DNA from: Diplolepis rosae
Lineage: Eukaryota > Arthropoda > Insecta > Hymenoptera > Diplolepididae
NCBI GenBank assembly: GCA_030998225.1
Contig: JAPYXD010000608.1
Coordinates: forward strand, 2,634,501 to 2,698,500
Reading direction: 5' to 3'
DNA: 64,000 nucleotides
Shown: in pieces, positions 1 through 64,000 of the stretch
Layout: each line of letters starts with the position of its first letter
Numbering within the stretch: position 1 is the stretch's first letter
The notes under the pieces: generated by a model
The model's input: only the letters and a program-made list of their open reading frames with translations
The model's database searches: none
Told to the model about the DNA's origin: nothing
Position numbers and translations under genes: made by a program

Positions 1-172
1 CATTTAAGGTATTACCTTTCTTTCATAGATATTTTTAGAAACATTCACCTAAAATAAATATCTAAACATTTTATTTTAAATTTGAGGATGATTTAAACAC
101 TTAAAAAATAATTTTCTATTGAAATTTAAAGTCAATAAATTTTCAAAGTTTCAAAACAAAATATCGTCAATT

Positions 173-1914
173 GTAACGTTCAAGGTCAATTAGAGGTTAT
201 TTGAAGTTAAGAAAGTTTTCCAAGAGGTCAGTGTAATTCCTGAAGTACATTTCAACAAGAAATTCATTAGTGAGCTCTGTATTGATCTTGGTGATGATCT
301 TCAAGGTTTTTTCAAGGTTTCTTGCAAGCAGTTTACGTTTACGTTTAGCATTACCCAGGAACAACGACGTGCATGTAGTAAATTCTGTTCCCTTTGGGGC
401 GCGTGATTAGCGTGAGTCCCCTTCCCTCTCACGCTTCAGTGAAGATGTTCGAACTGAAAACCTTGAGCTTCTTGACAAAAAGCTATGCGATTGTAAAAAT
501 GAGTTACAGCATTACAAATCATCTCCCTATCAATCAAAGTAGCCTCTTGCAGAATCCGATTCTGCAATTCGTCTAAGCTTTGGGGTTGCGTTGAGTATAC
601 TTTGCTCTTTAAATAACCCCAAAGAAAATAGTCGAGAGGCGTCAGATCAGGAGATCTAGTAGGCTACTCGATTTCACCCCTTCTTCCAATCCACCTATAA
701 GGGAACTGAGTATCCAAATATGCTCGAACCTCTCTACCGTAATGAGCCGCTGCTCCGTCCTGCTGGAACCGAATATTTTAAAAATTATCGCCTGCAATCT
801 CCCTTATTCTTGGTACAATTTGGTTTCTGAGAAGCTCTTCATATGCACGGGCATTGAGATTACCATCGATGAAGAAAGGGCCTATCAATGTATCATTCAA
901 GATACCGGACCAAACATTAATCTTTTGTGGATATTGTGTGTGACTCTCCAACATCCAATCAGGATTTGTGTCGGACCAATATCCACACTTTTGTCTGTTA
1001 ACTTCACCTTTTAAAGTAAAAGTAGCTTTATCTGAAAATACTGTATTGTACAAGGAAAGAGGACCTCTATCAATTCTGTCCATCATGATTTCACAAAATT
1101 CAACCCGCGGATCAGGATCGTCTTCATTAAGCTCTTGTACCAGATGAACTTTGTAAGGATGGAAATTAATGCTTTTTAAAATATTTCGCACTGTCTCAGG
1201 AGTAACGTCACGCTCATCACTAGCTCGACGTAAACTAAGGTGTGGGTTTTCAGCAAATGCTTGGGCTATGTCCATCTGCATCTCCTCAGATCCTACAGAT
1301 TTTGGCCGACCAGTTCTCTGAAGGTCGTTGATAGATCCATGATTCATAAAGCGCCTTACAGTTATTTCAATTGTTGATTTTGAGATAGGATTTAACCCTT
1401 CTCCATTACGAAAAGTGCGATTAAAAAGCAAACGAACTTGATCATAAGATCGAACTCGATCTCCCCAACCACGCATCATTAATACAGATACCCTCTCTCG
1501 TTCCGAAAGTTTAGCTTGCGCCATGATAATCTTTTATCGAAAGATAGTAAGTATGTACTCGTAATACGTAAATTTAGTTTCGATTCGTAATATTCGTATG
1601 GAGATAGAAAAACGGTATAGGACTTATGGTATCGCCTTAGGTATTGACTTAGGTATCGAAAAACGGTATGGGACTTTTCGATATAACTCTTGGGGGGGGG
1701 GGGGGCAGAACACTCACCAGAACTCCTGGAACTTTTAATGAAAAATTTCCTATACACATGATTTTACAATATTCATAATGCTATAACCAAGATCAATACA
1801 GAGCTCACTAATGAATTTTTCGTTGAAATTTACTTCAGGAATGACCTTCACTTTTTTGAAAAATATTTTACCTGAGGAAATATCCAACCGTCCCGGGACT
1901 TTTTAGACACCCTG
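173..1914 (-). mobile_element. DD41D Tc1/mariner-type transposon, inactive
   Basis: The right end carries a typical terminal motif (reading inward on the minus strand, CAGGGTGTCTAAAAAGTCCC) followed by a TA target dinucleotide at 1915-1916. A subterminal block at about 225-290 (ending in GAGCTCTGTATTGATC) recurs inverted at about 1795-1850, giving long imperfect inverted repeats. The outermost left repeat is not recognisable, so the left end is eroded. It sits inside one arm of the flanking foldback element. Its transposase is described separately. Confidence 0.75.
436..1524 (-). pseudogene. DD41D-type transposase with two in-frame stops
   Basis: The frame stays open from the ATG at 1524 to a TGA at 436-438 (363 codons) except for a TAA at 775-777 and a TAG at 664-666; the TAG replaces the Trp expected just before the SPDLTPLDYF motif. 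The N-terminal third looks like paired helix-turn-helix DNA binding. The DDE-type core shows FSDKATF (first Asp), FQQDGAAAHY (second Asp) and TPLDYFLW (third Asp); 41 residues separate the last two, the spacing of the DD41D group common in insects. With no frameshift and two stops it is a fairly recent corpse. Family assignment is by motif and spacing. Confidence 0.85.
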
Positions 1915-2004
1915 TATATTAAGGAATGATAAAATATTATATTGGAGTTTGAAAAATAAAATATTAAAATACTTGAGCAATACATAAATTATATCTGAAT
2001 ATAC

Positions 2005-2690
2005 ACTCAAAATCCTGCAAGCATTGTCGATCGTCGCGTAATAACCCTCATTATGCGCCTAGGCACATAATATAGTATTATGTGCCTCCGGCGCGTAAAA
2101 TAATTTTTACGCTACAGTTGAGAGTAGCGTAACGTTGTGTATCATGATAAGAGGAATGTAATGTAAAAATTGAACTGGGCATACGCCTATCACGATACAG
2201 CGGAACGTAATCTTCTTCTTATTCTTCAACTTCTTCGTACAGCGTTGGCACCGTACTGACAAAGCCTTCTACATTTGAACTGCGCATACGTCTATTACAA
2301 CACGCTACTACTACACAAGATCGAGAAAATCAAAATGGCCGGGAGTATTCGCGAAATGTCAAGTGAGATGGGCGATAATCACGGAAATTTCTACCTTTTC
2401 AGATTGGATTCGAGTGTACGCATAAAAACTCATATATGCGCCGAAGTCACATAATATACAATATGTGCCAATGCACACAATTCGGGTAATTACGAGACTC
2501 GCTTAAAATGCTCGCAGGACTGATCGTGCCTCGGCTTCGTCTCGGCTTTGCCTCAGCTACGCCTTGACTACGCCTCACCTACGCGTCGACTACGCCTTGG
2601 CTTCGATCTCCTGCGAGCATTGTCGCGTAATAACCCTCATTATGCGCCTAGGCACATAATATACTATTATTTTCTTCCAAATCTCTCAAA
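2005..2690 (+). repeat. Repeat A, copy 1 (dispersed, with GC-rich hairpin)
   Basis: This block is repeated at 28040-28610, partly at 28683-28845, and in reverse at 21975-22130. Shared landmarks are GCGCCTAGGCACATAATATA, the ACTACTACACAAGATCGA stretch, and a hairpin with arms around TGCTCGCAGG at 2507-2621. The hairpin loop holds a short GC-rich tandem repeat. I see no convincing protein. It behaves like a dispersed non-autonomous element, but I could not define clean ends. Confidence 0.7.
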
Positions 2691-3200
2691 AAGGAAAAAC
2701 AATCGTAGACTTTATTTAAGGAAATGATTTTGCAGAACAACGCTTATTTCGTATCTCACATATTTTGGTGAAAAAAATGGAATTTTTTCAATATTTAAAA
2801 TCAAAACATAAAATATACATCCTGTCGAGAAATGTCTTAATGAGAATCTGTAGACCTCATTTAGGCAAATAATTTTCGATCTAGACGTTTTTTTGTATCC
2901 CACATATTTTATCTAAAAAATGGAATTGCTGAATTTTAATCGTATTTTTGGAATTGAAACGAAAAATGTATGTTTTATCAGAAACTGCGTGAGACAAAAA
3001 TGCTAGATCTTTTTAAAACGAACAAATTTGCATTCTTACGTTTTTTCGTATTTCACACATTATTGATTAAAAAAATTGAATTTTGGATTTTCAATAGTAT
3101 TTTTTTAAGTTAAAAAGAAAAATATACATCCTATGAAAAAATGTTGCTACTCAAGCTGATTAAAAATTTTCACCTCACGGTTTTGTGACCTATGCATAGA
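2690..3200 (+). repeat. Diverged repeat B sub-units
   Basis: Diverged copies of the internal tandem units of repeat B (compare 8431-8740, 9800-10120 and the reverse of 14880-15400). The recurring landmark is CGTATCTCACATATTTTG within units of about 150 bp. The characteristic ends of repeat B are missing. Non-coding. Confidence 0.6.
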
Positions 3201-3991
3201 TTTAAATTAAAAAATTGAAAAAATCTACGAAAATGATGAATTTTCTGATTAAAATAGTTAACTAACAAAGCTATTAAATTTTCAATCAATACCTCAACTT
3301 GAAATTTTAAATATTTATTGACTATGGAATTTCATTGATATTTGAAAAACATTCGCCTAACATAAGCATTTTTGAGATTATGTGAAATTTTTAGAAAATT
3401 CCCAGTAAAATTTAAAGTCAACAAATCTGAATCTAATGTATAATTTCGAGTGTATAATTAGATATAATTTATTTATTGCTCAAGTATTTTAATATTTTAT
3501 TTTTTAAACTCCAATATCATATTTTATCATTCCTTAATATATAATATTCTCTACATAATTTTCTAATTGGATTATTTGATTTGCATGGCTGAAAAATCTT
3601 GACATTGATATTTTGTTTTGAAACTTTAAAAATTTATTGATTTGAAATTTCAATAGAAAATTATTTTTTAAGTGTTAAAATCATCCTAAAATTTAAAATA
3701 AAATGTTTAGATATTCATTTTAGGTGAATGTTTCTAAAAATATCTAAGAAAGAAAGGTAATATCTGTTGTGAAATCAGCCATTTTGCCATCTCAAAACAG
3801 ACGCTAAAAGTACAATTTTCACTAGATGTGTTGGAGAAAATAATATTTCCCACAGTGCACATGCGCACTTCGAGTGAAAGATTATATTTTCCGCACACCC
3901 CCATGTTAAAGTCCAAACTTTTAAGTGATTTCTATTGATGGAAATAATTAAAAATCGATTCCATTTGGACTACCACCATTGCAAAACATTA

Positions 3992-4177
3992 AATTGAGGG
4001 TGCGCATGCAATAACCGTCTAGGCGCTCGGCCAGTAGGCCGAGCGGAGGGGAGACGCGACAACTGATTAGCTGAAATTTTATTTCGGGAAAAATTCGACT
4101 TATCAGTTGTCGCGTCTCCCCTCCGTTCGGCCTACTGGCCGAGCGCCTAGACGGTTATTGCATGCGCACCCTCAATT
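3992..4177. mobile_element. Hairpin MITE with about 77-bp near-perfect arms
   Basis: Bases 3992-4069 and 4099-4177 are nearly perfect reverse complements (about one mismatch in the GC-rich part), separated by about 30 bases. The arms begin AATTGAGGGTGCGCATGC and contain a second small palindrome, CGGCCAGTAGGCCG. The GC content is far above the surroundings. This is the form of a foldback MITE; transcribed, it would make a long stem-loop. No coding capacity. Confidence 0.8.
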
Positions 4178-4738
4178 GTCGACCTATCCCCGTAATAGAC
4201 TAAAAGTTTGAGTTATTTGGGTTCACAGAAACAATTTAAAATGACTTCGAGTTCGACAATCATAACCAGAAATTATAAAATTCGTTCTGTACGCTCTACA
4301 TGATTAACAAGTGGCATATTTTCTAAGTTTATTATAAATCATAATTGTTTGAAAAATTTGCAAAGAAGCAAAATATACCTCTCTAGCGAACCGCTGCTTT
4401 CCAAACGAAAAACCTAGTGAATAACATTTGCCATAGAGGCTATTGTTTGTTACTCATACACGTAAATATAATCTCTATGACAAATGTTACTCACCAGGTA
4501 CTTCTTTTGGACTTTTGGAGTGGCTGAACGGAAGGGCTACGCTACACCGTAACCATAAAGTAACCCTAACGTAACTTTAACGTAATATCGCAATACAAAT
4601 AATAAAAGCAACAAAAGAAATATTCAACTTTTTGGAATTTTGATTCTACGTTAAAATAGTCGTTATAAGATAATGGAGGAATGCAAAATTTTTTTTTTAA
4701 CGTTAGAAATATAGTATGTACTTTCTATCTCCCATGCT

Positions 4739-6170
4739 GGTCGCGTGAACCGAACTGTTAGCGAATTGGGTATCATTTCGGTAACGATTAGGTAACATTT
4801 CAGTAACAAGACACTAAACTGAACAAATAGCGCAAAATTAATACTCAAAATTTTAATAGTATGATTCTCTGTTGTAATTGACCTTATAAACTTAGCAATA
4901 AAAATTGATAATTTTATTTCTAGGCTGTAGAAAATAGTACAAACACGATGTCGAATTTCAATTTTAATTCTAGAAAATTAACATGTAGTCGGCAACAGTC
5001 TTGAAAATTATTATTTACAAAACCTTATTTCAATAAATATGTACTACCAACAGTAAACTTAATGCCGCCTTCACTAGGCGTGAAAATTCAACATGTTTTT
5101 TTCTATTTTCTATAGCCGGGAAATAAAATTATCGATTTTCATTGTTAAGTTCATCATGTCAATTTCAACAAAGAATGACGCTATTAACATTTTGAGTATT
5201 AATTTTGCACCATTTATTTAGTACACTGTCATGTTACCAAAATGATACCCAATTCGGTAACAGTTCGGTTCACTGCAAAAAGAAGTGTCTTACCTGGAAT
5301 CTTACTGTAAGATATGAGATGGGAATTTGCTATCTTCTGTCTTAAAATAAGATGTCTCACGAAGTGTCTTATTCAAAATTAAGACGACTTATGTATCTTG
5401 GTACGAATAAAGATGTAATTTCCGTCTTACAAAATAAGATACTTGATTGAGTTAGATAATGTATCTTAGTTTAAGATGTTTAGGGTGTCATAAGATGGTT
5501 CTGGCATAAGATGTTTCTGAATTGTAAGATATAGCAGGTCAATAAGTTAGCAAAATCTAAGACGCGTAAAGTGTCAAAGAAGTAGTGGTCGAAAGATAGA
5601 ATCTCTCAAAGGGTTATAGTTACAGTTCATAACCTCAAAAAATGGAGCGTTTTGAGTGTTGCATGTTTTTCTTCTGTGGTGTAATATCAACACATTTAGA
5701 GGAATATATTGTTCATTTTCATCGACACGATCCTTCATTTAAACTTTAGATATGACGGATGTGGAGCTACATATAAAAATTGGGAATCGTATCAGCAACA
5801 CGTAACTCGATATCAGGTATACCTTCTGTTTTAACGTAGTGGATACGTTTGCTAAGTCGCTTATCTCCTTTCCCAATAGAGCATTTTCTTGAATTAATTT
5901 TTTTAAGAAGTACATATAGCCATGTAAACCACCACATGTATAACAGATACCGGTGTGCCGTAAGCTTTTTCTCACAATGTAGAGGTTATAAGGAACAAGA
6001 ACTGTCGGTAACTTAAGTAACCTGTGTTACCGATGGTTCAACTCAAGATATTTTACGTGTCTCCAATTAATATGCTTTAGGCAACTTGAATGTGACTACC
6101 GAAACATCTTAGAAATAACTACACAAGTATCTTATATTAAGACACTTCTTTTTGCAGTGTTCACGCGACC
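4739..6170. mobile_element. Foldback DNA element interrupted by a CACTG element
   Basis: The left arm (4739-4968) is the reverse complement of 5083-5270 plus 6160-6170. The outer end reads GGTCGCGTGAACCGAACTG on both sides. The right arm is split near its outer end by the 5271-6159 insertion. I see no transposase. Target duplication is unclear. Confidence 0.7.
5271..6159. mobile_element. CACTG-ended non-autonomous DNA transposon
   Basis: An 889-bp insertion with about 22-bp terminal inverted repeats beginning CACTGCAAAAAGAAGTGTC. It splits a foldback arm whose undisturbed version reads CGGTTCACGCGACC at 4739-4752 (reverse strand), so the insertion point is visible; the flanks suggest a 2-bp TT duplication. 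The first 250 bases are crowded with TAAGAT/ATCTTA and GTCTTA motifs, as expected of subterminal transposase-binding repeats. No transposase ORF. CAC-starting ends suggest the CMC (CACTA/Mirage/Chapaev) group, which is inference. Confidence 0.7.
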
Positions 6171-7034
6171 TGCGAAGGCTGTTATCGTGAGCTGCGTGTT
6201 TTCTTTAAGACCCATCGAAATATTCGGCGAAAGTAAATAGGGAGCATATTGCCGAAGTAGATAAGCTGGCACAGAATAGCAACTCTATGTAAGTTGATAA
6301 AAATGTTTATTCACATAGAAACGTCTTATACGAGAGGCCTGTTGGCAGAATACTTGTATCTCTTTCATTTTTCATTATTTTTAAAGATTTTAACTGAGTG
6401 TAAACGTAAACATTATTGAAAGCAAATATTGAAATGAATAATATGCGCATTTTTCAAATTCGTAAGGAATACTTTTTTTCCTCTTAAACACCTTAAATTC
6501 CTCAATTAAGTGCACAAAAAGTAAAGAGTTATATTGAAAACTAAAAAATTTTGATTTAAAAATAAAATTATTATCTAAATCTAAAGAAACCGATCTAGTT
6601 TCTGTAAAATTCAAGGGTATATAACATGATGAATAAGTCTGTTAAAAAATCTAGTGTACATATAAAATCCAAGCAATGAACCAATTGAGTAATTAAACGT
6701 ATAAAAATAAGTAAAAAACGCAGTTAGTTTCTAACTATTATACTTCATGATGGTTTGGCATGAGATACACATAAGTGTAGCGCTACAAGTAATCTTATAT
6801 AAAAAAAGCCAGTTGAACTATAAATAAGTAGAAATGATGGTGATGTAGCAATGACCAAGTTAAACACCGTACATTTTTTCTTTCCGGTTTGAAAAAGCTA
6901 ATGTACTTTCTAAAAAGCGTTAGAAACAACCTCAAAAATACTATAACTCTCATTTTTTAATGTACTGTCTCAAAAAATAATAATTGTGATACAAACTTGT
7001 TCATTACATCGTAATCAAATAGAAGAATAAAAAA
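6171..7034. other. AT-rich intron sequence, nothing recognised
   Basis: No coding signal, no clear inverted repeat and no match to the repeat families elsewhere in the window. Confidence 0.5.
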
Positions 7035-7107
7035 TGACGCTAAAAAGAATCGAACCCGCGACATCAACACTTCCAGTCCGGCCACTTACCACTGCGCTGC
7101 TGCGCCA
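7035..7107 (-). tRNA. tRNA-like sequence, probably a pseudogene
   Basis: A 73-nt minus-strand segment with an A-box-like stretch (CAGCGCAGTGGTAAG) and a B box (GGTTCGATTC). The two ends pair over six positions. The T-stem 3' side is a run of T and pairs poorly, and the D and anticodon stems are weak. This fits a decayed tRNA gene or a tRNA-derived SINE head rather than a working tRNA. Both Pol III boxes are at normal spacing. No identity is assigned. Confidence 0.35.
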
Positions 7108-7525
7108 TTGTTGCTTGGCGGTCCACTTGGACCGAACCAAGAGACATTCCAAACACGCGCGCGCTACACGATTTTTAAAAATTCGTTTCTCCGAAACAAA
7201 GGCCCACTAAAGAAAACGCCGAAATACGTGTCTAATACTTTTCGATATAGTGTCACCGATAAATTTGTCAAGCCAAAATTGGACCGACACCTGTTGGGAT
7301 CCCCTTGTAAGCAGGTCATTTTAATTTTCTTTGACTTGGTTACTGTCACATCGCCGACATTTCTAATTAGTCTAACTGGTTATTTTATATGAGTAATGGC
7401 TTCTTTATATTTGATCCCAAGTGAAGACAATATACGCTTGTGTCAAGCAGGCTGATTGAGTTACTTAACATTTTTTAGCAGAAGTTAATATTTATCGAGG
7501 TAGATAATTTTTAATTCCAACTTAC

Positions 7526-7784
7526 TAATGACATTATATAGAGGTTCGCCTGTATTTGAATCCCATGCAACTGTAGATTCTCTCTGGTTTGTAATACCAA
7601 CTGTAATAATATCACTTATACTTAGATGCAGGACATCTAATTTTTTTTTGACGTCCTTGACACAGGCCTTTATAGCAAAAAGTATCTCTTTAGGATCTTG
7701 TTCCACCCAACCTTCTTGTGGACTGATTTGTTCAATATCGATTTGATGAGAAACGAGTTCTGCGACGTGTTTTGCATTGAAGAC
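7526..7784 (-). CDS. Glycerol kinase, exon 2
   Basis: This exon encodes about 86 residues typical of the N-terminal FGGY kinase domain, including SPQEGWVEQDPKEI and GITNQREST, both hallmarks of glycerol kinase (ATP + glycerol to glycerol 3-phosphate; cytosolic or at the mitochondrial outer membrane). The acceptor is AG at 7785-7786 after a T-rich tract, and the donor is GTAAGT at 7520-7525. The join to exon 1 (33785-33859) is phase 0 and gives a continuous kinase N-terminus. The exon ends in phase 1 just after GEPLYNVI, where other glycerol kinases continue with a Trp-Leu-Asp segment. Later exons lie left of the window. No damage is seen. Confidence 0.93.
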
Positions 7785-8042
7785 CTGTTTTATCAAAATT
7801 TAACATAAATTATACAATGACATAGAAATACAATAAATACTTAAGTTTCAAATGTCCTCTATGTTGATTTATACATAGTTAAAATAAAACTATAGAAATT
7901 CAAAGATTTTTAAGATTTTGTGATTCAAAATAAATGGTTCAAAATTTTAAGAATTCGAAAAAGCTCGAATCCTCAAAAAAAAATCGACCAAATTTAGACC
8001 AAAATCACCATATTTTAACAACAAACCATCAGAAAAACAAAT

Positions 8043-9042
8043 AAAAAAATCTGCCCGCTTCGCGGGCATATTTTCATTGCGCGCAGCTCGCTTCGCTCGC
8101 AAGTTTGGGCGCGCCTAGGGCGCGCGATTCGATCGTCGCGCTTCGCGCTCCGTTCTTTCTGGACCTCGCGCTTCGCATAGGTTTAAGTTTATTTCTTATA
8201 ATTTAATACTAATGCTCAAACCAATTTAATGATATTAAAGATGATGTAAATTAGTCATTTTCTCAAATTCACTAAGTTTCTTTTTCAGTTTAAGTGAAAC
8301 AGGAAATTCAATTTACTTAAGGCTCTATCGGCCTTAAGGAACACATTCTCATCATGACACTCGCGCTTCGCGCTCGATTTTCTGTATGCATTTTTGTAAC
8401 TTTTTAATAAATTACATGATTATTGATAAATTTATTTTCTTCCAAATATCTCAAAAAGGAAAAACAATCGTAGACTTTATTTAAGGAAACGATTTTGCAG
8501 AACAACGCTTATTTCGTATCTCACATATTTTGGTGAAACAAATCGAATTTTTTCAATATTAAAAATCAAAAAATTAAAATATACATCCTGTCGAGAAATT
8601 TCTCGATAAGAATGTGTAGACCTTATTTAGCCAAACAATTTTTCATCTCAAAGTTTTTTTTGTATCTCACATATTTTGTCTAAAAAATGGAATTTTTGAA
8701 TTTTAATCGTATTTTTTGGAATTGAAACGAAAAATATATTTTTCAAAAAATTATTTTCAAAAACACAAAAGTAGTGCTCAATCCCTCAATTTTGATTGGA
8801 TGTGGCTGGTTAACGAACTTGTCCTTACTTTTTCGGCTCCGATAAAGTGTACCAAAGCTCAATTCAATCTTATAATTCTATCGAGAGTTATACCGCACAC
8901 GACCTACAGACAGACAGACAGACACTTTCGTAAAAACCATTTTTTCTGACTCAGGGGGTCTCAAAACGTAAAGATTTGATGAAAATTTCGAAAGTCATTT
9001 TTCACATAAAACCAATACCTTCTCATCCATGATGAGAATGTA
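8043..9042 (+). repeat. Repeat B, copy 1
   Basis: Starts with a GC-rich hairpin stretch around CTGCCCGCTTCGCGGGC, followed by several CTTCGCGCTC motifs, an AT-rich block, two internal units of about 150 bp, a (CAGA)n microsatellite, and a 3' end that folds on itself (TTCTCATC CAT GATGAGAA) just before TA at 9041-9042. The same layout occurs reversed at 14395-15800. Non-coding. Class unknown; the 3' hairpin recalls Helitrons, but the CTRR end is missing. Confidence 0.7.
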
Positions 9043-9710
9043 AAAAGGAGGAAAGAAAAAAGATGGCAAACTTCCAAAACCCCTTCCTTCTTTTTCTTTT
9101 TTTCATCCTATTTAGTCTTTATTACCCACCACTATTTACATAAACAAAATGAAGAAAAAAAACTACGCGCCGACGTTTCGGTGCTCTTCCAGCACCCTTT
9201 CCAAGGCTGAAATTCTATAAATGAGGAAAGAAAAAATTATGCCTCCTATCATCCTCCATGGGGACGTAGAACCTTCTCCATGGATGCCAACAGGAAACTG
9301 TTACAATACTTTGTGTATCCCTTCCTATCAAGTACCTGAATGACCCTAAGTGTCATTCAATAAAATGTGAATCGTTTTGCTGAATCTAGAAACTTTAAGA
9401 AAATTTACTGTGGAACATTGTCCTTATGGAGGTTCCCTACCAAAATTATAAGGAACAGATTTTGCTTAAACTTGGACTAATGCTTCATTATTGCGTTTAG
9501 AAACACTCATTGAAATTTCAAGTAGCCTAGGTAGTTAATAACGGAGAAAATAGTGTTTAATTTTTACATGTGTTCTTATGGGAGCATGTAATAAGTCATG
9601 CTTTTTTAATCATTTTGAATTTTTTTAGTAGAGAAGCAACGATCATATTTTCATGAAACTTAGAGCACATATAAACATATATTTTGTAAATCTATAACAT
9701 CTATCTATAA

Positions 9711-10310
9711 CATATTCTCATCATGACACTCGCGCTTCGCGCTCGATTTTCTGTATACATTTCAGTATAACTTTTTAATAAATTACATGATTATTGATAA
9801 ATTTATTTTCTTCCAAATATCTAAAAAGGAAAAACAATCGTAGACTTTATTTAAGAAAACGATTTTGCAGAATAACGCTTATTTCGTATCTCACATATTT
9901 TGGTGAAACAAATCGAATTTTTTCAATATTAAAAATCAAAAAATTAAAATATACATCCTGTCGAGAAATTTCTCGATAAGAATGTGTAGACCTTATTTAG
10001 CCAAACAATTTTTCATCTCAAAGTTTTTTTTGTATCTCACATATTTTGTCTAAAAAATGGAATTTTTGAATTTTAATCGTATTTTTTGGAATTGAAACGA
10101 AAAATATATCTTTTATCAGAAACTGTGTTCTATCGAGAGTTATGCAGCATACGACCTACAGACAGACAGATAGACAGACAGACAGACAGACACTTTCGTA
10201 AAAACCATTTTTTCTGACTCAGGGGGGATCAAAACGTAAAGATTTGATGAAAATTTCGAAAGTCATTTATCACATAAAACCAATACCTTCTCATCCATGA
10301 TGAGAATGTA
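9711..10310 (+). repeat. Repeat B, copy 2 (short form)
   Basis: Begins CATATTCTCATCATGACACTCG, corresponding to an internal point of copy 1 (about 8344), and ends at the same 3' hairpin and TA (10309-10310). It therefore lacks the GC-rich first 300 bases. It carries a (CAGA)n run near 10160-10190. The shared start shows that the ACATTCTCATCATG motif can itself act as an end: it is nearly the inverse of the 3' end. Confidence 0.7.
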
Positions 10311-10647
10311 AAAAAAGTTACTAGAGCAGCTGCTACGCACGCCATGTTTGTAAACGTTTTAGATGATTTTTTGCTCGCACACATAAATAGCACATTTTGA
10401 ACCTTCCTAAAGTAACGTATGGTTATGCTTTATCCAGTTTAGTTCTTTATGCCATTTTTTGAATTACGTTACTTTACATCTATTATTTTGATATCTATTC
10501 ATTTCTAACGCATAAAAGAATTTATAACTTACAAATTACCGCATACCACAAATATCATGCCCTTTCGTAATGCTCCTTTTTACTGAAGCACACCTGCACT
10601 AGGCAACCTGCTTAAATATAATCCATCATGCTGTCATAAAAACCATT

Positions 10648-10884
10648 CTACTTAACTAAATCCGTTTTAAAATTTATAGAATATGTTCCCTCTCTTTTTA
10701 TATATAACGTCTCCATAAATTCTCTTTTTCCCTTAGTGCTTTTCGAGTGCAAAATTTCTACATTATTCCAGTCAAAGTCATGATCGGCGTATTCCTTTCT
10801 ATGATTAGACAAAACATTATGATAATTACACTTTTTCCCAAGATTTCCTTTGTGCTCTTGTGTGAAGTGACTTATGTGGGACAA
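10648..10884 (-). pseudogene. Penelope-like GIY-YIG endonuclease C-terminal fragment
   Basis: The minus strand encodes a fragment with HRKEYADHDFDWNNVEIL and KGKREFMETLYIK, resembling the region downstream of the GIY-YIG core in Penelope-like elements (compare the intact context at 40600-40810). The upstream GIY-YIG core lies on the opposite strand immediately to the right, so the element was rearranged by inversion. No usable start and no complete domain. Confidence 0.6.
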
Positions 10885-10960
10885 ACAGGCAGACTTCTGA
10901 ATACTAGAGTAGAAGAATACAAAAGGAATCTTGGGAGAAAGTGTAATTATTATTTTTTAT
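10855..10960 (+). pseudogene. Penelope-like GIY-YIG core fragment
   Basis: The plus strand encodes VTYVGQTGRLLNTRVEEYK, a GIY-YIG nuclease core (Tyr, YVG, then the conserved Arg helix). It is the inverted partner of the fragment at 10648-10884. About 35 residues survive before a stop. Confidence 0.65.
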
Positions 10961-11249
10961 AAATTTAAAAACGGATTTGGTTAAGTACAATGGTTGTTAT
11001 GACAGCATGATGAATTATATTTAAGGACGATGTTCCACAGTAAATTTTTTTAAAGTTTCTAGATTCAGCGAAACGATTCACATTTTATTGAATGACACTT
11101 AGGGTCATTCGGGTACTTGATACAGTGATCCCAGAATGCGTAAGATTTTTTCTCCCACCACCTTCCCGCGTGCAAGCAACACATATAAACGCGTATTGTC
11201 GATGTATCCCCGCTCCATCGCTTGTTTGCACGCTTGCAAATAGAGAATT

Positions 11250-12815
11250 GGATGATTGCCACTGCTTCTTCGTTTTCTCTCGGCTTCGCTTTGGCTCTTG
11301 GGTTCGGTACTGTTGGTTCGTCGAAAGTCGAGAATTGCCGAGGATGCACGATTGTAACACGTATATTTTCAGATTTCATGCTGTCGGTTATTGAGTGGAA
11401 ATTGAGAATTGTGTTTCTCTCAACTTTCTCGACATCGTGCAATAGAGGCGCGAAACATACGACAATTTTAAATATATGAAATATGTTGTTTAAGATATTT
11501 ATTTCTTTTTTTGAAATTTTTAGAAAATATCCCTAAAATAAATATCTGAAAAATTCTGTCAAATTATTTAAGGGTTTTAACAAGTTAAATGTGAAAAATT
11601 TGAATCAATATATACATTTAAAACATTTTTAGCTTTTCAAAGATCAAAGCTTCAATTAGTAATTACGAATTTCCATAGTTCTTAACAAATTCATACATTG
11701 AAACAATTTTCAGTTGGCAAGTTATTTTTCATTGAGAAGAGATGTACATAAAATTTATGTTTGAAATTTACATTCTTAGTTTTATGGTAGAAATATTTTC
11801 ATCTCAAGTTTTAGTAGCCTAATTGCAAATAAAAACCTGTAAATTTCGCAGATAAAATCGGTAAATTCTGCAGATTAAATATACAAATTATACAAATGGA
11901 AAATGTATTTTCTTTTAGTTCAATCTATTAATTTTACAAATACAGTTAGTCAGTTTACGGGCTATGTCGTAGATTCTGCAGATGAAAAATGTATATTCTA
12001 TATATTCTATCTGTTTTTGTACAAAAAAAATTCTGTATATTCGACAGTTTTGAAAACTATAATTTCAGTAGACTAAATCCTTTGTATATATACCAGAAGC
12101 AAATTTTTTGTATGCGAACCTTTTAAAATAAATGTCTTGCTGTTTGGAATTTGAAAAAATTATTGTAGTGTCCAAACTATTATTTAACTACAAACATACT
12201 CATTCTGCGGCTATATGCAGAAAAATTAAAGTATTTGGTTCATCTTGTTACATTGTAAAAAGATTTTAAAACTCCAAAACAAATTTTCATGCTTAATTCG
12301 GTCTATAAATTTTCAATGTCTCTAATCGAAATATTAAGTGAAAGATTTTCAAGCTCTAGAGATCAACCACTTATTTAATAAGATATTTCAAATTTTCCCA
12401 CAATTTTACAAAATCTTATAAATCTTTATTTTAGGCCATTTTTGTTTTGAAATATTCGAGAAATACGTGTAATTATTTTAATTAAATACTTTCAAAACTT
12501 TTGCAATTGTCTGATCTGGCAAATTTGTTGAAAAATTTGAACGTTAATCGAAAAATCTTCCAATGAAATTCAAAGTCATGAAATGTTGCTCAGGTCGAAA
12601 AACAATATAGTTTACACCGGATTTGCATTTAAATTTAATATTAATTTAATGTGGTCTAAGTACAAATTTTTAATTAAAAAAATTAATTGCTGTACTTTAA
12701 TTTATTCATGATTGTATGGAATATGATTGCCATTCTCACTTCGTATTCTGTCGGCTTAGCTTCGGCTCTTCGGTTCGGTATTGTTGGTTCGTAGAAAGTC
12801 GAGGATTGTCGAGAA
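11250..12815. repeat. Two diverged direct copies; AT-rich DNA between
   Basis: About 11250-11345 and 12720-12815 share ATTGCCA, a CGGCTTCG-type stretch, GGTTCGGTA, TTGTTGGTTCGT and GAAAGTCGAG in the same order and orientation. The 1.4 kb between them is AT-rich with no gene or clear repeat. The short ORFs over the two copies arise from the repeat and have no recognisable product. Confidence 0.5.
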
Positions 12816-13439
12816 TTCTGTCACTTATGTTTACAAAATTTGACAACTCCAACAAAGGCTTGAAAACATTGACGTTTGAAGTCTTGAAATATGATATGTT
12901 AATTACTTTCAGGACATTTTACAGGATGTTTTCGAGTGTGTAATCTGCAGACAATATATGATAAGTTACTGGAGGTCTATAAAGTTTTTATATATTCAAT
13001 ATATTACATAAGAAAAGTGGAGGTTAGGTTTAAAGTATATATTTCATTCTCAAGTCTCAAGTGGTTTTAAATTTTGAAATTTCGTGTTTCATTTTTCAAT
13101 TGATTTAAAATATTGCAAATTTAGAATAATAGGGTAAGTGTGCCAATTACTGTGGATCGAAAATCAAGACGGCTTTTAGAGTTGAAAAAAAAGATATTGA
13201 GATGAAAAAGTCTTCGTGAATTAATTTCCAAAGCAGTATTTGGTATTAAGTAAGTAGCATGCATTCCTTAAACCCTGGAAAGAAACCAGATTTACTTAGA
13301 AAATGTGAATCTAAAAAAAATGTTCCATGTAGGTATTACTGCGGGTTTGCATGAATTACTGCGTACCAATTACTGCGGAAGCCCCAATTACTGCGCTCCA
13401 ACTACTGCAGAACCCCCAATTTCTGCGCGCGTAATACTG

Positions 13440-13645
13440 CACTGAGAAAAAATATTTGATTGAATCAAAGAAAATAATTTGTTTGAACGACTTTCTTTGA
13501 TTCAAACAAATATTTATTTGGTTCAAAGATATTTTGTTTGAATCAAACAAATTTTATTTCATTTAAACAAATCATTTCTTTAAATCAAAGAAAGTCGTTT
13601 AAACAAATTATTTTCATTGATTCAGTCAAATCTTTTTTCTCAGTG
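13440..13645. mobile_element. CACTGAG foldback MITE
   Basis: A 206-bp palindromic element whose arms begin CACTGAGAAAAAATATTTGA and match over about 75 bases each, with a 2-bp TG repeated on both flanks. Like the 5271-6159 element it begins CACTG and has a 2-bp duplication, suggesting the same transposition machinery. The interior alternates CAAAGAAA/TTTGTTTGA motifs. Non-coding. Confidence 0.75.
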
Positions 13646-13680
13646 TGCGATATTTTTTTGAGTGAACTTACAGTTAGTTT

Positions 13681-14045
13681 AGGAGTGTTGAACATTTTAT
13701 TTAATCTCAATTATAAAAAGTAAACATAACGAAGCATTCGTAACAAATTAAGATTAATAATTTTATTAATTTTATTTAATTTAACTTAAAATTATATCTT
13801 TGGTAACGATTAAGGAGTGTTGAACATTTTATTTAAACTAAATTATAAAAAGTGAACATGAAGCATTTTTAACAAATTAAGATTAAATAATATTATAGCT
13901 CTTATTTAATTTACCTTAAAATTATATTACTTGACTTCCTCTTGCCTCAATAGCAACAGTTTTGGAGTTTTAAACATTTTTTTTAATCTCACTTATAAAA
14001 AGTAAGCATAACGAAGCATTTGTAATAGATTGAGAGGTTATGCAG
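13681..14045. repeat. Triple tandem repeat of about 130-150 bp
   Basis: Three successive copies begin at 13681, 13813 and about 13963. Each contains GGAGT(G/T)TTGAACATTTTATTTAA, then TTATAAAAAGT(A/G)A and GAAGCATT, followed by an AT-rich tail. Copies differ by substitutions and small gaps. No coding potential. Confidence 0.7.
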
Positions 14046-14394
14046 TGCCGCCTAACGGATCGCAGTAATTCATACACCTATGAAAATCATGTACCAAATA
14101 CTGTTAAGGTAAAAAATGATTAAAAAACGCATTTTTTGTTATTTTGCATAAATATTTAGAAAAATAAGATATTTACTTTGCAGAAAATAATATCACAATA
14201 AATATTTTATTTTCAGAAACGGAATTATAACAAGTTTTTCAGAACGTGTTCATGACCTATCAACAAATCTAAGCATTAAAACTATAGGATTCGGGAACAT
14301 GAGAATTTCAAATAGCAATCAATTAGCTACAAATATCGTAACTATTGATAATTCGTTGATACTCATTATGCTTAGATTAGAAATTAATTTTTTA

Positions 14395-15800
14395 CATTCT
14401 CATCATGGATGAGAGGGTATTGGTTTTATGTGAAAAATGACTTTCGAAATTTTCATCAAATCTTAACGTTTTGAGACCCCCTGAGTCAGAAAAAATGGTT
14501 TTTACGAAAGTGTCTGTCTGTCTGTCTGTCTGTGTGCATAACTCTCGACAGAATTATCAGATTGAATTGAGCTTTGGTACACTTTATCGGAGCCGAAAAA
14601 GTAAGGACAAGTTCGTTAACCAGCCACATCCAATTAAAATTGAGGGGTTGAGCACTACTTTTGTGTTTTTGAAAATAATTTTTTGAAAAAATCAAAAATT
14701 TCAATACTGGTTTTAGATAGTGCTCATAAACCTCTAAAAATTATCCTAATAACATTTTTTGATTAAATCAAAATTAGAAATGTTACAGCATATTCAAATT
14801 CGAAAAAAGTCAATATCACAATTCCATTTTCCAGTTAAATTATACGAGATACGAAAAAACGTTATGATACAATATTATTGAATAAATAAAGACCTACAAA
14901 TTTGAATTGTAACATTTTTTCATAAGATGCATATTTTTCTTTTTAATTAAAAAAAAGCTATTGAAAATCCAAAATTCAATTTTTTAACAATAATATGTAA
15001 AATAAGAAAAAACGTAAGAATACAAAGTTGTTACTTTCAAAAAGATCTACAAGTTTTGTCTGACACAGTTTCTGATAAAACATATATTTTTCGTTTCAAT
15101 TCCAAAAAATACGATTAAAATTCAAAAACTTCATTTTTTAGACAAAATATGTGAGATACAAAAAAAACTTTGAGATGAAAAATTGTTTGGCTAAATAAGG
15201 TCTACACATTCTTATCGAGAAATTTCTCGACAGGATGGATATTTTAATTTTTTGATTTTTAATATTGAAAAAATTCGATTTGTTTCACCAAAATATGTGA
15301 GATACGAAATAAGCGTTGTTCTGCAAAATCGTTTCCTTAAATAAAGTCTACGATTGTTTTTCCTTTTTGAGATATTTGGAAGAAAATAAATTTATCAATA
15401 ATCATGTAATTTATTAAAAAGTTACAAAAATGCATACAGAAAATCGAGCGCGAAGCGCGAGTGTCATGATGAGAATGTGTTCCTTAAGGCCGATAGAGCC
15501 TTAAGTAAATTGAATTTCCTGTTTCACTTAAACTGAAAAAGAAACTTAGTGAATTTGAGAAAATGACTAATTTACATCATCTTTAATATCATTAAATTGG
15601 TTTGAGCTTTAGTATCAAATTATAAGAAATAAACTTAAACGTATGCGAAGAGCAGAAGACCGAGCGCGAAGCGCGAGGTCCAGAAAGAACGGAGCGCGAA
15701 GCGCGACGATCGAATCGCGCGCCCTAGGCGCGCTCAAACTTGCGAGCTGCGCGCGAAGCGCGCAATGATAATGTGCCCGCCCAGCGGGCAGATTTTTTTT
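14395..15800 (-). repeat. Repeat B, copy 3 (longest, inverted)
   Basis: Reverse orientation relative to copies 1 and 2. From right to left it has the GC-rich hairpin start (15640-15800), the AT-rich block, four internal units of about 150 bp, a (TCTG)n microsatellite (14513-14533) and the 3' hairpin end next to TA at 14393-14394. With copy 1 (8043-9042) it makes an inverted pair over about 1 kb of shared sequence across a 5.3-kb spacer, inside the glycerol kinase intron. Confidence 0.75.
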
Positions 15801-15906
15801 AATTGTTCTGCAACGTTATACTTGTATATCTTTCAAACATTGTATATCATTAGTTTTATTTGAAACCGCAGTAACTGGGGCATCCACAGTAATACCCACA
15901 CTTACC

Positions 15907-16458
15907 TAATTATTTTTATTATACATTTATTCAGTTAGTCAACATTTATTTTAAGGACATTTTCGTGAAGAAGCATGAAAACTAAAAAATTTGTAATTTA
16001 TAATAACAGTCTATTCATATTAAAAAAAATTTTTTGCATAAGTACTTTCTTAAATTTTCATTAAATTAAATATTAAATATTTATAATATTTTCAATGAAA
16101 ATAGAGCATATATATGAAATAATAAAAACCACAACTTTGAGAGGAAAACTTATTAATATAACTACAAGTTTTTTTATTAAAACTTTACAAAACTATTAAT
16201 TGCTTAAAATTATTATATCAGTATAGGGATAAACAATATTATATTTCATATATATGCTCTATTTTCATTGAAAATATTATAAATATTTATTATTTAATTT
16301 AATGAAAATTGAAGAAAGTACTTATGCAAAAAATTTTTTTTAATATGAATAGACTGTTATTATAAATTACAAATTTTTTAGTTTTCATGCTTCTTCACGA
16401 AAATGTCCTTAAAATAAATGTTGACTAACTGAATAAATGTATAATAAAAATAATTAGT
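15907..16458. mobile_element. Foldback element with about 215-bp arms
   Basis: 15907-16118 and about 16240-16458 are near-perfect reverse complements, separated by about 120 bases. Outer ends read AATTATTTTTATTATAC. It abuts the right end of the 13131-15906 element. A short flank at 13113-13130 also reappears inverted at 16459-16480, so the whole block may have been built in steps at one site. Confidence 0.8.
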
Positions 16459-17984
16459 ATTATTCTAAATTTGCAATAAAATACGTTACATTTTTACATT
16501 ACAATTTAAGTGTATAAGTATGAATGTAGGGTTTGAATATTCCAAAATACATGAAGTATACCTAAATTATCACACGAAATCGCAAACTAACTTTCTTTGG
16601 TATGAAGGAAAATTGACAAATATCATACAAATAAAATACTTCGAAAAAACGCTCAAAATAGGTAACAATTTTGACACGATTTGTTAATTTAAAAATTAAG
16701 ACACTTCAACAATACCTAAAATTACAGGTGAATCTGTAATATTTATAACAGAAACGAAGAGAATCGACTGAAGACAATCCACAGAGGGACAAATTAAAAT
16801 CATTATAAAAGAAAACAGAGAAACAAAACAAGGAAGTTGCCATTCGGAAACGCCAGTCAACAAAGCAATTTCTTCATCCTCACCCTAACTGAAGATATAC
16901 AATAAGAGATGCAGCCGAGATGTCATCGCATCCTAATTTTATGAGAATAATTTAAATGCAATAAGTGAACTTCAGGAATACGGAAAGAATTGATCTGAAA
17001 TATTCGACCGATTGTCCAAAATTCTAACGCAGACTCCGTAAAGGATAAAAACTGGACGCAGACTCCAAATGATGACGTCAATTGTTTAAAATTGCGCAGC
17101 AGAAATGAAACAAATAAAGTAATAAAATGGCAGTAAAAGAAACTCCAGATAACTTTGATTCCTGCCTTCGGACTTCTTGTTGCGTTTGAAGTACACCTGC
17201 AATTACGAACCATCTCTCACGAATTCTTCTCACTGGGACCCGGATTATCAGTGGCTCCAGTTCGTCGTTTCCTTCAACCTAGTCGATTCTTCAATATTAA
17301 AACGAGGTTGGTGTATTTCTTCGCATCGGAATTTTTACGTTGTATTTCAATAAAGGATATTTAGTGTATTTAATTTCTTTTTATATTATTGGTTATCCTC
17401 ATTCCCGTTTAGGTTAGAAATTATTCAGATTACTTTTCTGTTCAAAAACGAGGAAAGTTTCAATTATAATTAATAGGTAAGTAACCAGGACGTTACAAAT
17501 GTAATTGTAGTCGATTCCGAAAGTGATTATGAAAAGCGGCTTATCTCCGAAATGATACACATAAAATGCCACTAAAATAGTATTAACAAATAAGAGGATA
17601 TTTATACTGTAAATCATAATTATTCTCCATTATTCAAGCATCTTAAAATTTGAAAGTACTAATATCTTTTTGACTAGGAAATTAACGCAACGTCAAACTC
17701 ATTCGTATGTATCACATAGAATTAAATGAGTGTTAGTTATATTAATATTAGTGACTTTGGGGCACGAATAAGAGACTGAAATACAAAATAAAGTTTAGTA
17801 ATAATTTTACTTATTTACATACCATGTTGATTTTGTAATTAAAATTGTAATTTTTGACTATCTAAGTGTTTTGAATGAAAATTATTAAATTAAGGTAACT
17901 ACAATTTTGACTTTGGAAAGTGTGTTCTTAAACAAAATTATTATTGTCACAACACCAAAAACTACCCACAATTTAACTCGACAG
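16459..17984. other. AT-rich stretch; possible decayed LTR end
   Basis: No gene is recognised. Around 17190-17270 the sequence changes character (CACTGGGACCCGGATTATCAG followed by TGGCTCCAG), which resembles the end of a Gypsy LTR with a TGG-starting primer site. A Gypsy integrase scrap follows at 17985, so the two may belong together, but this is weak. Confidence 0.3.
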
Positions 17985-18360
17985 AACGTTACAATAAAAT
18001 TAAAACTGCAATCAAAGCTTATTTAGAAAAAGATAATACGAAATGGGACGAAAACATAGTGTCTACAATTCGCACTAAATACGAGTAAGAATTCAGCAAC
18101 TCAATTTAGGCCAGCGTTTTTAAATCGAGGTAGAGAATTAGAGCCGTTACAATCACTCGAAAAAGAAATAGAATACCTAGACAAAATAGAAATACAAGAC
18201 ACAGATAAATGGATAGACAAACTACGTAGATTAAAAAATTAAAAGAGTAAGTTCAGAAAAATTTATACGAAGCGAATAATAGACAGACAGAATATTATAA
18301 TGAGAAAAGTAAAGAAATAAAATTTAAATTAGGAGATAAAGTTTTGAAAGAGCAATGACA
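17985..18360 (+). pseudogene. Gypsy-type integrase C-terminal remnant
   Basis: Three reading frames must be combined. The first encodes the segment after the catalytic Glu (STERYNKIKTAIKAYLEKD), the second FLNRGRELEPLQSLEKE, and the third YYNEKSKEIKFKLGDKVL. This order matches the end of the Gypsy integrase core and the start of the C-terminal region. At least two frameshifts and several stops separate the parts. The catalytic domain is missing. It is not close to the integrase at 46743-47716. Confidence 0.7.
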
Positions 18361-18738
18361 TTATCAAATAAAGTAGGAAATTTTTCGTTTTCTACACCTA
18401 AAAGCTTGGAGCATATATTTCATTTTAATATGAAACGAAAAATTGTCACTTTCTTTATCAAATTACTTTTATTTTGCAAAAAACATTCTCATGAGATCCA
18501 AATAATCTTTACACATGGATGTGCAATATTCGGTAAAGAGTTGAGGACTAACTGATCTGTTTTCATTTTAAAATAGTTAATAATAATAAGCAAGTTTTGT
18601 TTCACTTTACTCTAACAAACAGTTTGATTGAAAAGTCTTTCTCATATAATAAACTTCAGTTCTCCAATTGTTTAACATATTAAAAACGATATTTTTTTAT
18701 TTTTTCAGCAGATTGGAGTAATTTTACCCAACGTGGAT
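18361..18738. other. No feature recognised
   Basis: AT-rich sequence between the integrase scrap and a small inverted repeat; no coding signal or repeat match. Confidence 0.5.
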
Positions 18739-18866
18739 TAGTATATTACATTACAAGGGGCGAAACAGAGCGATTGCATGAGTGTGAAGTTTGCTGCCCG
18801 AGTGAAACGAGGGCTGCAATCACACGAAATGCTTTCGCTGTGTTTTGTTTCGAGTAATGTATACTA
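18739..18866. repeat. Small imperfect inverted repeat (MITE-like)
   Basis: The ends TAGTATATTACATTAC and (reversed) TAGTATACATTAC, followed by GAAACA and AGCGA on both sides, form imperfect arms of about 45 bases around a GC-richer loop. Confidence 0.5.
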
Positions 18867-18911
18867 TTTTTCATAGCAACTCTTTTGAGAATCTAATTGG
18901 CTGTAACTGTG

Positions 18912-18971
18912 GAGCGGGTTGAAACAGCGACTTTCAACCCTAGGGTTGAAAATCGTAGTTTCAACCCGCTC
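18912..18971. repeat. 60-bp nested palindrome
   Basis: The outer arms GAGCGGGTTGAAAC and GTTTCAACCCGCTC enclose a perfect inner palindrome, TTTCAACCCTAGGGTTGAAA. This would form a strong cruciform or RNA hairpin. It lies at the edge of repeat R copy 1. Confidence 0.7.
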
Positions 18972-18989
18972 TACAGGTACCGAAAATCG

Positions 18990-19265
18990 GATTTTCAAAG
19001 GAGGCGCTATGAGAAATAATAAGCGTTACATAGGGAATAGAGAGGAGTTAGTAAAACGTGTTTGCCGAAAAGGCATCAATATGCGTCAGTGGGTCAACGT
19101 GAAATGTATATCACCGACGCTCGAGGAGCTTCAAACGATAGTTGAGTAGAAAGGTATCAGGCGTATTACTTCAACCGGCAGTAGCATGGCTCACTTAAAT
19201 AAAAAAAAATTCACACCTCGAGCCTGCCATTAGTCATCCGATACATACATAAATTGACTATAATT
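18990..19265. repeat. Repeat R, uninterrupted copy
   Basis: This copy matches, in reverse orientation and in pieces, 27620-27693, 29136-29231 and 33189-33320. It is therefore an empty-site version of the locus into which the TTA element and the mariner inserted, and it shows where both insertion points lie. Landmarks are GCGTCAGTG, CGACGCTCGAGG and CAACCGGCAGT. A 76-codon ORF here (18919-19149) has no recognisable product. Confidence 0.75.
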
Positions 19266-20050
19266 TTTATACCCCAAAAGTAACGAAAGATTAAGATGGA
19301 ATAAGAATAAAATTCTTATTATTAAAGCTTCTAAAAAAGTTGTCGAAATTCTCATTGACTAGTCATATCCAAAAGTCAATGACAAAAAAAGTATCGTCAA
19401 CTAAAATTTTTCGTGCAGGAGCGTTAATTTCAATCTATTAGGAACAAATTAATAATTTCCTACTAAAATAAACTGTGATTGTATTTCGTATGTTTATAAT
19501 TGGTTTTAATTATTAAATATAATATCGTGGAACATCAGTATGCTGAAAATTCAACACGATTATGAAATTAAAAAGTTTTAATTTGTGCCCAAGACACAGA
19601 CTAGGGGTATAATTTCTCAAGTGATACCATCCCAAAAAACGAAGTCGTCCGATCGGGCTTAAAGTTTGGCTGATTGGAGTCATATTTGATGGTAGTTCCT
19701 AAACAAAATATTTTTCGTTTTAACAAATATTTGCTGAAATAGGGGGGTGAAATTTTCAGACTTTTGATGGGAAGCCTCTTCTTCAAACGAATATAACTTA
19801 TTTCTTTTTGCATTAAGCAAAATTTTACCTCATATATTTTCTTCAGTCTTTTTCATGATCTTTCGACTGGTTGTAACCATTTTTGGAAAAATCAAAAATA
19901 AATTTGACTTTTTCTCAAATTTGGACCCATTTTATTTTTTTTTAAATCATCTAGTTAAAAAGCTGAGATTTTTTCCTATAAAATAGCAAAATTTCAGGAC
20001 TGCGGTTTTTTTTATTGTTTTCGAGCAATTGTGCGATGAATAACCGGATA

Positions 20051-20805
20051 TAATATCATAGGCAGTTAAAGTAACTGCTCTCTGCATTTAAAGAGTTGGG
20101 ACTGTCATTGTTAAGTTACTGTTATTGTTAAGTTTCTGTTTATCTGGGTGAATAATTTGAATGTCAGTTTGATGGATTTTGTTTTTTTTGGAACCTTCTG
20201 TCCTTTTATACATAGCTTATTTCGTAGAATTGTGTTTCTTGGCGATTTTCTTTGCTTTTGGAGGTAATTTCGCGGGTCTCTTCTGCGATTTCTTTTTTTG
20301 GCCTTTTGGGAAGATGTCATACTTTTCAGAAGATGAAAACTTTTTCATTAAAAGTTAGTCAAATCGTCCTTTCAGAATCTCGGTAGCTATCGCGTAACTT
20401 TGTTTGCTACTGAAGAAAATTTCGTTTTCTTTGCAATTACTCTTTGCCCACTGGAATAAAGCTTGAGGGGTGAGTATGTGATGTTTTGAAGGAAGTTGAA
20501 AGCTAGAATGAGATGCAAATCTCTTTATATTCGCCTCTATGCCATCACACGCACCTTTGCCTAGAGCTTTACCATGAAAGTGGCATTTAAACTCACATTC
20601 AAATAATTCACCCAGATAAACAGAAACATCACTTTCCTATACACATTCCATAACTAGATATAAATTCAATAGATTTAATTTTCAAAACATATTTCAGATT
20701 AATCTCACACTAACTGTAATTCAGGCATTGTAACTTGTAACTTAACAATGATAGTCTCAACTCTGTAAATGCACAGAGCAGTTACACTAACCGCCTATGA
20801 TATTA
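20051..20805. mobile_element. Inner DNA element with about 70-bp TIRs
   Basis: Terminal inverted repeats start TAATATCATAGGC and run about 70 bases with a handful of mismatches. Further in, the stretch TTTATCTGGGTGAAT occurs inverted at about 20140 and 20620. The element lies exactly at the centre of the larger foldback. It carries a damaged protein fragment (20365-20615). Confidence 0.7.
20365..20615 (-). pseudogene. Transposon-associated protein fragment (HGKGACDG-type)
   Basis: The minus strand encodes about 80 residues with HGKALGKGACDGIEANIKRF followed by a Leu/Pro/Gln-rich stretch and WAKSNCKENEIFF. The HGKGxCDG..G..KR pattern is familiar from proteins linked to animal DNA transposons, but I do not know the function and cannot name the family. 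After a stop at about 20354 a Lys/Arg-rich tail continues to 20111. The N-terminus is missing. Confidence 0.5.
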
Positions 20806-21335
20806 TGTAATGTAAAAAATTAGCTTGAGGATGTTCTACGGGTTCCACGGCGTGAAGACGGTAGCGAACGATCGCGCGGCTTCAGCTCCGGCGGAGCATC
20901 CGGTTATTCATAGCACAATTGCTCGAAAACAAAAAAAAAACGCCATCCTGAAATTTTGCTATTTTATAGGAAAAAGTCTCAACTTCCTAACTAGATGATT
21001 TAAAAAAAAGTAAAATGGGTCCAAATTTGAGAAAAAGTCAAATTTATTTTTGATTTTTCCAAAAATGGTTACAACCAGTCGAAAGATCACGAAAAAGACT
21101 GAAGAAAAAATATGAGGTAAAATTTTGCTTAATGCAAAAAGAAATAAGTTATATTCGTTTGAAGAAGAGGCTTCCCATCAAAAGTCTGAAAATTGCACCC
21201 CCCTATTTCAGCAAATATTTGTTAAAACGAAAAATATTTTGTTTAGGAAGTACCATCAAATATGACTCCAATCAGCCAAACTTTAAGCCCGATCGGACGA
21301 CTTCGTTTTTTGGGGTGGTATCACTTGAGAAATTA

Positions 21336-21974
21336 TGCCTCATTAATTTCATTTGTTCCTGCGTGAATAGATATAGCTGGAGGAACGAGTTTCGAAAGGC
21401 ATATTAGAACGTCTAATAAGAGATGAATTTAAAAAAAATATGCTCTGTTGTTTTTGCAAAAAAAAGCAACACATACACTTCTAATCGGTGTATATGCACT
21501 GTTTTCCAGTGAATTTTACTGATCCAGATTTAGGGAGCATTTATTCCTTCCGTTAAACATTAATGTCTAATTAGGCCGTTTTGCAATATAAAATCTTTGG
21601 TTTTTTAAGCAGTATTAAGTGCTAGTATCTTTCCAGTGTAATGTTATAATTTTGTATTGTTTCGACTATTTTGTATTATTTAAATAAATTTTATAAAAAA
21701 ATGCATCATGTAAATCTTTTATTATGGTTTTCATTTATTATGGTCATTCACTGCAGATATGTGCTTAACAATATTTATTATTTAAACTAGGTAAACAAAC
21801 AAATACATCACTTGACCATTTGTGTGTGTGTGTATTTCGTTTCTTGAGCAGAATGAGCTATAAATCTGTCACTGCTGACTTAAAGGTTTCAGTTAATAAT
21901 ACCGAAAAAACAAAATTTATTATCTGTAAAAAGGTCAAATGAATAATTTATTAATGAATAGTAATATAATATAA
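21336..21974. other. AT-rich DNA with a GT microsatellite
   Basis: Nothing coding. A short (GT)n run lies at about 21818-21832 and an (ATAAT)n-like run at 21963-21980. Confidence 0.5.
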
Positions 21975-22130
21975 TATAATATGGGCCGAGGCACATAATA
22001 AGGGTTATTGCGCGACGAGGGACAATGCTCGCAGGCGAGATCAGTCCTGCGAGCATTTTAAGCGAGTATCGTAATTACCCGAATTGTGTGCATTGGCGCA
22101 TATACTATTTTATGTGACTCGACATATATT
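21975..22130 (-). repeat. Repeat A, copy 2 (partial, reversed)
   Basis: Reverse-oriented fragment with GCACATAATAAGGGTTATT, the TGCTCGCAGG hairpin arms and the downstream CCCGAATTGTGTGCATTGG. The hairpin loop here has lost the GC-rich tandem units entirely, unlike the other copies. Confidence 0.7.
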
Positions 22131-22766
22131 TTTTAACATATTAAATTTGATATAAAATACTTTTCATCGTGTAAACGGATGGGTGAAGATCGTTTCCTAT
22201 TCGGATCTTAGACTCTATAACAAGTATGTGGCATTTCTCTTACGCAGAGCACGGTTAACTGATAATTAAGGATTAAAATGCGAATATTTCTAAACGTTTC
22301 TAGTACTAGTGTGTAAAAGTAAGTTTTATCAGACGGACTCATCATCGATCGTGGAATCGGTCATCTTTGCACTTTCGCGCCAAGGCCTCAAAATCGCATT
22401 CCACACACAGGTATTAAAGAAAAGAATTTCCTACCTAATATTTTGTCTAATAATTCGTCACAAGTTTGGGTGTTAGGCGTTTCAACTGTCTTGTAATTTC
22501 ACATAATCAACTATGAGAATCACTAAGTGGGACATTGTATTTTTACTACCTTGGCCATGTGTAATAAATCGTGCGCATATTGAACGTGGGAAAATTACAA
22601 CATTTTTTTTCAATGTATATGAAAATGAGGTTAGATCTGCAAATATGTCGATCATTTCGATTTACACACATGTAATGTTAATAAATTACGATAAAAATGT
22701 GGGAATGTTTCCGCAAATCCTCACAATACCAGGAGCCCCCACCGTTCTATATCGCTCATTGCACCT

Positions 22767-22950
22767 AGTAAGAAGATGGGCATTGAATGGCATTGAAATG
22801 TCAATATCTGGAAAGAAACGGAATCGATAATGAAACTTTTGAATGCCTTTTAATGCCTAGAAATTAAAATGCATTCAAAAGTTTCATTCTCGATTCCGTT
22901 TCTTTCCAGATCTTGACATTTAAATGCCATTCAATGCCCACCTTCCTACT
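22767..22950. mobile_element. Hairpin MITE with about 85-bp arms
   Basis: The ends AGTA(A/G)GAAG(A/G)TGGGCATTG are mirrored, and arms of about 85 bases meet almost without a loop near 22855. A few mismatches. It has the compact form of a foldback MITE. A 105-codon ORF starting at 22513 runs into it and is probably accidental. Confidence 0.8.
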
Positions 22951-22984
22951 GAAGTGAAACCTCTTGTCAACAAGCTTCTTGCAA

Positions 22985-23110
22985 AATGAATCATTGATAT
23001 TATCGGAGCTGCGGTCAACACAGACGAACTGCGGTAGCAATTAGAAACGTGGTATTATCTTTATCCGAACTGCGGTCACGCAGAAACCGTGGTCGTTAAT
23101 CCATATCCGA
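22985..23110. repeat. Repeat with recurring TCCGAACTGCGGT motif
   Basis: GAACTGCGGT or GAGCTGCGGT occurs several times here, again at 25030-25130, and reversed near 24650. Both main blocks also share a CGTGGTCGT stretch. The 24594-24720 member follows a hammerhead-like motif, so these may be ends of the same Penelope-like family. Confidence 0.45.
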
Positions 23111-23214
23111 ACTGCCGCAATTGGGTTTTTCCAAAATTTTCACTAGATGGAGTATCATGAAACAAATCTTTACATGCTTCCGTATTTTTCATCAGTTCCC
23201 AACACGACATGATT

Positions 23215-23652
23215 GAAACTATATACATGCTTCTTTTCTTGGTCCGTTCATTTTCATAAGATGGTTGTGCTCACTCAAAACTTGAGGAATTTTCAGACTA
23301 CCTCGTTGACAACCTTATCGACAGCAGTGATCGATTTCCTGCAAATCTTTGGGCAGCTCTGGATCACAGTCCGTGGCGAACAAATAACGGAAGCGAAGAT
23401 TTTCATTCTAAGTTCATGTAGGAAAACAGATCACCGTATCGGAATTTGTTCAAACTTTTGAAAACTTTACGAGATATTCAAACAGATACGTATACTCTCA
23501 TGAACACTGCAGCCACCGGAGTTCATAGCATTCGGCGTGAAATCAACAATTTCGCTATGCAAGAAATTGAGCAGTATAGAGAGAACCGCATTGACCAAAT
23601 AACTTTGGTAAAACGTACGCCATGCCGATGCCAACCGAAACACACCTTGTAA
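23215..23652 (+). pseudogene. MULE-type transposase C-terminal fragment
   Basis: One frame is open apart from a TAG at about 23428. It encodes LWAALDHSPWRTNNGSEDFH, matching the region after the catalytic core in insect Mutator-like (MULE) transposases (the TNNG.E.FH motif), followed by an Arg/Lys-rich C-terminus ending TPCRCQPKHTL and a normal stop. The catalytic core is absent. Family call is from motif memory. Confidence 0.6.
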
Positions 23653-24048
23653 AATTTAAAATTTACTTTTAATTGTAATGTGACATGTTTGATAACATGT
23701 CTGCTATTATGTTGACCCGAAAAACCCCCTCTCTCCAACAAATACACCGCCACATATGGGAGCCCTCTTCAGTGCCATAAATTAATAATAAAACGCGAAC
23801 CGTTTTCAATTTTGAAAACTTTCCTTGAGGACTTTGTTACCGGAGTCTCTCAACGATCGATCTAAACTGTTTTAAAAACCGACTCGGGACACTTGGCTTT
23901 GCTGACTGACAATTTTTTTTTAAAAGCTATCATGAGAGGTTCTGTTGCTCCTTGAAGAAGACTATTGTCCTAAACCTAGTTAAGAAATTCGAGACGGTTA
24001 TGGTGATTTTTACGAGTGGACGAAAGTGTGTATTTTTGAAGAAAAAGA

Positions 24049-24312
24049 TTTTGTATATCAGTTTTCCGGACAATTCATTTTATATTGAATTTGCAAGCAA
24101 GGCTTTACAGAATTATATATATTTATTTAAAACATCTCAGAATAAAACTAAATTCAGAAATAAACAACTTTCCATTTCTTCTTCATTTCCTAAAATACTC
24201 AAATAATATTGAGTAAAATGACATATATAGATATTATAATAATTTATAATTCTGTAAAGCCTTGCTTGCAAATTCAATATAAAATGAATTGTCCGGAAAA
24301 CTGATATACAAA
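24049..24312. mobile_element. Foldback element with about 68-bp perfect arms
   Basis: 24049-24117 and 24245-24312 appear to be exact reverse complements, separated by about 127 AT-rich bases. The lack of mismatches implies either recent origin or gene conversion. Confidence 0.8.
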
Positions 24313-24593
24313 ATAACCAATTGGGCATCCTTCTTTATATAAAAAAAAAAACAAACAAAAATTTCCGGCCTGTTTGCTTACAAATTTCTAAGTTTTGTGT
24401 TTATTTTATCCGGTTTGCTATATACAGTGAATTCTACATATTTTTTCAATTCGTGTTGTTGCTTACTGGACTTCTTCATTTTGAATTGCAAGCGATGAGA
24501 TAAGTTTTTGAGTTTTATGATTATCCTTATTTTAACTATCTTCTACATGTTTATCTTTTACAAAAATGTTGAATTAATCTTTTAAATTATGGC

Positions 24594-24720
24594 ACTAAAG
24601 AGGGCCCCAATATGTGGCCGAAACGTTTGCCTTTACTTTTAATGTTGGATCGCAGCTCGGATATAACTTAAAGACCACGATTTCTATGATAACCAAATCA
24701 TTTGTAGTGTTCAGTAATCA
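24594..24720 (+). ncRNA. Hammerhead-like motif, degenerate, of a Penelope-like end
   Basis: CTAAAGAG, then a stem (GGCC paired with GGCC around CCAATATGT), then CGAAACGTTT. A hammerhead core needs CTGATGA where this has CTAAAGA, so the ribozyme is probably dead. Downstream is the GCAGCTCGGAT repeat motif. Confidence 0.35.
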
Positions 24721-25024
24721 TTTTCTAACGTATTTTCAATCAACGCTTGGACTTACCGTTTTCTTTATGTTCGGTGCCACCTATATTTAAGACAAACCTT
24801 TCTTTTATGACTTTTTTTAGATTTCTAAATAATATTGTAGTACTTAAATTAGTGTTTATGAGCAACATTCTTCACATTTTCTTACTGTTCAGACATTTTC
24901 CCGGAGTGTAATCCATGAGATTCAAAAGAATAAATATTACATTTACTTTATCGTACTTTTTCCATTTATTCTTTCACTTTAATCATATTATATATTTCTT
25001 TACAACTATTCCAATTATGTTAGT

Positions 25025-25170
25025 CTGGTTGATACCGAACTGCGGTCAGACGCGTTCAATTCAGCCAAAAAATATCCGAGCTGCGGTAGTGATTGAAAAC
25101 GTATTATCATTTTTATCCGAGCTGCGTTCACGCGGAAATCGTGGTCGTGTGTACATTGTTATCCAATTCT
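25025..25170. repeat. Second GAGCTGCGGT repeat block
   Basis: Same motif series as 22985-23110: CGAACTGCGGTCAGACGCG, then GAGCTGCGGTAGTGATTG, then GAGCTGCG, then AATCGTGGTCGTGTG. Diverged but in the same order. Confidence 0.45.
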
Positions 25171-25244
25171 GACTATCCAAAAACGAGATCTTTTGAAGAA
25201 TTTTAATAACTATGGAAATAATTAACATTATAGGAATTCTTCTC

Positions 25245-25780
25245 CGAGGGCGACCGCCTCCAACCTGGTGGAGCCCCACCTAGCGTCGACGATATAGTTG
25301 CCCTCCTCATGGTCGACTCTCGGTGTGAGCTGGCACCCAGCGTTAGGTGCCCCCGGCTGGGTGTCACTCAGGCGAAACCAGATACCGACCACCCTACTTG
25401 GTGAAGCCGCACCAAGCGTCGACAATATGGGTGCTCCCATGGCCGACTTTCGGCACGAAACAGCACCCACATTTAGGTACCCCCAACAGACCTCCACTCA
25501 GAGGCCACCAGGTGAGCCAGACTCACAACCAACCACCCAACCTGGATAAGCCGTACCGAGCGTCGACAGCATGGGTTCCCTCATGGTCGACTCTCGGCAA
25601 GAGCCAGCACCCAACGTCAAGTTTCCCTGACTGAGTGCTGATTAGGCAGTCCACGGCAAACCGGATCGTGCCAACCCCCTTCCGAACGTCAATGAATGGG
25701 TGTGCCCCTATGGTTGACCTTGGGCGAAAATAAAGCCTCACGCACCGATTCAGACTCAAGTCACTTGGTCCATAGACACG
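25245..25780. repeat. GC-rich tandem array, about 3.5 units of about 135 bp
   Basis: The landmark AGCGTCGACxxTATGGG recurs at 25282, 25415 and 25559, with a weaker copy at 25685 (spacings 133, 144, 126). Each unit also has CATGGTCGACTCTCGG and CAGCACCCA(A/G)CGT. The array is strikingly GC-rich against its surroundings. Open frames cover it on both strands (for example 25228-25497 minus and 25347-25634 plus), partly because GC-rich DNA has few stops. The predicted peptides are Pro/Thr-rich with no known domain. Confidence 0.75.
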
Positions 25781-26814
25781 TCATACACACAGTTATAATT
25801 ACATACATATTTTTCAATAAACATATGGTTGAAGGGTAAAGGTGTATACGATTTAATCATTCTGTCCCCACTCCTGAACTCTGGTCACTGAAGCATCCGG
25901 CGGGGAAAGAAGAACTTTTACATCTAACGAGAAAAGAGATAGTCAAGGGATGTTTCGCCGATCCTGATATACATTGATTTTATTTAAAAATTCTTGAAAA
26001 AAGCTATACATTTTTGAAATTTTACGACTATTTTGTATCATGTTTGACTTCAGAGTGTCATCAAGGAACTAAATTCTGAAAATATCTTGATTATTCATTA
26101 TGATTATTATATTGATTATTATAATCACCTTACAAAAAAGACTTGAGACTTTCTACAGTGTTAATTATGCTCATAGATTAACTTTTTTTATTATTAACTT
26201 TTCAAAAAGATAGTATTTTGGTCGATAGTGTATTGTCGATAGTGTTCGTATATTTTCGTAAAATTCACGGTAGAATATAAAGTAATATTATTTGATGACT
26301 TTTTACATTAAGTACTAATGTTGAAATTAGAGATCAGAATCTGGTTCCTTTACTCTCCGGATTTTTTTTCCGTCTGGTTATTTCTTTCGCCAGTTTGGTC
26401 GAATAGAGGAAGCAGATTCTGTCCTTAGTCATACAAGCCAGGCGTTGTACTAGGGAAAATATTTTGAAAATAACTGAAAAAACAGGTGAACCCATAATTT
26501 TTTATTATAGTGTATGTGTATATTCAAACTGGTATGGAAACGATTTTGCGTATTTCAAAACATTGTACTTTTTGAAATAATCAAATCCTTCATTCACACT
26601 TATACTTGTATATTGAAATTGTCACGTGAGAGATGTTATGTATTGAAAAGTTTTTAGAAAATCTCTTATTGTAAAGGAATATTTTTCCAATTCACTTCAT
26701 ATTAAAGAAATTCCAAGGTGCAAACTCGCATGAAAATGTAGACATGATTCATATTCTTTTTTTAAATAATCAAACCTTTTATTCATCCCTTGTACATTGA
26801 AATACTATCAGGTG
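25781..26814. other. AT-rich DNA, nothing recognised
   Basis: No protein similarity, no inverted repeat and no repeat-family match noted. Confidence 0.5.
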
Positions 26815-27095
26815 CATAGATAAGTTTCCGCCGTTTTTTATAAAAAATTGGGCATTTATTGTGAAAGAACGGAACTTTATGTCTTATTCGAAGTATTGTC
26901 CACCGTATTGTTCTTCTTGCGTTTGGCACGAATCTTGATCCAATAATGCTTACAATTCCGCGTCTTCGTACACTTTCGGCCTTACGCTACGTTCTTTATC
27001 TTTGATGTCAAATTCACCGTTCTTAAACTTTTGAAACCACTCACGACATCTTCTCTCACTTAAGGCAGCCTCACCATATTTTTGTACACCTGATA
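26815..27095 (-). pseudogene. Mariner remnant with central deletion
   Basis: The minus strand encodes GEAALSERRCREWFQKFKNG, the helix-turn-helix region of a mariner transposase, followed by LLDQDSCQTQEEQ, and then jumps straight to GGQYFE at the C-terminal end. The whole DDE core is deleted. A stop lies at the Glu after DAEL. The left end (about 26815) probably includes a terminal repeat; the right end was not resolved. Confidence 0.7.
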
Positions 27096-27693
27096 AGATG
27101 TGAGAAATGTTATGTATAATATTTTTTTTAAATTTCAGTCTTTTATACCGATAAAATGTTTTTCATTGTTGTCTTCTACCAAATAAATCCTACTGTGTAA
27201 ATTCGTGTATTATATAAATACTTAAACCCCTCATTTCTCAAAGGCAAATCTCGTGTTTATTATATCTTAATATAAAATAATCTCTACGTATTTTTCTAAT
27301 TAAAATAGTTGTTTTACAAAGCTAAAAATAGTTAAATCGATATTTTTCTTAGAAACTTCAAATATTTATTCACTTTAGATTTTACCAAAAAATTATTTTT
27401 CAGCTGTTTAAACCATCCTAAAATTTTTAAGAATCTTTCAAATATATTGACAATTTGAGTAATTTTACTCAACTTTCGATCAAAGTTATATAAGTGTAGT
27501 TATTAGGTTTATGCTCGTATATAAGTGTAGTTATTAGGTTCATGTATGTGAGGTTAAATATTCAAGTGCATTTGTGATGAGAAATATGATTGGCTATGAC
27601 TGAATGTTGTGTGTATGGATTTATATTCTCTTTATGTATGTATGTATTGGATCAGTAATGTCAGGCTCGAGGTATGAATTTTTTTTTATTTTA

Positions 27694-29135
27694 GGGGGTC
27701 GTCTACCTTCGCGCCAAAATTTCGAGCCCATTTTTAACGATGGTATGCGAAAAAACTTCACATGATATTGAGGAACGGTTTTCCGTATTTTATTAGCACA
27801 CTCTTAGACTTGAAAAATTACGTAGAAATAATTGATTTTTCAGAATCGCGACCTTGGAGCGTCCTTGACCACGCCTCAGCAAAAATGTTACAGTCGACTC
27901 TGTGGCATGATTTTTCCATTCCGGTTTCTTGAAACAAAAGCAAAAAAATGTCTTGAATTGTTATCAGGTTGGCTAGGTCAGGACACAGGGTTTTTAAAAA
28001 TATCCAAATCTTACAAAATGGCAGACGTTTAAGAAAACAAAAATTTTTTATGTTCCTCCGGCGCGAAAATTCGTTTTTTCCGTTACAGCTGAGAGTAACG
28101 GAATGTTGTGTATTCCGTTACAGAGGAATATAATATAAAAATTGAATTGCGCATGCGCATATAGTCTTACAGCGGAGCAGAATCTTCTTCTTATTCTTCT
28201 TCTTTGTACAGCGTTAGTACCCTACTGACAAAGCCTAGTACATTTGAACTGCGCATGCTCTATTACAACAAGCTACTACTACACAAGATCGATAAAATCA
28301 AAATGGCTGGGATTAGTCGCGAAATATCAAGTGTAATGACTAGCGCCGCAAAAAACTACAATACTAAATTAGATTCGAGTGTACGCATAAAAACTCGTAT
28401 CCGCCCGAAGTCACACAAAATAGAATACGTGCAAATGCACACAATTCGGGAAATTATGAGACTGGCGACAATGCTCGCAGGACTGATCGCGCCTCGGCTT
28501 CGTCTCGGCTTTGTCTCGGCTTCGATCTCCTGCGAGCAATGTCGCTCGTCACGCAATAACCCTCATTGTGCGCCTAGGCACGTAATATACTATTGACCGT
28601 ATTTTCGAGCTGAAAAGGGCTGTAAAAATTAGGTGAGCAAACTTTTCTAAACAAGCTCGTGTTCTGATCTAGCGACCCTCACGACAATGCTCGCAGGACT
28701 GATCGCGCCTCGGCTTCGTCTCGGCTAAGCCTCACCTACGCATCGTCTACACCTTTGCTTCGATCTCCTGCGAGCAATGTCGCTCGTCACGCAATAACCC
28801 TCATTGTGCGCCTAGGCACGTAATATACTATTGACCGTATTTTCGAGCTGAAAAGGGCTGTAAAAATTAGGTGAGCAAACTTTTCTAAACAAGCTCGTGT
28901 TCTGATCTAACGATATGAACAACTCCGATGTTCCGAATATTCTAGAAGGGCTCTTGCCAAAACTTTTGAAAAACACGACTTTTGGGAAAACGCATTTAAA
29001 CATATATGATGAAATAAAACATGATTGGAGAAACTTACGATTCAATCGGCTATACCACGGCACATTTCTAGTAGCGCCTAGCCTCAAGATATAAAAAAAA
29101 TCGATTTTTTGAAACCTCGAAGGTAGACGACCCCC
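27694..29135. mobile_element. TTA-flanked DNA element, TIR GGGGGTCGTCTACC
   Basis: 18-bp perfect terminal inverted repeats (GGGGGTCGTCTACCTTCG) flanked by TTA on both sides (27691-27693 and 29136-29138). The empty-site copy at 18990-19265 has a single TTA at the same place, so this is a real 3-bp duplication. TTA is the usual target of PIF/Harbinger elements; no transposase is present, so the assignment is inference. Its interior contains repeat A and a tandem duplication of it. Confidence 0.85.
28040..28917 (+). repeat. Repeat A, copy 3 with tandem duplication
   Basis: 28040-28610 is a full-length relative of 2005-2690. The segment from GACAATGCTCGCAGG at 28467 through GTTCTGATCTA(G/A)CGA is then repeated from 28683 to about 28917, nearly identically, except that the GC-rich tandem loop has a different number of units. 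A 130-codon ORF (28204-28596) runs through it and is not supported by the other copies. Confidence 0.75.
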
Positions 29136-29334
29136 TTAAGAGAATCATACCACTGCCGGTTGATCTAATACGCTCGATGCTCATTTTACTGAACTATCGT
29201 TTAAAGCCCCTCGAGCGTCAGTGATATATTATGTGTACAAATAGGTTTTGAGGGTTTATTTGGTGATTTTGAAGCTTTATTCAGAGAAATTGGTACAATG
29301 TATGTTATTTAAAGTATTGTCCATCTCTTTATAC

Positions 29335-29945
29335 TAGCTTTGACCATCTTTCAGGCAGCATATGGATACCGCGTTTAAAAAATTCCTCATCTTTTGAGGC
29401 GATCCAAGAATCGACCCAATTTTTAGATTCTTCATAAGAAGTGAAGTGCTGCTCAGCCAGGCAATGAGCCATCGACCGGAACAAGTGTTAGTCCGAAGGA
29501 GCAATGTCTGGTGAATACGGCGAGTGGGGTAGGACATCCCAGTTAAGTGCTTCCAAAGTTTCCTTGACGACTTTAGCAACGTTTGGCCGAGCATTATGGG
29601 GCTAAAAGATCACTTTATCATGTCTTTTGGCATATTGGGGGCGTTTAAACTTCAATGCTCGGCTCGATTGCATTCAATTGTTGGCAACGTTCCGCAGTGA
29701 TCATTTCGTTAGGCTGGAGTAGCTCATAGTAGACCACTCCGAGCTGATCCCACCAGATTCACAGCATTAGCTTCTTGCCACGCTTGAAACGCCGTAACCA
29801 ATACTCACATGTTTTTATTTATGGAGCATGTTCCCCATATGCTTCACATAGCAATCGATGTCCTTCAGCTGCACTTTTCTTCAAGTTAAAGCAAAAAATC
29901 AGCGCTTCCCGCAAATGTTGTTTTGTTGGCACAAAAGTTGACATG
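29335..29945 (-). pseudogene. Internally deleted mariner transposase
   Basis: The N-terminus (about 29945, STFVPTKQHLREALIFCFN and KKSAAEGHRLLCEAYGEHAP) is the usual mariner DNA-binding start. The central part jumps to WWDQLGVVYYELLQPNE, then after stops to VLPHSPYSPDIAPSD; the next codon is a stop where Tyr is expected. The C-terminus (HMLPERWSKLV, stop) is complete. The first catalytic Asp region is deleted. Confidence 0.8.
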
Positions 29946-30242
29946 GTTAGAGCACAAAGAAAAAGCGTGTTGATTACACTTCAGCGAAATGACACATGCT
30001 GATTACACAGGCACACAAAAAAAACCAAGTCTCTGATATTTGAACGCGACACATATGTTCCCATGTAATTTGATCCGCTGATCACGAATCCGCGGTCCAA
30101 TTGACCCCATGACATCTGGGTCAAGGGCATTTGAAGGTCAAAATTGAACACACACATTTGAGTTGAAAAAAATGACTAATCTTTATGTTTTTTGGGTCGC
30201 TGAATAATAATTCGAGGTCGGTTTGACCTCAAGTAGTAAAGG

Positions 30243-32834
30243 TCAAGGTCATTTGAAGGTCAAACGTGTTTATTTTGGAAATAATGCATTTTTGACTGCA
30301 GATTCTGAAAGAACGGAAAATTTTACGTCCAAAACTGTATTTTTTAATTTTTTTAATATGATCCAAAGGTCATTTCAAGGTCATTATAAGTGGTGATGTG
30401 TTGACTCAATTTAATCACTGCAAAAATACGAAAATATGATTTCCTTTACCTAAACTACTGTGGTAATATATTTTGGTGGTTGCTGGATCAGAATACGAGG
30501 TCTTTTTGACCCCATCACACCTGGGTCAAGGGCATTTGAAGGTCGAAATTGGGAAAAATATCGTTTTAGTGGAATAAACTACTTATCATTATGTTTTTTG
30601 GTTCGCTGAATTCGAATTTGAGGTCGGTTTGATCTCAAGCTGTGAAGGTCAAGGTCATTTTAAGGTCAAACTAGTTTATTTTGAAAAGAAACTGCATTTT
30701 TGACTCCAGATTCTGAAAGAACGGAGTAGTATCTATCAGTAATACCTATCTTGTGTCAGCACCCAGGGCACCTCCACATGGTGACGGCGGAATGTACAGA
30801 TATATATGAGAAATGTTATAAAAAAGAACTTTCTGTTCAAAATTCAACGTTTGCTCCAGAAACTATTTGCTGCTCTTGTTTTAATATGCTTATCCGATGG
30901 GATAAAACCAGAAATGATAAAATTTTGAAATATACTTCACCAGTAATATGGTCAATACCTGAATCCGAGAAAGATTGTTATTTTTGCAATACCAATGTTA
31001 AAGGATTCAACGTTAAAACAAAGTCACAGATATCATACGCACTAGTATCTTCCGTTGTACCAGCAAAATCTAGGGTAGAGTGTGCTGACGAAAAAATGGA
31101 TACGAGTCCATCAATGAATGAAGCTTCAACGAGTAAAGAAACTGATAGGGAGGAATGGTTTGACAGTGTAGAAGAATCTCTCGATAGCTCCGACCAAGAT
31201 GATCATGAAGAAGAATATGTTCCAAAATTGAGGGAGGAAAAAAATAAACCTGTAAAACTATTCAATCAAGAAAGTTTAAGTAATTTTATCAGGGATATGG
31301 GGCTTCCTAAAGATGCTTCTGAATACATGGCCGCTGTGTTGAAAAATCGAGGAATGCTTGAACGGGGAACGAAGTCATCAGTCTACAGAAATAGAGAAAA
31401 ACAATTCCGTCAATATTTCAAGAAAGACGAAGAAGGCACTCTGGTATATTGCACAGATGTTTTAGGTTTGATGAACGAAATGAAAGAAGGTATTTATGTT
31501 CCTGAAGAATGGAGATTGTTTATAGATTCCTCAAAACGGAGTCTGAAGGCAGTGCTTCTCAATAATGGAAATGGGTACGCAAGTCTACCTTTAGCGCACT
31601 CAACGCAATTGAAAGAAAGTTACGAAAATGTGGAATACGTATTGGATAAAATACGATATAAAGAACATAATTGGCAGATTTGTGGCGATCTAAAAATAAT
31701 AACGATTCTTCTTGGTCAACAGTCAGGATTTACAAAGTATCCCTGCTTCCTATGTTTATGGGATAGTAGAGATCGCGAAAACCATTATGTAAAAAAAATT
31801 GGCAATCAAGAGCACAACTAGTTCCTGGAAGTTACAATATACTGAAACTGCCTTTAGTTGATCCCTCAAAAGTTTTACTTCCGCCTCTTCACATAAAACT
31901 TGGGCTGATGAAACAGTTTGTCAAAGCGTTGGATAAAGGTGAAAAATGTTTTAAGTACTTAGTGGAGCGATTCCCTCGATTAAGTGAAGCGAAGTTGAAG
32001 GAAGGGATATTCGATGGACCTCAAATCCGTAAAATGTTTAACGATGAAAAATTCATTGATACCATGAATGACTTAGAGAAAGCTGCATGGCTCAGTTTCC
32101 GAGATGTTTGTCAGAACTTTTTGGGAAATAACAAAAGCGATGACTACAAAACTATTGTAGCAAATATGATAAGAAACTATAAGTGTTTGGGATGTTTGAT
32201 GAGTCACAAAGTTCATTTTATGGATGCTCATCTCAGCTATTTCCCTGATAACTTGGGAGATTACAGCGAAGAACAAGGGGAACGGTTCCATCAAGATCTG
32301 AAAGAGGCTGAAACTAGATGGCAAGGGAAATGGGACGTAAATATGTTGGCGGACTACTGTTGGTTACTGAAAAGAGATCGAGTGTCAGATGATGAAGAAG
32401 ATGACGAGAGCGCAAAAAGAATTAGAAATCCGCTACACAGATCCTTCGAAAGTAAAAGAAAGCGTTATAGAAGAAAAAACAATAGCTAAGTCTCATATTT
32501 ATAGTTCTGCAGAGATTCAGTTCTTTTTTTACCTTGATGGGGCGACCCTTATCTTGTCCTTGAGGAGACAGACGAACCTTGTATTCTGGTTCAACGATCA
32601 CCAAAATATATTACCGCAATAGTTTAGGTGAAGGGAACCATATTTTCGTATTTTTGCAGTGATTAAATTGATTCTCCACATCACCACTTATAATGACCTT
32701 GAAATGACCTTTGGAATATATTAAAAAAATTGAAAAATACAGTTTTGGACGTAAAATTTTCCGTTCTTTCAGAATCTGCAGTCAAAAATGCATTATTTCC
32801 AAAATAAACACGTTTGACCTTCAAATGACCTTGA
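30243..32834. promoter_or_regulatory. TCAAGGTCA boxes in the inverted repeats
   Basis: The exact nonamer TCAAGGTCA is at 30243-30251, 30375-30383 and 30649-30657, and its reverse TGACCTTGA is at 32694-32702 and 32826-32834. Several near matches (GGTCAAGGGCATTTGAAGGTCA) lie between. TCAAGGTCA is the consensus site for FTZ-F1/ERR-type monomeric nuclear receptors; that these control the element is inference. Confidence 0.5.
30778..32489 (+). pseudogene. Transposase-like protein of the TTA/long-TIR element
   Basis: Two open frames (to 31821, and 31908-32489) join into one protein if a single T is missing from the T run near 31800; the second frame is open back to that point. Features in order: a Cys-rich N-terminal zinc-binding-like part (ICCSCFNML, DCYFCNTN), an acidic disordered stretch, LFIDSSKRSLKAVLLNNG (candidate first Asp), ICGDLK (second Asp), a CFLCLWDSRDRENHYVKK zinc-like motif, EEQGERFHQD (candidate Glu) and a basic Lys/Arg tail. 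The frame can extend upstream without ATG to 30751. Similar proteins are common as uncharacterised predictions in arthropods. The DDE assignment is my inference from spacing and motif style. Confidence 0.65.
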
Positions 32835-33188
32835 CCTTTACTACTTGAGGTCAAACCGACCTCGAATTATTATTCAGCGACCCAAAAAACATAAAGATTA
32901 GTCATTTTTTTCAACTCAAATGTGTGTGTTCAATTTTGACCTTCAAATGCCCTTGACCCAGATGTCATGGGGTCAATTGGACCGCGGATTCGTGATCAGC
33001 GGATCAAATTACATGGGAACATATGTGTCGCGTTCAAATATCAGAGACTTGGTTTTTTTTGTGTGCCTGTGTTATCAAAGGAAAATGGTGACGCTTTAAC
33101 ATAAATATGGTTAGAAGATGGACCGATGCGATTTAATACTAGTTATACCATCTTTTGTCAATTCCTCAAAACTTATTTGTAAACCTAA

Positions 33189-33784
33189 TACTTATATATT
33201 TTACGTTAACGCACTGACGCATATGGATGCCTTGTCCTAGACCACGTTTTACTGAACTTCTCACTATTCCCTATCTAACGCTTCTTATTATTCACATTGG
33301 GTGAATTAAGTATTTATCAAGTTTATTTTACTCGACTAGGATTTAAAAGATGTTGAAATGCCCTTTTGCCCCAAGTTTAAACGACAGATTCGAGTAAAAT
33401 TACTTCAACTATTTTTCTCTGTGTATCAGTGCTCCCCTTTTATTTTAGTTCTCAAAAGTCAATGTCCGGAAGGGTGCAATAAGATGAATACTTGAAATGA
33501 AACCTAAACAGACGTTCTATCTCCCAAATGATCTCTGACATTACATTATTATACATATTTTAGCACTTTAACTAAAACCTATTATCTGAAACTATCATCA
33601 TGAATTGTTTTCAATATTCTTTACATTAATGAACGATCAATTTTCATGTAACTTATTTTCATGCAATAGAAATTTATGTAATTATTTAAGCTGAAGTATC
33701 GTTAAACCCCGTTTTCGAGTAGAAAAATGTAAAAAGAAAAAAAAAGAAAAGTTTCGAAGAAATGGAAAAAGGAAGAAATCTTAC
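33189..33784. other. Intron sequence beside exon 1
   Basis: After the end of repeat R (about 33320) the sequence is AT-rich and unremarkable up to the glycerol kinase exon 1 donor. Confidence 0.5.
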
Positions 33785-33859
33785 CACAAAGCGAACAGTT
33801 CTGGTACCAACATCAATAACACCGATTAGTGGACCAGGTTTTTTAGTGAAAGCTGACAT
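33785..33859 (-). CDS. Glycerol kinase, exon 1 (start codon)
   Basis: The ATG at 33859-33857 opens 25 codons ending at a GTAAGA donor (33784-33779). The peptide contains PGPLIGVIDVGTRTVRFV, the phosphate-binding entry motif of FGGY kinases (GxxDxGTxxxR). Exon 2 (7526-7784) continues in phase 0. Immediately upstream of the ATG is TTTTTCAG followed by ACATA, a strong splice acceptor, so the transcript probably starts in a 5' UTR exon farther right. No defects. Confidence 0.93.
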
Positions 33860-33867
33860 TATGTCTG

Positions 33868-35410
33868 AAAAATTAAAACATCAATTATTAGATTATTGTA
33901 AAATTAATATTATTTTTATTATTATCACTGTATATTAAATATTATGAACATTACTTTATTAAGTAACCTGTAGAGAATTTTGGTAAAATTCTCACGAGAC
34001 ACTCGACACATTTCCCCCATTAATTATGCACTAAGAAAAAAAATGTAGGCATTATTACGATTCGCATGTATACGCTCTCAATTAGAAATAATTACACAGA
34101 ATCCCATTTTTTTAAATAAAATTTGTATGAATACATAGACATTTGTTTGAACACATAGTTTTTAAGCTGTAACTGAAACGTTTGAAATTAACCAGTTAAC
34201 TGTGTTTGACGTGTATACACGTCATAAATACATGGAAATCGTCATGGTCGCCACAGCTGACTAGTCAAGAGGGAAATCCTGTTGTGAAACAGAAAGGATA
34301 TCGTTTATCTTTGTCCTACAATAAGATTGCTTATTAAACTCTTCATTAAGACATACGCGTTTTATTGATTTTGGCACAGTAAAAATTCTTGCATATTATT
34401 ATCATCTGAAATTTTTTCCTAACTCTTCTTCACGCAAAAAGTACAAAATATCTTCTATTTTTTTATTATGCGAGATGCAAACTGTTACGAGCGTGTCAAG
34501 GTAGCTCAACATTTTAATTAATTCAAAAGTTCATGACTTAATTGTCCATAGGATACAAAATAAGTTGTTATAGACATATAAAATTTGTATTTAAGGTCGA
34601 GTGCCGCCTTGAAACGCCCATAACCCGAGCATCTTGACAAGACAGCTGATGTAGCTAATCACTGCTCGGGTCGAAGACCTTTTAATAAATGGTTGCTTCA
34701 GGTAGGAAACTCCGAGTCAAACATTTATGCAGCTATTAATAAAAATCGAAATCTAGAAAAAATCTGAAAAATGAAAGGAATCAATGTCATAAAAGATAAT
34801 AAATAATATAAATCAAAATTATAAAATTACTTTGGATAAGGAAAAAACGAATAATATGGAATTGTTCAACATTAACGCTGTATTTATTGTGTTTATGTAT
34901 TTATGGTATATCTTCTTATTTAAAGCTATTCTAAATTTAATGTGGATAAGGAATGGAGGGATGGGAGAAATTAAGATAGTTTAGGGCTACACGACAATGT
35001 AAGCTCCTCAAAATTTTAATTCATGCTGCGTTCAGGTAAATATAAACTGTAGAAATGTTGTAAATTAGCACTGGATTAGGAAAACTGGAAAGTAAGAGCA
35101 AGAAAGAGAGCGCAACGTCTTAAGGGGCACAACTTGTTTGACCGCCTGAAAACACGTGATTTTTGTGAATTTAAAAAAAAAGTATTGCATCGAATATTTT
35201 AAAATTTAGCAGATATATTTGTGCATTAATAATTAATACACAGTAATGTTTTCAAATGAAAATATTCGATTTTCAGCAAGGTATCCACAATCTCCTGAGT
35301 CTTAAAAAAAAAAAAAGTTCCGCCACTGCTGCAGTGATTGTCGCCTTCACAGTAAACGTGTGCATTCTGTCGGATCGAATGTCGCAAATTCGATTCGATT
35401 CGCCTTATTA
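33868..35410. other. Upstream glycerol kinase region, no gene recognised
   Basis: Probably 5' UTR intron or promoter-proximal DNA. AT-rich, with a short GC-richer stretch around 34590-34680. I cannot place a promoter or the 5' UTR exon. Confidence 0.4.
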
Positions 35411-36453
35411 GTCGGATCGGATTTTTTCGATTCGATCGGCCGCATAGTCGAATGTCGAATATTCGACATCCGAAGCACCCTTCTTCGGATCGGATTTTTT
35501 CGATTCGATCGGCCGTATAGTCGAATGTCAAATATTCGACATCCGAAGCGCCTCAATTCGGATATTGAACATTCGATGAGCGCAGGATGTAGTTTGCAAC
35601 TTTTAACCAGACATCACACAATATACGTACATTGTATAATTGTATTTTAATTTTATATCGCCATAGTCGAAAGAATTTATTATTTTTAGTCTTATGCACA
35701 ATTCAGATTGTTTTCTTTCTGCTTAAGTCGGATTTTTCTTTAATGATACTGTTTTTAAATTCTACTTTTTTTGAGACTGATTATTTGAGAAAGTGTGTGC
35801 AACATAGTTTGAAATTTGTATGCTGGTCTATTAATAATAAAAGTATATAGGTATAAAATAAATACGAGTAATGTTATAAAGAAACTCTTATCTTTATTAT
35901 AATTGCTTTAAGAACTCATGATTTTCATACAAATAAATATACTCTTTTACATAAGAGGGTGGCTGCAGACCTCTTTTCTCTTCAGAGATTGTTCGTTTAC
36001 TCGTGAACAATCTGTCTGAACTTCTGGATGTTGCAGGAATTTGTAAATAATGCTGATGTATAGATATCTATATGTATAGATATAACATTTTTTTCGAATA
36101 TCTTCAGAAATCGAGTTTAAATTTTAGGCTCTTGAATAAGAGTCACGAAGGGACTTTTTTACTTCTAAATTTTTACAATTCTAATAACAATTTAGATAAA
36201 AAAATTTGGAAAAAAATTATTTTTTAATCATAAACATTTCTTAGTGCCTTTCATTTAAGTTCTCGAAACTTCAAATCGATATCTTATTTCGTGTGGCTGG
36301 AAGTTGGTTTAAAAAAGTAAGGTAGTAATCGGGTAAGTGTGTCATGGCCTTGAAATTAAACTAATAAAAATGTATTTAATCGGGTGCATAATATTTTTTC
36401 GTAGATTCTAATAGTTTATCGACGGACGCACTTCGGATGTCGAATATTCGACA
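35411..36453. repeat. TCGAATATTCGACA repeats, possible element ends
   Basis: A unit of about 65 bases (TCGGATCGGATTTTTTCGATT through ATTCGACATCCGAAG) is tandemly duplicated at 35411-35475 and 35484-35549. The perfect 16-bp palindrome TGTCGAATATTCGACA is at 35453-35468 and 36438-36453. The second is preceded by CTTCGGA where the first is followed by TCCGAAG, so the two are in opposite orientation and could mark inverted ends of an approximately 1-kb element. The DNA between is AT-rich and non-coding. Confidence 0.55.
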
Positions 36454-37114
36454 CATAAATGTTCATTACATATTTATATCCGTAGATTGTAAAGCAGATA
36501 ATATTAAGTGTGTATAATAATGCCAATGACCCTCGATTGTAAAAAAAAATTCAAATGCAACAAAATGGCGGAGTTTTGAAAAAAAATTAAAATTTTGCTC
36601 AATAATCTGATGGTTTTTGGCGTGGCAAAATTATATTTTTCATCCAATCATAAAACTGAAGGGTCATTGTATAGAAAAACAAATACACAATAAGCTAAAA
36701 AAAGACGCAAGTCGATCGGATGATTTATTATCGAGTTACAGCTGCAGCAAATTTGAAAAATGTAGTTTTGAGAAAAACGCATTGAAAGATAAAAGTACTG
36801 ATTTTGTTGTTATAAATTTTTAAGTATTATACTTAGAGCTAATTTGATATTGCAGGCCCATACAGTTCACCTTCCTTTTCTTCGAAAAGCGCCTGCTTGG
36901 CTATTAAAGAATGTACAAAAAAAATCGAAATTTTCAAAATTTCAAACTAGTTGTGCCTAGGTTTGTAAAAAGACCTAGTTAGGGCTACAAATGGGGAATT
37001 GCCATTGGGCGAACGTTGAAAACAACAAATCTCTCCAAATGAAGCCAAACGCGAGATCGTGACAATTAGAGTATTCCAAAATACTTTCACTGCTAAGCTT
37101 CGGGTATTGATAAC
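36454..37114. other. No feature recognised
   Basis: AT-rich; the 68-codon ORF at 36617-36823 shows no recognisable motif. Confidence 0.5.
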
Positions 37115-37808
37115 ATGAAAGCTCACCGGCAGTCGTTTATCTGTTTAAGAGAAAAGCGAACAGAGAGAGGTAGAAGAAGAAAAGTTAACCAAGAAGAAGA
37201 AGAGTCAGATCATCAACCGATAGAAATAGAGATCAAAGAGAAAAGCGAACAGAGAGAGGTAGAAGAAGAAAAGTTAGAGATAGAGATAGAAGACAGGTCG
37301 GAAGACGGAATCAGAAAGTTTAGAAAAAGCCTCAAAAACGTATCATTTGAAAGGGAAGGAGTACAAGAAGGGTTAAGAGAACTGGTGGAGAAAATAAGGG
37401 AAGCAGTAATTAAGAAATGAGTAAAAATACAAAGATGGAGGCCAAGTAAAAAAAAGTGGTGGAACAAGGAACGCAAAGTAACCAAAACAGAATTAAACAG
37501 GAAATTAAGAGAATAAAAAGCAGGAAAGATAAATAGGAAAGAATTTTCAATCGAAAAGAAAAGGCACAAGAGGATATGTAAAGAAAGCGAGGAAAAACAA
37601 CGGAAGGAGGTGATAGAGAAAATAACTAACATAAAAGAGGAAACAGAAATATTGAAGTATATGCGGAAGGAAAGAGGAAAAAAAATGAAGATAGATGAAA
37701 GTTTATAGATAGACAGGTTACAATTATTACCAGAGACGCAGGCGGGATTTAGAAAAGGAAGAAGCGGTATAGATAATATTTATATATTAAAGATCGCAGC
37801 AGAAAATA
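37115..37808 (+). pseudogene. LINE (R1/Jockey-like) fragment, 5' part
   Basis: The first frame contains SDHQPIEIEI, the end of an APE-type endonuclease (SDH catalytic motif), inside a very Glu/Lys/Arg-rich stretch. After stops it runs through WRPSKKKWWNKE to PETQAGFRKGRSGIDNIYIL, the beginning of the reverse transcriptase. About 200 residues usually between endonuclease and this point are missing. It is cut at 37808 by a mariner inserted at TA. Confidence 0.75.
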
Positions 37809-38042
37809 TTGGATCTATAACTTAATTCGTGCGGTTTGCTAAGAGATGGTGTAACCTGATTATTATTCCATCGTTCCAATATTCCGAACGTGCGTTGGAA
37901 AGCTACTGTCACTGTGCGTCTTTTTCAGTATATGTCATTTATTTGAAGCGTAAACAACAATTATTTTTTTTTTACTCAAATATGTCGAACTTTGTGCCTG
38001 AAAAAGTGTTTTTGCGGGAAGTTCTTCTTCATTACTTTAATA

Positions 38043-38799
38043 AAGGGTTTCCCAATAAGGGTGATATGTTTTGAAATTGAAAAAAAACACTGAATATTCA
38101 TTCGAAATTGATCGAAATCTTTTTTATTATATTGGATATTCTATGCCATTTATGATTTAAACAATATATCGGCCAAATGTCCCCCGAGACTTGAGCCAAA
38201 AATGCGCCTCATCAGAAAAGATGATTTTTTAATGAAAATTGGGATCATTTTCAATTGATTCCAGAGCCCAATCCGCGAAGTCCCGACGCAAACGATGGTC
38301 ATTAGGCTTCAGTTCTTGGGCCAGAATCATCTTATAGGGATGCAGGCCAAGATCCAATCGCAAAATACGCCAGGTAGTCATCCTGGACAGGCCCAATTCC
38401 TGAGATCGGCGTGGCACGGACAATTCACAGTTTTCCTCGATACTGGCCTGTACGGCGGCTATATTCTGTGTAGAACGTGCGGTACGCATACGATTTTTAG
38501 GCTTAGTATCCAATAGAGTAAATTCACTCTCCAACTTATCGATTATTCGACGAATTGAGAGCGTGGATGGAGCAGAATGACGACCATATTTTGCACGATA
38601 TGCTCTTTGAACACCGACAAAACTTCTCGAATTTTGATAAAATAATTGGACAATTTCCAAACGTTGTGGAAGCGTGAAACTACTCATGATTAAATGGCAA
38701 ACCTTACTGATGACACCTGACAGCAGACGTCAAAAATTTCAGTTCAAATGAGCCCGATAGGGACATTCAAAATCATATCACCCCTATTGGGAAACCCTT
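38043..38799 (-). mobile_element. Tc1-like element inserted at TA within the mariner
   Basis: Inverted ends AAGGGTTTCCCAATA(A/G)GGG with TA on both sides (38041-38042, 38800-38801). Outside the element the mariner frame resumes at KKTAVKSHRIL. Only 757 bp remain; the interior holds the N-terminal half of a transposase. Confidence 0.85.
38229..38687 (-). pseudogene. Tc1/mariner-type transposase, N-terminal half
   Basis: 152 codons starting MSSFTLPQRLEIVQLFYQNS with two helix-turn-helix units (RAYRAKYGRH and SVPRRSQELGLSRMTTWRIL), then after a stop IIFSDEAHFWLKS, the first catalytic Asp. The remaining DDE core is deleted and the sequence jumps to the 3' non-coding end. The frame up to the stop is intact. 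Confidence 0.85.
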
Positions 38800-39424
38800 T
38801 ATGAAGAAAACTGCTGTCAAAAGTCATCGTATTCTGGTTTAAAAGTGGTGATTTTGGTTTGGAAGACGAAGAACGTCCTGGGCAGCCAAAAAAGTTTGAA
38901 GATGAAGAACTGGAAGCATTACTCGATGAAGATTGTTGCCAAACACAAGAAGAGCTCGCAGAATCTTTGTGAGTCACTCAAGCAGCCATTACAAAACGTT
39001 TAAAAGCAGCCGGATACATTCAAAAGCAAGGAAATTGGGTTTCAGATGAACTCAAGCCGAGAGGCGTTGAAAGGCGGTTTTGCGTGTCCAAAATGCTGCT
39101 GAAACGCCACAAAAAGAAGTCATTTCTGCATCGGATTGTTACTGGTAATACAAAATTGATCCATTACGACAACCTCAAGCGCAAAAAGTCATATGTGAAA
39201 CCCGGCGAACCAGCCAAATCAACGGCAAAGCCGAATATCCATGGCCCGAAGGTAATGCTCTGTATTTGGTGGGAACACAATTAATCCGTTTGAAGAGAGC
39301 ATTAGCCAAAAAACGCCTGGAATATGCGGCCAGACACGAGGCAATAATTTTCCATCATGACAACGCTCAGCCCCATGGTTCTATTCCGGTTAAGAACTAT
39401 TTGAATAAATATAATAAATAAATA

Positions 39425-39653
39425 ATAATAATAATAATAATAAATATTTCAAGTACAAAGGCTTGGAGGGAAATACAGATAAATAGAAAATAATAGTATT
39501 TAGTAGGGGAAAAAGCAGAAAGAAGGGAGAGTGGAAATGGAAAGACAAGGAAATAGAAGAAGAGTTTAAATATCTAGGGTACACGTTTATATACAACAAC
39601 AAGAACGATGCACACATACAGGATTTGAAGAAAAGAGCAACAGTAGCAATGGT
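39425..39653 (+). pseudogene. LINE reverse transcriptase C-terminal fragment
   Basis: Encodes VFSRGKSRKKGEWKWKDKEI and FKYLGYTFIYNNKNDAHIQD, the conserved FKYLGY region at the end of a LINE reverse transcriptase, with a stop upstream. It is collinear with the LINE piece at 37115-37808, so both may be one element, but several hundred residues are lost between them. Confidence 0.75.
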
Positions 39654-40810
39654 GCCAATTTGAAAATGGCCTCAGAGTCTGCTCATCTAACTCCGCTTTT
39701 AACTTCCAAAACATCTCGTACAAACAAAAATCTGGTTTTCCTATGGGTTCCCCCCTTTCTCCTATCGCCGCTGACATTGTCATGGACGATCTGGAAACAA
39801 AATGTATATCCTCCCTCCCGTTTCAACTCCCTTTTTATTTTAGATACGTGGACGACATTATAACAGCGGTACCAAGATTCAAAAAATTTTTAATAACTAT
39901 AATCATAAAATACAATTTACAGTAGAAGAAGAATCAAATAATAGAATTTGTTTTTTGGATGTTCTTGTTATTCGAAATGGGAAATATATACAAACTAACT
40001 GGTATCAAAAACCGATGTGGTCCGGCCGATTTCTACACTATCATTCGCACCATCCACTTAATTACAAAATCAATGTTATTAACAATTTAGTTGACAGAGG
40101 TATCATCTTAGCGCAAAAAAATTTTCACAAAGATAACATCCAAAAAATAAAATCTACTTTACTCCAAAACAACTACCCACTTGCATTTGTAAATTCCGTC
40201 ATAAAAAAGAGATTAAACCTTCTTTCACAGAGAGTTTCAAGAACGAACACTCACACACACGAAGTATCTGAAAGAGTCCCAAACACACACATACACACAA
40301 CGCACTCAAACTCAACAGGTCAAACCCCTAAATATGTGCCATTGCCTTACGTACAAGGGCTATCGGAAAAACTGTCAGGTATCCTCAAACCCTTCAATAT
40401 AAAAATCGCTTCTCGCAATACCAATGGCCTCTCGCACTTTTTTAAATCAACCAAGGACCCTATTCCAAAACTTGACACTGCTAATGTCGTCTACAATATC
40501 CCTTGCTCTGACTGCACAGCAGCTTACATAGGCACAACTAAACGGCCCTTAAAGACTAGAATACATGAACATAAAAAAAGATGTTTATAACCCCCCGGAA
40601 AAATGGACTGCTTTAACGAAACATGCTTGGCATCAAGACCACAAGTTTAATTTTGATAATGTAAAAATAATTGACACATCAGATAATTATAAAAAACGTA
40701 TGATACTTGAAATGACCCACATAGCTGGCAACCCACATGCGGTAAACCAAAGAGCTGATACTGAAAACTTATCCGTTTTTTACCTCCCCCTTTTGAACGA
40801 CAAATTGTAA
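39654..40810 (+). pseudogene. Penelope reverse transcriptase-endonuclease, frameshifted
   Basis: Reading order: GFPMGSPLSPIAADIVMDDL and YFRYVDDI (reverse transcriptase motifs; YVDD catalytic), a one-base shift in an A/T run near 39885, the thumb-like region (FLDVLVIRNGKYIQTNWYQK), a linker with TH repeats, then NIPCSDCTAAYIGTTKRPLK (GIY-YIG core: Tyr and YIG) and TRIHEHKK. A second one-base shift lies in the A run near 40575; the frame continues to NLSVFYLPLLNDKL and a stop at 40810. Both shifts are in homopolymers. Confidence 0.85.
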
Positions 40811-41651
40811 CCTCGCCAAAATATTTCTGCATCTTTAAAGCACACACATTCAAAGAGTGCCTAAGAAAATTCTAAATCTGTCAGAAACAAACCACTTCAA
40901 CTCCTATTACAGTTTATGGCCTCCTTTGTCATAGTACTCCAGTCATCTGGAGCACATCTTCTAATTTTTTTCCCTCCTTCTCTTTAAAAACTCAACCCTA
41001 AACACAAGAGCAAAAGGCAAACCCTCCACTTTCATCCCACACTTTCGGTTTCAAGTCATAGCCAAACTTTAGTTGCATAAATAACGTCATAGAGATCAGT
41101 GAGTTATTTGAAAGTATGTATGTGGCCAGAAAACGAAAAAGGAAAAAATTTAAAAAGTTTTTGTCTGAGGATATAGCAGTCCCTCAGTTGTAATTACAGC
41201 ACACTACATCTAATAAGGTTAGTTCAACTTATTTAATATTAAAAATGGTGATGAGACTGAAAAATTTGAAGTTGACAAAACACATCTTTTTCTATATAAA
41301 AAAACGAATATTCCACACTAGCATTCTTATAAGCAATTTATTCATAACTCACGTTTATACTGCAAGTTCACTTGCCACGTTTGTATTTTTTTTCCACTAT
41401 AAAGATACTAGTCAATAGCTGATGCATCATATAGTTTTTTTTTTTTTGCCAGAATTTTGCTGTTATTCCTAAGGTAGTTTTAGGTCATTTATCGATGTAC
41501 TCTGTACAACTCTTATGTAATTTTTTCCAACGATAATTTGCAATTTTACTTTTTTACAATTGTTTTCTCATAATACCAAAGCCTATTCCAAAACAGGGCT
41601 CATATGTGCAATGTTTGATTCAATGTTTTGATATTTTAGAAATAAAGATCA

Positions 41652-41692
41652 CTGATGAGGACTCCGATCAGAGTCGAAACGTTTGAAAGTAT
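41652..41692 (+). ncRNA. Hammerhead-type ribozyme motif of the Penelope element
   Basis: CTGATGA, then a 5-bp stem (GACTC/GAGTC with loop CGATCA), then GAAAC, all in hammerhead order, followed by a 2-bp helix III and a GTA cleavage triplet. The core is perfect; stem I appears very weak in this copy. Penelope-like elements are known to carry such ribozymes. Whether this copy cleaves is uncertain. Confidence 0.6.
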
Positions 41693-41757
41693 GTAACTTC
41701 CTGAGTTATCATTTCTGGACCCTAAAGCCAGTTATTAACATCAACATCGTATACAAT

Positions 41758-44175
41758 TATTATAAATAATAAATTAATATTTATTTAAAAGATGAAAAAG
41801 TGTACGCGGAGGCTTCACAAACTGTAGGACACTTTTGTGTCCCTTTTTTTTATTTTTAAGTAGGATCGTTTTCGGAATCCTTACTTTCTCTACTGGCTAC
41901 TAGAAAGGAATATAAAATGCTAGAATTTCGATGAAAAGAAAATATCTACTAAATTTCGGAAAGGCTCAACCAGGAGATTTTGCTTCTATATTCAAATAAA
42001 ATATTATAAATTGAGAACGATACAGCTTACCGATATTTGTAGTTAACTCTACCAGTTGGTAGGACAAGGGTTGGAGAAGAAGGCTGTCTTCGATGTCACC
42101 CTTGATTTTCTGACTCAACTGGGCTTTTAAAAATTCTGTGATGCGTGACTAAAACTAGTCACTCTTGTTCATTTTTCACCGATTGCACGTGTTTGCAATT
42201 AACGCACACACACGAATTCTCGACACTTTTGCCTTGTTAATTTTATAAAAATTAAAAGATGGATGGTTTCGAACCAGAAAGAAAACAGTACTTTTAAATT
42301 GTGTTCTTTCTCCACTTTTAATCGTTTATAAGCTTAATGTGGCTTCTCGAAAAATATCTTCTCGTCGTTTTGAGATTCGACGACAGGATTATTTTTCGGA
42401 ACTTTGCTTTTCAACGCCAGGCTGTACACGCACAGTTAACTCTCGCGGCTAACCGACCACCGACGCACTCAAAATATTATTTCAGAAGCGTAGTGATAAA
42501 AAATTTTACTTGCATAATTTTTTAGCGCGACAACCCCGTGAACGGCTTTCGTCGGAGGAAAGATTTTAGAAGTATTTACGTCCGCCCAAGTAAAATCCCC
42601 AATTTGTTGCCCTGGCTAGGTCTTTTCACGAATCTAGGTCAACTATCCAGGTGATAGGACTTACTTGTTCCGAACCGCGGACGGGCGAATGCAAATAACC
42701 GTGTCTTGCTCTTTAGACTTCTTACCCGGAGTAAGAAGCTCGTCAGACTGCGTTTTTGATTTCAAATTGATTGATTTTTATGGAATTGTATCGATGTCAT
42801 ACAGGTGGGGAATAGTGATGACTTGGAAATATTTCTATGTGGCGTGATTTCTGTGAAGAGGAATTTTTGCTGAGAAAGAATTTGGAAATATTGAAGACCT
42901 AAATACTTGGTAGTTTTGAAATTCTTCATGTCTATTGCCAAGTGAGAATTTTTGTTGACTTGGTATTTTATTAGTTAATGATAATTTCTGGATTATTCCA
43001 GAATTTTAACAAGTCGTAGGTCAATATCAGGATTTTAGATTGACCTTTAGAATTTTTGTGGAATCTGACACCTTTTCGATTTTTCATATTTTCAGAAAAA
43101 TGTTGGTTCAGATTCTATTGGTAATGTATTACTCACTGGCCGACAATTTTTCAGCTACTCAAGCTTTAGGTATAATAAATAATAGGAACAGTGATTTAAT
43201 GGATTGAGGTGGTTTCAGGAATACTATTGTATGCATAACATCGATACCAGCGGTCAAAGATTTTTAGCGCGTGGTCTCTAACATGCGTAGGATCCGTCAA
43301 AGTCGGTGCGTAAGCTGTTTACGGCAGGCGTAAGGTGTCATGACGTCACCGCAAGGGTTATACCTGCGCTTACAGCCACTAGGGTCCAGCTTACGTGTGT
43401 GTGAGCATTTTCCTTTTCGTTTTCCTTTTCCTTCTTTCTCCGTTATTTATCCTACCTACGTGCGTTCGCTGTTTTCTCGCATTCTCTTCTCTATCGTTCT
43501 TTACAATTTTTAAACTTCCACGTTTTTCTTAATCTTCATTCATTCCATTTACATTATTTTAATTCATTCTTCCATTCTTACTTCATGCCTGCTTAATTTA
43601 ATTTTATTATATATTTACATGCATACATTTAGGTGCCAATATCTTTTGTCATAATTGGCACGTGAATATATGCACACACATTCAAACATGGACACAAATC
43701 TAAACGCTCAAGTTAGCGTTATTATGAATAGCCCATGTTATATTATCTATGATAATATAACAAAAGTATACAATACATATATATATATACATACATAAAC
43801 CACATACACAACATATATAATATACATCATATATATAAATATGACACAGCATATATAATATATATTATATTATAGATCATACATATACACATATACACCT
43901 ACAACCCTATTTATTATTATAAACAATCTTTCCCATTGTATGGAGATTGTTCTTTTAGTTTTGAGTTTTCTTAATATGTTTAGGTCCTTGAACCGACCCC
44001 TTTACCTGCCTCTGCTGAGCGTGCAAAAGCGCTCAGGTTACGAGAACCGTGAATGAACTATTTATTGTTTATTTGAGTCTTGCGTAAATACTTCGCTTGG
44101 GTAATAATAAAATATTTTTATGAAATTACAACTTATTATAATTTTTAATATTTTATTCACGGTTTGCTCGTAACA
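41758..44175 (-). repeat. 3' LTR (lacks the last 38 bp)
   Basis: Matches 55502-57920 nearly base for base. It starts (sense) TGTTACGAGC at 44175 and ends abruptly at 41758, next to Penelope sequence, without the final CATACGTAACA found in the other LTR. Short ORFs inside it occur identically in both LTRs and are not considered genes. A clean polypurine tract next to the LTR start was not found. Confidence 0.88.
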
Positions 44176-44451
44176 AACCACACCGGAATATTGCGCTTTC
44201 GTCCCCGAGAGCAGGGGTGATTCAAGGAAGGCCTCACACAACATTTTGACATTCCATTAACATCAATTAAAATTACTAAATCGTTGATAATAATCCATAA
44301 TTAATGGAATTTTCCCTCTTAGCTTAGCATTAAGTTCAATTTGTGTATCACATTAAAAAGAAAAAAAAGAAAACAATTAATGGTTATGATCGACATGTCG
44401 TCGTCCCAACATTCGGATTTAAATTAGCCTAACTTTTCCTCCGTCTTCCTT

Positions 44452-46323
44452 TTACATTGGTTGCAAGCTTTGTGCTGGTAATCGGGTAGCTGCCTTCGAT
44501 GTGGAAGTACTGATTGGTGCGGTCCTGTTCTTTGGAGCAGGTGTATTCGTGGTGGTGGTGCATCGTTGTTCTATTCTGAATTCATCTGAATGGGAATCAG
44601 CTGCTTGATTGACCGCTGGTTCCTCAGCCAAACGAATAGCTGGTTGATCCTCGGCTTTACCCTTTCGTTTTGGGCATGGCCTCCAATTAGTCACTGCCGT
44701 TATCAGTTTGGCGCGACCAAAGTAGGTTATTAAACCTATGGAGAGGAGTCCTATCCCGACGTAGGAGCCGTGGGTCAGGATGGTCTGCTGGGTTCTTCTG
44801 TGTTCTTGAGAACTGATTTCGTTGAGCTGGTCTTCAAGTTTGTTCAACGTCTCGTCAGTATTTCCAAACCTGCTTTCTTCAGTCGGGTTGTCTTCAGGCT
44901 GTTTCTTTGAAGTTGGGGTTAGAGTCAAAAGTTGCTTGTTCTGAAGCAGGCCCGGTGATAGCTCGGATAGGTTCAGGTGGAGGTACGGCTCATAGGTAAC
45001 CACAGAAACCTGTGCTCTTGAGCCTGGTGATGGTAGGCTCAATCCGCTAGTCCTCAAGTAGCATCCCGGAACAATCTGCACGATACCCACTCCGTTTAGC
45101 TGTATTTTTGAAGTCCTTCTGGCTGGACAAGTTATTTCAGCTGCAGTTTTCGTCAGGAAAGAGTAGATCCAGCCGCCTAGAGTCTCCAGAAGCTTGAAGA
45201 AGGGACGTTTCCTGTAGGTCACCTGGAATTCGCATAGTCGGAACGACTCGACCGTAGGATTGTTCAATAGGGAGATCTCACAGGATGCATAAGTAGATGT
45301 TTCGCGTACTGGTAGGTTCTCAGGACACATGTAGAATCCTCTTAGTTCCTTGCACTGTTCCATTTCCTTTTCCTTCATTAGGAGATAAGTCCGTTGCGAG
45401 TCCGCCATAGCTAAGTGAGAAAATTCGGAGCGGACATATGCTCTTCCCGAACCATTCTTCAGAATAGATTGGATCACCGGTACGGAATGTAGTCCGTACA
45501 GATTGTAGTCGGTCTTTTCTAGCAGAGAAACGTCCAAGCATACCCTGAGCGTTTTATTCCTGCAGGAAATTGTCGTAGTTGTTGCCTGGGCGAGGTCCTC
45601 AACGTTTATTTTGGGCCCTGGAACCGGAAAGGCAAATGCGGGAGCGTGATCTTGAACGTCCCGATATATTGGTTGCAATTTTTCTGTAGTCAGCAATGAG
45701 GGATGCAACTGTCCTCGACGGGCGTAATGGATAATTTCTAGCAATCGATCGGCCGCTCGAAGGTGCTCATCGAGTCCTGCCTCCAGAACGTGAAGCGTGT
45801 TTGAAAGTGCCCGAGAGTATTCCAGTTTGAATACAGAAGAAGACATCTCATACATGCCTTTCTGGATCTCGGTGAGCTGGTGTTTTAATTCTTTCTGACG
45901 TTCTTCGTAGATGTTGAATCGTCCTTGTATTTCCTCGAATTGTGCTCGTACTACGTGAGTCTGTTTCCCTACCAGGTGTGATAGATTAGCAGCCACCTGG
46001 TTGAGGTTATTAATTTCATCCTCGATTTGCTGACCATCGTCGTATGTGAGAAGGCCAGCGACGGGGTAGACGATGCCTCCCAGAAATCCTAGCATTGGGG
46101 TTGTTCTTCGTCGCCTTAGCCCCTGGGGCAAGTGTGCTGGTAATTGGGCATCGGTTCGTCGGTTTAGTTCTTCTGCCTCATGTGTTATTTCCTGATGTAA
46201 TTTGTAGGCAGCTTCCCATTTACTTTCCAGATGGAAACTTTTTATTAGCTGTTGACATTCAGCTCCCAGCATTGGTTGGCACATTGCGGTGAGTGCAGTT
46301 AGTCGTGATTTATACGCCTCCAA
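44452..46323 (-). pseudogene. env, ectodomain, membrane anchor and tail
   Basis: 623 codons in one frame, cut off from its signal peptide by a one-base shift near 46340. Landmarks: a furin-type RRRR site at residues 70-73, followed by a hydrophobic Gly-rich fusion-peptide-like stretch (residues 77-92); a long helical region; several N-glycosylation sequons; a transmembrane segment at about 519-536; and an 87-residue tail rich in Thr, Ala and Pro. This is the layout of the baculovirus-F-like Env of errantiviruses, which would allow membrane fusion between cells. The break means this copy cannot make a secreted Env as read. Confidence 0.8.
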
Positions 46324-46523
46324 TCCAAGGCATAGCTTCTGAGTGTCCAGGAAGCTGGTGATCCTCCAGGTGGAAACTCTGCGCCTTTTACGCCCTGGTA
46401 TTCGTAGTAGAGGCCGGTACTGGCCTCAAAGGGCAGGATCCGGTAGGTCTCACTCCCTTGGCTGATGGTGTTTTTGAGCATGGCACTTGCTGCCAGAAAT
46501 AATAATAGAATGGTGGTTTCCAT
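46299..46523 (-). pseudogene. env, signal peptide and N-terminal segment
   Basis: Starts METTILLLFLAASAML, a clear signal peptide, followed by LYYEYQG, a conserved N-terminal stretch in insect errantiviral Env. The frame ends after 74 codons; the following ectodomain is in a frame one base off, and one missing base near 46340 accounts for it. In related elements env is expressed from a spliced mRNA; I could not identify the splice sites. Confidence 0.7.
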
Positions 46524-46742
46524 AATGTTACCTGTGAAATTTTATTGTCGTTAGTCATAGTTCTAGTATGGGAAGTTGGGCACAAGTCGCCAGGGTTGAT
46601 TCGAGGGGAAGTCCCCTTTATTGGTGTAATACATATATGTATGTATATATTTATTATATTTTTATTTTAGTTATTTCTCCTTGGCGACATGTCCTCAACC
46701 TCAGCGCCTGGTTATGATGTACACCAGCAAACCTCCAATACT

Positions 46743-47716
46743 TCATCCATGAAAGATCAAAAGCTTGTCGGCGTGCTTCATGCAGCGCTCCCCGAACTTG
46801 TCCTCTAGGATTACGTTATTGTTTTCGGTAAATCCGACAATAGTGAACGATCCTTCTCTCCTACTGTCGAATTTCCCTTCCCTAACTTCTTTTATTACGT
46901 AGACTTGGTCAGCTACTTTACCCTTCAAGGGTCGAGATTTGCGATCGTAGAATTCCTTTGAGCGTTGTTTGGCCCTGACCAAATTCCGTGCCGCGATTTT
47001 CTGTATTTCCGATAGTCGGACTATCAGGTCACGCAAGTAGGAGCCGTAGGTTTCCAGTTCCTCGCCCAGGGGGAAGGAGCTAGGGGTCCTAGCTAATCGC
47101 CCAAACACAAGCTCATAGGGTGTAAAGTTGGTCGCCTCGTGAACCGAGGTATTATAGGCGAACATTGCGAATGGAAGCAGACGATCCCAGTCATCGAAGT
47201 CGCTCGCGTAATGTTTGATATAATCCGTTAGTACAATATGACTTCGTTCCAACGAACCATTGGTCTGAGGTCGATAGCCTGAAGTCGTCAGCTGTCTGAT
47301 ATTGAACAGCCCTTCCAAATTCCTCATGAATTTGCTTACAAAACTTCCTCCTCTGTCCGTAAGTATGGCTCTAGGAGCGCCATATTGCGAAAAGAGGGTC
47401 GTCGCGACGGCGTGTGCGATGGTGGTGGTCTTGAGGTTTGGTATAGGGACCGCGATTCAGTACTTGCTGAAGTTGTCCTGCATCGTGAGAATGTGGCGAT
47501 TTCCGTTAGGGGTAGTTGGTAATTTACCGACTGTATCGAGAGACACCTTGTCGAACGGTTCGGCCGGAGTGTCGGTGATGAGCATGGGTTCCCGGGTTCG
47601 AGCTCGCACGAGTTTTTGTTCAAAACAGCTCTTACAACCTCGAATAAATTCCGTGATTTGATCTCTCAGCCCGGGCCAGGTGTACCGCTCCCTAATTCTC
47701 CTGTAGGTTTTGGTTA
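46743..47716 (-). pseudogene. pol, integrase
   Basis: In a frame one base off from the preceding macro-like segment; a missing G in the GGG run near 47715 explains it. The HHCC zinc finger begins just before the shift (EYH and GGH) and ends in GCKSC. The DDE core shows SLDTVG (Asp), LTDRGGSFVSKF (Asp) and NGSLERSH (Glu), so the catalytic triad is intact, but a TGA at 47457-47459 interrupts the core between the first and second Asp. The C-terminus contains KEFYDRKSRPLKGKVADQVY, the usual post-core region. No chromodomain. Confidence 0.85.
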
Positions 47717-48787
47717 TGCCCTGTGGCCTCCTATGAGGCTGCTGTGGTATTCTTCGATTATCTTGGGCCTCATTTCAGGAGGTGGAACCTGAATCTTCCC
47801 GTGGCAAAGTGTGACAGTTATGTCACCACCCCGGAATATTTCAGACAGAATGTCTGTCATTTTATTCTGAGGCAAGGAGCCCAGGAGGTCTCCTGAATTT
47901 GCCATTCGCAGTGTTGTTTGCTTGTCCCGTTTAAGGGCCAGCTGGAGATTTTTCAGCCCCTGAATCACATCCTTCCAGTTAATTTCATCAAAGTGTCGTT
48001 TCTTCACTACGATCGAGTAGGTCTTGTGTTGTCCGTGCGAAGTGACCAGGACTTGCCCCTTTTTGGGTCGGCTTTCCCAGGCGTCTTGGAGGTCAAGACG
48101 TTCGGTGGCCACAAGCAGCTTTGCAATAGCGTTTGTGGGCTCGCAGTCTTCAGAAAGAAAATGCGCGTAGTTGTCTGGTCGGTAAGTCAGTGGTTCTGTC
48201 CACTCGTGCTTAATGCTGTGCACCTCCGTGCAATTCAGAAGAGGTTTTTGTACTTCTGGCTTTTCCTCCAAGGAAGGGGGTGACGGTGGATCGATATAAG
48301 GAATATCAACATCGATCAAAGAGCTAGAAAATGGAGTGGAGCCAACGGTGGTCGTTTCGGACGTCTCCGAACGCTGTAGTCGCCGTGGTCTAAGGTCCAG
48401 GCCTCTTCTTGTTGGGCTCTTGTTCGTATCCGTTCCTTCCTCTTCTTCGGCGATTGAGAATGGTGTCGACCTCGCGTCTGGGGCTGCAGACGGAGCTGGA
48501 GTTGGGAGTAATGATCTCCTTCAAGGTTGCCTTCCAATTATTGGGGATTCGATATCCTCAGGGAGATCCTTGAATCTCACCATGCTTTTCCTTTCCACAT
48601 CGGGATGTCTTAGATGAAGCCTAGGTGACCAAGATTCTTTTCCGTTAGTTTCACTTCCTTCTTCCAGACTTTGAAGTGGAATGGAGAGGGCCTCCTCCGC
48701 CTGGTCTGGTTTGGCAGATGATCCGGACATCCTTTCTTCATATTGTTCTAAGAAGTTCTGAACCCTTTTGAGAAAAGCGTCATCGTC
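47714..48787 (-). pseudogene. pol, linker and macro-domain-like segment
   Basis: One frame from the shift at about 48785 to 47714, with one TGA at 48521-48523. The first part is a low-complexity linker. From 48178 to 47804 about 125 residues resemble the OARD1/TARG1-type macro (ADP-ribose-binding) domain: NYAHFLSEDCEPTNAIAKLL at the first loop, KKGQVLVT and YSIVVKKRHF in the strand with a Lys pair, NSGDLLGSLP at the second loop, and GDITVTLC as the last strand. Glycines of the first loop are not conserved and the usual catalytic Asp is not in place, so hydrolase activity is doubtful. It runs straight into the integrase zinc finger. Confidence 0.55.
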
Positions 48788-49641
48788 GAACTCCCCAAGG
48801 GGTCAAGAGCCTTCAGGTTTTCCAATAGTTCTTCGTCTTCCTCACCTTCTGACACATGGGTACATACCGGAACGTTCTTCGTGTCCATGCCCTCATGATC
48901 CCAGTAGAGTGAGTCAGGGTTTATGTTGGATATGTCTAGTCCCTTTCTCCCCACAGATTTCTCGAATTGAGAGAATGATTTTTGTAAATCCTTTTTAAGG
49001 GTTTCCATATCAAATTCTTCATCACTACTGTTCTCGTCACTGTCTGTAGGCAAGGGCGGAACGTCGACAATTGCCTTCAATGGTCCACTAGGGTTATCAG
49101 CGTCTTCTTCAGATTCAGAACTAAACAGTGCTCTTCCTTCGATCCCTTCACGGGCAAGCCTATCGGCTGCCTCGTTGCCTTCAATGCCGTTATGCCCTGG
49201 GACATGGTTCCAAATTACCTCGATTGGCTCAAGTGCCTGTTTTAATTTCTCAAATTCGTTTCGGTTTTTAACAGGTTTGTTCTCAGCAGTTTTCCAGTCG
49301 TTCTTTTCCCACGTTGGGATCCATTCCGTCGCACTGCTGACTAGATATTTGTAGTCAGTGTTAATTCTTAATTTCTTTATTCCAGCCTCCTGAGCCCTTT
49401 TAGCGGCCTCAACAGCGGCCTCGATTTCAGCGGCGTTATTAGTCTGCCGACCCCGGGCTAGCCAAGAGACATTCAATGGGTTGTCTGGGCCGAACCAGAC
49501 GCCGATGCCAGCCCTGGGTTCACCTCTCCCATTGTAGCTGCAGGCGCCGTCGACGAAGACGTCTACATAGGGTTCCTGGAGTTCTCGGGAGTCCCGTTGT
49601 TCCTCGACGCCGCCAGAGCCGTTTCGCGATGCAACTTTCGT
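48748..49641 (-). pseudogene. pol, second RNase H (RNase H1-like) and acidic linker
   Basis: This frame opens at 49641 after a TGA and overlaps the end of the previous pol frame; a +1 shift links them, and a -1 shift near 48785 (one G short in a GGGG run) leads out, so the flanking pol frames are the same. The domain (49569-49144) closely follows animal RNase H1: VDVFVDGAC (Asp), RAGIGVWFGP, GRQTNNAAEI (Glu), INTDYKYL (Asp), a Trp-rich basic-protrusion stretch WIPTWEKNDWKT, VPGHNGIEGNEAADRLAREG (His and last Asp). All catalytic positions are present. After it comes an acidic, Ser-rich linker. The resemblance to a cellular gene is much closer than is normal between a Gypsy RNase H and cellular RNase H. 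Confidence 0.82.
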
Positions 49642-52543
49642 TCAGGCTGGGGCCTATCCGACCTACTGGGGGCGCGTAGGATTCATCGGAGCTTACCTTC
49701 GGCATCGTGGAAGAAGAATTAGGTGGTCTTCCCCTTCGTTTCGCCGTTTGACGGCCTTCCTCCGGCAGGATGGTGCTAATGGTTTTGGATTTAGTTGGTT
49801 TGAATATAGCAGACCTGGTGACTATGGGCTTGCCTCTTATTACCGATGGCTTTCGGTCGACAGTAGTTTCCCTTTTCGCCGTCTTTGGTTTTGTGGAGGG
49901 TGGAATTCGACCGGAAGTACCAGGTGCTGATTCGAGATGTTCAAGTCCTCTCTGCATGGTGGATGACCTCGTGCTGGGCCTTGACTTTTCTGCCTCAGCC
50001 TTGTTGCGGACCACTAACACCTGTTTGCGAGTTCTAGTTGGAATGTGCCCGTTTGAGTTGGCAGTTTCAGGATTGAATCTCCTCCTGGGCGGGAAATGGG
50101 ATTGACTCATTCCGCCAGAGTCATCAAAATCTTCACTGGATTCGGTTGAGCTTGCCAAATCCGTTTCTGCGGCTGGATTTCCAGAAAGAGCCTCAGCGCC
50201 CCTGTTTAATTTCCCTTGCTTGTACTCGAACTTATACTGGTAATCCTGGAGCCGTAATCTCCATCGTAGGAGACGTGCCCCAGGGTTCTCAACATAGGTT
50301 ATCCAGTGGATAGGTTCGTAGTCGCAAGCCAAAATAAATTCTCGTCCGTATAGGTATGGGCGAAAATTCATTACCGCGTACAATACGGCGAGGCACTCTT
50401 TCTCGGCCTCAGGGTACCTTTGTTCGCAAGTGTTCATCGTTTTCGAGAAGTATGCCACGGGCATATCTACTCCGTCTTTCTCTTGGGTCAATATTGCTCC
50501 GACCGCGTGCTCGGAGGCATCCGTGGTTAGTTTGAATGTCTTCTGAAAGTCTGGGTATAAGAGAATAGGCTCCCTACAAAGATACCTGCGAAGTCTTCTG
50601 AAGCTTCTCTTTTGGCTGTTTTCCCATTCCCATTTTACGTCCTTTTTGAGAAGGTCGGAGAGTGGTTTTGCCAATTCCGCGTAATCTTGGATGAATCTTC
50701 GGTAGTACCCAGAGAGCCCCAGGAACTGTCGGATTGCTCGCACGGTAGTGGGTCTAGGAAATTTCCTAATGGCGTTAATTTTAGCCGGGTTCGGTTTTAC
50801 CCCTTCACGCCCGATGATGTGCCCTAGGTAGGCGACTTCCGTTCGTAAAAAGTCGCACTTGTCTGGTTGCAGTTTCAGATTAGCACTCCGAAGACGATCA
50901 AAAAGTCTTCTTGCCTTTTTATCATGTTCTTCGAGATTTTCTGCATATACCACAATATCATCCAAATAGACGAATACCTCTGTTCCATGCATGCCTTTTA
51001 ACACCGTATCCATAAGGCGCTGAAAGGTAGCCGGTGCGTTCTTGATCCCCATGGGCATACGAAGGTATTCAAAGTGTCCTCTAGGTGATGAGAAAGCGGT
51101 TTTTGCTCGGTCTTCAGGGTGTGTTTCAATTTGGTGGAAACCGCTTGCCAGGTCGAACACCGAGAAGTACTGGGCATTTCCAAGCTGGTCGAAAATGTCT
51201 GAAATGTTGGGCAGTGGATAGGCATCTCCTATTACTTTTTCATTGAGGGCTCGGAAGTCGATTACAACCCTCCACTTTCTTTCGCCGGATGCATCGAGTT
51301 TTTTAGGGACGATCAAAAGTGGTGAGTTATAGGGAGACTTAGAGCTGCCTATGATGCCACTTTTATACTGTTTCTCTATCTGGGCATGTATTTGCTCAGT
51401 AGCCTCGTGAGGTGACCTGTATTGTTTCTTAACGATGATTTTATCATCGATGGTCGGAATTCGATGCTGGATCAGATGAGTGGAGGTGAGTTTCTCGCCA
51501 TTTAAGTAGAAGATGTCAGCATAGTCTTCGGCCCAGCCGAATACACAATCCTTTTCTTCAGGCGACAGGTGTGACACATGTAAACTTTGTATCACTCTCT
51601 TCACGCGATCGGAATGACTTTCTCCCAGCTGTTCCTGAGGATATTCAGACAGGTCTTCTGTCTCCGATTCCGAGAATTTTTCACCAGGGAATCTGCAGAA
51701 ATCAAAGAGGATGATTTCTTGTGGTGGGACATTAAATTCTATGTCTTGTTCTGTGGTGTTTATAGCTAGGACGTGACACTTGCCATCTTGAGCGGTGATG
51801 GCTGCTTCACCTATGTACAATCCTTCTGGGGTATCAATCCTTGGCAGGTACCCTTGATGTATTTCCGAATTGGACACGTCTATCGCAATGGGTTGCCTGG
51901 TTCTTGCTTTGATTTTCAAGATCCTGGCAAAAGGCTTGATTTCTGATTTAAGGGCTTTGTTGGCTTCCTGTGATTCCGCGTCGACAAATGGAATCGGCGT
52001 GATAGGGTTAGATACGGTGACTAGAGTATTATGCCTAAATGAAATTTGTGCTTGCTCCTGCCGTAAGTATGGTCGTCCTAAGATCCCATCGGGCGAAATA
52101 GGGAGTTCGTTTCCTACGACGTGAAATTCTACAGGACTCTTAAAAATCGTGATTTTCACTGTACCAATTGTCTTCACAGGATCGTTGGTTATGCCGGTGA
52201 TAAGGATAGAATTCATGGGTTCGATAATCATATCCAGGCGTAAAGCGTGAAGTTTCACAAGATTCACGTCAGAACCTGGGTCAACCAGGAAGGTAGCCCT
52301 AGGACCTCGGAATTCGGATGCAGTTAGTTCAACTACTGGTGAGTCTTCTTGGCTGCGTCCCGTTCGAAGGACCCTACGGAGTTCTCCTGTAAGTGGACGA
52401 ACTTGGGACGCTCTTGTATAGTTGAGTGACTCGTCACAGCGTCCGAGCGACGAGTCGATTGGGAGTTTAAAGCTCCTGATGGTCCTGGAGAGGCTGACCG
52501 GGGAGGAGTCATGCTTCCTGTAGTCTTGCTTTGCCCTTGCCAC
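49520..52543 (-). CDS. pol, protease-reverse transcriptase-RNase H (1)
   Basis: 1007 codons, in the -1 frame relative to gag and overlapping it by 211 bases, as expected for gag-pol frameshifting. Protease: LVDPGSDVNL (Asp88). Reverse transcriptase: about 400-650, with WRVVIDFRALN, FDLASGFHQI and YLDD (526-529). RNase H: TTDAS (Asp675), AEKE (Glu714), CDYEP (Asp741), but NRGAEALS (Glu784) where Gypsy elements have NxxADALS, so the fourth catalytic Asp is lost. Residues about 790-1000 form a basic, Ser/Pro/Thr-rich linker containing KRRGRPP, an AT-hook. The last about 35 codons are read past the +1 shift point and are probably not native. Confidence 0.9.
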   Translation of the reverse strand: MARAKQDYRKHDSSPVSLSRTIRSFKLPIDSSLGRCDESLNYTRASQVRPLTGELRRVLRTGRSQEDSPVVELTASEFRGPRATFLVDPGSDVNLVKLHALRLDMIIEPMNSILITGITNDPVKTIGTVKITIFKSPVEFHVVGNELPISPDGILGRPYLRQEQAQISFRHNTLVTVSNPITPIPFVDAESQEANKALKSEIKPFARILKIKARTRQPIAIDVSNSEIHQGYLPRIDTPEGLYIGEAAITAQDGKCHVLAINTTEQDIEFNVPPQEIILFDFCRFPGEKFSESETEDLSEYPQEQLGESHSDRVKRVIQSLHVSHLSPEEKDCVFGWAEDYADIFYLNGEKLTSTHLIQHRIPTIDDKIIVKKQYRSPHEATEQIHAQIEKQYKSGIIGSSKSPYNSPLLIVPKKLDASGERKWRVVIDFRALNEKVIGDAYPLPNISDIFDQLGNAQYFSVFDLASGFHQIETHPEDRAKTAFSSPRGHFEYLRMPMGIKNAPATFQRLMDTVLKGMHGTEVFVYLDDIVVYAENLEEHDKKARRLFDRLRSANLKLQPDKCDFLRTEVAYLGHIIGREGVKPNPAKINAIRKFPRPTTVRAIRQFLGLSGYYRRFIQDYAELAKPLSDLLKKDVKWEWENSQKRSFRRLRRYLCREPILLYPDFQKTFKLTTDASEHAVGAILTQEKDGVDMPVAYFSKTMNTCEQRYPEAEKECLAVLYAVMNFRPYLYGREFILACDYEPIHWITYVENPGARLLRWRLRLQDYQYKFEYKQGKLNRGAEALSGNPAAETDLASSTESSEDFDDSGGMSQSHFPPRRRFNPETANSNGHIPTRTRKQVLVVRNKAEAEKSRPSTRSSTMQRGLEHLESAPGTSGRIPPSTKPKTAKRETTVDRKPSVIRGKPIVTRSAIFKPTKSKTISTILPEEGRQTAKRRGRPPNSSSTMPKVSSDESYAPPVGRIGPSLNESCIAKRLWRRRGTTGLPRTPGTLCRRLRRRRLQLQWER

Positions 52544-53700
52544 GACGAGTTGCCGGGTGCTTTATGACCCTTTTCGACTGGTGGACATTGCATCATGGCG
52601 GGATGAGGAGGATAAGGGTAGTGGGGTGGATATGGGTAGTTCAATGGGTATTGAGGAAAGGAATAAGGATATTGAGACTGATAATTAGTTTGATAAGGAG
52701 GGTAGGGCAAATGGTATTGACTGTACATTGATGTGTACATTGGGGCCTGGTTTGTTGGAGTGCTAGGTCCTGTCATTGTCAGAGTTGTGCTTCCCTTTGA
52801 ACTTGGCCTCTCGGATTTTACCTGCTTCTCCGCATGTTCCATTTGCTTTGAGAAGGGGCTTGGTGAGCGTTGACGCTCTGACGCAAATTCTCTGGGCCGC
52901 GCGATATGATAGGATGACGCAGCGTTTCTTGCTTTCTCAGTATACGTCTGTCGTTCTTCGGCATGCAGGGCGTGTTCAAACGCCTCGCTAAGATCTTTTG
53001 GATTGCGGGTGTCGACAAAAATTGATATATCATCTGGTAGGCCCCTAATAAAGGCGTCTAAAGCACAGTCGATCACTGGCTTCATCATAATGGCGCTTTC
53101 TTTGGTGGGTCCGTACGTGCCTGTATATTTTTCTTCAATCGCGTGTCTAGCGCCGCTCAAAAGGCCTTGTAGACGATCGTTATAATCGCTCACGGTTTCC
53201 GATTGTTTCATCCGGAGGTTAACGATAGATTCGAAGTACCATTGGTACTTTTTCGTCGGCGCGAATCTTTTCTTTAGGTGCGCTATTAGGTCTTTTACCC
53301 TAGAGAACTGTTTGTCGCGGACGCTTTCCCGAGCTACACCTTCGAGCTTGGCTAACACGGCCTTGATGAAACCGGGTTCCGTAATGTCGGTTACAAATAC
53401 TGCTCCGTTTGCGACATCCTGTAAGAATTCTTTTAGGGGCGGATTTTTACCGTCGAATTGGGGGATATGGTATGTACTCTGCTGCAGAGTCATACACTCC
53501 AATACCGATGCCATTGCCGCGCTTGTATTTAAATTGAGATAGGAGGCGGGGGTCGGAATATTCGCAGGGTCTCCGGTTAATGAATCCGAAACACTTTGGT
53601 TTAAGAGTATTTGAGTATCCTGTTCGGGATCCGTATCCAAGTTGTTTCGACCGTGGTCGTCCCCATGTTGGGGCGGGTTCCGATCTACGTTTCTAGGCAT
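52333..53700 (-). CDS. gag
   Basis: 455 codons without interruption, starting MPRNVDRNPPQHGDD. Residues about 70-260 (IPQFDGKNPPLKEFLQDVAN through LPDDISIFVDTRN) match the helical capsid region of Gypsy/errantivirus Gag. The C-terminal part is Pro/Tyr/Ser-rich (PPYQ, YPYPPHY repeats) and has no CCHC zinc knuckle, as in other errantiviruses. The end overlaps pol in the -1 frame. It would form the capsid around the genomic RNA. Confidence 0.85.
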   Translation of the reverse strand: MPRNVDRNPPQHGDDHGRNNLDTDPEQDTQILLNQSVSDSLTGDPANIPTPASYLNLNTSAAMASVLECMTLQQSTYHIPQFDGKNPPLKEFLQDVANGAVFVTDITEPGFIKAVLAKLEGVARESVRDKQFSRVKDLIAHLKKRFAPTKKYQWYFESIVNLRMKQSETVSDYNDRLQGLLSGARHAIEEKYTGTYGPTKESAIMMKPVIDCALDAFIRGLPDDISIFVDTRNPKDLSEAFEHALHAEERQTYTEKARNAASSYHIARPREFASERQRSPSPFSKQMEHAEKQVKSERPSSKGSTTLTMTGPSTPTNQAPMYTSMYSQYHLPYPPYQTNYQSQYPYSFPQYPLNYPYPPHYPYPPHPAMMQCPPVEKGHKAPGNSSWQGQSKTTGSMTPPRSASPGPSGALNSQSTRRSDAVTSHSTIQERPKFVHLQENSVGSFERDAAKKTHQ

Positions 53701-54210
53701 GTTGTTGTAATGCTAGCAAAATCGATATAGGAGAGAAAAAATGTTTTTAGGCCAACGTGTATCGTAGACCACCCCGGAATATTGTGACGCTTAATATATA
53801 AATATATGTACAGACATGTGACACAATAGCTTATGTTATATACCTTAATTTCTAAAATAGAGTTAGGCGCTATATTAGGGAGGGTTTGCCAACCTGCACA
53901 GGTTACGCGTGGTTTACCTGAGTTTATACCGGTTGCATACGCCAATTCCGGGACACATCTGAGTTATTCGTATGTGCTGATAAGTCTTTGCCTGAAGGAA
54001 TTGCTATGGTGATTGTACGGCAATTTATAAATTATAAGTGAAACTCGTGGAGTCGATGTTGGCTCAGCTGTGCAGGGTTGTACCACACTCTAATATGGCG
54101 CGCCTATCACACTTTAAACGAGAAGCAAAATCTTGTAATCGAGTTTCGAAAACAATGTTGTAACCTTAGATTAGTGTTAGGCTTTAGGTTTTTACTTCTT
54201 TAAATGTGGC

Positions 54211-54732
54211 TTAGAATTCAGAGTCACTAATCAGTATGGTCCTGTCGGTAGACTTTAAGCTCTCAGAAACTATTGTTTCCGCGTCACTTGGTACTTCTGT
54301 TTCCGAATCTGAGGATAAGTTTATTATGGATGACTCGGACTCTGAAGCCAGGTCTATGACAGGTACTCCTAATTCTAGATTTGAATGTTTTGAGAATTGA
54401 GGTTCGCAGAGCTTTTGGCCTGGTTTTTTAACTAGAGGTTTGTGGTCGTACACTTGTTTGAATTTGAGAGACGTGGCCGGAACCTGTAACGAGTCTACCT
54501 TTTGAGACGTTTTCTTCTGAATTGTACTTTCTGCTCGTTCCAGAAGGGATTCGAACAGACTTGAAAATTCGTCGAAATTTTTAATTTCGCGAATTTGGTC
54601 CGGATTTTCACTTACAATTGACTGCGTTACCTGCTCCTGAAATTCTGCGAATTGCTTTCTTTGGCGCAAGTCCCTTCCTCCTCTAGGGCGTTTTCGGCGA
54701 GAGATGTCAATAGCCACCGTTAGATGCGACAT
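54211..54732 (-). CDS. Leader ORF with three SUMO-interaction-like motifs
   Basis: 173 codons between the primer site and gag, intact, on the same strand as the virus. The N-terminus is basic (residues 12-26, RRKRPRGGRDLRQRK), a likely nuclear localisation signal; residues 50-75 may form a helix. The C-terminal third has three hydrophobic cores flanked by acidic and serine residues: VIDL (125-128), IINL (136-139) and ILIS (166-169). This is the classic form of SUMO-interacting motifs. I recognise no homologue. A nuclear, SUMO-binding accessory protein is inference. Confidence 0.6.
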   Translation of the reverse strand: MSHLTVAIDISRRKRPRGGRDLRQRKQFAEFQEQVTQSIVSENPDQIREIKNFDEFSSLFESLLERAESTIQKKTSQKVDSLQVPATSLKFKQVYDHKPLVKKPGQKLCEPQFSKHSNLELGVPVIDLASESESSIINLSSDSETEVPSDAETIVSESLKSTDRTILISDSEF

Positions 54733-55439
54733 GAAGTTAGTAGGAAAAAGGCGAAGGAAATTTCTCTCTCTTTTCCTTACTAATAGAAATGTAACCGAAA
54801 GTTGTATATCAGACTGGGTTTTAAATAAATTTTTGATTACCCTAAACGCATAAAAGAGAAAGGAAATAACCTGAGTTCAAATAATTGTCCCGAGACGAAA
54901 ACCAGTCAAGGTTTGAATCTCGACACAATTAAAGCAGACAGATTAGTAAAGCTAGACTCAAGCACAAACTCCTTACTAGCCTAGCTAACTCAGGGTGGAA
55001 TTGGGGTTGCTAGAGTGTTTTGTGTGATTTCAATTCCTCCGGCGGACTATCGCCGGAATACAATTGAAATTGTCAAAATTGGTACCCCCTGCGGGATTAT
55101 CGCGGTGGTTCACCTATTTGGCTCAATTTAAGGATCTTATCAGGATTAGATTAAGGGTAGTGGAGTTTGGATAATCAATAATATAATATATGTATTATAT
55201 TATAATATCACATTAATATATATGAAGAAATTAAATTTTAAGAAAATTTTTAAAGTTCCAGACTTGAAAAATGTCAGAACTAATTGAATTTAAAATTTCG
55301 GAAAAATTGTAATTTTTTTCTTTTTCTTGAAGCTGAAATGGAAAATAAAATTACAAGAAAATTTGGAAAAGTAAAAGTTTGCTAGTAACAGAGAGTTACT
55401 AGTAAACTTAGCCGGTGGAGAATAGCGCGAAAGACCGAT
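54733..55439 (-). other. Retroviral leader, untranslated
   Basis: Sequence between the primer site and the leader ORF. No further ORF; likely holds the packaging signal and a splice donor, neither of which I can place. The 260-bp segment between gag and about 53945 also has a short ORF with no features. Confidence 0.5.
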
Positions 55440-55457
55440 ATCCCACCGCTGCCACCA
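55440..55457 (-). promoter_or_regulatory. Primer-binding site, tRNA-Leu type
   Basis: On the minus strand, six bases after the 5' LTR, the 18-mer TGGTGGCAGCGGTGGGAT begins with the expected TGG and is complementary to the 3' end (including CCA) of the tRNA-Leu isoacceptors ending ATCCCACCGCTGCCA, as I remember them. Position and length are right for initiating minus-strand DNA. Confidence 0.75.
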
Positions 55458-55463
55458 ACAGTT

Positions 55464-57920
55464 TGTTACGTATGGGTGGTAGGGATAAATAAATAATTAA
55501 ATATTATAAATAATAAATTAATATTTATTTAAAAGATGAAAAAGTGTACGCGGAAGCTTCACAAACTGTAGGACACTTTTGTGTCCCTTTTTTTTATTTT
55601 TAAGTAGGATCGTTTTCGGAATCCTTACTTTCTCTACTGGCTACTAGAAAGGAATATAAAATGCTAGAATTTCGATGAAAAGAAAATATCTACTAAATTT
55701 CGGAAAGGCTCAACCAGGAGATTTTGCTTCTATATTCAAATAAAATATTATAAATTGAGAACGATACAGCTTACCGATATTTGTAGTTAACTCTACCAGT
55801 TGGTAGGACAAGGGTTGGAGAAGAAGGCTGTCTTCGATGTCACCCTTGATTTTCTGACTCAACTGAGCTTTTAAAAATTCTGTGATGCGTGACTAAAACT
55901 AGTCACTCTTGTTCATTTTTCACCGATTGCACGTGTTTGCAATTAACGCACACACACGAATTCTCGACACTTTTGCCTTGTTAATTTTATATAAATTAAA
56001 AGATGGATGGTTTCGAACCAGAAAGAAAACAGTACTTTTAAATTGTGTTCTTTCTCCACTTTTAATCGTTTATAAGCTTAATGTGGCTTCTCGAAAAATA
56101 TCTTCTCGTCGTTTTGAGATTCGACGACAGGATTATTTTTCGGAACTTTGCTTTTCAACGCCAGGCTGTACACGCACAGTTAACTCTCGCGGCTAACCGA
56201 CCACCGACGCACTCAAAATATTATTTCAGAAGCGTAGTGATAAAAAATTTTACTTGCATAATTTTTTAGCGCGACAACCCCGTGAACGGCTTTCGTCGGA
56301 GGAAAGATTTTAGAAGTATTTACGTCCGCCCAAGTAAAATCCCCAATTTGTTGCCCTGGCTAGGTCTTTTCACGAATCTAGGTCAACTATCCAGGTGATA
56401 GGACTTACTTGTTCCGAACCGCGGACGGGCGAATGCAAATAACCGTGTCTTGCTCTTTAGACTTCTTACCCGGAGTAAGAAGCTCGTCAGACTGCGTTTT
56501 TGATTTCAAATTGATTGATTTTTATGGAATTGTATCGATGTCATACAGGTGGGGAATAGTGATGACTTGGAAATATTTCTATGTGGCGTGATTTCTGTGA
56601 AGAGGAATTTTTGCTGAGAAAGAATTTGGAAATATTGAAGACCTAAATACTTGGTAGTTTTTGAAATTCTTCATGTCTATTGCCAAGTGAGAATTTTTGT
56701 TGACTTGGTATTTTATTAGTTAATGATAATTTCTGGATTATTCCAGAATTTTAACAAGTCGTAGGTCAATATCAGGATTTTAGATTGACCTTTAGAATTT
56801 TTTTGGAATCTGACACCTTTTCGATTTTTCATATTTTCAGAAAAATGTTGGTTCAGATTCTATTGGTAATGTATTACTCACTGGCCGACAATTTTTCAGC
56901 TACTCAAGCTTTAGGTATAATAAATAATAGGAACAGTGATTTAATGGATTGAGGTGGTTTCAGGAATACTATTGTATGCATAACATCGATACCAGCGGTC
57001 AAAGATTTTTAGCGCGTGGTCTCTAACATGCGTAGGATCCGTCAAAGTCGGTGCGTAAGCTGTTTACGGCAGGCGTAAGGTGTCATGACGTCACCGCAAG
57101 GGTTATACCTGCGCTTACAGCCACTAGGGTCCAGCTTACGTGTGTGTGAGCATTTTCCTTTTCGTTTTCCTTTTCCTTCTTTCTCCGTTATTTATCCTAC
57201 CTACGTGCGTTCGCTGTTTTCTCGCATTCTCTTCTCTATCGTTCTTTACAATTTTTAAACTTCCACGTTTTTCTTAATCTTCATTCATTCCATTTACATT
57301 ATTTTAATTCATTCTTCCATTCTTACTTCATGCCTGCTTAATTTAATTTTATTATATATTTACATGCATACATTTAGGTGCCAATATCTTTTGTCATAAT
57401 TGGCACGTGAATATATGCACACACATTCAAACATGGACACAAATCTAAACGCTCAAGTTAGCGTTATTATGAATAGCCCATGTTATATTATCTATGATAA
57501 TATAACAAAAGTATACAATACATATATATATATACATACATAAACCACATACACAACATATATAATATACATCATATATATAAATATGACACAGCATATA
57601 CAATATATATTATATTATAGATCATACATATACACATATATACCTATAACCCTATTTATTATTATAAACAATCTTTCCCATTGTATGGAGATTGTTCTTT
57701 TAGTTTTGAGTTTTCTTAATATGTTTAGGTCCTTGAACCGACCCCTTTACCTGCCTCTGCTGAGCGTGCAAAAGCGCTCAGGTTACGAGAACCGTGAATG
57801 AATTATTTATTGTTTATTTGAGTCTTGCGTAAATACTTCGCTTGGGTAATAATAAAATATTTTTATGAAATTACAACTTATTATAATTTTTAATATTTTA
57901 TTCACGGTTTGCTCGTAACA
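55464..57920 (-). repeat. 5' LTR, complete, 2457 bp
   Basis: Begins TGTTACGAGC (at 57920, sense) and ends CATACGTAACA (at 55464), with matching TGTTACG/CGTAACA termini. By eye it differs from the 3' LTR at about ten single positions. This length is several times that of typical errantivirus LTRs. No conserved ORF is convincing. The flank right of 57920 is unrelated AT-rich DNA. Confidence 0.9.
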
Positions 57921-58399
57921 TGATTATATTTTTAAACATAATTGTGAATTGATGAAAAATTGTAACACTCAAGTTTTAATGTTGACAAAGAAATGATTTG
58001 ATAAGAAGCCAATTTAATATATCATGGTATATTAAATATTTTTATTACAATTATAAATTTGACTTTTGTTATTTTAATTTTATATAAAGAACATGTTATG
58101 ACTAATTATTAATATTAATTTAATCTTATTTATTTATAAAAAATTTTTCACTCTAAATATAAATATATATTTTTTAAAAAAAGCTTATGAAGAGGAAGTC
58201 GGTTTGACTTCGAAACGTTGAGCATTACAACAAGATTCGTTTCTTTGATTAAAATTTCATTTCACTGAGATATGTTTATTGATTGTCCGAAGACGTTGTT
58301 CCCACACTCTTATTGTTAATTAATTATTATAATAATAATTAATAAACAATATTTAGTATACATTTTTATTATAACTATTGGGATGCAAACAAAGTCATT
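57921..58399 (+). other. AT-rich DNA with a hammerhead-like motif
   Basis: Mostly AT-rich and non-coding. At 58182-58220 there is TTATGAAGAG, a perfect stem GAAGTC/GACTTC, then GAAACGTTGAGC, the same arrangement as the Penelope-associated motif at 41652, but with the CTGATGA box altered. Confidence 0.4.
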
Positions 58400-58855
58400 T
58401 CGCTTTTTCTCATGATTTTCAAAGCAAGTTTATCAACCCTTTGCACTCGAGCGGCACCGATACGGCGCCGGGCTTCATGCAAGCGAAAAAGGTCTTTCTT
58501 TGTCCAATTTAATTAGCTGGCGACAATAAACATCCGAATCGATAGTTTGGTTCCTTGGGAGCAGCTTTAAATAAACAAAACCTTTGAAATCTCACCAAAC
58601 ACTCAGCATAACATTCTTTTGATGAATATCGGCTTTTCTTGGCGATTATGCAGGCTCATCTCGCTGGCTCCATGATCTTTTTCGCACGTCGTTATCGTAA
58701 AAAACTGTCAAATACCATATACGGTCTGAAGTTTGCAATGGAGAAGAACGACTTCGACCTGCTAAAGTCATCTAGCAGAAAAAAGCGAAATGACTCTATT
58801 GCCAACCCAATACATATGAAGTTTAATGAAACTAAGTTTTGGAATGTACATTAAA
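58400..58855 (-). pseudogene. Mariner transposase core fragment
   Basis: Minus-strand pieces in shifting frames read RKRSWSQRDEPA, KADIHQKNVMLSVW and LKLLPRNQTIDSDVYCRQL, which are the segments between the first and second catalytic Asp in mariner transposases. Several stops and shifts. Both ends of the element are missing. The 71-codon plus-strand ORF over it is only its reverse. Confidence 0.75.
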
Positions 58856-59985
58856 AAATTGCATTATTATCAAAAAGTCTCTTGTGTGAAAACACTTTTA
58901 AAAAGATTATTTTATTTTCTGTGTTGTATATTTTCAAAAGATTTATTCTTCAATTGTGAATTTTAGGTTACTTTGCTATATGTAATAAACCAAAATATAT
59001 TAATACAAGCAATATTTTTTTGCCATGAAGCTGTAAAGTCAAGCGTAAAACACACATTTTACAGCGAAACCGGACTGAATACTCTTACCATTTTGTCCTT
59101 TTGGACAAAAAGACGGATTAACCGTTGAGAAGCCTTAAATTAAAGAATTAATCTTCGGGGCGATCTAACTACGAGAAAACAGATAGGTGTTCACAGGAAC
59201 GGCGGCATCCAGGCCAACGGGCTTTGCTCCAAGCATGAGGTCTCTCTACTTAGCTTAAACTCACAATCGAATGTGTAACTTAAAGAGAGCGTCTTAAATT
59301 TAATTCACTGATGCAGGAGCTTTCCTCCAAACTAAATTTTCAAAGTTCTCAAAACCCAGTCTCCAACATGATTCCTAACCTATCTTTTTAAAATTCTGAT
59401 CTAAACATGGACACGACCATGCCTTTTTAAATCTCTAATCACCTAGTTTTCAATAGAAATGAAATCGGGGAGCTTCATGAATATAGGCCTAATATTCCTC
59501 CTAAAATTAAAAAAATTGTTAAAGTTTCTGGCAAGAGACCGTCGATGGTTCTCGTAAGAATGATGGTGGTTTTTTAAGTCGGGACATACGGGAAGTATGC
59601 ACCATCCTTATAGTCACCAAATTCCACAGCCGAGAAATCATTACTCTGGGCATAATAGGGGCCTATTCGACCGGAATGGCCTGAAATCGAGTGTATTAAT
59701 GATATTAATATTTTAAATGAAACTACTACCGACTCGAGGTAAATCCTTTAATTGATATTCGTGGGGCAATGAGACGATCGATGCGTCGACGACTTAGTGC
59801 CAGGCCCGTCAAATAGTAACCCCTGCCATGGACGTAAGGATATATGGACGAAGCCTAAAGTCCAAAAGGCGAGGGGGACAAAACAACTGATCGAAGAAGG
59901 GTAGGTTTAGTAAGGTAGCGCGGCCATATTACTTGCAGACATTTTTAGGCCTCTGTTTGGCTAATTTTCTGAGAGCTAAGGAATA
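58856..59985. other. No gene recognised
   Basis: Non-coding as far as I can see. GC content rises after about 59100, and a stretch at 59700-59930 (for example CGATCGATGCGTCGACGACTTAG) looks unlike the AT-rich background, but I could not match it to a family. Confidence 0.4.
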
Positions 59986-61251
59986 CCATCTTGATCAAAA
60001 AGTTTTAGGACTTTAGTTTTAAAATCAAAAATACAAGTTTATTCATCATAATCGATATTGTCCCCTTCAAAGTACTCCTCATCGACTGCAACGCACTTAT
60101 GCCAGTGCTTGATAGAATCCTCGAAACATTTTTTATAATCGGTTTGCGATATAGCCATCAGAGCCATCTTCCAATTTTCCATGACCTCATCTCGGGTGCT
60201 ATATCGCGTTCCGCGGAGCGGTTTCTTGAGTCGACCGAACAGAAAACAGTCGCAGGCAGCCAAATCAGATGAATACGGTTTTTGTTGGATGCTATTCGTT
60301 TTGTTTTTAGCCAAATGCTCACGGATAATGATGGCATTGTGCGACGTTGCGTTATCGTGGTTCAAAATCCACGAGTTGTTTGCCCACAAATCCGGTCTTT
60401 TTTGGCGAATTGCTTCACGCAAACTTCTCATAACGCCCAAAGGATACTCCTTGTTGACGGTCTGGCCTTCTGGAAGGAATTCATGTTGGACAACACCTCT
60501 GTAATCCATGAAAACCGTAAGCATCACCTTCTTTTTCGACTGAAAACGACGTGGTTTTTTCGGTCGCGGCTCATTGGGTGAACGCGATCCACTCGCTTGA
60601 TGTCTGGAGTGCGTGTCATACTCATAAATCCACGTCTCGTCACCAGTAATTATCCGTTTGATGAATGATGGGTCGGAGTCGACCTTGCAAAGCATGTCTT
60701 TTGCGGCATCAACGCGATCCCTTTTTTGCATGAAATTCAGGTCTTTCGGCACCAGCTTTGCAGCGACACGTCTGAGGCCAAAATCATTAACCAAAATGTC
60801 TTGAGCGGATCCGTAAGCAATGTTCAACTCCTCTGCAATCTCTCTAATGGTCAATTTGCGACTTACGGTCATCCAGCCTTTGATTTTGTTGATGTTTTCA
60901 TCAGTTTTCGCTGTCAGCGGAAAACGTTCGATCTCGTTAGAGTATCGTTGCCGAAACACTTCTCCAAGATTTCCAAAGTCTGCGCACCGTTAAATTCATT
61001 TTTTACACAAAATTTAATGGAAACTCGTTGCTGCAAAGTTGATGACATTTTTTTTTGTGCAAAATCGAAACCACACAAAAAGATAGATGTACACAATACA
61101 GCGTCACTTCAACAAATGTCAAGCTATCAAGCTGAAAATCTGTCAGTACGTCAATGACACTTCTACCAACACAACAAAAAAAGAAGAATTGAAATCGGCC
61201 GAACGAGAGCGCCACACGGTGTCGATTCCTAAAACTTTTTGATCAAAGTGG
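59986..61251 (-). mobile_element. Mariner (DD34D), nearly complete
   Basis: Inverted ends CCA(T/C)(C/T)TTGATCAAAAAGTTTT with TA at 59984-59985 and 61252-61253. The 1266-bp length is normal for mariner. The coding region has one deletion and frame change near its N-terminus. Confidence 0.88.
60039..61048 (-). pseudogene. Mariner transposase, DDD intact, N-terminal deletion
   Basis: The ATG at 61048 opens MSSTLQQRVSIKFCVKNEF and LTRSNVF, the first DNA-binding helix, and is then joined out of frame to KTDENINKIKGWM; about 25-30 residues of the linker are missing. From 60959 a 306-codon frame runs to the end without a stop: TGDETWIYEYD (Asp), LNHDNATSHN (Asp), SSDLAACDCF (Asp), with 34 residues between the last two (DD34D). 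YSPDLAPCDF would be more usual for the last motif, so drift has begun. Confidence 0.88.
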
Positions 61252-61484
61252 TATCCTCAAGTAATATGGCCACTCCACCATTTCCCCCTTACTTATTCCG
61301 GCACAGCCCCGCAGCCATGGGCTCCGCCCATATATTCTTACGCGAATGGTTTCTGCTCACTGCCGGCAACATTAACGCGTCTACCTCTCTGACGTGCGAT
61401 GGCTACAACGTAATCAATTCACCGGATTGAAAAATTGTTGTTTAGAAGAATAAAAAATTTACAAATACAAATTTGAAAATGTTT
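61252..61484. other. Short intergenic stretch, nothing recognised
   Basis: TCAAGTAATATGGCC at the left edge mirrors GGCCATATTACTTG at 59922, just outside the mariner on the other side, which may mark an older palindrome into which it inserted. A 63-codon ORF here has no known motif. Confidence 0.4.
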
Positions 61485-62054
61485 TCATGACAATACTCAA
61501 CAAAGCAAAGTGTTTTTTTTTCACGTGCTTATTAAACATTATTTTCTTCGAGGAATATCAATCAAAGAAACTGAAGAAAAGCTCGAAAAATATTATAAGG
61601 AGTCTTCTCCATCGCATGGTATGGTTCATAAGTAATTCACTGTATTTCGTTGCGGCCGTATTAGCACAAGTGATACTGAGCGTCCTGGCCGTCCAAAAGA
61701 GGTGACTTCTCAAGAAATGATCGATAAAATCCAGGACATCGTAGTCAACGATCGTCGATTGAAAGTGCGTAAGATTAGTGAGACTGTAAACATTTCAGTT
61801 TGCTCACAGCCGATCACAAGCGGGCTCGTATGGTTGCGTCTGAGCAATGTTTGGGCATGTTTCAACGTAATTCAAAGGAATTTTTGCGACGTTATGTAAC
61901 TGTTGATGAAACGTGGATTCATTATTATACGCCAGAAACAAAAAATCAGTCGAAAATCTGAACTGGCCCTGGCGAATCTGCGCCAAAAAAGCGAAGACGG
62001 GTTTCACCAGGCGGTAAGGTCATGGCCACAACTTTTTGGGACTCACATGGTATA

Positions 62055-62734
62055 TTGGATCTATAACTTAATTCGTGCGGTTTGCTAAGAGATGGCGTAA
62101 CTTGATTATTATTCCATCGTTCCAATATTCCGAACATGCGTTGGACAGCTACTGTCATTGTACATCTTTTTCAGTATATGTCATTCATTTGAAGCGTAAG
62201 CACCAATAATTTTTTTGCACTCAAATATGTCGAACTTTGTGCCTGAAAAAGTGTTTTTGCGAGGAGTTCTTCTTCATTTCTTTAATATGAAGAAAACTGC
62301 TGCCGGAAGTCATCGAATTTTGATGGAAGTTTATGGTGAACATCCTCTAGCTGAGCGAACGTGCCAAAAGTGGTTTGCACAATTTAAAAGTGGCGATTTT
62401 GGCTTGGAAGACGAAGAATATGCTGGGCAGCCAAAAAAGTTTGAAGCTGAAAAACTGGAAGCATTACTCGATGAAGATTGTTGCCAAACACAAGAAGAGC
62501 TCGCAGACATCAGATCATTCACATCAGAACAGGGTATCAAAAATTGGCTTGATTCATTCTTGGCCGCCAAGCCGGCGCAGTTCTTTTGGGATGGAATCCA
62601 CAAATTGCCAGAAAGATAAGAAAAAGTCATAGCTTTAGATGGGCAATACTTTGAATAATACTATTGTACATGTTTTTCTTAAATAAACGTTTAAATTTTG
62701 AAAAAAAAACCGCACAAATTAGGTTATACATCCA
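62055..62734 (+). mobile_element. Deletion-derivative mariner inserted at TA
   Basis: Ends TTGGAT(C/G)TATAAC(T/C)TAATT(C/T)GTGCGG with TA at 62053-62054 and 62735-62736. Same family as 37809-39405. The DDE core is deleted, but the N-terminal and C-terminal coding parts are fused in frame. Confidence 0.9.
62227..62619 (+). CDS. Mariner DNA-binding domain protein (core-deleted)
   Basis: 130 codons, uninterrupted. Residues 1-95 are a full mariner DNA-binding region: MSNFVPEKVFLRGVLLHFFN, ERTCQKWFAQFKSGDFGLED and LLDEDCCQTQEELAD. They are joined in frame to the C-terminal tail (IKNWLDSFLAAKPAQFFWDG, LPER, stop). No catalytic residue remains. Such proteins can bind terminal repeats and repress transposition, as known for P-element KP; that role here is inference. 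The ATG is the one shared with the longer copy at 37982. Confidence 0.7.
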   Translation: MSNFVPEKVFLRGVLLHFFNMKKTAAGSHRILMEVYGEHPLAERTCQKWFAQFKSGDFGLEDEEYAGQPKKFEAEKLEALLDEDCCQTQEELADIRSFTSEQGIKNWLDSFLAAKPAQFFWDGIHKLPER

Positions 62735-63175
62735 ATAATATTATTCGATTATCTACAGAAGGGAAAAACCATCACAGGAGAGTATTATGCCTCATTATTA
62801 GATCGATTTGATGCCATACTGAAGGAGAAGCGGCGCCATCTGGCGAAGAAAAAAGTGCTTCTCCACCACGACAGTGCACCAGCTCACACGAGTGCCATTG
62901 CAACGGCCAATATATTTTATTTACGCTACGAAAAACTTCCTCATCCACCTGATTCCCTAGATTTAGCTCCTTCCGATTTTTTTTGCTTCCTAACATAAAA
63001 ACTTGGCTTGGAGGCAAAAGATTTTTATCGAACGAAGAGATTATTGCTGCGCCAAATGAGTATTTTGAGGGGTTTGATAACACTTACTTTTTAGAGGGCA
63101 TGAAGAAGTTTGAGTACCGCTATAATAAATGTATACAGTTAAGAGGGGACTATATTGAAAAATAATTTGGAATTT

Positions 63176-63641
63176 TTGTTATAAAAAGTGTTCTTCATTT
63201 CAAAGTCACGGACTTAGATAATTAATAGCGTCAAACAATAACTTGACGTCAAATTTTCCGGAGACTCAATTATACTGAAATTCTAAGAAAAGAAAGATTT
63301 CGCTATTTAGTGGCTGATACATTAATAAACTCGTTGACAACCTTTGTTATCGTAGGAGAAAGAAGCGCTTCCGGGACAGGGATTAATCGTAGGCAAAACA
63401 GATCCGGCACGTGATAGTGCAGTTGTAAGTGGTAGGGCTGATTTTCGTGAGATTCGGCCTACGACTAGAACTCTTGCTTGCTGCCTCTGGTCTATCGCTT
63501 CCCCTGTAAAATTCAGCCTTGCAGTGTAAGGTCTCCTTTCTCGTGGCACGCAACATATGTTGAATTAACACTATAGCTGTTAGCTAATAATTCATATTCA
63601 CTTTCATTCGTGAAGGGAATTTTCGAAAAAGGTTAAGTGAG
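63176..63641. other. No gene recognised; GC-richer patch
   Basis: At 63320-63560 the sequence is GC-richer and open on the minus strand in two frames (75 and 62 codons). Neither shows a motif I know; it might be a host exon or a transposon scrap. Confidence 0.35.
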
Positions 63642-63714
63642 GCCTTGGTAGTGTAATTGGTAACGTGCTCTGACATAAAATCGAAGAGTTGCCGGTTCAA
63701 ACATGGGCCAAGGT
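63642..63714 (+). tRNA. tRNA-like sequence, probably a pseudogene
   Basis: Exactly 73 nt with a 7-bp acceptor pairing (GCCTTGG with CCAAGGT, one G-U), an A box (TAGTGTAATTGG) and a D stem, and a GGTTCAAAC B box. The anticodon arm has one mismatch and lacks T33 (loop CATAAAA), and the T stem is weak. A decayed tRNA or the head of a SINE; no amino acid assigned. Confidence 0.4.
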
Positions 63715-64000
63715 GAATCCTTTCTTAAATCCGTTCTTGACCAGAAATTGAAAAAAAATTCTCATCTTTAATATCTAAATGCTTTTATTTTCAATATAAA
63801 TTCAGTCATATAATAGTCGTCCATTTGCGCAAAATATATATGAAAAACAAAATATTCATAATGAATAAGATCTTTAATCATATTTAATTCGAACGTTCTT
63901 ACCATTCATAATTGAATTAAAAAAGTATTTTTATCGAGTACATGTTATGAATTTTCTTGCAATTCGCTGAAAATTAAGCCACTAGATAGTATAATCCTAC
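63715..64000. other. AT-rich window end
   Basis: No feature seen. Confidence 0.5.

Follow-up and report, generated by a model that had tools for sequence, protein, structure and literature searches.

An env-bearing element with two RNase H domains

The window, the 64-kb stretch of Diplolepis rosae DNA analysed here, carries on its minus strand a 16.2-kb env-bearing Ty3/Gypsy-type element that runs from 57920 down to 41755 (Table 1). The element encodes, in this order, gag, reverse transcriptase (RT), a native RNase H (RNHa), a second RNase H (RNHb), the integrase zinc finger, the integrase core and env. Its Gypsy-type RT-RNase H-integrase order, two LTRs and baculovirus-F-like env make it a member of Ty3/Gypsy (Metaviridae) of the env-bearing, errantivirus-like insect kind; the Gypsy-type assignment of the RT refers to an RT tree without named Gypsy clades and without retroviral rows. 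The two LTRs were 99.59% identical by blastn over 2422 columns (9 mismatches, 1 gap), which suggests a young insertion, with no rate applied. Neither a target-site duplication nor a tRNA primer site was recognised by eye at the element ends.

Table 1. Parts of the element, in window coordinates
Feature	Position	Strand	Basis
5' LTR, begins TGTTACG	55499..57920	-	blastn of LTR pair
gag ORF, 459 aa	52333..53712	-	Pfam Retrotrans_gag E 3.8e-4, under the profile's cut-off
pol ORF with RT and native RNase H, 1013 aa, TGA end at 49520	49520..52561	-	ORF and Pfam
Reverse transcriptase core (RVT_1)	50813..51304	-	Pfam E 8.1e-36, residues 420-583
Native Gypsy RNase H (RNHa), as cut for analysis	50162..50671	-	RT_RNaseH E 5.2e-32, residues 671-774
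RNHa catalytic sites	D 50519-50521, E 50402-50404, D 50321-50323, fourth = Glu 50192-50194	-	
AT-hook-like motif KRRGRPP in RNHa-RNHb linker, RT frame	49703..49741	-	pattern, no profile match
ORF with RNHb and acidic tail, 297 aa stop to stop	48748..49641	-	
Second RNase H (RNHb), RNase H1 type, 142 residues	49144..49569	-	
RNHb catalytic sites	D 49549-49551, E 49426-49428, D 49354-49356, D 49162-49164	-	
RNHb-integrase tail, stops at 48748 and 48521 in window copy	47775..49143	-	
Integrase zinc-binding domain (H2C2), split over two frames in window copy	47613..47785	-	Integrase_H2C2 E 7.4e-12
Integrase core (rve), TGA at 47457 just before	46746..47456	-	rve E 5.2e-4, under the profile's cut-off
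env ORF, 657 aa, baculovirus-F-like	44452..46425	-	Baculo_F E 2e-29
3' LTR	41755..44175	-	blastn of LTR pair

The original prediction, of an env-bearing element with a second RNase H at this position, was borne out by the Baculo_F match of env and by a Pfam RNase_H match of RNHb (E 1.9e-35, 122.5 bits). It had further placed RNHb after the native RNase H in a retrovirus-like pol holding both domains. RNHa adjoins the RT (RT_RNaseH, E 5e-32) and RNHb does lie downstream of it, but not directly, since a linker of ~250 to 310 aa separates the two and a further ~460 to 480 aa separate RNHb from the integrase (four sequences). Both domains share one open frame in other copies, whereas RNHb of the window copy lies in another frame than RT-RNHa. 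This frame difference, together with the stops and frame changes in the integrase region, indicates that the window copy is damaged; its frames were analysed as found, unrepaired, and its integrase core was 96% identical to those of three other copies (L025, L026 and L027).

Several other features lie in the window. An ORF of 173 aa between the 5' LTR and gag (54211-54732, minus strand) had no Pfam match at E 0.001. Transposase fragments occur at 60039-60959 and 778-1524, both on the minus strand (Transposase_1, E 9.8e-13, and weak below-cut-off Tc-type HTH matches), and an ORF with a DUF4817 helix-turn-helix domain (E 2.6e-13) lies at 38229-38687, also on the minus strand.

Identity and probable source of the second RNase H

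A phmmer comparison of RNHb with PDB sequences gave human RNase H1 as the top match (E 8e-42, 146 bits), followed by E. coli RNase HI (74 bits). An HIV RNase H with an engineered E. coli loop (3hyf_A) reached 57 bits, and 7xis_A, the best of the chains whose names are purely retroviral, 43 bits. The AlphaFold2 model of RNHb (pLDDT 94.5) superposed on human RNase H1 (2qkk) at 1.0 A with a TM score of 0.97. All four catalytic residues (D, E, D, D) are there in the window copy, in agreement with the earlier claim that the domain follows animal RNase H1 at its catalytic positions. Among 32 genome copies, DEDD was intact in 30 (exceptions L028 and L045) and the His was kept in 28 (changed in L035, L036, L038 and L043). 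DEDD was also kept in 7 of 10 short public proteins (not in P0005, P0010 or P0013) and in the long ones P0124, P0243 and P0244. With DEDD, the His loop and RNase H1 as closest match, RNHb is an RNase H1 catalytic domain. It is not a whole RNase H1 protein: the N-terminal hybrid-binding domain (PF01693) gave no match in the RNHb ORF.

A tree of 62 domains was built after nine near-duplicate element rows had been dropped, and without rows for RNase H of LINE, Gypsy or retroviral origin. In it, the 28 RNHb sequences from elements all fell in one clade (98/89) inside animal RNase H1. This clade grouped with RNase H1 genes of Hymenoptera, Hemiptera, thrips and Odonata (94/94). Phylogeny and structure prediction, which the original prediction had proposed as checks, agreed with it for RNHb. 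Sequence scores, tree and fold all place RNHb closest to animal RNase H1 and not with the Archaea-like type, the tree being one without archaeal rows. Mantella aurantiaca P0008, an annotated RNase H1 of 455 aa, appears by eye to hold two tandem RNase H domains.

The present host's own RNase H1 was considered as the nearest source and rejected. The window RNHb was 54% identical to the host gene versus 61% to Vespa RNase H1, and RNHb of copy L022 was 60% and 68% identical to them, respectively; the deep subfamily of L035 and L037 leaned slightly the opposite way (58% and 56% to the host gene versus 55% and 54% to Vespa). The host gene grouped in the 62-row tree with the RNase H1 gene of Leptopilina boulardi (100/95), which makes a cynipoid host probable. 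A clade of the element domains with Hymenoptera was not rejected (AU p 0.43), nor was one with cynipoid genes (AU p 0.167). The donor would have been an insect RNase H1, and probably a hymenopteran one, judging from these sequence comparisons.

The host RNase H1 gene, on contig C203, encodes its hybrid-binding domain in exons of its own, and two introns interrupt its RNase H domain; PF01693 had two matches in the genome, both next to the RNase H exons of this gene at C203. The element copies of RNHb have neither the introns of the host gene nor the hybrid-binding domain, from which we infer that the domain may have been captured through RNA. Separately, the 165-aa protein P0050 of Leptopilina heterotoma is RNase H1-like, carries no listed hybrid-binding domain and falls outside the element clade, possibly as a separate retrocopy.

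Copies, relatives and the native catalytic site

In the genome (757.7 Mb), RNHb had at least 40 DNA matches (82-100% identity), and Vespa RNase H1 had at least 138 protein-level matches among the matches listed, at least 13 of which lay in frames free of stops for 1500 aa or more. When the RT list was compared with the RNHb match lists, best candidates only, a listed RNHb was found within 3 kb downstream in 69 of 95 listed close RT copies (71-100% identity) and in 0 of 9 listed sister RT copies (65-66% identity). The first 19 element loci were chosen from RNHb matches, so that RNHb is present in them by selection; all 19 had RT and RNHa upstream and integrase downstream, several with missing or frame-broken pieces. 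In L022, L023, L024, L026 and L031 all domain matches lay in one frame, the spacer of L031 having one stop. A motif which we take to be AT-hook-like (KRRGRPP or KRRGRPR) was present in the RNHa-RNHb linker of 23 of 32 tallied RNHb-bearing copies; the pattern was not found in L023, L025, L028, L033-L035, L037, L038 or L043, nor in the sister pieces L039-L041.

Ten of the 26 close RT copies without a listed RNHb were inspected. RNHb was frame-broken in four (L043, L045, L055 and L057) and absent in six (L042, L044, L046, L053, L054 and L056). Linker and tail of the RNHb-bearing type flanked, in L044 and L053, a deletion that took RNHb and neighbouring residues, and L046 had a larger internal deletion removing RNHb; these deletions indicate that RNHb can be secondarily lost. 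In L053 (C362:2372200-2374900), RNHa, linker, tail and integrase core still form one frame without RNHb; its RT is 94% identical and lies in an open frame of 1494 aa. L053 is possibly a derivative that spread without RNHb, or a user of another copy's enzyme.

The search of other insects for an RT-RNase H-RNase H1-integrase order, which the original prediction had suggested, found it in Leptopilina boulardi. Three RNHb-bearing proteins, P0124 (1629 aa), P0243 and P0244, were recovered in a search covering 0.55 to 1.75 times the length of the query P0124. The order in P0243 was RVT_1 687-850, RT_RNaseH 938-1041, RNase_H 1386-1526, H2C2 1995-2052 and rve 2070-2167; P0124 had the same domain order and P0244 had RNase_H, H2C2 and rve. 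In the tree, the element RNHb clade also took in shorter gene models of L. heterotoma and Belonocnema kinseyi. A scan of IMG/VR for RNHb gave 13 pattern matches and 0 relatives.

In RNHa, the full DEDD was present in 114 of 120 listed relatives; the exceptions were P0123 and P0124 (DEDE), P0136 (DGDP), P0202 (HEDD), P0228 (DQDD) and P0240 (DEDN). The window copy has Glu at the fourth catalytic site, so the native domain has lost its last catalytic Asp as claimed; the residue had been called Glu784, and it is number 790 counted from the preceding stop. Across 32 distinct RNHb-bearing copies, window included and five duplicate loci (L003, L007, L010, L011 and L015) left out, the site was Glu in 28 and unreadable in 4, that is, Glu in 28 of 28 readable copies; L005 was counted as unreadable because its letter lies only at a ragged match edge. 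Outside this tally, the six inspected copies from which RNHb is absent and the RNHb-bearing L055 and L057 all had Glu. The native domain of RNHb-bearing copies is thus little degraded, with one fixed catalytic change seen, and because Asp to Glu is a conservative substitution, RNHa may retain activity. Among related proteins, P0006 and P0024 had Lys at the fourth site, P0024 also having Asn at the third. P0136 (886 aa), a close relative of the RNHb-bearing clade, has a more degraded RNHa and ends before the RNHb position.

The RNHa model (pLDDT 76) was closest to CaMV RT and Ty3 RT, then to MLV, XMRV and foamy RTs. The retroviral RTs that it resembles include 7o0h, whose title contains 'dRH', which we take to mean an RNase H-deleted RT. 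A domain that corresponds to the retroviral connection domain would be expected to show this likeness.

A sister lineage without RNHb comprises the Leptopilina proteins P0126-P0128 and the genome copies L039-L041 and L047-L049. Its RT-RNHa identity to the element is 65% for P0126 and P0127, 64% for P0128 and 65-66% for the genome copies. RNHb was not found in P0126-P0128 or L039-L041, the RNHa-integrase spacer is open in L039, L040 and L041, and the fourth site of RNHa was Asp in 6 of 6 RNHb-less neighbours read (P0126, P0127, P0128 and L039-L041). The RNHb-less sister pol P0127 (L. heterotoma) has a dsrm match (E 5.6e-5) at residues 1472-1544, after the integrase.

Alignment with the sister spacer located the position of RNHb. 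The linker of L022 aligned with residues 1-161 of the 610-residue L039 spacer (z 11.5) and its tail with residues 173-610 (z 44), which narrows the insertion point to about a dozen residues in this best alignment. In other pairs of L022, L026 or L031 with L039-L041, the linker ended at 154-173 and the tail started at 161-200, with some overlap, which places the entry of RNHb at about residues 155-200 of the sister spacer. The tail matched in 24 of 24 comparisons (L022, L026, L031 and P0124; z at least 24.5), and the RNHb-integrase tail is homologous to the stretch between RNHa and integrase in the sister lineage that lacks RNHb. The linkers of L022, L026 and L031 matched L039-L041, P0127 and P0128 at z 4.9 to 11.5 and P0129 weakly (z 1.9 to 2.8); the linker of P0124 gave no significant match to the sister spacers (z 0.8 to 2.5).

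In the RT tree one change of RNHb state suffices, and the RNHb-bearing branch has a support of 83/66; the tree labels P0136 as lacking and P0123 as bearing RNHb, though both proteins end before its position. The nearest listed relatives of the RT are hymenopteran Gypsy-type proteins, and those named among the 120 relatives are mostly hymenopteran. An env was found in pieces of the RNHb-bearing copies L050 and L051 and in one at C317 (L052), which is sister by RT group only (Baculo_F E 8e-41 in L050 and 6e-31 in L052). The presence of env on both sides suggests that, most simply, env predates the capture of RNHb.

The pair L022/L023 had dN/dS values of 0.04 (RNHb), 0.06 (RNHa) and 0.05 (RT). 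In comparisons across subfamilies, dS was saturated or nearly so and dN was 0.05 to 0.33 (crude estimate), and the pair L038/L035, both partly frame-broken, gave 0.44 for RNHb and 0.19 for RNHa. The low ratios are signs of purifying selection on both RNHb and RNHa: both domains appear to be kept, and RNHa would not simply be decaying.

Proposed history, alternatives and comparison with known systems

We propose, with a probability of about 0.86, that the ancestor of an env-bearing wasp Ty3/Gypsy-type element captured the catalytic domain of an insect RNase H1, and that RNHb may now do the cleaving and RNHa may be tether-like. An intronless copy of the catalytic domain would have been captured, most simply once, and would have landed in the spacer between the native RNase H and the integrase. 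An empty site with Asp in the sister and RNHb with Glu in the other lineage suggest such a single capture, with the change at the native site on the same branch. The lineage would already have borne env at that time. RNHb would cut the RNA strand during reverse transcription, and RNHa would persist, by analogy with retroviruses, as a folded, weakened or inactive connection or tether-like domain. The DGDP motif in RNHa of P0136, a related protein without known RNHb, counts against this explanation, as do the conservative nature of Asp to Glu, the absence of RNHb from six of the ten inspected copies, the RNHb ratio of 0.44 in L038/L035 and the support of 83/66 for the RNHb-bearing branch of the RT tree.

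An alternative that we consider unlikely, yet deserving real weight, is that RNHb is functional without replacing RNHa. It would be cleaved from pol and work by itself as an RNase H1, for instance on RNA-DNA hybrids that form at integration sites or during nuclear transcription, and RNHa, with its Glu, would work on. The long spacers on both flanks of RNHb fit this reading, as do the AT-hook-like motif (23 of 32 RNHb-bearing linkers, 0 of 3 sister pieces), the purifying selection on RNHa, the conservative nature of the change to Glu, and L053, in which RNHb is deleted in frame from an otherwise open copy. To our knowledge, retroviruses have no linker of ~250 aa of the RNHa-RNHb type. A linker of that length makes a retrovirus-like arrangement uncertain; RNHb may work apart from the RT and could be released from pol as a separate protein. 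The strict division at the fourth site, with Asp in all six RNHb-less neighbours and Glu in all 28 readable RNHb-bearing copies, speaks against a free RNHb beside a working RNHa, and the Lys of P0006 and P0024 and the Asn of P0024 are what would be expected of a relaxed active site.

We regard it as very improbable that two RNase H domains are ancestral in hymenopteran Gypsy elements and that the sister lost RNHb and regained Asp. The RT tree alone gives no direction, and RNHb deletion does occur in single copies. Against such a history, DEDD is kept in 114 of the 120 relatives, and 29 of the 30 public proteins of the RT tree, some of which end before the RNHb position, score 29-41 against RNHb versus 498 for P0124. 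The deletions of L044 and L053 reached into linker and tail, which is not the state of the sister spacer, and a clean loss with a restored canonical motif is less economical.

That RNHb is an ordinary retroelement RNase H (Gypsy, LINE or retroviral) which converged on RNase H1 would be in keeping with the abundance of RNase H in retroelements and with the weaker matches to retroviral RNase H. This is extremely unlikely given the 146 bits to human RNase H1, where the top chain with a purely retroviral name reaches 43 bits, the 61-68% identity to Vespa RNase H1 and the single clade inside animal RNase H1 (in a tree without LINE or retroviral rows). An ordinary Gypsy or LINE RNase H was rejected on the PDB scores and the RNase H1 clade.

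A processed RNase H1 pseudogene inserted by chance in the window copy alone, an outcome that the original prediction had itself set against its claim and that the out-of-frame position of RNHb in this copy might suggest, is practically dismissed by the multiple DNA and protein matches in the genome, by the RNHb that lies downstream of 69 of the 95 listed close RT copies and by its occurrence in Leptopilina boulardi.

The capture by the wasp element thus remains our preferred reading, and we hold it likely that an env-bearing insect element has here evolved the dual RNase H of retroviruses once more, independently. In this case the before-state would still be alive as sister elements of the same genome, env would have come first and native decay would only have begun. 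The original prediction had also held the gain to be independent of the retroviral one; hymenopteran Gypsy-type proteins as nearest RT relatives, and a sister with an empty site and Asp, support this.

Retroviruses, lokiretroviruses and Odin are known to have a dual RNase H (PMC9040795). PMC10508981 adds plant Tat and the oomycete elements Chronos and Archon, with the native domain degraded in the cases it describes. Papers PMC6338049 and PMC5563155 deal with helicase and other accessory domains. Full-text literature searches, covering titles and abstract starts and with subscription papers mostly outside, returned no insect dual RNase H. What appears new is that an insect Gypsy-type element with env has gained a dual RNase H independently, from an animal RNase H1, and that its before-state is preserved.

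Why retroviruses carry two RNase H folds, one of them degenerate, is an old question. A recognisable donor family (61-68% identity), a located insertion point, a living sister and one fixed native change would permit a before/after comparison of reverse-transcriptase enzymes. If the proposed history is true, the order and cost of each step (env, second RNase H, native decay) become testable, and it suggests that env-bearing elements have arrived at a dual RNase H repeatedly, which would then be no peculiarity of vertebrate viruses.

The wasp element resembles vertebrate retroviruses, lokiretroviruses and Odin, whose native domain has decayed into a tether, in the order of its two domains: an acquired RNase H, of Fungi/Metazoa type, lies behind a native one with a changed catalytic residue. 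The acquired domains of Odin and retroviruses likewise belong to the Fungi/Metazoa-like cluster (PMC10508981). It has env like retroviruses and unlike Odin, which is given as lacking env in PMC9040795. Unlike those of retroviruses and Odin, its RT is nearest to hymenopteran Gypsy-type proteins (among listed relatives, in a tree with no retroviral rows), its RNHb is still recognisable as an insect RNase H1, its RNHa is little degraded with one fixed change, and a long linker separates the domains; its env came, most simply, before the capture, and the before-state survives.

Plant Tat/Athila Ty3/Gypsy elements likewise carry an extra RNase H beside the native one, the native domain of Tat having lost its catalytic residues and being tether-like, but their acquired domain is Archaea-like (both in PMC10508981), unlike the animal RNase H1 of the wasp element. 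Chronos and Archon also gained an extra RNase H independently (PMC5348765), but in protist hosts, and the acquired domain is called plant-related in that source and Archaea-like in PMC10508981. Like the cellular RNase H1 of human and Hymenoptera, RNHb comprises the complete catalytic domain (TM 0.97; DEDD intact in 30 and His in 28 of 32 copies), but it is embedded in pol without introns or a hybrid-binding domain. The closest comparison is the RNHb-less Gypsy sister, which shares RT-RNHa at 64-66% identity, a homologous spacer and, in one copy of the sister RT group, a baculovirus-F-like env, and which differs in having no RNHb and in keeping the native fourth Asp.
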